A DNA stretch of 64,000 nucleotides, taken from assembly GCF_021917145.1 (NCBI RefSeq), contig NC_061063.1:6453944-6517943 (forward strand). Reading direction: 5' to 3'. Below are positions 1 through 64,000 of this stretch, in pieces; the first letter of the stretch is position 1; the number at the start of each line of letters is the position of its first letter. This DNA comes from Hypomesus transpacificus. Lineage: Eukaryota; Chordata; Actinopteri; Osmeriformes; Osmeridae. The translations under genes and the position numbers were made by a program. A model generated the notes under the pieces. It was given only the letters and a program-made list of their open reading frames with translations. It was not told where the DNA came from and ran no database searches.

Positions 1-537
1 ATCTACTAGGCCTCAGTCGGCCATCAGCCAGAAGCGACACGTGTTGTTGCTGGGCCACGTAGGTTTAAGTGTCAGAAAGACTCCAAAATATCCAAATGGA
101 ATTTAGCCCCCGATTCAACACCTGTCGTCGGAAACTTGGCAGACGTTGAAAATGAAAATAAATTCCATTCTCCATCGTTTATCCGACTGCAAAACATCCT
201 TTGTTCGTTTTCCTTGGTTTCCCCCTCCCCCAATTCAAGTCAGATTTTCCACAATTCCAGCAAGTTCGGACAAACTTATGTGGACAAGCCATCTTAATTG
301 GAACATCAAGAGTATATTAAAACTTGAGATATCAGGTACACGCCATAGAACGCTCTCCAATCAAAATCTACAGGTTGACCCATTACATAATCAACCATCA
401 ATAGTACACCATCCATTCCGCCCAAGTTACTAGAAAACATGAATAAACGACCTTCAACTCCACATACAGCTAACAACAATGAAATAACACATTACATTTA
501 AGCCAACTTTTAAATGAGCGCACCTACCGGTGTTATT
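1..537. other. Left-edge noncoding sequence
   Basis: No coding exon is supported here. The open frame at 146-433 has no recognisable domain or splice context. If the TATA box and donor at 538-616 are real, this stretch is the start of the first intron of a minus-strand gene whose body lies left of the window. Confidence 0.5.
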
Positions 538-616
538 AGATCACACGGCCACTGCAGCTGCCCCCAGTCAGGTAACAGAAAGAGAAAGAAATGACGGTTG
601 AGTTGGAGTTTTTATA
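538..616 (-). promoter_or_regulatory. TATA promoter and 5' noncoding exon of an off-window minus-strand gene
   Basis: Read on the minus strand, TATAAAAA lies at 616-609. About 30 bases further on, a transcript would start near 585. It would run through a short stretch without any ATG to a good splice donor, ACCG|GTAGGTG, whose last exon base is 538. The order TATA, start region and donor is what a noncoding first exon looks like. The gene itself would lie left of the window, so its identity is unknown. This is inferred from motifs alone. Confidence 0.4.
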
Positions 617-1689
617 CAAGGGGAGGCGGCCTCGGTGCGCTGCACCCCCCACTTCCTATACCCCTCCCTAATCGAACCCGCAAATCACACATTTCAGCGA
701 AAAGTTATGCCCGCCTGTCGTAATACGTCATGTTGTCGTAAGAAACCCGTACGTTGATTTATTCATTGCTAAGTGATGGCTTGGGATTGTCTACTACAGG
801 TCTGGATTCATATATTGTCATTCGTCTTCAACATTTTCTCAAATTCAGTTTCACTGCTTTTGAACATTTTTAAAGATGGAAATACTGTTTTTTCCAACGT
901 TCTGCAATGAATACGTTCATAAACGCATTTTATTGCATTGTCACCATTACCTTTCGTCATGGTGTTTAAATACATGCAATTCCCCAGGCTTTAATGTTGG
1001 GAACAATTAACCCAATGAACCATTTCAGTATTTCAATGATCAAACAATGTACAATGTGCTTTCTTTCGAAAATAGCTAGCATAGGATGCTATTCTGTCTT
1101 GTGACCAAAATGTTGTCATCCAAATAAGTCATTAGATTTACATAACCTACAAATCAATTGATATTTTTTTCCTTTTAAAACCATGTTTATCACAACAATC
1201 CATCATAACAAGTGATTTTATTTTCTGTCTTTAGGTTTAATATCCAGTGACCAGGTGACATCCTATCAAAAAGGTAAATTCATAGGATTTTCCTATATTT
1301 ACTACTTAGGGGATAGGTTGGTTTATCCACAGGAGCATAGTCTAATTACAATCACAATCAGTATTTACCCTAGATAGGCCTGTCAACATAACAGGATTAT
1401 TCAAATGATGTGATTTGCACCAGAACAGTGTACTGACAAGGTAGGACCCAGACTCATTGTTACAAAAGCCTTGAGGCACCTCTACCCCACACCCACATTC
1501 AAATGTAAACAAAGGCAAGCTGATTGAATAAAGTCAGTGGGGCACATATAGCCCTACTGTATTCCAAAGGGAATTTTTTGTCTTGCCAGGAAAACAAAAG
1601 CAAAAGAATCAATCACGTGCTGGAGGTCAAGTTTATTTGACTATTAAGTGCAATTGTGGACGCAACATCTAAAAATGTTAGCTCCTGAT

Positions 1690-1766
1690 CAGAATCAGAA
1701 TGGGATTTATTTGCCATGAAAGTTTGCACAGACAAGGAATTTGCTTTGGCAGGAAGGTGCATACAG
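1690..1766. repeat. Fragment of a teleost interspersed repeat
   Basis: The text 'cagaatcagaatgggatttatttgcc ... acaaggaatttgctttgg' resembles a tail shared by many dispersed repeats in fish genomes. That tail has a cagaatcag...tttattggcc...caaggaattt layout. The family is not assigned here. The boundaries are approximate and no target duplication was identified. Confidence 0.4.
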
Positions 1767-1925
1767 TAAACATATAGGAATCTTAAATTTAAATAAGTGG
1801 TCTAACTATACTGATGGCGAGGTCATAGGGTCAGAGTCCATGTCTGGTGGCAGACCTCCATCTCAGCCACATGCTTAAAAGTTTAGAACAGCTGGAATCT
1901 CTCTGCAGCTCTCCCCGACTGGACT

Positions 1926-1941
1926 CCCCCCCCCCCCCCCC
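1926..1941. repeat. Poly-C run (16)
   Basis: An uninterrupted run of 16 cytosines in intergenic DNA. Confidence 0.9.
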
Positions 1942-4693
1942 GCTTCTCTTGTCCCCCTCCCGACAGCCTCACTCGTCCTCTCCCCAGCTCAGGTAATAGC
2001 CGCTTGGTTGGCTGGCTGGCAGCTGCTGCTTTCAATCAAGCTTCAGCTTAGTATATTATATAGTGAACGAAGGAGAAAGAGAGCGGGGGGTGTAAGGGAG
2101 AGAAGAGTGCACTAGCAGTATCAGGAAATGAAAGCATGTGTACAACAGTACAATAGTAAAAATATAGATACTTTAGGATTCTGCCAGACATTTGATGGAA
2201 ACCACATTCCTATGACAGATTCAAAGGCCACAGCTTATGTCCACAGACAAGCAATCATGGCAACCGTTTTTCTGCTATCCTCAAGGCCACTGGTTTTGAC
2301 TGATGTGAAGTCTTCTTCAAAGGACAAGCCTCTCTGATCCTCACTAACCTGTATACAAGTTTCAGCTGTTGGGCATTTTAGGGGCGAGGGGAAACAGGGT
2401 TACTGCCCTTTTCCCTTTCAAGCGTTATGGTTAAGGTTCATTTGTGTCCAGCAAAAACATTTCTAAATGTTCTTCTGGGGTATGTTGAAGAAACACAGTG
2501 GGAACACAGCTTCAAAATGTAAAGGTACATGTTAGTCAGGAAAGGGTGGAGCACAGAAACTAGATCGGCAGGATTTACTTTCTTTTAGTCTTCATTTGCT
2601 CTAGGGGCAGTTTGCTGATGTCTGACCAAACAAAATTGTTGTTGTGCAGAAAACGTGAATTTTTGGATTGTGTTTGTTTCACGTAATACTTTAAAACCGC
2701 TCACATCAAACTGCCTGTTGGGTAGAAACATCTGACTTCCATCTACAGAAGAGCACATGTATAATGCAGACAAGTGTTTAGGACAAGTGTTTCAATGTGG
2801 AATGATATAAAGAAAACATAAAAGAAACAAAGGGAGAGAACGAAAGTAAGGAGGTGAGTCCCAGAGGGTAGACAGTAAGATAAAGACATGGGAAAAGAGG
2901 GAGAAACAGGGCAGAGAGCGAGCAAGAAGAGGAAGCAATGATACAGAGGTATGTGCCGCTAACTCAGAGGCATGGAGACGACGGCATTGGCATGAAGTTG
3001 AGCTCAGCTCTTAAGTTGACACCCAAACACACACACACACATTAAGAGAGCAAGGAACTTGACCTGCTCTGGCTAAGAGGAAGTTTGGAGACAGATGAAG
3101 AGAATGTAGCTTTCCTCATGTCTGGCCAGGCCTCCCACACACACATTCCCCTCTGCCCCTGCTCCTAGATACATACTTTGGCTCACCAATTAGTTAGTTA
3201 GTTGGCTCACAGTGGCCTATGAAGCTCACACAACCTTTGTTCGGTGCTAATTCGCTGTCACTGGCACAGTGGATGAGAAACACATGACTGGTGCTCCAGT
3301 GAGAGAACACGCTCACAGAACTGCAATGTTGCAGGGCTGGAGGGAAGTCTATCAGACAGATTCTTCATACATGCTCCCAAGTTTTGATGTGATTTGACAT
3401 GGGCAAGCTACAGTTTAGTGCAACAGCTGGGATCTTATTTCACAGGCAGACTAGAACAGGAGAGGGTGGGCAGTGCTCCTTGTGAACGGAGCGACTTCCT
3501 GGCTGGAGTGTCAGTGTTGAGTCACAGGCTTGGCTTCTGCTCGTCAGCTACCAACAGCTCCCTGCTCAGTCTGTTTCTTTCTCCTTCACACACACAGTTG
3601 CCTTTGCCTGTATACAGAGAGCTATGTTCCATCAGCACTCAGCCTTCCTCCCTCTTCTTACATAGCTTGGACTCAGAATCTGGAATACGGTCTGAAAGGG
3701 GGAGTCTGAATTGAAATCACCAAAACTAATGCCCAACCCTGTCTCTCTTTCCGAGTGTCTTCCAGGGATCTGAAATGAGATCCAAACAGGAAAGCTACTG
3801 TCACTACTGAACATAGAATTATATTATTACCCAATTAAAATCCAGATTTGTTCCTATCTTTCTATCTGAACTTACTTAAATATGTAAGCTTCCCCATCTC
3901 AGTGCTGAAAACATTTACATGTATACACTCGCATCACAGTGCCTTCCCTCCCTCTGAGAACAGCAGGATGCCAGGGCTAGGGCTTCACACTTGATAATTC
4001 AGTCCATTTGGTCGGCCTATTCTCTGGATTGTTCCGAGACGGGTTGTGGAGGGAGGAGATGTTCTAACACATGCATATGGCCTTGAGCTACGGGTGTAGC
4101 TGTCTCCAGAAACCAAATTCAGTGTGAGGAATTGAGACTTAACATAATAAATTGTTGGTAGAACAGACAATAGCAAAAATGACACCATAGGCTTGGCTGC
4201 TGGAATGTGTTGTGTGTGTGTCTATGTCGGGTCTCAAGGTCTCCTACACATTTATAATTTTGAATGGACAAATCCCAATAGGCTACTCTGAGACTGTATT
4301 GTTTTCATCCTTGAAATAGGCCTAACAGATTCCTGAAGTTTAAAATACAAATAGCAGTATTCCAACATATAATTGGGCATACGTTTACATTAAATATTGC
4401 AAACATTAGATTACTCTATTATAAATAGGTTTATTACACTGTCAAGTGTTATCAGAAGACCTTTTGTTTGATATGTGTCTCTCTACAAGGACAAAAACGC
4501 ACATAAAACGCCCAGCGCCGGCAGGTTTCCATGCAAAAGCAGGAGGCAGTCTTTCCATGGCTCTGGTTGTCTCCACCGGCATAGTTTGATGTGCCCCGCC
4601 CCCTCAACAATTACATCCGGATCACCAACAAAAATCTGATGCAAGATCCAAGCAAAACGGAAAGCCAAAAGCAGAGAAAAAGTCATTATTCAG

Positions 4694-4706
4694 TGCCCTC
4701 TAGTGG
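4694..4706 (-). promoter_or_regulatory. CTCF-type motif
   Basis: On the minus strand the 13 bases CCACTAGAGGGCA fit the CTCF core CCASYAGRKGGCR at every position. It lies about 500 bases beyond the end of the sialin-like gene, where an insulator between gene blocks would be plausible. Binding is inferred from the motif only. Similar text also occurs inside fish repeats. Confidence 0.35.
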
Positions 4707-5219
4707 CAGAAAAACTGTACTTTCTAATGATGATTCTCAAGGAATGGAAAAATATGCGAATTTCTGCCTCCTTGTGGCGCCCACACTGATACCTTCATTA
4801 CAATCGCGGTACAAAACAATGACCATAACAAAGACTCACTTATACGTACATTTAAAGATGAATCTCACATTATTGTATTTCACACTCCAATGAGACACAG
4901 CATCAAATATTTAAATCAAAGTGCATACTGATACTGTAGGATCACATCATGTTATTGTGGGCACTTTATAAAAAGGATTTTGAATTTTTTGATAATAAAA
5001 AAAGTAAGTTGTGTAAATGGCACATGAGCTTCTTGTTTTCCCCATATAAAAATACAGGCGTTAGATAAGGCTTGCTTGAAGATTTCCAGCAGATGATGTC
5101 ACCCTGACACATTCTCAGCTCAGACAAAGCTCAGAGATATCAGCTGGTAGTGAATGACCCATTAGGCCTACATCCACAGAGATCTTTTGGGAAAGTTACG
5201 CATAGTTCAGCCTACAAGG

Positions 5220-8200
5220 TCATGTTGAGACAAGTCGGCCTGAGTCCGCCTCAACGATGGCCTTCTCTTCCTCGGGCAGAGCCCACTTCTGGATCTTTCC
5301 ACTTCCAAACAAGGTGAAGATGAGCGCCCCGATGGCACTGATGCCGGCGGCTACGCAGAACACACTCCTCCAGCCCGCCACAGTGTGCTGGGAGGAGAGA
5401 CCAGGAGTAGGAGGCACGGAGGGGAGGGGGGCAAATGACACATCGTTTTATGGGATTTACATCTCCAATTATTTTTGACAATTTACTAATCTTAAAGATG
5501 AATTAATAAGTGTGATGTTAAGCTTACATCTTTGGTAAGGTAACCCACTGCAATAGGTGCCACAACCCCTGGGATGGTCCCGAAAGTGTTGGTGATTCCC
5601 AGGAGCACTCCTGCGTACCTGTAGGAAGGTGTAGACATTCAGAGAGCTGATTGATGTCAGCATGTGTTTGTGTAGGTTTATGTGAGAGTGAGTGAACATT
5701 TGTAATTCAGTGATAGATAAAGGAAACAATAACACAACAGGGATTAAAAATGAAAAAATACAAAACTTTTGGGACTAAGAAAATAACTAGAGATGGAGAT
5801 TCAGATGGAGATGCGTCCAGAGACACCCACCGTGGGGCGATGTCTATCTGGTTGATGAAAACCCCTGCAGCACTTGTTCCCCCAATAGTGGTAGAGAGGG
5901 TGAGAAAGGTCACAGCTAGTGTTCCACTGCACCCTGAGAAGCCCAATGCCACCAGGAACCCTGCTGGTAACAGCAGACCTGGAGTGACAATTAAAAGGAG
6001 AGAAAGAGAGAGAGATGGAGGGTGAGAGACAAAAGACGAAGGGAGAATAGTTGAACTTCAGTGCTATATATTAAAACACTGTCCCAACCACAGATAAAAA
6101 TGTATTATTTATGGATCCCAAAACAACACAGAGGGATAAATTGATATGCAAAAGGAGGATGCAAGATAACAGCACACTATTTCAGTTTTACAGTCTGGGT
6201 GAGACCTAGACTTATACAGCCCATTGGTTTTTGTAATACTGCTTTTGTAACCACGGTCATACCCTTTCACAATAAAGGTCTCCTTGCCTGTAATGGTGAA
6301 GATCTTGCGAACGGCAGTGGTACTCAATAGCTCCTTCTCCAGGAGACTGTCTGCTACTACGCCTGAGAGCAGAGAGAAGAGCCAAGCACCCAGGTATGGC
6401 AGGGCAGACAGAAAGGAATTCTGTGTTGATAAGAAAGGGAGATATTGAGTGAGATTGAGAGAGAGATGGTTATTTTTGATTATTTGTGGAAGTTTGACAG
6501 GCTTGATTTTTTTGGTAATCTTTTTGTGTAATTATTGGCGCATTAATACTTGAATATGTATACGGGAATGGACAAGTGGAAACTTAATTGAAGAAAGAAA
6601 AAATGTTATGGTACACTCTCAGTCTCTCTCCTTGTCTATCTCCATCTCTGGTCTCCTGTGCATGTGTCACCTGTCGGAGGTCAAAGTGCAGTACGGTGTC
6701 CATGTAGGTGGGAAGGGAGGTCAGCAGGGTGTAGTACGACCAGTTGGCACACATCTGGGACAGAATGATGGCCCAGAGGGGTCCAGACAGCAGCAGAGAC
6801 AGCAGAGGTACAGACCAGCCATGCGCACCTCCCTGGGGATCGCAAAGAGAGGCAAATAGAGAGACAAAAGGATGAAATAAGATGTGGGGGAAAGGGAGGG
6901 GGGGAGGGGGAAAAGGGAAGGAAGGATTGTAAAAGAGTGATGAGTGAAAGAGAGCGTTGTTAAATACACAAATTGCCAAACCTAAGTTGTGAGCATCAAA
7001 TAATGTTTTGTTTGCTACCTGGGGGCCTATAGTGTTGATTATGTAATCCTGTTCCTGTTTGCTGATTCGTGGATGAGTATGAGGGTTGTCTGATACCAGG
7101 ATGAACCAGGCAACTGCCCAGAGACAACCTGCTCCTCCTGAACCACAGAAAGAGAGGAGAACATAAAGAGTGTGTGAGGCTTTGTATATTAGAGATTAGA
7201 GATCAGTGCCTCTATTAAACCAGGTTAATGCCTCTCTCACCACATATGTAGAATACAGCAGGCCAACCCAGGCTGTGGCAGATAAAGCCTGTTAGGGGCA
7301 ATGCAACAAAGGCCCCAAAGTTAGCCCCTGCCCCCGACAGGGTTATCAGGCGCGACCTCTCCAATGGCGGTGCCCAACAAGCCCACATAGCCATCATGGC
7401 TGGGAATGTTACACCCTGCAGAAGGAACACACACAGTTTAGAACTTAACTGCGTGAACAGTTTAGGAAAACCCTAAAGCCAACATTTCAATACAATTGCA
7501 GTTCTTGTTTTTTAGTTTATTGTAGGCCCACAACACATGATGACATGATGGATTTTTACCTCTCCAAAGCCTTCCAGAGCCCGAAGGGCAAACAGCCAGG
7601 AGGCCCCCATCTGGGCGGCCTGGGGGGTGAGGAGGGTGAGGGCGGCAGTGCCCAGCACCCCTCCTCCCAGAAACTTGCTGCCGCCGTAGTGGCCCGCCAG
7701 GTAGCCCCCGGGGATCTGGGTGAACAGGTAGCCGAAGAAGAAGGCTCCCAGCAGCCACCCCTGAGTCCCTGAGTCCCAGGAGTACTGGGGAATCTGGGGG
7801 AGGGAGGGAGGAGGAGAAACAGAGAGGGGGATTAAGCGAGGATGGAGGAGGGTAAGAAAGGTTTAGACATGGAGGAGAGGGCATGGAAGATTGAAAAGAG
7901 AAGATTGGAGTGAGTGATGGATAGGGAAATAAGGAGGATTTGGGAGTGGGGAGGGATAGAAAGATGTTGTGAGGGTGTGAAGTGTGTGTGTGATGAAAGA
8001 GAAAAACAAAGGTGAGAAAAAAATGAAATGAAAGAAAATGAATGGTCACTATGTTTCATGTCTAAGTTGTCTGTCACTATCTCCATGCACCGAATCCAAA
8101 TCTAATTATGGATATGAAGTGTTGGTTTAAATACACATTTGTGTGGTTGACTCCATTTTTGTTTCCTCACCCCATCTGGTTGGTCTGGACTAGGACTACT

Positions 8201-8781
8201 GTTGGAGAAGCTGTGGGAAGGCACCGGACACTCGTGTCTTGCCGTGCCGTTGAGTGTCGGCTGGCTGCGGGTTTCGTTCACCATGGCTACCATGGCAACA
8301 CTGAGGTTGACGCGGAGACCATAGACGACGGAGAAGCCGAAGAACATCATGACGGCGAGGTTGAGGCGGGTGGAGCAGCATTGAGGATGTACTGTGGTTC
8401 CACAAGATGACAGCAGACATTGACAGTACACTGTCTCAGACACACACAGCACAACTACACACTATCGCACACAGCAGCATGCTTCTGCAGGGTCTACAAA
8501 CACATACTGTAAACTTGCACTTGACTCGAAACCTCATAAAGTCATGTGTGGTTATTCCTACACCATAATAACTGCATATCTACTTGTAGCTACTGTCTAA
8601 CTAGCCATGACAATTTACTTTGATCACTTTTAGAACTACCCAAGTCAGCAACAGTGTATCAGTAGAAGAGGGACAGACCAGATTCCACCCCCTCAACCGC
8701 TTCATCTTCCAGGAGGGGTTCGGTATCTCCACTCTCGTCCGAAAGGGCAGTATTGATTGAGTATCCATTTTGAAGAGCCAT
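5220..8781 (-). CDS. slc17a5: Sialin-like lysosomal anion/sialic acid transporter (SLC17 family)
   Basis: Ten exons: 8781-8679, 8391-8171, 7793-7560, 7415-7241, 7137-7019, 6832-6671, 6420-6288, 5978-5831, 5618-5528, 5387-5220. The join is 1554 nt, 517 aa plus stop. The family carries sialic acid and other organic anions with protons out of lysosomes, through 12 membrane helices. The N-terminus has a DTEPLL motif (residues 19-24), a DxxxLL lysosomal sorting signal placed as in human sialin. [10 protein letters not shown] keeps the arginine equivalent to human R39, and NETR and NGT in the first lumenal loop are glycosylation sites. [22 protein letters not shown] and NQIDIAPR are family signatures. 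Oddities: the histidine of the human FPAMHAMW segment is methionine here (residue 194), and intron 7 has a GC donor. It is head to head with ppt1. It could be a paralog of slc17a5 rather than the true ortholog. Confidence 0.93.
6286..6287 (-). other. GC-AG splice donor of slc17a5-like intron 7
   Basis: Exon 7 must end in ATTACAG to keep frame with exon 8, which begins GTCTGCTG. The intron therefore starts GCAAGG rather than GTAAGG, while its 3' end is a normal CAG. All other introns of the gene use GT. ACAG|GCAAGG has the strong flanking consensus usual for the minor GC-AG class. Confidence 0.85.
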
Positions 8782-9632
8782 AGAATCCAGTCAGCTGACA
8801 GAACAAGAAAATTAGGTTTAGCCTAGAACCATGTCATGGAACCATAATGTCCTGGAGGAACATAAGCACACACACACACACTGAGAGATAAGGTGAATTA
8901 CAAAACAAGTATGTGGTAGGGATAAACTGGATTGGGTCTGCCACACAGCTACATTCATTATTTTAAAACGTCATACTATATCATTTTAGTTGTATATATA
9001 TATTTTGTTATCTAATGTGTAAACTCACAATTACTAGATTTGTCTGCCTCTCCCTCCCCCACTTGAAATCCTGTATAAGTGGGAAGTCGTTTCTTTGAGG
9101 CATATGGTGTGACTGAAAGCAGATGTGAGCATCACCAAACTGATGACCGTTGTCACACGCACTCTTAAAGACTGGCTACCCTGAGTCGGCAACATCTGAT
9201 AATAGAGATTGATTAAAGCGAAATTGATGAGTAAAGTAATTTCTTCAAACCAGTAGGCCTACTTCTTTTCAGGTATTGCTTTCCACGAAGTTAACCTCTG
9301 ATACTGTGAATCCACGGACATGTGTATTGATATTCATAATTAACATGGGCTATAGAGCACAGTAGGATATATAATGTAGTCTATAATTGTAACAACCCAC
9401 GGACAACGCAATACATTTATAACAAATGAAAAATAATCATATGTTGCTCAAATAGTGAATACATCATGTATTACATACCTAAAACAGTCCGGATCAAAAG
9501 TGTTTCTTCTACTTGTGTAAACACATAACCCTTCTGATGACTGGCATGGCAAAAGCAGAACTGAGAGGTTTTGTGTTGAAACCATGAAACTATTGTGTTT
9601 ACAATGTCCTTTTCCCCAAAAAAGAGACCACA

Positions 9633-9642
9633 GTCACGTGAT
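9633..9642 (+). promoter_or_regulatory. CLEAR-like E-box
   Basis: GTCACGTGAT matches nine of ten positions of the CLEAR element GTCACGTGAC, which TFEB and its relatives bind in promoters of lysosomal genes. It sits midway between two lysosomal genes. A second, M-box-like TCATGTGA follows 122 bases downstream. Confidence 0.55.
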
Positions 9643-9763
9643 TTTAAATGCCTAAGTCGACAACAGAAAGATCGATACACCGCGTTGGTATAACACACAA
9701 TAGGGTGTTCCGCATAGTTTAGAACTCAGTGTACACCGATCTTCCGCGTTGGGTTGAGCATGA

Positions 9764-9771
9764 TCATGTGA
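9764..9771 (+). promoter_or_regulatory. M-box-like MiT/TFE site
   Basis: TCATGTGA is a preferred octamer of MITF/TFE factors. It lies 439 bases upstream of the ppt1 start codon and on the ppt1 side of the CLEAR-like site. Confidence 0.4.
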
Positions 9772-10210
9772 TAAACTAGCTCAACTGCTATTCTCTGTTT
9801 CAATTTTAAGTGGCTTGCTTCAGAAAGGGTACGTGTTAACAATTACTTATTTTAGCAACGTGTTTCAGTGTATGAAAAAAGTGCAAGTGTTTTCTAGCGA
9901 TCTAGTGTTTTCGTGCTATCCCCTCCAACGTCCAATATGATAATTCTGTTTTCTATACCGATTTCTCAGGCTAGTCATTTTGGTTGTAGACAGTTTAGCC
10001 AGACCAAGTTACTGTACAGTACCATCAAAGAGTCGTTGAGCAGTTCTTTGCGAGAGTAGAAGTCTATCCTGTTTTTGTCGTTTATTGTACCTAATTGCTT
10101 TACAAGTTTTTGCATGTCAAGAACGTAGCCTGTCCCCAAATCATCTTTGAGAACCACCAGCCGTAACTTCATCCATATCTTTTGTTGGTCTCATCAGATT
10201 AGTGCCCACC

Positions 10211-12703
<2,493 letters not shown>

Positions 12704-13138
12704 TCAGCCTGCAGCATACCCATAACACAGCCCCTAAAATTACACTTTTCAGTGGGCTAGTAGGATAGTTCAGCGATGTTACAAAGCAATTGTACTAGTA
12801 ATGGAACTCAGATCAGTTGAGTTTGCAACATTCCAGTATGGAAGGGCCCTGTGCAATCCTGACTCACCCTCAGCCTGTCTTCTGGGGTACCTTCGCTTGA
12901 TGTTGACAAAGTTATAGGCCTACTGCTGTTCTAATGCACTGATGCTTCCTGTCATGGCCATATTTGACTCCTGGTATGTAACATATGACCTTTAATGACT
13001 TTAGAACCTTGTATGACCTGAGTCAAAACAACAATATTAAACAGGTATATTTTACTTTCTTTTATTTTGAGTTGACAGCTATATGAAGCAATGTTAACTA
13101 TGCAAGATGGTTAGTTGTGTGCTGTATTTTTGAATAAA
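12704..13138 (+). other. ppt1 3' untranslated region and poly(A) signal
   Basis: AATAAA at 13133-13138 is the first canonical signal after the stop codon, giving a 3' UTR of about 450 bases. A second AATAAA lies near 13190. The cap1 transcript ends only about 140 bases further on from the opposite strand. Confidence 0.65.
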
Positions 13139-13275
13139 ATGAATTACAAAAAATGTGAATCCTTTCCCTTTGCAATCAGTCCTGGAAATTAATAAATGTT
13201 GACTAATATTTTAACATGGACCCATGAATGTTTATCCTTTGATTAACCATTAAAGTCACAACCACAAACAAAGAA

Positions 13276-14556
13276 TTTATTAGAATTTATTTTATTGCAA
13301 CTGTTTTTCCAATGATTACTCCTCTGGTACTAATGTACAGAATTTTGTATTCTGGACCAAGAGGTAAAAGAAAATCAAAAAAGACGATACAAAAACTGTA
13401 CCTTAGAGCTGGGCGGCTCAGGACAGGGTAAACCACAGAACAGGGAGTGAGAGGAGGAGGATGGAATGATGGTGGTAAAGCTACAACCACTCAGTAAGCA
13501 CAATTTATACAGATCGCTACAGCAGGTGCTTCAACTAGGGAACAGTGAGTGGCAACAAAGTGATCAATGATTCAGCATGTTCCATCTTCTCTCTGTGCTT
13601 TCAATTCCAGTTTGTGCCATAAATAGGAGCCACACTGCAAAAATCTCTTCCCCTTTTCATGATCCCTTTCTCTCAACTCATTCTTTTATCGCTCTTCTCA
13701 GAATGGAATGTTCATTTTAAATGATTCAAGGACTGTGCCATGTGGGTTTGAGTCAACATACATTCAATGATTAATTTATGACTTTTTTCAATTATGTAAA
13801 TGTCCAATATCACTAACCTTCAGTGTTATGATGAAAAAGTTACCCTTTTAAGTTCTAGTCTCTAAGTTGTCTCTACTATGAGAGTGTAGATGACACACGT
13901 TATATTTATCTCATGAATGTTTAGAACATCAAACACTGGAAATGATATTGTATGGTGGTATGTCGATACCACAGTTCTACTGACTTGCTTCATGGTTGGA
14001 TTGCATAAATGAAACCGAAATTGGTAGAACTCCTTTGAAACACCTGCTGACCAGAGAAATTATTAAGACTTATGATTTGTTAAAATAACTAGATAGCATG
14101 ACCTGATTGGTTAGGAGAGGGACAGGACCATTGATGAGTTGTGATAAAGGCTCGTCCCATTTTGGCTAATCTATATGGTCAATTTAGACATTATAAATGT
14201 ACTTCAGGTATGTACAAATCAATAACAAAGAACATCCCCATTGCTTGTTGGCAAACATGAGAACACGCTTGCTGGAACACTTAGGGGCCAATTGGAATGA
14301 CAAGCTCCTCCCTGCTATTGGCTGAAAGAACGTTCCAGATAAAGCAAGTAGTCCTCCCATTGGCTTTAGGAAGACACAGCTAAAGCTGTGATTGGCTGAC
14401 AAAGGGGCAAAAACAAAAAAAACAAAGTGAGGTTGGCATCTCGGTCTACCGTGTGGTTTAGCTCGTTGGTTGGTGGATCAGTCAGGTAGGCATTTGAATA
14501 GGGGGGGTGGAGGGGGAGTGAGAGGAGGAGAAGGTGGGTGGGGGTGTGCAGACCCT
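13276..14556 (-). other. cap1 3' untranslated region
   Basis: On the minus strand, AATAAA signals lie at 13281-13276 and in the neighbouring AT-rich bases up to about 13294. From the stop codon at 14557 this makes a 3' UTR of about 1.27 kb. No ORF of note is present. Confidence 0.6.
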
Positions 14557-17500
14557 CTATCCAGCAATCTCTGTTGCCGTGGTGACCAGCTTCTTGCCAT
14601 CCCAGATAGTCTTAAACTGCTCAGGAACTGGCATCTCAGTCTAGGAGGAAAAAAACTTATTCATTCATCCTTACAAACAAAAAAACACACACAATATTGC
14701 TATCATGTAGTCATACAGATATTAGGGGTGTAACAATATATCGCAATACAACATTTTAACAATATGTATCGTAGAGTTATGGCAATATTTTACAATATGA
14801 CGTCCGTTTGATCCTATTGGTTGAGTTACCAGCACGCAACCTACTCTGCACCTATTGTACACCCAATATCGTAATACGTATCGAATCGTGAGCTGAATGT
14901 ACACCCCTAACAGATATGTATTATTATTTAGTACTACAGTGCCCTCCAAAAGTATTGGAACAGTGAGGCAAATTCCTTTATTTTTGCTGTAGACTGAAAA
15001 CATTTGGGCTTGACATCAAATAATGAACGTGAGACCAGAGATCAACGTTTCAGCTTTTATTTCCAGGTATTTACATCAGGATCTGATGCACAACTAAGAA
15101 AATATCACATTTTGTTTGAATCCACCCATTTGTCATGTGAGCAAAAGTATTGGAACAGATATACTTAAAACATATTTAAGTGAATAAGACTTAATATTTA
15201 GTTGCAAATCCTTTGCTTTCAATAACTGCAGCAAGTCTGTGACCCATTGACGTCACCAAACTTTTACATTCTTCCTTTTTGATGCTTTCCCAGGCTTTCA
15301 CTGCAGCCTCTTTCAGTTGTTGTTTGTTTTGTGGGGTTCCTCCCTTCAGTCTCCTCTTAAGCAGGTAAAATGCATGCTCTATAGGGTTTAAGTCTGGAGA
15401 TTGACTTGGCCAGTCTAATACCTTCCATTTCTTGCCCCTGATGAACTCCTTTGTTGTTTTGGCAGTGTGTTTTGGGTCGTTATCTTGCTGCATGATGAAG
15501 GCTCTGCCAATCAGTTTGGTTGCATCTTTCCTTAAATTGGCAGACAAAATGTTTCTGTAGACTTCCGAGGTCATTTTGCTGCTGCCATCATGTGTTACAT
15601 CCTCAATGAAGATTAATGAGCCCGTCCCAGAAGAAGCCATGCAAGTCCAAGCCATGACATTACCTCCACCGTGTTTCACAGATGAGCTTGTGTGTTTGGG
15701 ATCATGAGCAGTTCCTTTCTTTCTCCAAACTTTAGCCTTTCCATCACTTTGGTAAAAGTTAATCTTTGTCTCATCAGTCCATAAAACTTTGTCCCAGAAT
15801 TTTTGAGGTTCATCTCTGTACTTTTTGGCAATTTCCAGCCTGGCCTTCCTATTCTTCTTGCTAATGAGTGGTTTGCATCTTCTGGTGTAGCCCTTGTACT
15901 TTTGTTCATGAAGTCTTCTGCGAACAGTAGATAGTGATACCTTCACTCCTGCCATCTGGAGGTTGTTGCTGATCTCACTAACAGTTGTTTTAGGGTCTTT
16001 CTTTACAGCTCTCACAATGTTTCTGTCATCAACTGCTGATGTTTTCCTTGGTCTACCTGTTCGACGTCTGTTACTTAGTACACCAGTAGTTTTCTTCTTT
16101 CTTCAGGACATTCCAAATGGTTGTACTGGCTATGGCCAATGTTTCTGCAATGGCTCTGATTGATTTTCCATCTTCTCTAAGACTCACAATTGCTTGTTTT
16201 TCACCCAAAGACAGCGCTCTGGTTTTCATGTTGTTTTCACCTCTGAATACAGTCTGCATAGACAAAACCTATCTTACCCAATCTGAACCTGAGTGTAGAC
16301 ATTCAGTGGTATTTATTGATTGAATAATGTATGTAATAGGACACACCTGGGCAACAAAACACACCTGTCAGTCACATGTTCCAATACTTTTGCTCACGTG
16401 ACAAATGGGTAGGTTCGAACAAAAAGGTGATATTTTCTAATTTGTGCATCAGATCCTGATGTAAATACCTGGAAATAAAAGCTGAAACGTTGATCTCTAG
16501 TTTCACATTCATCGTTTGATGTCAAGCCCAAATGTTTTCAGTCTACAGCAAAAATAAAGGAATTGGCCTCACTGTTCCAATACTTTTGGAGGGCACTGTA
16601 TGTACAATCGTATTATACATATAGGCAATAGACAGAGTGGACACTACTACTGTAGCTAAGTAAATTCTATTAGCCCCTTTTATCTTGCACTGGTCAGTAT
16701 TAACTACAGATGGTGCTCTTTACTCACAAACTCTCCATCTTTTCCGGGTACCAGAACGTTCATCTCAGAGCTTTTGGCGCTGACGATCTCGCATGCCAGT
16801 GAGTCAGCACTCAGGTAGACGTGGCAACCGTCTGTCTTGTTGATGGAGATAGTGGGCACCTTGCCCAAAACCTGGACGGAAAGGAGATGAAAAGTGATTA
16901 AGAAACATTATATGTTACGCTAAGTAGCCCAATAGATTAATGTCCTGTACATGTATTCAAAATGTAATGGTTCAGTCTGTGTGTCATTGCGCTTTTGACA
17001 CAAAGCTCATGCTGTTGGTAATGATCAACACACACCTGGATCTTGACGTCCCTGCAGTTGATCACCTCCACAATCCCGACGACGTCGTCAAATACCAGAC
17101 CCAGCTTCTTACAGTTGTCTAATACAAGGGAAAATGGGAAGACAAGTTAGGCTAATGATTGTGCTAATATCTGCTAGCCTTCTCTCACCCTTGTACTCAT
17201 TAGGTATTAGATCAGGTTGCTCTGAGGTAAATGTGTATTTGAATCTGATAACTGAAGAACAGCTGTCCTTATCATACCATCTGTGTGGATAATCAAAATT
17301 TTAAAGAATATCAAGTCCTAAAAGGATGTATTTTGGTAAAAAAAAGGGAAGTAAAAAAGAGCCCCAAAGGAAGTGAGACAGGATGCTTGATGCAAGTATT
17401 TGAACAGGACCTTGAGCAGTGGCTGGGGAACAGAAGACCGACCCGTACCGATAATGATGGAGTTGATCTTGCCCTTGACCTGCAGGGTGCTCTGGTTGCA

Positions 17501-20500
17501 CTTGAAAGCATAGACCACCTGTTTCAGCTCTGTGTCACTGATGACCAGGCCCTGGGCTCCTTCCTGGTTCTCCTGCAGGGAGCGACAGAGGCACAGAGGG
17601 GGAAGATTAAGACAGGAGAGTGAGAGATGGTCAAAGAAAAGGGAGATACACAAATAAAATGGAAAATAACAGAAAGATACAGGAAGATGGACAGATGAGA
17701 TTTAAAAGGAGTGGAAACCCTGGATTGACCATAAAAGGGCCTGTACTATAAAAGCAGCTGTTTTCAAAATGTTGAAATTCCCATGACCCCCTTGATAAAC
17801 AATATTAAAAGGCTGACTTTTAGGCTAATCTTAAGAATGAGCTTAGCATTCCTATGTTCACCTGACAGTTTGTACTGGGAAGAAAATAAACGTATTTTCA
17901 CAGATAATCAACCAAGCCACCAGCATGTTCTCCATTGTAGCAAATAGCTTACCACTTTCCACTTCTTGCCATCAAGCTCGAGAACAGGGGGCAGTGAGCG
18001 GGCGGGGGCGGTGAAGCCAGCTGACTGAGGAGTGGAGAAGGGTTTGGGCCCTGTGCGGACCGGGCCAGAAGAAGTCTTCAGAGAGGGGTTCTTGTGGGTC
18101 TTCTCTTTGTCTGATACGTGCTTCAGCCCTGAGGGAAGGTAATGAGGAGCAATAACAGACCTCTGGTGATGGTGGAACTGGGAGGGAGGATCTAAAATCA
18201 GTATTCAATCTGTTATTTTCATATAAACTACTGTACTTATTGGTCACTTACCCTTGGTGATGTCAGACCCCTTGTTGATAGAGGCAAAAAGGGCGTTGTG
18301 AGTTTCGGCAGGCTTGTCTTTGCCTGACTGGCTGAAGTCCATTGGAGGAGGGGGAGGTCCAGGGGGAGGGGGGGGAGGAGCCCCACCAGGAGTTCTAGGG
18401 GGAGCAGCGGATGCTGAGGCTACGGGGCCCTGAGAGGGACACACACACACAGGCTTTCAATACAAATTCTCTTAAGTTCATGGCTCACTCCTAAACCTGT
18501 CTAATGATGTATGGTAACCATTAGTTTACCTCTGCAGGTCTCAAAAGAGTTCATTAAAGCCAGTCTTTTATGACGGGAAGTGAGAGGTAGAGAGAGAAAG
18601 AAGAAGATGCAGACAGAGAGACAGAGAGAGAGAGACAGAGACAAAAGGAGAGAGGAATAGAGAGAAAGAGAAAGCAGAAAAAGAAAGAAAAGGGAGAGAG
18701 AGAGACTGAGGGCGACCATTTGACAGGAAGCAGCCAGTAAAAGTGTGACTCACACTCTTGCTCCAAGCCAGGCCGGTAGTATGGTACTGTTTGATGTAGT
18801 TCTGCAACTCAGTCCAGATGGTGAGGTACGCCTTCACCCAGTCCACATGCACCTTGTCCCTGAGGGAAGGAGGAAAACATTAGCAGGGATGTGGCCAGAG
18901 AGGTGGAAAAAAAAGAGACAAAGGGAGCGAGTGTGAGGAAGCAGCAGACTCCTTACTTGTCCTTGTAGTCCTTGAGGACACGGTTGGTGTAGAACATGGC
19001 AGCATCTTGCATCTCCTTTACATAGGGGCCTGGCTTGGGAGCCTGGGGGGACAGGGGATATCCATGATGGTTACAGTGTACACATAGCAGGTGTAGTGGG
19101 CTGAACATCTGATAATCACAGCAGAACCCATGAAAAGGCTGACTTCATAGAAAATGAACTTTTCACCCCCCCCCCCCATTTTGCGTCAGAGTAACAACAA
19201 CCGACACATCACAGTAACATTCATTCATTCATTCGATTCATCCTTAAAACATTATTATATCTGAGGTCAGGAGCAGGCCTGGTAAGAATTCATTATCCAG
19301 GCAAAAGAGCGGTCTGTCAGAGAGAAGCAACTGAATGAAAGAGAGTCCTGTCTCCTGGCAATTAAACTCCTGTTTCAACACACACCCATCTTCCTCTCAC
19401 ACACACACTACAAAACAGAGGCCACACACACACACAACTACAAGTCCAACTCGGGCCTTGATGCCAAGCCCTTCCCATATGGCCTGTCGCCTCCTCACCA
19501 TGGCAACCCAGCCAAGGGCAGGCACACTCTCACTGACGGCGGATAGGTGGTTGAAGAAGGGCGAGGAGCGGTTCTGCTCACGGAACGCCTGCACCTGCTG
19601 GATCACCTTGGATACAGGGGCGAGGAGAGCGGTCAGGCCTGCCTGCAGGGCCCAGACAGGAAGGAGATACATTGTCAATGCATACCCAACTACCATACTA
19701 ACACAACATGCTACAAAAGAACTGAGATGACTTGATTGTGTGATTAAGACCAATGACATCCCTCTTGTATCACAAACGCTTTAGTCCAACTCAGTTAATA
19801 AAGCTGCAACATAACCATCCTCCACTTGCATTGAAAAACACATGTTCAAATGTCCCACAACGGGTTAGGCCACCCTATCCATGGCAAGATGATAGAATTG
19901 TGCGCATGCGTGTAATGCTATTTGAATGGCTTGACCCAATTACTCCACTGGCAAAATGCCAACAAAACTTTACGGATCGCAAAACTATTGTCTGTGTTTA
20001 ATTCGAAAGTACTGCACACAGCCATACAGGGTAAATAGAGACTGTAGACTCACATCAGAGGGCTGCTGGGAGCAGGAAGACGTGCCCAGTAGCTGCCTCT
20101 GACAGGAGAACGCTTGTTTCATCATGTCCGCCTGAGAGGGGAGGAGGAAAGATAAAGGAGGAGAGAAGAATATAATTATTTATTTATATTATTATTATTA
20201 TTTCTCTCAAATCATCCTTATCATCTGACCTTACACGTCAGGGGTAAACAAACAACACTTACATGTTTCTGGACATCGCCCCCTATCTGCTGGCTGAGGG
20301 AGGTGTACTGAGCAACAGCGCCAGACAGGATGACATCATAAGCCTCCACGTACGCCGACACAGCTACCAGGACGTAAAAACGAGGAAATTAGTTGAAGAT
20401 ACCAGTGTGTTCTGGAGTTTTTGTTTACTGAAACCATTAGTCAGGTTTTATTTATAGGTCTGTTATCAGACACGCTACGTTGGACATCAGTCTTTGTGCT

Positions 20501-20940
20501 TAGCTTTAACAGGCTTCCTAACATGGTGATTCCTCTGCCACTCCTTCACTAGTCCAGGCTGTAAGCCTACATGTTACTGAGCTGGTAAACACAGCGCTTG
20601 GTGACCGTTGGTTAATGCCTCATTCACTACTGCTAGAGCCAGAGTGAAACTAATCTGTGTAACCTGGAACACTGGTCAGGAGGTAGGACTGACTATACAG
20701 GTCACACTGCTATTTACAGGGCTTCCTATTCCAACATAAATATTTGAAATGGCTTGGAAACATACATTTACCCGGTTTCATGCTGTTTTTTGCTCATTTC
20801 CCACTGTACAGGTTGTCTGTGTGGGACTGATACCTACCTCCAGAACCAGCAGCCGGGCCTCCCCCCCCACCTCCAGACACAGACTCCAGCCGCCCCACTG
20901 CCACCTCCAGCCTCTGCACCAGACTCGCCAACTCTGCCAT
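14557..20940 (-). CDS. cap1: Adenylyl cyclase-associated protein 1
   Basis: Twelve coding exons: 20940-20838, 20363-20263, 20131-20054, 19642-19499, 19042-18957, 18859-18754, 18429-18252, 18128-17953, 17572-17449, 17118-17036, 16871-16728, 14640-14557. The join is 1407 nt, 468 aa (human CAP1 475). CAP binds cofilin-actin and G-actin and speeds actin filament turnover. The order is: N-terminal helix [19 protein letters not shown]; helical folded domain with [19 protein letters not shown] and [16 protein letters not shown]; proline-rich linker with long proline runs (residues 207-240); WH2-like segment; and the C-terminal beta-sheet CARP domain with [37 protein letters not shown] and MPVPEQFKT. 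After VGRLESVS it has a six-glycine run coded by a nearly pure G tract, in place of the longer human sequence. Exon 1 coding begins two bases after the acceptor. The last intron holds a Tc1 copy and a hAT-type MITE. Confidence 0.97.
14723..14909. mobile_element. hAT-type MITE (187 bp)
   Basis: The element starts TAGGGGTGTAAC and ends GTACACCCCTA, giving inverted ends of about 10 bp. It is flanked on both sides by the same 8 bases, ACAGATAT (14715-14722 and 14910-14917). An 8-bp duplication with TAGGGGTG-type ends is characteristic of hAT elements. With no room for a transposase it is nonautonomous. It lies in the last intron of cap1. Confidence 0.85.
14937..16598 (-). mobile_element. Tc1/mariner transposon
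   Basis: A 1662-bp element is flanked by TA dinucleotides (14935-14936 and 16599-16600). Its ends are CAGTGCCCTCCAAAAGTATT and the complement, and the inverted repeats run for roughly 210 bp with inner copies of the 'caaaagtattggaaca' motif. It sits wholly in the last intron of cap1 and its transposase reads in the same direction as cap1. The two ends differ by scattered substitutions, so the insertion is not brand new. Confidence 0.93.
15191..16265 (-). pseudogene. Tc1-like transposase, frameshifted
   Basis: The N-terminal part (16265-16071) carries the helix-turn-helix paired-like DNA-binding region ([17 protein letters not shown]). The main part (16015-15191, 274 aa) carries the second HTH and the catalytic core. 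The catalytic residues are visible as [17 protein letters not shown] and NPIEH. Between the second aspartate and the glutamate there are 34 residues, so the class is DD34E. The two parts are in different frames: a one-base indel in the GAAGAAAAC tract at about 16101-16110 breaks the reading frame, and the first part runs into a stop. The copy is therefore probably inactive, though its ends could still be moved by another transposase. Confidence 0.9.
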
Positions 20941-23285
20941 TCCTGGGGAGAGGGACAGAGGTGGAGGAGCAGCAGCAAAAGGACACAGAGGAGGGGGAGA
21001 AAGAGGAGGAATGGAGTAGATGAGGGACAGAGTGAAAGAGAATGATTACATCAGCAGAGGCCACTGGTCAAGTAGAATAGGACAGCTGAATATAGGTCTG
21101 CTGAATGAAAATGAATACATTCATACGATTTTCCAGAAATTGAGAATTTGGTGCCAATTTGCAAACTTCTGATGATTTTTGCAACACTGGATAATATAGC
21201 CTGAAAAAGACATTCAACTTCCTGGTTACAGAGGGAGGGAGGGAGGGAGGGAGGGAGGGAGGGAGGGAGGGAGGGAGGGAGGGAGGGAGGGAGGGAGGGA
21301 GGGAGGGAGGGAGGGATGACTGGAATGAAGCGGTGGGAGAGTCAAGTCAAGACCTGCTGGTTACAGGTATGCTAGGGATCAGGCTGTGTGTGTCTACTCT
21401 GCTGCCCCAATGATTATTCTACCTTCAGGCCAATTCACTCACATAGAATATAGTTTTTCAACACTTATGTCTTCCTATATCATCTATGAGAAAACATATG
21501 TTTGTTGGTGTACACACACCTTGCAAAATGCATGATACATCCATACATGCACAACTTCAAGCTAACATAGATGAACAGAAACCTGAAACTGCCCTCGTCT
21601 GGGTGACCAGGCCTCCCAGGGATTTTCACCAGACTGATACTGAATGAAAACCCAGAACTAGCATCACTAACGACCACAGAGTTCTACTCTCCCAGGACCA
21701 GCTCTTCTATTCTCTCTCACAGGTAAACAAAGGACGAAACACTTAACACACATTGAGTTGGCGTGGCTGATATTCCCACAGGGTTCACAAGTAAAACTAT
21801 CATTGTTTTAAAACAGAGACCACCTTGTAAAATTAAAAGAATGGAATGGCTTCTCTTCAAGACCCACATTGCTTCTGTATATATCTGTATATCTGAAACA
21901 CTTTGCATGCTTTGTCACACATTATAGAAAGTGGTTGACAATGACAATGTTGTTTGTATACCAAAATGAATACTGACTATAAATCTGCTTAAAACTATGT
22001 TTTGTCAAATGGCAAAGACTAAAAGTGGCACAGATACAGCTTTTAAAAACAGTAAACACCTTTTTAGAGATTAAACTAGATCTCAAAAATACACTGACTA
22101 CCCTTGACCTAAATGTACCCTATAGGACTAGGCCCTGGATAAAATTCCAGCAATGTGTAATAGCTTGTTAAGGTATGGTAATCAGTGTATTGTGCCACAA
22201 GTGTAGATTACTGACTCCAACCTGATGGGTTGGGTCTCCAGGTGAAGAGCGTGAAGGGGACACATGTTTAACTAACTCCTTTTCCGCAGTGCAGCAGAGC
22301 TAGAGACTTCTGTACTGGAGCAATTCCAAATGCTGAGCACTCACTGTCAACTTTATTCTCACTAAGACAACCTGTAATATTCACCCGAGTAACCAAACAA
22401 TCGTAGTATGCTTCTTGATTTGTACTACTGTCAACAAAATCAGGCCTTCTGTCAGTGAGCGACATTTAAAGCAGGTTGATGGTTTCTAAACAGCTTCTGG
22501 TAGGAGTTCAGACGAACGGCGCAGTCCGCTTTGTACGGGATAATATACGGGTCATGTCTGCTACTTTAGCTTGCCAGTATAGAAAGAAGTAGGCTAGGGC
22601 AAAACAACGAGCGGCGCTGTACCGTTCCAGCAAAAAACGTAAGATAGCGTTACTAAACAGAAAATTTATTTACACTTGTCAAACACTTTGAGCTAAGTGT
22701 TAATTGGATTGGCAGTGGAAATAGACTAAATACATGCTAGCAAGCACGTTAGCAGTTTAGCGATAAAGTGATGCCCGGTGTTACACCGGCTGCACACATA
22801 GCTACTCGTGAAAGCTAAGCTAAGTATCAGTTAATATTCACACACATGTATACATATATTTTAAATACACGCGACATAACTTCACCATCTCACATTCAAA
22901 TGTTGCAATTCTCCCCTCGCACAAGCTGTTTCGGCATTTCCTGTATTTTCATGCAAACGCTACCACTCCCTAGCCATGTTGCACTAGTCTGCAAAAATAA
23001 CTTCTTATTGCCAATTAGGTTTGCCAACATTAATAATTAAATACAATGCCATTTACAGTTAGATATAATGTAGCACAGAATACATGATCTGCATATGAAT
23101 TCCTCAATTTAGCCAGGCGTCTAGCATCTCATCATTCATACCGAAATTGAATAACAATTTCTCAATGGATTTATGCAATGCCGAAGGGGGAGCGGCAGCG
23201 CATTGTTAGTTCATTTTGGCATTATTACGAAGCTGTGCTGAAATATAAAAATATGGTATAAAATATGATAAGATAAGCTCCTTAC
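20941..23285 (-). other. Long 5' intron of cap1
   Basis: This intron separates the noncoding first exon from the exon holding the start codon; the acceptor is CTCTCCCCAG|GA just before the ATG. It contains a (GGGA)n tract and no coding exon that I could support. Confidence 0.7.
21231..21316. repeat. (GGGA)n microsatellite
   Basis: About 21 near-perfect copies of GGGA. Such a tract can fold into G-quadruplexes on the plus strand, and the cap1 RNA reads the complementary pyrimidine strand. Confidence 0.95.
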
Positions 23286-23420
23286 CTGCTAAATTGTTCA
23301 AGCAGTGATTTGGTCTTTAATCACCGTAAATGTTCTGTGTGACTATGCAGTGTAAGTGGCTTGCAGACCGCTTGCTTTTCTTCCTGTATGAGTAGAGCTT
23401 CCCAGCTGTCACCGCGCGAC
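23286..23420 (-). promoter_or_regulatory. cap1 noncoding first exon and promoter
   Basis: On the minus strand, TTTAGCAG|GTAAGGAG at 23286 is a near-perfect splice donor with no coding frame before it. The sequence upstream becomes CpG-rich (caccgcgcgacg around 23411-23421), as expected of a housekeeping promoter. The exon's 5' end is not fixed by the sequence. Confidence 0.6.
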
Positions 23421-25082
23421 GTTTCCGCCCTTGTTCGTGCAACCATTCCTTTCCCATATAAGGAGAAGAGATACAGTCAGTGTATAAACGCAAGAAAGTA
23501 TACAACATCCTTCCCTTCTCTGACTTAAATTATCATGTGAAATGTACTTATCTGTCACAGGCAGCATACGAGCAACAGACACCCTCTTTTTCATCATGTG
23601 TTTAAAGTAAGCAGTAGCCTACACTTATTTATAGTTCCTTTAAGTCTATTTTCAAACTTACTGTTTGAAACAACCTTAGTAATATAAATGTTGAAGATAC
23701 ATTGTTGAAAATTCTAACAATTACATTTCTTCCTCAAAATGTTGTGGAATGACAATTTAAAAACATGTCACAACTTGCTCAACTCTAGCAGTTGAGGAAT
23801 CTTTCGGCCTGAACAATCCTGCTGAGGCAGTGACCATAAGTAAAAACACCCACCCAGATGAGTTGTTGTTTGTCCATCTGGTCTAGTGATCTCTGAGGAG
23901 AGTAAGAAGATTCAATTGGTCTCAATCTCATTATGGATGGGAAGAGGGGGGTGAGATTCAAAGCAATTAGGTCTCTTCAGTCTCCACCAACACATACGGT
24001 AAGATCATGAGGCAAGGTGATTACAGACTTACACCCTTCTGCCCCTCTGTCAGGATATCAAGGCTAACTGGCCGAGATCGCACTAAGACACAGTTAGCCA
24101 TCATCTCTGAGGATGTGATGGGGATGGACTTGGCCCATCATGGAGGTGTTACAACAGCATCGCACACACTGGTGTTCACTGAGATTAATATGGTACATAC
24201 AGTATGTTAGCAGTATGAAGGAGAAGCACTTATGGAGAAACATTAATGTTTAGTTTTATGGGTGTCTATTAGACACAAGTGAAGTGTAGGATCATAAAAG
24301 AGAACGAGTTAATGAAGCGGTGACAGATAAGGGGTGTCAATGCCACGCTTCAGTGGGGCCAACAGGCCTGAAGACTACAACCATGGCCTCTTGACCAACC
24401 ACCCAAACCACAAATCAAAAAAGGACTAAAGTAAACATATTTGATTTTAATTTACACATAATCCAGTTGCATCAGATTCATGGTCACATCGCGAGGGGAA
24501 TCCTTCACTAGATTGAAGCAGTTAAACAAACAGACAAAATCCCTTCATTTGGAGGCCACGGTCTGCCTGCCTTCACAGTGGACTCCCAGAATTCCACAAT
24601 GCATTACACCAAGCAATGTGTTTTAAAATGGAAAATACATAGTGCAATGCAGTTTGAGATGACCTTACAGTAAGATACACTCCTTTGAATGATTGCTTAT
24701 TTCACAGGTAGGATCTCTGATTGGATCAGACCTTTACCCTTTCAACATTCAACAACTAATAAAAAGAGACAAAGTAAAACTGAGGCCAGATTTACAGTCT
24801 GCATGCAAAATGAAGGTACTCCACTTAAATTTCTGGAGGAGGAGAACAGTTGTGTGGAATTAAATCCTCCCAACAGAACAATGGTTGATCATTTCAATCC
24901 CTTATCAACCAGTGAGAATAGAGTGTAGATGCAGACAGACAGTATAACAAAGTGCATCAGACTCAAATGACTAAAATACTATATTTTTATACTAAAAACG
25001 AATCCTTTAAAACAGCCTTTAAAGTGGTCTTCCAGGTGCAATCAATAACTTGTCTTGGGGTGAGTGGTGAGCAGTAACGCCT

Positions 25083-25241
25083 TCATTTTCGGCCCTTCCT
25101 TTTTGCCCCTTCTTTTGTGTTTCTCAATGGTTCCAGTTCTTCCTCCTCATCTTCCTCATCCAACATGGTCACAGTGGTGAAGGGCATCAGTTTTGTGAAA
25201 TCCAGTGTGTTATCCAGTGAGTATTCAATGTGGCGTACGTT
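25083..25241 (-). pseudogene. Orphan coding-like fragment, acidic then basic C-terminus
   Basis: Fifty-two sense codons end in TGA. The product contains HIEYSLDNTLDF, then TKLMPFTTVTMLDEED, an acidic run (DEEDEEEE) and a basic tail ending KRKGRK. The composition looks like the real C-terminus of a nuclear or nucleolar protein. The frame is closed upstream by TAA, there is no AG acceptor at its edge (the sequence reads TTTTTCTAAAACGTACGCC), and the only internal start is mid-fragment. I do not recognise the parent gene. It may be the remnant of a lost last exon or a pseudogene piece. It is separate from the kiaa0319l tail, which is complete at 26125. Confidence 0.4.
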
Positions 25242-25801
25242 TTAGAAAAACACAAATGTACCACAAATCATCTGCCTTTGATCAACATGTCTGACAACAG
25301 TCACCTTTCTCTATCATGGCATGTAGTGGACTACAAACACTCAAAATAACTCAAGCCGGATGTTTTGAAACCATGGCCTAAGAAAATTAAGATGTTCAGG
25401 TGAGACCACAAATTCACACCTTCAATTGCATACACGCACATGCAGACAACCATTCTAACTTGAACACATACTAAAACTGCAGCTGTGTGTCATGCACAGA
25501 CAACCATGTCAGGACCATTGGAAGTATTTATTTTCCAGTGTCACTCGTCACTGTCACAGCCATAGTGTCACCCATTTATTGGGACATAGTTGACCATTGG
25601 TTGTCTTTGGTCTGGCAGTATTTGTTGACGTGTGGCTGCCTGGGAAGAGGTATGAGTGTGGGTGGGTGTGTGCATATGTACGTGTTTGAGTTTTTAGAAC
25701 TTGTTTAAGAAAGGCTCAGTTTTATGGTTTGTGTAATAGTGGTGTGGAGGCTCCGTCAGGGTTACCCTGGGAGAGTGCGGAGGAGTACATTCTCCGTGTC
25801 T

Positions 25802-25818
25802 GGGGGGGGGGGGGGGGG
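25802..25818. repeat. Poly-G run (17)
   Basis: An uninterrupted run of 17 guanines about 300 bases beyond the stop codon of kiaa0319l, probably within its 3' UTR. Confidence 0.9.
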
Positions 25819-26124
25819 TGCACAGGACTCTAAACATTTAATTCCTTCCTAAGTCAACTTCCCATTTTTTTAAGGAAAATGCCACAGTCTTGTCCTTGGT
25901 TGGATTCCCCCTTTCTGGCTCAGTGTGGATGTAGGGAAGTTAAAAAAAATAAGTGTGCAATTATAATTTTTGGGGGGCTGCACCTTCTGTTGTCCAGCAG
26001 GGGTTTCTCTCCATATTACTCTACGACCCATAATATATCTGAGAAGCATCTGGGTGAGAAGTGTGAAGTTTGTGTGTTTTCCTTAGTGATTTGAGGGTGG
26101 AAGGGTGTTCCCCCTGCTCTGTTG

Positions 26125-29100
26125 CTATAGCAGCTCATCTCTCTGCTTCTTGGTCCTCGGGGGCCCCTGGCCGTTTCTAAGGGAACCGTTCTGGGGCCGG
26201 AGGAGGTGGCCGCGCTCGCGGTCGGTCCACGGGACCCCACCCTGCCCGTCATCGCTGTCCAGGTCCGAGTCCGAGTGCATGAGGGCTGAAGATGAGGGGG
26301 GTGGGGCGGGTTTCATACGTCCTGGGGCGTGAGGAAGGTAAGATATTTGTGAAAGTGTTTTTTTTTTAGGTTAATTGCAAGAGATTCAGAGATAATGAAG
26401 TGAGACTAGGGTGTGGGAACAATGACAGGGAGGAGTGCATGGGAGGAGTGCATGGGAGGAGTACCAGGTCTGGGTGCCTGGAGCTCCAGACTGTCCTGCT
26501 CCTCAGCCTCTAACATCTTGTAGCGGCTCTTCCGGCGTGCTCTGCCTTTGCGTCTGTTGAAGAAAACCAACTCCTGTGAGTGTGCTCATTTATTCATCAG
26601 CACGCACGCCTAGTATTTAACGGAATGCAATGCAACCTGGATGTTAGTCACTCCTACCTGCGACAACAACACACGGTACCCCAGATGAACGTTCCTATGG
26701 CAACCACAATCATGAAGGATGCTATGGTTACGTAGAGAACACTCCACTCTGACAGAGGAAAGAGATGCACAAAGATCGTCACGGGATCATGGTGTCTGAC
26801 TGATGGCTACATTTAAAAATCATACTATAAACGTGCTGTCCACAATGTATTTATAAACACAGTGTGTGACTCTAGATTGGCAACAGTCGGCAATTGAGTT
26901 TTCACTCAATGGCAAACTCCTGTTGGGGGGGGGGGGGGGGGGGGGGGGGGGGCTCCACAGTGAACAGGCCAATAGCAAGTCTTCATCTGAGCATCTCACC
27001 ACAGTTGCTCTCGCCATCGCCCAGCTGCGTCCTGATCAAGTTCTCCATCCAGAAAGGGTGGCAGACGCAGCTCCGTGTGAATGAGTCGCAGTCTCCGTGG
27101 CTGGAGCAGTTCAACTGGCAGACTGCAGGAGGAGAGGGAACCATTTTGACCAATCTAATGCAGACGAATAAGACACACGTACATGTGTGCGCAGAGCGTA
27201 CTTACTGATCGTGTCGACCCGCCTCGCTTTAAAGATGAGAAAATCGTTCTTCTGTTTCCGTAACTTGTTCCGCAGCCCCATGGCAACGCTGCGGCCGGCC
27301 AGCGGGGGGCGTCCTGGTCCTCCAGACACCAGGAACACCAGCCGCGTGCTGAGACAAGAATGAAATGAATGTTTTGAACTCCTGAAATACCATACTAGAA
27401 GGTAACACATAATACAAACCTCACTTCAATCAAGCTTAATGAATTTGGGGTGAACCTGAACAACACAGCAAAAGCAATGGGAAGGAGAAGGAAAAACCAA
27501 CCTGTGCTCGTTGAAGGCGCTGAGATCGCGGACGATGATGTCACTGTCCAGCACGCCCAGTAGCACGCCCACCTGTCTCAGCAGCATGTCCTTCTGGCGG
27601 TGGGACACCTGGGACACGGACACCTCCAGCACCAGCTCCACCAGGTCACGCTCCAGCACGTCTGAGTGGGCGAGGGACACGGGGTGGGGGGGTGAAAAGA
27701 ACCAGGGAGGGGGACAGGAGAACGGGAGGAGGATTTAGTTGCGAACAATAACAACTGGACTGGACTAGGGGCATATGACAAGTTTCAGCTTGGAAAAGAG
27801 AATATATAGGGTTATTGTGACGATTGGGTTGTTGTTTTGTCTGGTTTCAGTTAGTGAATGGATGTACAGTGTGTTTCTGGACATGTGTGAGTGTGCCGTA
27901 TACTGACCAGGTCTGACCTCGACCAAGCCCTTGTCAGTGCTGGCCTGGCCCTTGCTGTCCGTCACTGTGAGCGTAAAGCTGTACTTGCCCTCCACCAGAT
28001 TGCTGAGAAACAGCACCGCCTGGTGGTCAGAGTTGTTCAGTACATCCTGTGGGAGGGTGCAGGGAGGAACTTTTAAATAACCAAGTTTCCTAAATTCATA
28101 ATACTCCAGTAATCTGTGTAGTGCCGTGACCGTTGGTGACTTGTTGATCAAAGACAAGTGGACGGACCGGTTACAGACAGGCCGAACATGTCATGCCACA
28201 TTTCTTTGGTAGTTATCCACTTGTTTTCTTCTTAATTCTGAGGGGACAGGGAGGGGGAGGAAGAAGGAGAACGAGTGTCTAACTGACTCTCACACTAACC
28301 TCTGTTCAGTATGAAGGGCAGACTAGAGTTTTTTGCAATCTATTGTCAGCCTATAATGAGCAACATTGTGAAACATTGTCTTGGCAGAGAACACGGTACC
28401 AGCTCCTCATAACGTTGACTAAGCCTGAAGTGTGTCTGACTTTCGGACACTCTAACGGGGCGTTGATGATGTCGTCGTGTTAAACTCTCACCCCGGCCGC
28501 GGGGCTGCTGCCATCACGCGTCCACAGGTAGTTGACTCCACCCTTGTCGTCTGTGGAGTGCGAGCCGTCCAATGAGGCGGTCCGGAGCGGCAGGGAGATG
28601 GCCGGGCTGGACTGGACCCTCGCCTGCGGGGGCTGGTCCAACTCTGGGATGGAAGGGGAATTCAAGATTCAGAAAAGTTTCTCAACACAGCGACAAACTA
28701 GGAAAATTCATTCTTCATTCTTTAGAGCTTCACAAAGGTCCAGCATTCATAACGAATGTCGTTTTTCAAGTGAAAAAGCTTTAAGCAATTCAGCCTTGCT
28801 AAAGTAGCAGAGTGGCAAGGCCCTTGTCAGAGATCTCTCCCAGCGTGTTTGAGTAGATCACCTGAGACGTGCTTCCTGAAACACTGTGTGACTGTCAACC
28901 TTTTGCAGAAGGAGGTATATATGGAAGCATGCACACACTCACCTTCTCGGACAATGACGGTGACAGTGTCGGAGTTCTGCAACAAACGGTCATCCGCCAC
29001 GGTCAGGCTGAACCCGTAGGTGCCCACCTGTAACCCTGTCACTGTGGCAACAGCACTGTCGGCGTTCTCGATTTTCACACCATCCGGACCACTAAAAGGA

Positions 29101-32100
29101 GGGAGAGAGAGAGAGAAAGGCGCGGCTCAGTCAAGCAAGAGGAACAGTAGAGCACTGTGAAAAACCTGCTGTGATCCTGGCCTCGCTACAGGAATGATGG
29201 CACGGGGAGATAATGCTTCTTTCAGATGGAAACGCCAAACTTTGCAAGGGAGAAACAGACTGTATCAACTTCACAGGATGGTGTGAGAGAGAACCTGTTT
29301 GCATGTGCTGGCGTGCATATGGGTGACAGAAAGAGAGTCTGCATGCCAGAAGACACAGACAAATCATATGAGCATGGATATGAGCAGTAACTGTGTGTGT
29401 GCGTGTGTGTCTACTCACCTGCTCTGTATCCAGTGATAGGTGGCTATCTTCTGGTCGTCGGAGCTCTTGCTGCCGTCCAGGGTGGTGCGGTCCACCGGCA
29501 GGGTCAGCTCCTTCTCTGGCCCAGCGTCCGCCACGGGCGGCTTGTTGTTCTCTGGGGGGGGGGGGGGGGAGAGAAGAGGCAACTCCAACTCAATTCTCTC
29601 TTGCGTTCTCACGTCATCTCCCTAATAACAACTCCATATATGCTGCAATTACATCTGGCAAGTAATGACACAGAATTGCGCCCCTTTTCTTTGAGGAAGT
29701 CAGTAGTCGTGTGAGTATATAGCTCATGTGACATCATGTGGTCCTCATGTGACATCATGTGTTCCTCTGTAGTACTTGGTCTGTCTCTCCATCTACATTG
29801 TGAATCCATCCATTCACACCAAGGTTAAACCAACAAACCAGACAAGCTACATTAGGGGCTGACCTGGTGTTGACACACAGTGCAAACACTTCCTATATTG
29901 GCTGTATATTTACCATGCACTTGCAAGTGACTTGCCCTTGTCTATTATGCCATTGGTATTGGTAGCGCTGTTAGCATTTAGGTGCTTGTACACACATACA
30001 CTCCCAGTGTGAAGCTAAGCGGTAGCTGGCCGTGCTGGATGTTATTTTTTTTTTACCTGGCTGGACGATAACGGTGACCTTGGCCGTGTCCTGTTGTCCG
30101 GAGGTGTCTGTAACGGTCAGCTGGAAGGTGTAGTCTCCTTCCTGGAGGGCGGAGAGCTGGAGGGTGGGGGTTCGCACTCCCTGGGGGAGAACACTCAGGT
30201 CAGTAGCTGACATGGCTCCTGGGGGCAGAGCAGGACCAGGATGCCCTCAGACAGAGAGAGAGGGGGGTCTCACCTGCATCTCCACCACCTTGCCCTTGCT
30301 CTCCGGGCTGAGGGACCACTCATAGGCCAGCGGCTCGTGGTCGTCTGTGCTCTGGTTGCCGTGCAGCGTGATGGAGTTGCGTGGCAAAGTGAGGACCTGG
30401 TTGGGCCCAGTGTTGGCGACCGGACGGTAGTCTGTGGCCTTGTTCACCACCAGGGTGGCCAGGGTGAAGGCCTGGGTCTTGTCGGAGTCTGTCACAGTCA
30501 GACTAGGAGGTGGGAGGATAAGATAGAGATCAGAAGGAAGGAGGAAGTGGAACATTGTCAAACCGTTCAGATGATAACTGATAATCAAGCTAGGCCTCTG
30601 GAATGGAGGAGGTTGGAAGGAACAGAATGTGTCAAAAACGTTTGAGGAAGTAGAGAACAGCAGTGTAATCTGAGAGCTTTGAGTGTTACACCTAGAGGCA
30701 AAGAGCATGGGGTAACAAGGTAACGGTGGGTGGGGGGCCGTACTTGAAAGTATAGTTCCCCGGGACCAGGTTAGTGAGGGTGAGGATGGGCGTGTCTTCA
30801 GACACCTTCTCCTCCCGCAGCGGTCCCTTCACCTCCTCCCAGTGCCAAGCCACTACCTTGTCATCATCCGTGCTCTCTGGCCAGGGGCAAGGGAGGGACA
30901 AGAGAGGAAGAGAAGTGAGGAAAGTAGTCAAACTAGATATACTAGCCTTCTACCTATATTTACCAAAACAATAGGAATAAAGACGACAAAAAAACCCTGG
31001 ATGGAAAGCTTTTCTGCTTTAGCGTTGAGAGGCTCAGCTATGATTAAACCTTTCAACTCTTCACTAGCATCTAGCTGCCTGTGTGAGAGAAGTAACATCT
31101 GGCCAGTACCCTCTATGAACTGCTTTAGACTGACCAGCCTTGTACACCAACATGATCTTTGTTTCTAACACGACCACAGAGCTCGGAGGCACTCACGGCT
31201 GCCATCGATCACAGTGGAGCTGGTTGGCAAGGAGATCTCCTGGAACTTTGGGGAAACTACGGCGATGGGCCGCTTGTTGACGCGGGGCTCTGTGAGGCAG
31301 AAAGACAAGGTTAATCGCTGGGAGCCACATAGCTGGCTACACAGGCAGCGTCTGAGCTATAAAAACAGAAGGCACACACACACTGAGAGAGAAAGAGAGA
31401 GAACAATTTCTTGTGTGTCGCAACATCTACAGTGTATACAGTAAATCAAGCAGCAATTTAGCCAGGTTGTCTGTAAACATTTATATAGAAGTCAAATTGG
31501 ACCAGTTTAAAAAACAAAGACTCAACCTAGTGTCAGCCCTGAAGCCCTTATCATGGACAATCTGAGGTTGTATATGCTGGTCTGGTACAAGGCTTTCTGT
31601 GTCCTGTTCTTTGGTCTATTAATGGATAGAAGACAAATGTAATGTTGATGCTTTGGATGGCCACCTGGTTTGACTGTGACGTTGACATAGCCCTCTCCAT
31701 GTGCCCCATCTCCATCCACCGTTACCTCAAACTCATACAGGCCCAGTGTGAGCTGGGAAAAGGAAGTCAAGTGTGTACAATTGATGTCAGTTTCAGTCAA
31801 AAACTCAAATCCAGCCAGCTTGTTTCTAAAGAAAATTCCAACAAGAGAAATGAAAAACACAAACATTAGCTATTCAAGTGGAACAGATCCAGCATGCTGT
31901 ACCTTGCTCAGTTTCAGAGTGCTGCTGTGCTTCCCCTCCATCTCTCCGCTGTAGTCTTTGGGATGGGTTCTCAGGAGCCAGTCAAAGTCATAGCTGGTCC
32001 CTTTAGAAAGAGAGGAGAGAAAGACAGAAAGAGAAGTGGAAGACAGTAAGAGAGAACATACAGATTCAGAGTTTGGTTGGATTTGGGATAGTGCATGAAG

Positions 32101-34551
32101 AGGCTCCATCTTTACACTGGTGAAATGCTCAAGATGCTGTAGGTGATGATGATGTTGATGATGACGCCAGTTTTCCAGCTGCAGTGAGTACCTTTCTGGG
32201 GTGCTGGCAACACAAAGGCATTGAGCTCCACTTCGTTGCGTGGTAACGTGACCTCCACACTTTTTCCCGCTGACACCACCAACTCCCGCACTGTCATAGC
32301 AACCACATGATTGACAGAGGTTAAACCGTGGCCATGGCATAGTGGTTCACCTACATAGCTGAATGATGACTGCATGCTAATATACCTAGGCATTGCCAAT
32401 TCGATTTAACACTAACAATAATTATTATTAGATAGACCTGGCAACAAGCCTTGACATATCTACTGTATTAGAAGGTTGCTAACTGGGAGGTGCCAGTCAA
32501 TGTTGTCACATGTTGAAACATATTCAGAAGTCAAAAGAGACTAAGACAAAACGGCCTCTGAAAAAGACCTTACAAAAGCTTGACTGTTTCTTGATGTTAG
32601 CGGTCTGTGATGGCCGTGTGACCTTTACCAGCCTGAGTTGGCGACGTGGTGATGGTAGGAACTGTGGTGACAGCAGGAAAAGTATGTTCTGTGCTGCTAT
32701 TGGACGATCCAGCGTCCTCTGATGTGGAGTTCTCCTGGGGCTGTGACGGGGATTCTCCCCTCCCATTGGTCGGCTGGATGGTGTTTTGATCGGGTGTTTG
32801 ATGAATAGCGATGGTGCTGGCGATGGTTGGAGTCAAGTGGCTGGGGGGCTTGAAACCTCCCTGCACACAGAGTTGTGTAAACGTTTATTAAAAACTTCAG
32901 ACAGGAGTACAAAGATTTCAAGTCTCCCTTCTTCTCTGGCAATGGTGTTGGTACTATTCTACAATGGGAACACTAAAGTGTTTCATTTTCCTTCTTTCCA
33001 ATATTGCAAATCCTTCCTGGCACTTTTATCACTGAACCCGTTTAATCAAGAAAGAGGAAGGAAAAACACAAAGAATAAAAGGAAGGAAGGAGAGAGGATT
33101 GGAGGGAGAGAAGAATGCATCCAAGACTAAACAAATCACATTTTGCTGACTCACCGTACTGGTGTGATGAACTGCCGAATGACGCTGGCCAGCACTTCCT
33201 CTTCCTGTCTGGACCCTCCTCCTGCGTCGGGCTGAGGAGGAGGTGCTTTTTGAGAGCTGCTGGAGGAGGCCCAGGGACTCCAGGTAGGGCTGGGGGAGGT
33301 AGGCGATGGAGCAGCCCCCCACCTGGGAGCAGCTTAGCAGCACACAGCGCCCGCCCAGGCTCCACACGGCACTGCATGTGGGCTTCAGACAGCAGGACTC
33401 CCAGCAGGTCGCACCGCCCCTCCCAGAAGCCAGGGGGCGCCAGCCCAGGCCGATGACGCTGGTCCAGTGGATCCCCAACACTCCGCCCGTCACCCTGCAG
33501 ATCTCACCTGACACACATGCGGGAATGAGGGGAGAAAGGGAACACAACGTCAATCTCTTAGAAGAGGCTTTAAAAAGGTTACCCTTTATTATTCCATGAT
33601 TCTCAACTTTTCACATCTACCAAGTCGTGAATGAAGGGAAGCAAGTTGCTTAAACAACACACGGATTAAAACCATAACATTATTGCAGTCAGACTCAGGT
33701 CATATCAGTTGGAAGGTGAACAGAACAGCAGGATGGTGTACAAAGTCAACAAGAGAGATATCCGTTGTTATGGCCCACAGAAAGATAAACAAAACACAGG
33801 ATGCATGAGTCTGGAGGGCACCAGCCATGTCTCAGACACAGACAAACAGTAGGGCTGCTACACCCATGCCCATCGCTCCCACAAAGTGCCAGATATTATG
33901 GGATGGTATGGCATGTAACGCAAGCCTCCAAAGAACGGAGCCCCCTTGGTTTCTTTTAGAGGAAGAAAGGACCCTTTCGGCTCTTGTTCAGTCATCTCTC
34001 CCTCCTCCTCCCCCTCCTGTCAAACTGACATCCACTGACTCACAGAGACCCCATTGTGCCACCTTCCATTGTGTCTTTCATTTCAGTCACTGAGACTGTA
34101 AAAACAGGCCCTAGCAGTGTGAGGCCACAGTTTACACACATAAACACGCCTAGGATGCAAACCTGCAGTATAAACAGTTCCATAAAAACATGTAGACACA
34201 TGCAGTAAGATGCTAATCAGACACAATACACCTCGCATGGTAATTAAAGAGCTCAATTAATGGAGCTGTCAGACGGTTAACTAATTTCATCATTTATTTA
34301 TTGATTTTAAATGCATATTGACATTGAACTCCCACTAGTTTATTTATTTACATTATTTTCCTAAAATAATTTGATGCTTGATGATATTTTTGCAAGGGAG
34401 CTTGTTTAAAAGCATTGCACGTTATCTATTATGCCGTTATCTAATGGGTAGTTTTACCTGTGAGAGGGGCTAAGAAACACAGGTAGCCCAGTATTAGGAC
34501 GAGGAGTTGATGTGGGGATGTCCATCGAGGAGGAAGGCTCCAACTGAACAT
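26125..34551 (-). CDS. kiaa0319l: KIAA0319-like PKD-domain membrane protein
   Basis: Twenty coding exons: 34551-34458, 33507-33155, 32860-32629, 32290-32192, 32000-31903, 31752-31665, 31289-31197, 30876-30744, 30502-30274, 30180-30057, 29551-29419, 29091-28943, 28643-28492, 28046-27908, 27661-27502, 27348-27206, 27122-27000, 26748-26658, 26553-26465, 26321-26125. The join is 2919 nt, 972 aa (human 1049), and every junction keeps frame. The order is: signal peptide (about 1-32); cysteine-rich MANSC-like domain ([11 protein letters not shown]); Ser/Thr-rich stalk; PKD repeats (first at about 227, e.g. [37 protein letters not shown]); EGF-like cysteine cluster (about 808-848, [13 protein letters not shown]); one membrane helix (about 850-872); and a cytoplasmic tail. 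The tail has YKML, a YxxPhi trafficking signal. The human protein cycles between Golgi and surface, influences neuronal migration and is known as a receptor for adeno-associated virus. It is head to head with ncdn. Confidence 0.97.
26925..26952. repeat. Poly-G run (28) in a kiaa0319l intron
   Basis: An uninterrupted run of 28 guanines in the intron 48 bases beyond the donor of the EGF-like exon. Confidence 0.95.
29723..29764. repeat. Two-copy 21-bp tandem repeat
   Basis: The unit ctcatgtgacatcatgtgg(t/t)c is present twice in tandem with a single difference, inside a kiaa0319l intron. Each copy contains two CATGTG E-boxes. Confidence 0.8.
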
Positions 34552-37500
34552 CTTCTACCAGGACCAGGGACCTGATGAGAGGAATTCCCATCGTCAGACT
34601 TGTAAAGCATCATACAATATGAGCTCAATGACATGGAACAATACCATAACAACACATCACAGGAGCTAAAGCTAATGTTCACATTGTAGGTTGTAACCCT
34701 CTCCGTCAGACATCACCAAACATAGCTTGGCCAATCGGAAGATAAACACAAAGGTGTGCTGAGGTGATTACAACTCTTATAGAGTGGCGGATGTATTTAC
34801 CTTTCTGTAGGGTGAGACGTGATGGATGATGTCAAAGGGCGTGGAATTATGTGGGGAGAGAGGTGCAGTGAGGTAAAAGGTGAAGACAGGTCAACACCAG
34901 CACTTTATATAGGAGCTTCGACATCGCTGTAACTCTTTACAGCTCCTTCAAGCTGCTTAGAAGAAGACACTGTTAGAGGGAAGAAGAGAAAAGGATTCTG
35001 TAAATAAAAAGACTACTTTGTAAGATCAGCCTGACTGATGCCTTGTTTATGTTTATTTCTAGAATGGTCAACCTAGTGCTATCATTATTGAATTACCCCG
35101 AGCGGTCAATGTGAAGCAAGCAGTGTTCTTTGAAACCATTTTAATGGGAAAGGTGAGAGCGGATTAGTTGCCTTCCCTTTTGACTACATTGCACACCTAA
35201 ATTAGTTGTGCATGTTTATGCAGACGAAGGCTAACTTTTGCACCAGTCGGTTAGTCAAAGTTGCCAACCCTGCAGGCCCCAGGCAGTTCTGTGGGACTTG
35301 TTTGGAATTATAACAGGATCAATAGGCTCATTCACATTTTGAGCGAGCAAAATTTGTATTTTAAACCTCTGATTCATCATGAGCTTCCTTCTCAGAGCTC
35401 AGCTGTCAAATCAGTGCTTTTGTCTGCCAAGTCATTTCAACACTAATTTCCATAATGCTGCACTTTATGGAAGACATTGAAAATGGCACAATACTTCTGA
35501 CATGTGAATGATGATATGCTTATCAAGACAGAGCAGTGTGACCTCTGTCGTGAAACGAGGCTTGTCAGGAAAGTGAAAATCCTTGTTTGCAGTGTCCAAA
35601 TAGAATCTTTTAGATTTTGAGTAATTGTTTGAGCGTCCAAGTGCATCATCATTGTAAAACAGTTGTGTATGGTTGAATGGCCCTCACATGCAGAAATGTG
35701 GCTGTGTTATTTTTTTCATGCTGACAATTCCTGAGCACGTTTATGCAGGAAGAACAGAAAAAAATACAAGCTTTAGAACATTTTGTTCAGAAGGTAGAAC
35801 ATTATTCTGGTCCCTCCCCTCTTCTCTCTCATTTTTACACACTGACAAAATTCTACTCTCAAGAACATGACTACAGCTGACCTGTGGTTGGAATCAGGCT
35901 TGTGTAAACAATGACAAATTATGAACCAACCTGGTTGATGGGGGTCATTCTCAGGATCCGCATTCCTGAACGCAGATGGCCTTTTTCCATCGGACTCTGA
36001 TCACTTACAAAAACTGACAGCTGTAACAGCAGTTCTTGGCACAGTGAAGAATTAACCCCCAACAAGTTATTTTCTCCCTTATGAATGGGTTGAGGTTTTG
36101 TAGGACAAACGCCACCGTTTAAGCCTACTTCACTGGGCGTTTATTCTAACGCTTTTTAAAAGTCATTTGCATTTTACAAAGCTCCTAAAGATATGTCGTG
36201 ACGTGATGTCAGCTCTCAGCGGTCCAATGACTCATTCAGGATTTTGACCTGAAATGCCACCACGTGGTACGGTACCCGGCGTTTGAGAAACGCTAACTTC
36301 CCATGAGAAAAACCCCAAAACGTTTTCCTTGATTGCAACGTAGATCCGGGATGATAAAGTCCCCTTTTTTCCTTTTCGTCCTCTCCCTCGCAGCAGGGGC
36401 AATAATACAGCGGACTTGTCAGTCCTCGGTTGGAGCGCACTAAGAATTACACAATGCACAATTTAGTTTCTGGCCCTTTCCAGCTTCAGATCATTTCACA
36501 TCAAGACATCCATTCGAAATCCTGCAAAAAAAGACAGCATCATAACTAATTCAGTGAACTACCCAGTCTACGAGACAAGACAGTAAAATTGCATATTGAC
36601 TAGACGTGAATGTATTCATAAAATCGAGATTACATTACAAATACTACAAAACACGAAAATACCTATGCAATAGGCTACATTTACAAGATGGTGGTCTCAT
36701 TATGTGATAGGCTAGACTAAAAAAGAACTAGAACTATATTTTCTTGCTCCCAAAATTGAGGGATACAGGACCACTATAGCCATGGCTGCAGCCGTATTAG
36801 CCTACTAATGCCAGTCGTCTTTCAGTTATCAGGATTACGCAGTCCCCGACAGCTCTCATCAATGACGATTTAAGAAATTGATTTTGAGTTATCAGTTGCA
36901 ATAGACCCATATGTCAGTGACATTCTGCATGACAGGTTAAGAAAATATGTATTTTATATCGGTGCTTCCCAAGATCAGCAGTGGTGCAGCTAACAGCTGT
37001 TCATCTTCCCCGACAACCTGCGACAACTGTACTGATCAAGTAAGTGCAGTGCATAAAGCTAGCTAATCATCGTGAAACCTTCAGCGAAACGTCGTCGTTT
37101 TAATGACATGGAACCTTGAGTTGCAGATGATTACCTTATCAATGTCGTGTCACTTGTCGTTGTTCCAATCCCATAGTATGCTATCAATACATTGTCACAG
37201 TTTTCTGTTCACTATTTGGGTCATTGCTTTCTTGACTTGCCTGCCTTGCACTGCTTGCTTTGATGACACATTCACTCGGAAACGAACGTCCTGAGCGAGA
37301 TTAATCCGATCACTTCCGTTTACTCCCCCTAGCTGCAACTCAGTGCACTTTGCCATGGTAGCCCTGAAATGCATATCCGGTTTGGCAAATTAGCCTTCAG
37401 AATAAGAGCTTGGCCTGAGCCTTCAGTAGCAGAATATAATATTTTCGACACGTGGCCTTATTTTGTTGGAATTCAGCATCTGAATTAAATGTTAATGATA

Positions 37501-38120
37501 TGATTAAAAAAAGACACGGGTGGATGTAAAACCAACAATAAAGGTTATATTTCTTCATTGGAAAAAATGGTTAAATTATTAGTTGTGGAGGGTATCAACA
37601 TTACATTAAAATAAAAAAGTCTAAAGGGGGTCAGTGCCCTTGTGACAACAATCTTGGACTAAATGTAGTCTAAATAATTATAAACATGGTATTTTGCCTG
37701 TTAATGCCTGCAAACAATCCTACCACAATAATGTTCAATATAACTGCCCCCTCTAACAGTACAACCAAATAACTTATAACCCCCCCTCCCCCCCCCTCTA
37801 CCTTTTATTTCGAAATATTTGGAAGACATCAACCGGAAATATGACTCCTTACAGAGGCTGTTTTCACCCTGCTCACCAACAATCAATAAGTCTGTCGTTA
37901 TGGTCTTGCAATACTCATAGCCAACCTATAATTTTCATAATCACTGCATACAACCACCATGATAAAGGTTTACATTTACAGTTAGTAATATGACTTTTGT
38001 TTTGCCATCAGAAAAGATGAACGTTCACAGCACACAAAACAACATGGCGCGGTCACTCTGCAAAGACGTTTATGATGATTGGTTTAGGATTAAATTTGGA
38101 CCGTGTTGATTGGTTGCCAC
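34552..38120. promoter_or_regulatory. Upstream region of kiaa0319l, shared with ncdn
   Basis: The exon that holds the kiaa0319l start codon begins at 34571 after CTCATCAG. A further 5' noncoding exon may end at 34801, where the minus strand reads CAGAAAG|GTAAATAC. Its other end and the promoter were not located, but the 36.2-37.4 kb part is relatively CpG-containing. No coding exon was found in this 3.6 kb. In mammals the two genes share this head-to-head arrangement. Confidence 0.5.
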
Positions 38121-38209
38121 TATAGCTGTTTTGACAACTGAATTACTAGATAAGCGTGAGCAAGGCGACGAGTTGTAAGAACTAGATCTTCAGAGAAAAA
38201 AAAGCTTAC
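38077..38209 (+). promoter_or_regulatory. ncdn promoter and noncoding first exon
   Basis: Two inverted CCAAT boxes (GATTGG) occur near 38077 and 38108. About 100 bases on, GCTTAC|GTAAGT at 38209/38210 is a strong donor with no ATG-led frame before it. The matching acceptor, GAAACAG|GTTAGC at 38463, leads straight into the exon with the start codon. Confidence 0.6.
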
Positions 38210-38473
38210 GTAAGTAAAATATGATGTTACTTACTATCTTAATGATACTGAACAGTTAGCGCTACATATGTAGCTACCTTTTTATGTAATCCACACTGTG
38301 CTATATCGGAGATCAGATTGGCTTCACATGTCACAGGTATTAGGCTATCTAGCCTAGACAGGCTATTGCTAGTATACCGTGAAACTTGGGAAAGGTAGCA
38401 ACATTTCAAGTTGAACTAATGACTAACTAATCTTTAAAACCATCCCACGCATCTATGAAACAGGTTAGCTGTG

Positions 38474-41400
38474 ATGATGGCGGAGGGTAACCAAGTAATG
38501 TGTTCAGACAAAAATGCCAGTGAGCGGCAATCACCAATCGAGAAAGGAGGTGGGGAAGGCGAAGAAGATGAAGGGAAGCCGGGAACGAGCAGGCTGTCTG
38601 CCGAACAGAAAGAGGTCCTCGATCGCTGTCTGCACGCTCTCACCCATGCCAAAAATGACAGCCACACTCTGGCCGCTCTCCTCCTGGTAAGAGTTACAAC
38701 CACCTGTTTGTGACTACTCTCCAAAGCAAAGCAAAGAGAGATGCATCAACGCAAAACTCCTCCTAAGAAATGGTAAATAATGATTGTGCGAAATCTTTCC
38801 ACTTGTCTCTGTAGATTACAAGATTGTGTCCAGCAGGCCAACTAGACAGCACAACTCTTAGGCGCATCTTTGAAGCTGTGGGGCTAAATCTTCCAGCCCG
38901 CCTTTTGGTGACAGCTGTTGGGGGTAGTGACAGCTCAGGCTTGCCCCGAGAGGAGCTGCTGTCCCTGGGTACAGCTCTGCTGGCAGCCCTCAGCACAGAC
39001 CCAGATATGGCAGCCCACCCCCAGCTCCTCACCACCATCCCTCTGATTCTGGGTCTGCTGGCAGAAGGGTCTAACTGGAGCCCACAGAAACAAGCCCAAA
39101 CCTCCAACATGCCAGAACCAGACCAGGGAAGGCAGAGTGAAGAGAAGGCCCAGCCCATCTCTACACAAACCACAGACATAACCAAAGAATCAGACTCTAA
39201 GAGGACATCTGCATCTACTGACAACGGGGATCAACCAGAGCAGAGTGCATCTGGAGATGCAAAGACTGAAGAGACTGCTGACAAGGGGGCTCCATCACCT
39301 CAGAGCTCTTCTCCATCGAAGCTGGATGAGGCCCTGGCTGCAGACTGTTACCAGGTCCTCACCACTGTGTGTGCTCTACCCCGGGGCCCAGAACAGCTCC
39401 TGGCCAGGGGGGCTATCCCAGCTCTGTGTCAAGCCCTGGACCGGGACCAGACCATGAGCCATGAGAAGGGGCTTCCTCTCCTGGGGTGCCTCCTCTCCGG
39501 TAGAATCAAGGAGAAAGCCTGGAGCAAGTATCCCAAGGAACTCCTCTCCCTGCTGTTTAAGGTCTCCAAAGTCTTCTGCCAAGCCACAGACCAAACCCAG
39601 CTGGATATGTGTGCCCATCTAACCCAGTTCCTTCCCCCAGTTTCAAGAACCCCGGAGAGCGGGGAGTTGAAGAGCCTGGTGGTCAGTTTGTGGGCAACCC
39701 TTAGACCTATGATACAGGCTAAACTAACTCCGGCCCAGTTGGGCCTGGTTCTGATCCTCTGTGGGTGTCTATTAGACTTGTATGGGTGGGAGCCGGTGGG
39801 CCCGCCTAAGTTCTGCTGCCTGCTGGTGAACCGGGCCTGTGTGGAGGTGCGGATGGGCCTGGAGGAGCCCCCGGGCACAGAGCTGAGCACAGAGCTGCAG
39901 CACACCCTCACTGCATGCTATCGCATCATGGAGGCCGCCATGGAGCAGGCCTGCAGCCAGGGAGTCTCCCAGATCGAAGGCCAGCCTCAGAGTGCCATCA
40001 CTGGGCTCAGTCTGCAGCAGAGTAGGCAGGTCCTGAAAGTGCTGGAGGAAGCATTCTCTGCAGTCATCTATCACCTGCAACAGGTGAGAGGTCATGGAAA
40101 GCATCAGAATACTGTTCAGTATATTTCAAAGAATTTCTTGACAATGTTATGACAATTCATTTATCTTACCTCCAGGTAGATCAAAGTCGCTATGGTGACC
40201 CTTTTGTTTTTGGCACGTTCCGTTCCCTTTGTTCCTGGCTCGCTGAGGAGACTTCCTGTCTGAAGGAGGAAGTGACTGCTCTATTGCCCTTTCTGATTGG
40301 CTATGCCAAAAGTCACTTGCAACGGGAGGGCCAGGATGAGGGTCTGTCCAGTTGGATGTCAGAAATGGCTGTTAGTGACAGCTCACAGGGAGGAGCCTGG
40401 ACGGGCAAAGATCCTCTAAGGTAGATTAACCTATGTATGGATCATATTTATTAGCCTTGCATGTTCAGTCATTCAACCAACACCTAAATCCCACTTTTTT
40501 TCCATCAGGTATCTGCTCCCAGCTCTTTGTCACCTCTCAGCAGAGGAAGGTCCCAGGAAGGTGCTTCTGACCCTGGACACCCCAGCCCTACTGGTGACCT
40601 ATCTGTCCCAGGGCTGGAGTATCCTGAGAGGGAAGGCTGGGATGTCTTCAGCCCGGGACCCCAGCATGGAAACGGCCTGCTCTGCCCTGCTCAACTTTGC
40701 CGTAACAGAGCCAGAGAGAGTCAAGTAAGACACACACATACAAACTTCTTTCTCACACTCATTCTCACACACACACACACTCATTTTGTGGAGTAAAACA
40801 GCTCCTAATGCTCTTCTAATCCTCTCCTTTTACAGGAAGGACTCGTGTTTCAGAACTCTAGAGTCGCTGTTAAGTGAAGCACTTCCTATCTTGCTGTATA
40901 AACCCCGTCTCTTAGTCCTAGCAGCTAATTGCTGCACACTTGGGCTTATGATTGGCAGGCTAAAACCTGCACCGTCAGGCTCAGTGGGAGCAGATCAAAG
41001 GCGTTTTTTCTCCTCTGCATTGCGGTTCCTCCGCGGTGCCCTGGACTCAGGATCCAGCCCTGGCCCAGTAAGAGTGAGCCCTGCCTGGGAGGAGTGGTGG
41101 GAGGAGGCTGGGGAACTGTGGAGACTGGGTATGCAGGCCCTGGGGGGCTGTGTGAGGGCCCAGCCCTGGATTACCTCCCTGGTTAGAGAGGAGGGATGGC
41201 TCCACCACATCCTGACCCTGCTGGTCACCTGCAGAGCACTGCCTGACCCCCACACACAGGGGGCGCTAGAGGAGGCGCTGTGTGCCATGGTGGACCAATG
41301 CCCACTGTGTCAGCAGGAGATCAGTGGCCATATGAAGGGAAATGCCAACGGGGCCCTGAGTTCAATGGGAAACCTGAGGAAATTGATGGAGACAAAATGA
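38474..41400 (+). CDS. ncdn: Neurochondrin
   Basis: Five coding exons: 38474-38686, 38815-40083, 40176-40420, 40509-40724, 40836-41400. The join gives 835 aa from the first of two tandem ATGs at 38474, or 834 from 38477, which has the better +4 G. Neurochondrin is a cytosolic, helical-repeat protein of neurons that modulates metabotropic glutamate receptor signalling and dendrite growth. Diagnostic stretches shared with mammals include NDS..LAALLL, LRRIFEAVGLNLPARLL, AAHPQLLTTIPLI, VNRACVEVRMGLEE, WLAEETSCLKEEV and LLPFLIGYAKS. It is about 105 residues longer than human NCDN (729 aa). Much of the excess is one Ser/Thr/Glu-rich insert, about residues 160-242, in the large second exon. Most of the coding frame is in exon 2. 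It is upstream of tfap2e on the same strand. Confidence 0.96.
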
Positions 41401-41556
41401 ACAGATGAGATAAACAAGGATGACTGAATGCAAGATAACACAAAGAAACTTTTTAGCACCAGTATTTCTCTGATCATTGTTTATATAGTGATTTCTGAAT
41501 GGATGAACACAGCTGTTTTACATTTGTATAAAGAAAATAAGTTGAAGCATAATAAA
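41401..41556 (+). other. ncdn 3' untranslated region and poly(A) signal
   Basis: AATAAA at 41551-41556 follows the stop codon by 150 bases, so the 3' UTR is short. Confidence 0.75.
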
Positions 41557-42322
41557 GAGTAATTTGTAGTTTATTTGTTTATAACTATTTACATTAAATC
41601 AACACGTTTTGAGAGTGCTTCTTTGCTGCCACAAGATGGCACTCTGACTTCAGACTGTCTGCTGGTGACCATTATGTCAAAGGACAAATGGTTGGCACTG
41701 AATTTTATACAGAATTTGCAGACATGTCAAATGTTGTCTTTAACTTGTAAGTAAAACACATTGCAAGTCTTTAAATGACAAACATGAAAAATTACATTTT
41801 TTTACGTCTGCTAAAACAAGGTGTTTTTTGTTTTTTCATTCTTGCACATTTAGGCCTTTCTTAGAAAATCCAGTCATTTTTCCAAAATGTCCTATAGGTT
41901 TCAACAGTTTTTACAGGTTAGAACACACTTTCATTTCGATTAATTGAAAATCATAGCCTAAGTCTACCTTATTGAAAATACTGTAACATTTCAAACATGA
42001 TATCAGTTGCTCGTAATTATTTGTTCATAAAATATTGACTTATAGGTCTCAATCGATTAGGCTAATTAACAGGCAACGTTACAAAGTGTCGGTAATAAAT
42101 TCATAGTTATTAAAATCCAAAACATTGCTGTCTATTGAATGATCGCACCCCACCCTCGCACCCCTCCCCTAATTCGTCTTTCTTTCATTGTGACTGATCC
42201 ACAAAACTCCAGCATCGTCTCTAAAACTAACTCACTTCTCAAGCTACCTTCAGCTTGCCTCCATCCCTTTATCCTATGATGATCCAGTGACCCGGACGGC
42301 CTGCTTCACCGTTATCATCATC
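41557..42322. other. Intergenic region between ncdn and tfap2e
   Basis: AT-rich sequence without coding potential. CCACAAGATGGCA at 41629-41641 fits the CTCF core with one mismatch and also contains a YY1-type AAGATGGC. Nothing else was recognised. Confidence 0.5.
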
Positions 42323-42367
42323 ATGCTTTGGAAGTCTCGAAACAAGACTGAACCTTACAGCCTGCAG
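42323..42367 (+). CDS. tfap2e: Candidate alternative first coding exon of tfap2e (MLWK type)
   Basis: The 45 bases encode MLWKSRNKTEPYSLQ and end at CTGCAG|GTAACA, a usable donor in phase 0. Joined to exon 2 at 44535 it would give a 430-aa AP-2 protein. AP-2 alpha and gamma open with MLWK in their main isoforms, so the match of the first four residues and of the splice phase is suggestive. The rest of the exon does not resemble theirs. The other first exon at 43288 is the one matching human TFAP2E. Transcript evidence would decide. Confidence 0.45.
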
Positions 42368-43287
42368 GTAACAATAATGGACAACTGTTGAAATCGATAC
42401 TGTTAATTCATTGGCTATCATTTATTAAACTGCTGAGTGTAGGCTATTACTCATGGGATGTAGGCTCATATAATAATATATAACTTGTTGGAATAGTTCA
42501 AATGTGATGGGCTAAAAAACAGTAAATAGTGAAACTACAATTGATGTAAAAACAAGAAACCAAAAAAAACATAGGTTCCTTCACTCCAAATAGAAGGTCC
42601 CATTTCAAGAAACAAAAAATTGAAGGCACAAAGTACATACAAAAATAAGAGTAGATAGTCAATGTCAAATGTAGCCTAGCCTATACAAAAAATCTTTTCA
42701 ACATTTTTAACAAGTCACATTTTATCTCATGATGCGTAAACGGATTCTTTTTTTTATCATGGTAAAACATGTGATGTGAGATCATTCAGAGAAATGAATC
42801 AGAATCTGTTATACACAATATTATATCTGTAATAAGAACAAATATAATTTTCAAAGCTCAGGTTTTGTAAGTTTATAAACTTTAAAAACGTTACAGTAGT
42901 CAAACAAATGTAGAATTGGTGAATGAATGAGTGTAAGAATGACTGAATTAATGTATCTCTTTAAGAAGTGAACCCCTCCACCCCCCCCCCCCCGACCCCT
43001 CCCCTTATTCTGTTGAACGCGTTCAGAAACCTATAAGTAGTGCGCGCATGGAGAATATTTAGGACACTTTCTGACTGAGCGTAACAGTAAAGACCGCAAC
43101 GGCACGTGCGAGATCTTGACAAAGGGTGACGTTCCAAATAACAGAACAACAGCAATATTTTAGCCGATTTCCTTTATGGATCGAGTAGACAGATGAAAAT
43201 AGCCTGGATTATAACCCTTTGGTGACATCGTTTAGACGTTGACAGCATCCATATCCAATATTCGAATTTGGGTAACCAGCAGTCCAG
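42368..43287. promoter_or_regulatory. tfap2e promoter region
   Basis: AT-rich DNA leads to CCTATAAGTA at about 43030-43039, a TATA-like element 250 bases upstream of the 43288 start codon. The sequence from 43020 on is more CpG-rich (gtgcgcgc, ggcacgtgcg), consistent with a promoter and 5' UTR. A C15 stretch lies at 42980-42994. Confidence 0.45.
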
Positions 43288-46200
43288 ATGCTAGTCCACA
43301 CTTATTCGGCTATGGTGAGTGTCGAAACATCCGTTTACTATGCAATATCTTGCTAAGTTTAGCTCTCGTAAAGTCTTGTCATATTAGATTTAACTTTCTC
43401 TTGAGTAGAGCGCACAGATATGTGACGTTGAGTTCGCACTCGCGGCGCTCGCAGTCACAATCAGCTGTCCAGTGAGATCGCCTGGGTATGCGGAATGTCA
43501 GACAGAGGGAAATCCAAAGGCATCAAAGTGTCCACTGCAGCCTAATGGTGATTCAAGAGGGCCAGCTAAAACACTCTGACACTCTGAGATGACAAACCAT
43601 AATTATTTAGAAGATGCCCGTTTGCGTTATAAATGTTGAGGATAATCAAAAACGAAAACTGTTAGAAATAAATAAAGGCATATGTTCAGTTTATTTTGGT
43701 GGCTAATTAGTGTATTATTCATTTGTAGCCCATATATATTATTATCATTTGTATTACTGTTATTGTTAGTAATCATTAAAAAATATATATATAACAAAGC
43801 GATGGTTGCTTCTAAATGGGCCCCTCATTCGTTGAGAATAAGGGAAAATGTGCAACACAACTAAATTGATCGGTGACCCAGCTTCAGAAAATCGAAATTA
43901 AATAGACAGTGAGAATGCAGGCTGGATCATTTGGAGATACTGGGAAAAACAAATCCTAGATGGCGAAGTATTTTTGCAAAAAGTTAATTGTAAAAAGAAA
44001 CTCTCAAATTCAATCTGCTTTGGAAAAGTTTATTCACAATCTATTGGGCTATTGTAAATGAACACTTTTGGGATAGATAGGCTAATTTACTACTAGCCCT
44101 CGGGGGACTAGACGTCCCGCATATTTGCTATACCTGTCCTTTGTTCTCATGGGCTCCTGTAGGTCATGACCTTGGTGACACTGCCGCTCGCGATGCCAGG
44201 GGCACCTGCTAGGATGCTGCCAATACGCATGAGATTACGCCTTTAGATTCCCTGATTCACACAGTCATAGAAATCTTTCATTTTTTAATACTTTAGCTGA
44301 ATATGCTACTTTTTTGTTGTTTTTTGTTATCGACTAAATATACCTATATCGGCTATTTTACGATAGGCCTACTAGGCTATACTTTAAAATTATAATAAGT
44401 TTGAAATATTTCCTCACTGTACAGTGGTTATTTGGAGTCTGAGATCAGCAGTTCAACAAATCACGTGAACATTTGAATTGTTTTAGGCATTTATGGTACA
44501 GTTTGCCTAACCCAACTTTTTGTCGAATACGCAGGACCGCTCAGACGGACTGACCGGCTCCTCGCCGAGTGGCCGTCTATCGCAACTCTCCTCGCTGAAT
44601 CAGGCCGCATACTCCACGGCACCACCGCTCTGTCACACGCCGGCCTCCGACTTCCAGCCCCCTTACTTTCCTCCTCCATATCCCCAGTCTTCACTCTCAT
44701 ACTCCCAGAGTCAGGACTCATATTCCCACTTATCGGACCCCTACCCTTCCATCAATTCCATCCATCAACACCAGCAAGCGGCATGGCACTCACAGCGGTC
44801 ACGGTCAGATGAGGGGGGGCTCTTGTCACAGTCACACCGGGCTCTGAGCCTCGACCCTCGACGGGAATACCCCGGTGTCCCCCGTCTTCTCCACGGATTG
44901 GGGGAGGGTGCTGCCGCACTAGGAGACGGTCCTCTCGGAATGCACATCGGACATCATGGTTTGGAAGACATTCAGGTGGGTTTTTTTCGTTTCCAGCTCG
45001 CTCTGAGATTGTCTGTAAAAGTCCTGTCCGTAAGAATCTTAACCAACACCTCCTTAAAGTAGGTTTCAGGGTAATGTTAAATATGAATATCATTCGATAA
45101 CAATTTTTGTCTAGTCTAATATTAAGATACCACAAAGGTCAGAGCCCAACATGTTCTCTTGGGGAGCATTTTAAACATGATTGTACACAATTACTCTTCT
45201 CCATTAAATGTCACCCAGCAATTTTCTAAATTAAAAGGCCTAAATAAATAAATAGGCTACTAAAACATAAAAAGGGACAACAATTATTATCTAAAATGGA
45301 TAGGCCTACTTCGATCGAATTTTCCACGGTTTTATGCATCTTTCCCCAGTGGCACTTCAAAACGGTCAAAGTGGCAATTATTGCCTTGATGGATATACAG
45401 GCTTAATCATGTTAAACATAATTTCTGCTCCAAAATGACAAGGGCTTGAATGTCTTGTTAGTTTATAAATTAGTTTAGCATTCTTCTGCAGTGCGATAAT
45501 CCTCGATGTGATAGCCTACTTTACAGGAAGCTGCGGATTAATTTAGCTATCATATTTTCTGTCTTTTTTGTGAACACAAATCCTTATACGCAGGGCACAA
45601 ACGAATGGATAAAAATGCGTAGTTTAGGCTATACGAAGTGAATAGCCTACCTAAAATTAAAGATTCTCCGATTACAATTTTGAGATAGCTTTAAAGTTTA
45701 AGATAATGGCTACATGTAGCCTGTTGCAACAGTTAAATAGAATCAGAAGATCACATTAAGCCGTAGCCTACCCATTTTATTTCTCCGACTAGGATATTTT
45801 ATTTTATTTATATATTATTTCATAAAAATTTTGGCTGAAACAACTGCCAGCATTTTCATTTAAGAAGAAGGCTCAACCAAGGCGTATCCACGTTTGTATT
45901 GTAAAATTAGAACATTGTGCCATGTTAAGGTATTCTTTGCCTTGTAATTTAGAGAAAATAATTGTTGCTATGGAATATTGAGTAGTCAACCACGCGCAAG
46001 CAGGTGCAGAAGCAGACGTGTTTGTTCAAAGCATCCTGCCTCCCTCAGAAAATCGAGGCGCAACCAATTGATTTCCGTGGTCATTAATACAAAAGAAACA
46101 CTTACTCAAGCTGCAGCCAAGGAGTCATCGCGGCATGTTGGTGTTAAATGCTGGCTCTTGACAGAACGTTTATTTGATAAATGGATTAAATTCTATACGT

Positions 46201-47895
46201 TTGAACTGCGCAATAATTCCTCCACAATAGAGGTAGGCTATTCATTGCATGAGAATGCTATCGTCCGACACATGTAGCACAGATCTAATGAATGCAACAA
46301 AGTCGTTTAAATGTTTATTGAGCTGTACCTTTGCCATGTCTCATCATATTTGTTAAACAGAAGCCTTTATAAGGTTTACACTACTCAGTTGAAATGTAGC
46401 CCTACATCAATCTATTCTTAAAAAAACAACATTTTAGCAATTATTTATAATTTATTTCAATTGAATACATTAAGTACATCAAGCACAAGTAAAATATTTT
46501 GAACATGATCATGAAGTTTCAATTATTGGGGAATACCTTTAATCAGTAAAATGTTACATTTGTTATAATGTCCTTATTACATTTTTGTTACAACATATAG
46601 AGGTAAATAAACTATCAAGACAGTCAACGTTCATCTATGCCTAGCCACTCAGTTCAACAAAATACGTTTAATAAGTTATGTTTTCTATTATGGATAAAGT
46701 TGTTATCATAGCCTACTCCTATACTCACTGGGGCCGTAGGGTAGATGTTAATGTGCTTGGCCCTGACAGGGTCATAGAGGGAAGGGAGTGGGCGAGGCGG
46801 CGGGTGAGGTGGCTGGTGAGGCTCCGGGTTCTAAATAAGTGATGATGATTGTCCGTTGTATCTACCCAACACAGGGAATGGAGGAGGGATCAGCCCTGGG
46901 CATCCTCGACCACTCTGTCATTAAGAAAGGTAAGAGATGGAAGAGCTCTGGAAATAAGTGTGTGTGTTCGTGTGTGAGATAGAGAGACATCTCACACACC
47001 CCCCGCCCCCCCACCCACACACACATACACATCACACACGCACACACTAAAAATAATTCTGTTTTGCCATTTCATTTGAAGTCAAGAAGTCCTCTAATAC
47101 TCGGCTGCAGACTTCACCCTAAAGGCAGTCATTCTTAATGAACTGTTCATGGTCATATGAGCGAGGGAAGAGGGGGGATTAGAGTGAGGTAGAGAGAGAG
47201 AAGTGGGGCAAAGAAAGTCAGAGGGAAGGAGTAAAGTGTGATAAAAGAGGAGTTTTGAGGAAAAAGTCAGCATGTGATCACTCTAATATGACCAAGTTTG
47301 AGTGAGCCGTCCTTACAAGACACATATAGTTAAGAACTGTGAAACACAGCTCCCAGTTACAACAAAGAATCTCTACATGAAGGAGGATGATTACTAATGT
47401 ACATGCAGCCGTCGTGTTTGGAGTGAGTGACGCTCATTGCGATCATTTGCCAGGGTTGAGAAGGTATCAATTACAGCGTGTCCTCACGGACCTGGATCAG
47501 AGAGAACCGAATGAACCAAAAGCCCATGTGAATTGGAGGATCTAGAAAGAGAGAGAAAGAACGAGAGAGAGATGTGGTGAACATAGAGGTAAAGAGAGAG
47601 AGATAGGGATACGGGAGAGAGAGAAAAAGAAGAATAGTAAGAGGAGAGAGGGAGAGGGAGAGAGAGCTTAGAGGCTCCATGGCCAGGCTGGCTGGCTCTG
47701 AATGGAGGATTGTGGGAGCTCTGTTCCGTCCGGGAATTGGTGCTGCACAGCGGGGCGCACGCCGCCCACGGAGCACCGGGGAGAGCCGGCATCACAGAGG
47801 CATCACAGGCCTGACAGGAGGAGAGATAATAACACTGCTACAGTGGTGCTGTTACTAAGAGAATACACAGAGCCAAGATTCTATGGCAGGCGTAC

Positions 47896-47954
<59 letters not shown>

Positions 47955-48028
47955 GGATAGGTTTTCTAAAACAGACAGATTTGTGCATGGATCATACTCT
48001 CTCTTGTTTACACACACACACACACGCA

Positions 48029-48120
<92 letters not shown>

Positions 48121-50684
48121 AATAGGGAAGGAGTTCATTCAATCCTCTCAATTCAGATGAAAATTCCAGCCCACACATCATTGGCAGCAGTCAGTGTATG
48201 ATTAGTGGGCAACACCAGCTAATCTCATGAAAACAAATTAACGGTTTTAAAAGATGATGTAACAAAGATGCTCAAGCACAAATTAAAAAAGCCAGAGAGA
48301 CTCTGTTTTCCATGTCAATGCAAATCATTATTAGGAACTGACTGGCAGTTTAATTCTTAATCATTTTCGAAAGGATTGCTTTCCCTGAACGCAAAGCCAT
48401 TTACCAAGTGAAGGTAAAACCATACAGATTTATGGATGTCATGTGCTTTGTTTCTACGATACGATGTTTCACACAATCCAAAGCAAAGCTTAAGGACAAG
48501 AACTCTGACTGTCTATATCTGAATCGTAGTCTTGATATTTAATTAAAAGGGGGGAGGGGGTTGAGGGGGTAGTGACTATGAACAAATCGAGGTGAGAAGA
48601 TCGTCTATACAAGAGATCTGTTACTTAAACCCACTCATCACCTGCTGTTCTAAAATCAACAACAACAATGTGCTAGGATTGTAACAGTGTGAGACCAAAC
48701 ACATTTTGTCACTGAATGTTTTACTTGTGTAACTTAACAACCCTCACGGTTTCAGGGACCGTGTTAGAGCGCCATTAATGGTCTGAACATTCTTGATCAC
48801 ATTCTTCAACTTCTCGTCATCCATCTCACATTTCTGTTCCTCTCCCCCCGCCCTCCCTCTGTCCTTAGTCCCCATGCCGTCCAAGCTGAACGGCTCGTCC
48901 CTGTCAGCGTTGTCCCTCAGTAAGGAGGGTCTGGGGATGGGCTCCGTGTCCAACCCAGGGGAAGTGTTCTGCTCCGTGCCCGGGCGTCTCTCCCTGCTCA
49001 GCTCCACCTCCAAATACAAGGTGACGGTGGGGGAGGTGCAGCGGCGGCTGGCCCCGCCCGAGTGCCTCAACGCCTCCCTGCTGGGCGGAGTCCTGCGCAG
49101 GTAACCGGGGGTGAGGGGTGTTGGTGAGGGGTGAAGCTTTAAAGCCTAAAACATAGATACTCAAGGATGAATCGAAAGATGTAGGACCGAGTATCTGTAG
49201 TCTGTAGGAATCAGGGATTTCTGTGTTTAATGTTTTCTATTTTCTGGATTGCTGTGATTGTGCTTATTTGAATTACAATCAGTAGATGAGCTATTGCCTT
49301 ATTATCTGCTCATGTATCCTGTCTTATTATCCATGTATACCTATGCAGCCCTGCTGTAACCTATATTATGTTATGATAATAGTCACAGGTCCATGATGTA
49401 TTATCTGCCTGATTTATAACAAACACATGTTTATTATATTAGTGTTTCCCTTTTTACCATAAATGAAGGAACACATATAGACAGAATACATAAACAGATA
49501 ATAGCTGAGCTACTGATTGTGATCAACATAAACACGTAAGAAATCCCTGATTTCTTCTACACAGCCAACCAACCAACCAGACAAGCGGGCAGGCAAGCAG
49601 CCATAGAGGATCAGTGATTTGTAATGGCACCACACAGACAGGTTCTAAGCTGCTCTCTCAACCCCTTCCCCCTCTCTCCTCTCCTCCCTCTCTCTCTCCA
49701 CTTTTCTCCTCCCTCAGGGCAAAGTCAAAGAATGGTGGCCGCTGTCTGAGAGAGCGTTTGGAGAAGATTGGGCTCAATCTGCCCGCCGGGCGACGCAAGG
49801 CAGCCAACGTCACTCTTCTGACGGCCCTAGTAGAGGGTAAGAGGCCTACAGTGACACACGCAGCAAATGAACACGGGGGGGGGGGGGGGAATTATCTTGC
49901 AAGCAACTATAAATCAATCTTTTTTTAAAACACTTCTTTTAGTTTGTTACTTCAGCCAGAAACTTGATTTATCCACCTCTCTGTCCATAGGTGAGGCGGT
50001 TCACCTGGCGCGGGACTTTGGGTACGTGTGTGAGACGGAGTTCCCTGCCAGAGCCACAGCAGAGTATCTGTGTCGGCAGAGTGAACCAGAGCAGCTCCCT
50101 ACTCGACGCAGCATGCTGCTGGCCACCAAGTGAGTGAGATCTCTCTGTCTGGCCCCTTCATTTCTCCTGTCCATCTTCTGTCATACCAACATATAGACTT
50201 CAGAGAACACCATCTCACCTCACATTTGTCCATGATCTGTGATGGAAAAACCTGCAGCCTGCGGCCTTAATACCTCTACAGTGCACCATGCATCCCACTA
50301 CATCCTTCTACATCCTACTACATCCTACATTCAGTTTACACACAGTGAGGATCTGGCTGTATAAAGCTCACCGTATTAGCACACATGCTTCCCTGCTGAC
50401 CTCTCCTCTCCTCTTTCTTCAGGGAGATCTGTAAGGAGTTTGTGGACCTGATGTCCCAGGACCGTTCTCCTCTGGGGGCGGGACGCCCCAACCCCTGCCT
50501 GGAGCCGGGGGTGCAGGGCAGTCTCACCCACTTCAGCCTGCTGACCCATGGCTTCGGCACGCCGGCCATCTGCGCCGCTCTGTCAGCCTTCCAGAGCTAC
50601 CTGGCGGAGGCCGTCAAAATGCTGGACAAAGGAGAGGGAGGAGGGAAGAGCCACCATGACAAGGAGATGAAGCACCGCAAGTAG
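43288..50684 (+). CDS. tfap2e: Transcription factor AP-2 epsilon
   Basis: Seven exons: 43288-43314, 44535-44975, 46875-46929, 48869-49100, 49718-49836, 49991-50129, 50423-50684. The join is 1275 nt, 424 aa plus stop. AP-2 proteins bind GCCN3GGC sites as dimers; AP-2 epsilon acts in olfactory, neural-crest and skin lineages. The 27-base exon 1 codes for MLVHTYSAM, the start seen in human TFAP2E, and so distinguishes it from other AP-2 genes. Exon 2 is the Pro/Gln/Ser-rich transactivation domain with the PY motif QPPYFPPPY (residues 50-58) and [18 protein letters not shown]. Exons 4-7 form the basic helix-span-helix domain: [82 protein letters not shown], ending KHRK. It converges on psmb2. Confidence 0.97.
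44976..46874. other. tfap2e intron 2
   Basis: A 1.9-kb AT-rich intron without supported coding or repeats. The frame at 45978-46277 is not flanked by usable splice sites in a sensible phase. Confidence 0.6.
47896..47950. repeat. (GA)n microsatellite
   Basis: Near-perfect GA dinucleotides in tfap2e intron 3, about 60 bases before a long CA tract. Confidence 0.9.
48010..48118. repeat. (CA)n microsatellite
   Basis: About 54 CA units with two interruptions, in tfap2e intron 3. Long CA tracts of this kind are frequent and variable in fish. Confidence 0.95.
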
Positions 50685-52654
50685 AGGGATGGAGGACAAT
50701 AGAGACGGCTGGCTTGCTGACTGATTGGATGGTTGGTTGACCAGTTTGCTGATTAGCTGGTTGGCTGACTTGTATACTGGTTGACTGGCGGGCGAACTTG
50801 CCGGCTGAATTGCTGACTGAATCCCCCTACCCTTTTTTCCTTCAATCTATTTATGAAAAGAGGACCAAGACTGAAACTCCACTCCCTGTTTGGCAGAGGG
50901 AGGTTGTGGCGGCGTTTGTACTGTATGTGTGTCCACCACACCAGAACACGCCACCTGGCGCACGACGCAAGGATTCCTGCAAGCCATTTTTTCTCCCTGG
51001 TTTCTAGCACATCAAACGTCCTGCTGCCAGTATAGAAAGGTTCTGATCTGGCAATGTGTTCCTGTTATTTATGACGTTCAAGCTCCCCCAACTGCATTTC
51101 TCACCTCGATTCTCCCTCCCAACCACTGGCTCTGCAAATGATATGACCCACCTGACTGTCGGGACCAGATCCAACCAGGGAAACATCGCTGCAAACAAGA
51201 AGCCATATCCAGAACTACAACCCATCCTCTACCATGCACTTCCTCATCTGAACTTTTAAACTTCTCACTTTGCTTCAATAGGAGGGGTGGATTCTGTAGG
51301 ATTCTGGGTGATGATGGGTAATTGAGTTTTTTGGGTGGGTATGGGAGGGAGACGTGTCAAAGGCAGCTAAGGGAGAAACTTTTCTTTTTATGAGGGGAGG
51401 GTAAATGTTGGTAAATTAAGAAAATTACACAAATCATTTTGTACTTTCTGTGTATGTTTATTATTAATGTTATTACTGTTGTTATTATTATTGTATTACG
51501 ACATAAATGTAATATATTATGAAAGAATAACTGATGTGTGTGGTTTGTTTTATCGCACACCTCTGTATATGTAGTGTGGAGGTACATGGCCATGTGTTTG
51601 TGTTGAAGCAGACTTTATTATTACAGTGTGAACCAAACAAGTTCAAATTGTTTTAAATTGATTCCAGATGTATTCAATATGAGAGTAGTGTAAGATAAAA
51701 CCTTTAAGGACAAATATTAAAATACACATTAAAGAGAGGCTTAATTCCTTTCAAATTAAACACACATTGCTCTGAAAGTATACATTTACAGACTCATCAA
51801 CTCCTTCATTCTACACGTTCCCTCATACACACTCTCGCCCGCACACACAAAATAATAATGACTGATGGCAGTGTGCACCCCGGAGCCCGTCCACGTCCGT
51901 GTGATCAGGTGAGAGCTCCTCGTCCCCAGCCCAGCCGTGCTGGTAACCGTGTCACCGCGCCACTCTTTTCCTGGGAGACCACCATGACCCTAGAGCACAG
52001 CAAACACCCTCCCCATCTGCTACAGTTACACCATCTTCGCTTCTCTACACCTCACCTGCCTCTCCCCTCCTTTCCTCCCCCCTCCCTCCATCTCCCTGTG
52101 ACCTGCCCCCCCCCCCCCCCCCCCCCCCATGTATCTCACACTCTGTAGGATTGTTCTCCATCGCTCCCTGTGCCTTCAGGCAAACATATGCTATTCTTCC
52201 CGTCAGATTCTGGAGTGTTTGGGAGAGGAGGGATTGTTTAATGTTTATTAATCACCTGTCTGTGGTTGAGAGAGGGAGACAGACTGAGACACACATATGG
52301 GTTGATGTTGCTATCCCAGCTTTACTGTCATACAGAGAAATGATAAGTGATAAATGTTATGACTACAGGCTAATTAGCCTGACTTAATTCTGACAAAATG
52401 TCAGATAGGAATAGGTTGAGAACAAGATTTACAAGAGCAATATAGATTTTTTATATATCTATTTATCTCCATCTTTATTCTTTTCTCACACAGACCGACA
52501 AAACAGACAGGCTTCAATGCTAACTGAAATTAAAACGCAATGCGTGATGAAATGGCTTTGTGCATGTGCACGCATACACGCAATATACAGCCAGAAGGCT
52601 GTTCTGTTTTTGGGAGAGGACAGAGAGAAAGCATCAGAGGACAAAGACATATGT
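50685..52654. other. tfap2e 3' region and intergenic space before psmb2
   Basis: The first kilobase is probably the tfap2e 3' UTR. No AATAAA was found near the stop; ATTAAA at about 51729 is a possible signal. A (CTGG/TTGG)-like simple stretch lies around 50705-50810 and a C23 run at 52106-52128. No coding exon was recognised. Confidence 0.5.
52106..52128. repeat. Poly-C run (23)
   Basis: An uninterrupted run of 23 cytosines in the tfap2e-psmb2 intergenic space. Confidence 0.95.
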
Positions 52655-52670
52655 CAACAGTGTATCATGT

Positions 52671-52743
52671 TTTATTGGAACATAAAGACGGGGAGTCTAC
52701 GGTACAAAAAAAAGGCGGGGTGTTGAGGGAGAGCGGCGTGCGG
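52671..52743 (-). other. psmb2 3' untranslated region and poly(A) signal
   Basis: On the minus strand AATAAA lies at 52676-52671, 68 bases beyond the stop codon, giving a very short 3' UTR of under 100 bases. Confidence 0.7.
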
Positions 52744-58149
<5,406 letters not shown>

Positions 58150-58320
58150 TATGTATGGTGTATTTAAGTACAAATTTTCAGTTTTTGTCGACTGTCAATT
58201 CACCACCGCTCGTTCAGTCAGATTACACAGCAAAAGTTTAGAGTAAGCGTCGCAGGATGTTGACGTCAAAGTATGTGAGGCTCTTTTCCTTCCCATGTGA
58301 TTAGGGTGAACAGCAGCAAG
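58150..58320 (-). promoter_or_regulatory. psmb2 promoter with CRE
   Basis: The perfect palindrome TGACGTCA lies at 58261-58268, 112 bases upstream of the ATG, a typical distance for CREB/ATF control of a TATA-less housekeeping promoter. No TATA box was seen. Confidence 0.55.
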
Positions 58321-59033
58321 CTAAACCAGAGCACAGTTTGTAATGTATTTTCCTTAACATTAATAGTGAGACCTAATGAGAAGATTTTCATATCTCATGA
58401 AAAGGGACACACAAACAGACCCCCTACCCCTATATAGAATTACAGGAAAGAGCAGGAAAACAGTTAGGTAGATATAAGCAGTATTAATGCAGCGTGATGC
58501 AGTGGGAGCTATGGTGTCCTAATCTCCTAATGAGGTCAAACTCTTTCAGACAAATAAACTATTTGTCATATGTGTTTTTGTGTACAGGGTAACAGTGTAA
58601 TAAAAATACCACATACAGTCCCTGTAGTGTTCTAGTTTTGACTTGCACCTTGTATACAATTTACAATATTTGAAGTTCAGTGCCTGACTATGGCAGCCAA
58701 GTTAGGGTAGACTTGTTTATTTTGAACAAGTTATTCATGTCAACTTGTCACAGGGAGTGAAAATCACAGCTGAATAACAGTAAAACAGAGAAGTGCTTTT
58801 TAAACCAGCCGCAGTGAAACTGGGTGCTGAAGTTATTGATTTACAATTCTGATGTGTGTTGGCTTTTGCTTTGGTGTTGGCAGCAGGGGTAGCATTGAAA
58901 GCTGGATATTCCACTCTCATTTTCATATTTCCTCTCTCTCTCCCCCCCCCCCCCCACCCCCTCCACCCCCCATTTTACTCTCGGCAGTTGTCGCTGGTTC
59001 AGCTTGACTGCTTCGTTAGGGCTCATCATTTGC

Positions 59034-59165
59034 ATTCAGATTAATTATCTAATTACAGACAAATGTCCGGCGGCCAGCCCACACTCCGGCTCGTCAGCTC
59101 TCAGCCTGTAATTATTTTAATCATTTACTTTCATCTGGAGCGTTGCTGCCATACTCCTGTGTTTA
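59034..59165. promoter_or_regulatory. Candidate conserved noncoding element
   Basis: A stretch of unrepetitive DNA with paired TAATTA-type homeodomain words (attaattatctaattacag and gtaattattttaatc) lies on either side of a CG-containing core (tccggcggccagcc). It is set between pyrimidine-rich simple sequence on both sides. This is the look of vertebrate developmental enhancers. Only comparison with other fish can show conservation. Confidence 0.35.
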
Positions 59166-59279
59166 GAGGCCATTCTTAATTACCCTGCCAAGACACTCTT
59201 CTCCTCTTTTCATGAGAGAAAAGGAGGGAGAGGGGAGGGAGAAATGGAAAGATGCAAGGAGAGAGTGCAGGGTGAATGT

Positions 59280-59447
<168 letters not shown>

Positions 59448-61979
59448 TAGAGAGAGGGAGAGAGAGGGAGAGAGATAGAAAAAGAGAGAAAGAGCCCAAT
59501 GGGGACATGATCCAGGAGCCCTGACAGCATGGGAAGGTCCCTGCTCTGCTTCCTCCTCCCTCTCTCTCACTCTTTCTCCCCCTCCTCTCTCTTTCTCTGC
59601 ACAACCCCCCCTCCAACCAACTTCCTCCCCTCCTCTCTCGCTCCCCCTGCCCCACCCCACCCCTCACCCCCCATATACTTCCTCCCTTTTCCCTTTATCA
59701 CAAGCACACACAGGAATCGCCCCTGGGCTTCAGTGCTCTGACTGCTAATACACTCACACACATACACACACACACACTCTAACACACACGCGCAGAGGCA
59801 GACAAGAGAGCCGTACATGCACACAGTTTGTGGCACACATCATGATGCGCACATCGTTCCACTATCCGCCTGGAAAATCTATACACCTCATTCTCTCTGT
59901 CTATCCTTTATTTAGACACCCATCAGTCTGTTACCTCTCTCTCTCTCTTTTACTCTCTCTGCCCCCCTCTCTTTCTCTCTATCTCTCTTCTTCTATCACG
60001 GTCTAGTTTCTCCCCTGCAGATGAGAGATGGGTCATCTCCCCGGTGACCATCCCATAATGATGCTCTCACTGAACCCTTAAGCCAGATACACTCTCCCTG
60101 ACTGCTCTGGTTAGAGAGAAAAGATACAAGCTATGTAATTGGGCTCTTGAATATTTAAGTTGCCTGGGATGAAAGTTTAATGGAAAGATGATTATCTACC
60201 AGTTTATCACACTATTTCATATTTCATTTGATATTCTTGTGCTACATTGTCCATTTTGGCAGCTGTAGTTACACAAATGTATGATTCAGTGTTGAAGCTG
60301 CACAAGAGGAAATGTCTGTAGCCCATTAAGATTTTTAACAGTGTCCTTTTTTACACCTCTTGTAAGGTCTTGTAAACATGTATCTTCCCAACATTCTTAC
60401 CATACGTTTCATACTAAAACCAGTTTATTCTCATGGGTATTTACATGGAGGGAGACTATTAATCCTGTTTAGCCAGAGATGGTGTGAAAAAGCAGTTGCT
60501 GTGCTATGACAGACACGTAGCACTTTAGCCAAACCCCAGTGGGACATGGGGTTGGATTTGAAGATTATGCGTGCACCCATAGCCCTAGGGGAGTGTTTTG
60601 GCGAGGGACGGTTTTAACGGTGGAGATTAGGGATCAAGGTGGTGCAGGTCATTTGTGGGCCTAGTAGAACAACGTAGTGTAAGTGACTTTCCAGCGCATT
60701 GGTAAATAAAAGCAGCTCTCGATGTTTATATTGAAAGATAAATCCAGTCAAGGATAGAAGGTTGGCCTAGGCTACAATGTTTGATACGGAAAGAGATAAT
60801 ATCTTCACAGTTCCTTTGTGAGTTTTTGGCGACATGAGTTTGAAGCGTGGTCTTTCACTGAAAAGATTGCTGTCTATGGTATTGATTTAATTATTGACAA
60901 TCGTAGACCCATTTCACGAAGCTCACACAAACCAATAGGAGCATGTGATTTCATAAGTAGATAAATGGAGTGTAGATGGAGGGAGTAGACTGATGAGGTC
61001 TGTTTAAAATAATTTGTTATATCTTGCCTTCTGCAATTTTGCTTTCCGTCTGTTTCTTAAAGAAATTTAGGGTTGGTGTCAGTGTCCGTGCTTATCGGCC
61101 TAATCCAAAATTTCACGGTGTTTGGCGAGATGGGTTGCTCCCCAGTTCGCTTTTGTTGACGGGGTGTCACCGTTTAGCGGCCCTTTTCGTTTCTGAACTG
61201 AGAACGTCGGGGAAACCTGGGCACGAGAGACCACTTCATCCCAAGAGGGTAAAAAAGAGCAAGTTAAATGGAACTGACAATCTCTGAAAAAATTCCTGCC
61301 GGCAGCTGCGCGCATTCGACATAGTCAGCTCCTACGGTCGCCGGCCTCGCGACCCCCGTGCCTGGCACACGCACCTGCCGCTCCCAGCCGCGCTTTCACC
61401 GACAGCGAGATAATCCATGGGCGTGTCGCGAACTGGCTGCTCTCAATGTGCTCTTGAGAAAACCCCTTATGCGTGAAAAAGCCCCTATTCTCTTTCTATT
61501 GTCCAACACAGTTTTATGGGACAATATTGGGCATTATGAGGTTTCGGGATTTACATGGGACTCTATTGAAGGGTATAATCCTTTCAAGCAGAGAACGAAT
61601 AAAAGTTTTAACCCGCTGTTTTCATATTTATTAGCTGGTTAAAGCAGCCGAGGCAGCTGAACCCTATACCCACCAACAGCTTGGACGCCCACATTCAGCA
61701 ACTCCCATCGGATTGACTCCAACTAGACAGCAGTTTTACAAGTGATTTAGGTCCTCAAGAGGCAACTTTATTAAATTACTGGTTGAGTTTACCACAGTTT
61801 AGTTACAGTTTTATTGATCATTGGTCAAATCGGTCTACAAGTTATCCCTGCAATAAGATGGTGATGGTGTAATTTAAATGAAGTGCAGGTAACAATTTAG
61901 TCTTCTTGAGTTAGAAAACATAATTCCGTGCAACTGTTTTCACATGCAAATTGATTGACAAAATACGTCTTAATTTGTT

Positions 61980-62092
61980 ATCTATCTACCTATCTGTCTA
62001 CTATCTATCTATCTGTCTATCTGCCTATCTGTCTATCTGTCTATCTGTCTATCTGTCTATCTGTCTATCGTCTATCTGTCTGTCTGTCTATT
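61980..62092. repeat. (TCTA/TCTG)n tetranucleotide microsatellite
   Basis: Roughly 27 tetranucleotides alternate between CTAT and CTGT units. Confidence 0.9.
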
Positions 62093-62510
62093 TTTTCCTA
62101 TACTGTATGTTTTCACTTTTTCTCTGGCGACAGGTCTTTCTATCCAGTTCATCATACACAGGCCGCAGGCCGCAACCCCCCTCCCTCCCTCCCCTGAATC
62201 CCCCACCACCCCCTTTCTGTCAAAGCTGATTGTTTCCACGCCAACAGAGTGCTGGGGGCTAGTGCACTGTCACACTACATCAGGCAGAGGGAAGAAAGGG
62301 AGAGAAAGAAGAGAGGGGAGAGAGAGAGTCTGCTCTTCGGACTCATCACACAGAACTGGGGTACATGTCCTACCAGCAAAACAGTGAATACAGCAGCTAC
62401 TTAGTTGGTCTGTGCAAACGAAAGCCCCCTCGCGTTCCAAATATGCAATTGCAGGCCCATAGAGTTTCATGAAAAGCGACCGAAAACGTCATTGTTGACT
62501 GATGGAGTGT

Positions 62511-62523
62511 CGCCCTCTACTGG
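62511..62523 (-). promoter_or_regulatory. CTCF-type motif
   Basis: On the minus strand CCAGTAGAGGGCG fits the CTCF core CCASYAGRKGGCR at all 13 positions. The GTGTCGCCCTCTACTGG context is also common in dispersed fish repeats, so occupancy is uncertain. Confidence 0.35.
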
Positions 62524-63942
62524 ATTCAAACGCCTCTCATCTCTTGTAAGGCCTTCGCTGGCCCACTGTCTTTTGGCAACGTCATTAACCATGTTTTACT
62601 GTAACATGTGGATAACCAAGCTTCAAAAACATTGTATACTATTTCATTAGTTTTTTTACTTCATAAAGGGATTTAGACCCAAATAGAAAAGCTAAAATAA
62701 ATATAGGATTTTAATGCACAGGAAACAATGTGCACATTAAAGTCTTGCTTTATGCTTGAGGTGGGTATATAACTTCGGCCTACTTTTGTAACACCAAGCG
62801 CCTATAATTTTTTGTCTATTGTTGGTTACTAATGAGCAGGTATCGCGAATATCACTGGGTCACAGACCGTGCCACTTGGCACCGAATTGGGCGCCACAAG
62901 GCCCAGCTGTGCACACCTCTCTTCCCCTCCCGCCTCGCCCGTGCTAATTTGGGGAAAGGTCGCCTGTAACTCATTTACAAACCTTCTCTTAGCTCGCATA
63001 ACCGACTGCATTAGCAACTCTGCTCGAGGAGAGAGACAGTGGCGCGTCCCGCAGCCCTCCCGTATGCGCGTCTCCCCGGGCTCGGTGCTCTTTCAACGTT
63101 ACCGCTGTTCGCGCCCAGCAGGGTCCCCGTCACACTCTGCCTCGTGCCCCGCCGTGCTGGTGCGCCTATTATACAGTGTTGCTGAGACGAAGTGATGTGT
63201 TCTAACGAGAGAGAGAAAGAGTATATGGAATTGAGATTGTGTTTTTCCGTGAATAGACCAAGGCATTGGCCTACTAAAGGCCTATGTAACAATGACAAAA
63301 ACAGAAAGTTAATTGAAGCGTAAAATTTGAGTTTTCAAAACTAATTCCTTTATAAGTTACTTTTAATTTTTGCTACCGTTTTATGATTCATGGTGTGCAA
63401 CCTCCATAATTACATCTTGGCGATTTTCAATTCAGAAAGACGATTTGGTTCTTTCAATGTCTGCCTTTTATGGAAACATTTTTTGGAAACGGTTACCACA
63501 CGGTTCTACAGCAAGGACAATAATAACAGTGTTATCCCACCCGCTTCCTCACATGAAGCCCCACATACATCCAGCTAACGCCAATAAACAACAGATCAAT
63601 ATGTTAATTTTCTCACACTTTTACTGTCATGCCTGCGTCCAAAAGGGACGATAAGCTTAGAACATAAGCCTGCGTTTATGGAGTTCGGAGGAATAACCGA
63701 GGATTATCCTAAACTTGCCCCGGGGTTTGGCGCTATTGCGCGATTGGACCGGCGGCTGCTCACCGGGCCGGATGGGACTGCGCGGGCCCCGGGGCGCAAA
63801 CTGACAAATTCCCCCGGGGACCTGGACCCTGCAGGACCAGCTCAACTCAGACTGCAGATTAGGGTGGCAAAGGCTGGTATCTCACACATACACACACACA
63901 TGCAGGCGCAGGCACGCACCCACACACACACACACACACGCA

Positions 63943-63944
63943 CC

Positions 63945-63961
<17 letters not shown>
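63943..63961. repeat. Poly-C run (19) within CA repeats
   Basis: Nineteen cytosines are embedded between two (CA)n blocks at the right edge of the window. Confidence 0.9.
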
Positions 63962-63975
<14 letters not shown>

Positions 63976-64000
63976 ACACATGGACGTTCTCTTTCGGCCC

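Follow-up and report, generated by a model that had tools for sequence, protein, structure and literature searches.

Does one promoter serve two lysosomal genes in this fish? The window, by which we mean the whole 64-kb stretch analysed here (positions 6453944-6517943 of a 437-Mb genome), carries a sialin gene (slc17a5) and ppt1 in divergent orientation. The sialin gene lies on the minus strand with its ATG at 8781 and ppt1 on the plus strand with its ATG at 10211, head to head, and 1,429 bp (8782-10210) separate the two start codons. A preliminary description of this DNA had a sialin-like transporter and ppt1 starting about 1.4 kb apart in opposite directions, which these ATGs bear out. The human counterparts, SLC17A5 and PPT1, cause separate storage diseases and lie apart, on chromosome 6 and chromosome 1. 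No paper about the slc17a5-ppt1 pair was found in a search of open PMC full texts, judged by title and the start of the abstract. From the motifs and splice signals present, it is plausible that the interval is a shared promoter for two lysosome genes, with two sites for lysosomal master regulators.

Identity of the two genes

The coding region of ppt1 (10211..12703, plus strand) comprises nine coding exons joined by GT-AG splicing and gives an open 308-aa protein (Table 1). Compared with solved structures, this product matches palmitoyl-protein thioesterase 1 (E 7.9e-142, 475 bits), PPT2 being a far weaker match (E 1.5e-12, 51 bits), and it contains the whole PF02089 domain (281 bits). Intron 2 holds, at about 10860-11040 of the window, a short interspersed repeat-like stretch, resembling by eye fish tRNA-derived SINEs.

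The coding region of slc17a5 (8781..5220, minus strand) is made of ten coding exons and encodes an open 517-aa protein. Its splicing is of the GT-AG type with one GC-AG intron, at 5979-6287, where a GC donor (GCAAGG) stands in place of GT. On splice-site scores, which are built throughout on consensus frequencies, the weakest junction is that between coding exons 1 and 2 (donor 3.8, acceptor -1.5). The product has an MFS_1 domain match, and its best match among solved structures is sialin (E 5.5e-158, 530 bits), VGLUT2 being weaker (333 bits); the ten hits of this comparison include no SLC17A1-4 chain. With both frames open and with sialin and PPT1 as best solved-structure matches, the earlier view of two lysosomal genes placed head to head holds.

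The sialin assignment has nevertheless to be weighed against another one, namely that the transporter is a fish relative of the SLC17A1-4 group, in which case the premise of a lysosomal pair fails. Only 254 of 476 aligned residues (53%) agree with the sialin chain, and human K136 and H183 are replaced by S147 and M194. Against this stand the wide distance in score from VGLUTs, the retention of human R39, R57, R168, E171 and E175, and an N-terminal acidic dileucine, DTEPLL, which is aligned with human DRTPLL, the support for the exon 1-2 join being weak. The acidic dileucine is the lysosomal sorting motif in sialin. Among R57, R168, E171, E175 and H183, functional residues of human sialin (H183 also a disease position), four of the five are kept. 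Given the change of H183 to M, substrate handling of the fish sialin may differ from that of the human protein.

The NPT-type model TIGR00894 also matches the product, below its cut-off (460.7 vs 626.45), and teleosts have a Slc17a1/2/3/4-type gene according to the accessible part of PMC2824716; these two facts leave some doubt about slc17a5 from sequence alone. Genomic position speaks for sialin. Adjacency of eef1a1a and slc17a5 is conserved in teleosts and tetrapods (PMC5339811, whose text, as far as accessible, mentions neither ppt1 nor cap1), and since an eef1a gene is the neighbour here as well, position supports the slc17a5 identity. For the same reason we rejected the label of a merely "sialin-like" transporter of undefined type. 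That the gene is an SLC17A1-4 relative, a reading which overlaps with the others considered below, seems to us very improbable, and we refer to it as slc17a5.

Probable noncoding first exons and a candidate promoter core

On each strand of the interval, the highest-scoring splice acceptor is found immediately in front of the coding sequence (Table 1). Our random sample consisted of 20 random 10-kb pieces taken on the five largest contigs, with an overlap of about 3 kb between two of them and including 1,000 N. In this sample, acceptors as strong as the one of slc17a5 occur 0.69 times per kb of strand and those as strong as the one of ppt1 0.56 times, so that an acceptor of this strength should fall less than 30 bases from any particular ATG in about 2% of cases. 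Since the best acceptor precedes the ATG by 13 bases on both strands, each gene probably has a noncoding first exon, and the sequence left between these exons' donors is a core of about 350 bp. These probable first exons are new here.

The donors can be placed less firmly. The one assigned to slc17a5 is the best on its strand; the random sample has 0.67 such donors per kb of strand, which makes its exact place uncertain. The one assigned to ppt1 is second best on the plus strand, after one at 8892, and is weak on its own, as 1.6 equal donors are found per kb of strand at random.

Base composition was considered as well. The CpG observed/expected ratio rises from 0.15-0.31 around the slc17a5 ATG to 1.00 at 9600-9799, with 0.92 at 9700-9899; the value of the window is 0.42. 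Low values at the ATG and high values in the core fit a start of slc17a5 within the core instead of at the ATG. Within the window, the segment 9601-9830 reaches the 94th percentile; the 300 bp flanking the site at 9634 rank no higher than the 82nd percentile among 1,884 random positions, and four of the eight other GTCACGTGAT loci, with ratios of at least 0.90, are richer than these flanks. A peak as modest as this (82nd percentile) was rejected as proof of a promoter by itself. Splice sites and CpG content, taken together, suggest that both genes start in or beside the core of about 350 bp and not 1.4 kb apart. The preliminary description had proposed a shared lysosomal promoter that would be fish-specific and would co-regulate the pair; the predicted donors now bracket both of its factor sites and likely bring the transcription starts, as predicted from them, closer together than the 1.4 kb it had given.

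A simple consensus scan of the core gave no match to TATA, CCAAT, GC box, ETS, NRF1, YY1, CRE or AP-1. Over 9400-10210, the same scan found a TATA-like element at 9415 (minus strand) and a CCAAT at 9932 (plus strand), both outside the core. An Rfam scan of 4900-17500 returned no match at gathering score. The 9-mer CCGCGTTGG occurs twice between the E-boxes described below, each copy within an imperfect 16-nt direct repeat; this could possibly be a further promoter element, or chance.

Table 1. Positions of genes, predicted splice sites and motifs, in window coordinates unless stated otherwise
Feature	Position	Strand	Basis or remark
slc17a5 coding exons 1-5	8781-8679, 8391-8171, 7793-7560, 7415-7241, 7137-7019	-	splicing and open frame
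slc17a5 coding exons 6-10	6832-6671, 6420-6288, 5978-5831, 5618-5528, 5387-5220 (stop)	-	splicing and open frame
ppt1 coding exons 1-5	10211-10340, 10605-10714, 11140-11267, 11578-11648, 11781-11883	+	splicing and open frame
ppt1 coding exons 6-9	12000-12090, 12177-12275, 12394-12465, 12581-12703 (stop)	+	splicing and open frame
Predicted splice acceptor of slc17a5 (first exon base)	8794	-	score 5.4, 13 exon bases before ATG
Predicted donor, last base of slc17a5 noncoding first exon	9479	-	TAG/GTATGT, score 8.2, best on strand
Candidate shared promoter core	9480-9828 (about 350 bp)	.	between the two predicted first-exon donors, both E-boxes inside
CLEAR-like E-box GTCACGTGAT	9633-9642	+	palindromic core TCACGTGA at 9634-9641; 9/10 letters of CLEAR consensus GTCACGTGAC
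9-mer CCGCGTTGG, first copy	9680-9688	+	within imperfect 16-nt direct repeat 9673-9688
9-mer CCGCGTTGG, second copy	9744-9752	+	64 bp further; within imperfect 16-nt direct repeat 9737-9752
M-box-type site TCATGTGA	9764-9771	+	exact match
Predicted donor, last base of ppt1 noncoding first exon	9828	+	AGG/GTACGT, score 6.8
Predicted splice acceptor of ppt1 (first exon base)	10198	+	score 5.8, 13 exon bases before ATG
eef1a tandem pair	about -6400 to -200 (within contig positions 6444000-6453943)	-	

Two E-boxes between the genes

The two MiT/TFE-type sites that had been described between the genes are indeed present as exact GTCACGTGAT and TCATGTGA, their starts being 130 bp apart. The first comes close to the CLEAR consensus GTCACGTGAC, as given in the accessible parts of PMC9363479 and PMC6003119. 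The same two sources list the TCATGTG M-box as a MiT/TFE site, PMC6003119 describing it as specific to MiT/TFE, and the latter names several bHLH-zip families as binders of CACGTG. Because factors such as MYC and MAX also bind CACGTG, the palindrome alone does not tell which factor would use it.

How unusual is this pair of sites? In 20,000 dinucleotide shuffles of the 1,429-bp interval, TCACGTGA appeared in 2.1%, TCATGTGA on either strand in 11% and at least two such sites in 0.72%, and a palindrome with a second site within 140 bp appeared in 0.04%. The random sample contained 13 copies of TCATGTGA and none of TCACGTGA; among its overlapping windows of 1,429 bp, 41 of 3,440 had at least two sites and none of the 3,440 had the paired arrangement. 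Likewise, none of the eight other GTCACGTGAT loci examined (the first eight of the listing, which all come from contig C1) had a second site within 300 bp. The 10-mer GTCACGTGAT itself was rejected as a rare sequence, as it has 735 copies in the 437 Mb, against 669 of the reversed control (an excess of about 10%). If flanking letters are uniform, this count implies roughly one TCACGTGA per 74 kb, or about 0.02 per interval, in agreement with the shuffles. The pair moderately exceeds chance.

These figures bear on the possibility that the promoter is divergent and free of MiT/TFE control, the E-boxes being there by chance or for other bHLH-zip factors and the genes being broadly expressed. The abundance of the 10-mer and the variety of CACGTG binders (PMC6003119, in its accessible part) are compatible with it. 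So is the richness of the whole window in TCAYGTGA, with 12 strand-wise matches where the shuffle mean is 5.2 and only 2 of 100 shuffles reach as high, and so is the fact that motif and interval were picked by the preliminary description after inspection, that is, post hoc. The joint occurrence of both sites in the core is nevertheless uncommon by the above shuffle and sample counts, and both genes are lysosomal, as genes expected to carry such sites are. We judge a promoter free of MiT/TFE control to be improbable.

Part of the TCAYGTGA excess comes from a Tc1-like element at 14935-16600 of the window, which bears such sites in both inverted repeats. Its transposase frame (15194-16102, 303 codons) is open, and the arms of the repeats, 14935-15157 and 16377-16600, are 92-95% complementary. 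They hold TCATGTGA at 15133 and, at the matching place on the minus strand, GTCACGTGAG (core TCACGTGA at 16394-16401), with 9 of 10 CLEAR letters. Going by the sequence of its repeats, this genome has in the element a mobile source of CLEAR-like E-boxes. The third TCACGTGA of the window, at 44461-44468, has a CpG observed/expected ratio of 1.18 around it and stands just before a reading frame at 44511-45059 (plus strand), by eye the start of an AP-2 gene; this piece gave no Pfam match, and the AP-2 domain is found at 48787-49101.

CLEAR sites lie mostly within 200 bp of lysosomal gene starts (PMC6003119, accessible part), and the predicted first exons would put both E-boxes within about 200 bp of a start, as far as starts can be placed from splice signals. 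Since E-boxes are expected near such starts according to that source, their presence confirms a rule and is no surprise.

It could also be argued that two independent ordinary promoters share the 1.4 kb, each having kept a CLEAR-type site of its own from before the junction of the two loci (9634 for slc17a5, 9764 for ppt1). Each gene is lysosomal and an own site is expected for it; the sites differ in type, one a palindrome and the other an M-box, with one nearer to each gene's predicted first exon; and the two gene blocks seem to have separate histories, as described in the next section. Yet the predicted starts are a few hundred bases apart and both sites lie between the predicted donors, so that physical sharing of the region would be hard to avoid. 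Separate promoters thus appear to us rather unlikely, though less so than a promoter free of MiT/TFE control, and we continue with the reading of one promoter shared by slc17a5 and ppt1.

Gene order, proposed mechanism and comparison with known systems

In the 20 kb to the left, eef1a is present in two tandem copies, which lie 3' of slc17a5 and on the same (minus) strand. An eef1a fragment scored 193.6 bits with eEF1A1 and 190.8 bits with eEF1A2, a difference by which 1 and 2 are not separable. Beyond eef1a, within the same 20 kb, follow a cGAS gene (Mab-21 domains) and an rpl11-like gene (ribosomal L5 domains). Between cgas and eef1a there is a 1,057-codon open frame (window coordinates -11503 to -8333), reverse-transcriptase-like and by eye of LINE type. 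Further left, one gene codes for kelch repeats and another for a TFIIS-type helical domain; in our reading of the translations they may be klhl31 and the elongin-A-like eloa, respectively. Neither ddx43 nor kcnq5a was recognised on inspection of the reading frames over 30 kb on this side. On the right, ppt1 is followed by cap1, with which it lies tail to tail, and then by a kiaa0319l-like gene, neurochondrin (ncdn) and an AP-2 gene.

The human counterparts of ppt1, cap1, kiaa0319l, neurochondrin and AP-2 lie on 1p34, with PPT1 and CAP1 tail to tail there too, and those of cgas, eef1a and slc17a5 (CGAS, EEF1A1, SLC17A5) lie on 6q13. With the rpl11-like, elongin-A-like and kelch-repeat genes on the flanks of cgas-eef1a-slc17a5, genes of human 1p type and of chromosome 6 type look interleaved in this region. 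The eef1a-slc17a5 order on one side and the ppt1-cap1 order on the other make the 1.4-kb interval the junction of two blocks. Origin of slc17a5 and ppt1 from separate blocks fits the eef1a1a-slc17a5 adjacency reported in the accessible text of PMC5339811 together with the ppt1-cap1-kiaa0319l-ncdn-AP-2 order seen here; the further step, that the junction is derived and not ancestral, is our inference. This junction is the main interest of the locus.

Data bearing on a place of both genes in the TFEB network come from other animals. When TFEB-modulating flavonoids were given to murine cells, Slc17a5 and Ppt1 were among the lysosomal genes with raised expression in almost all conditions, Ppt1 being only at 1.1-1.2 in 4 of 12 table columns (PMC8834790, accessible part). 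These data fit, indirectly, the membership of both genes in one network and are silent on the fish promoter. Control of lysosomal genes by Tfeb is conserved in zebrafish, according to the accessible part of PMC9363479. Neither PPT1 nor SLC17A5 is named as a proven direct TFEB target in the accessible parts of PMC6335712, PMC9363479, PMC8834790 and PMC6003119.

We consider it somewhat more probable than its negation that a MiT/TFE-responsive bidirectional promoter serves slc17a5 and ppt1 at a rearrangement junction. Both transcripts would start in or beside the core and run outward through a noncoding first exon, followed by a 5' UTR intron (of about 0.7 kb in slc17a5 and about 0.37 kb in ppt1) and then by the coding exon. 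Dimers of Tfeb, Tfe3 or Mitf would bind the palindrome and the M-box and induce both genes under a demand for lysosome biogenesis. The arrangement itself would stem from a chromosomal rearrangement that joined the eef1a-slc17a5 block to the ppt1-cap1 block.

A bolder version may be formulated, which we hold tentatively and would sooner doubt than accept. Through a rearrangement in ray-finned fishes, slc17a5 and ppt1, once under separate control, may have been fused into a single bidirectional unit driven by MiT/TFE. The unit would have been retained for the co-induction of a lysosomal hydrolase and a lysosomal exporter through the same two E-boxes, and damage to this one promoter would then lower both genes. 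If true, this locus would be a natural experiment in which a gene network gained physical co-regulation by rearrangement of two unlinked members. In fish disease models, editing of the promoter or a large deletion at ppt1 might then also hit slc17a5, and expression of ppt1 and slc17a5 might not be independent in species having the same arrangement.

Three known systems invite comparison. With CLEAR-network promoters of TFEB/TFE3/MITF targets, the interval shares a CACGTG palindrome (9/10 CLEAR letters) and TCATGTGA near the predicted starts of lysosomal genes; it differs in that one cluster of sites, recognised here by its motifs, would serve two such genes. Vertebrate bidirectional promoters, a class marked by a CpG-enriched core and by starts separated by under about 1 kb, are resembled in the opposite-strand protein genes, in predicted starts well below 1 kb apart and in the CpG-enriched core. 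The pair departs from this class by the matched organelle function of its products and by its adjacency at a block junction, and its starts are predicted from splice sites and CpG content. Finally, both tetrapod loci find their likeness in the fish, the EEF1A1-SLC17A5 locus in eef1a beside slc17a5 and the PPT1-CAP1 locus in ppt1 lying tail to tail with cap1, the two loci being joined head to head in this fish and apart in human.
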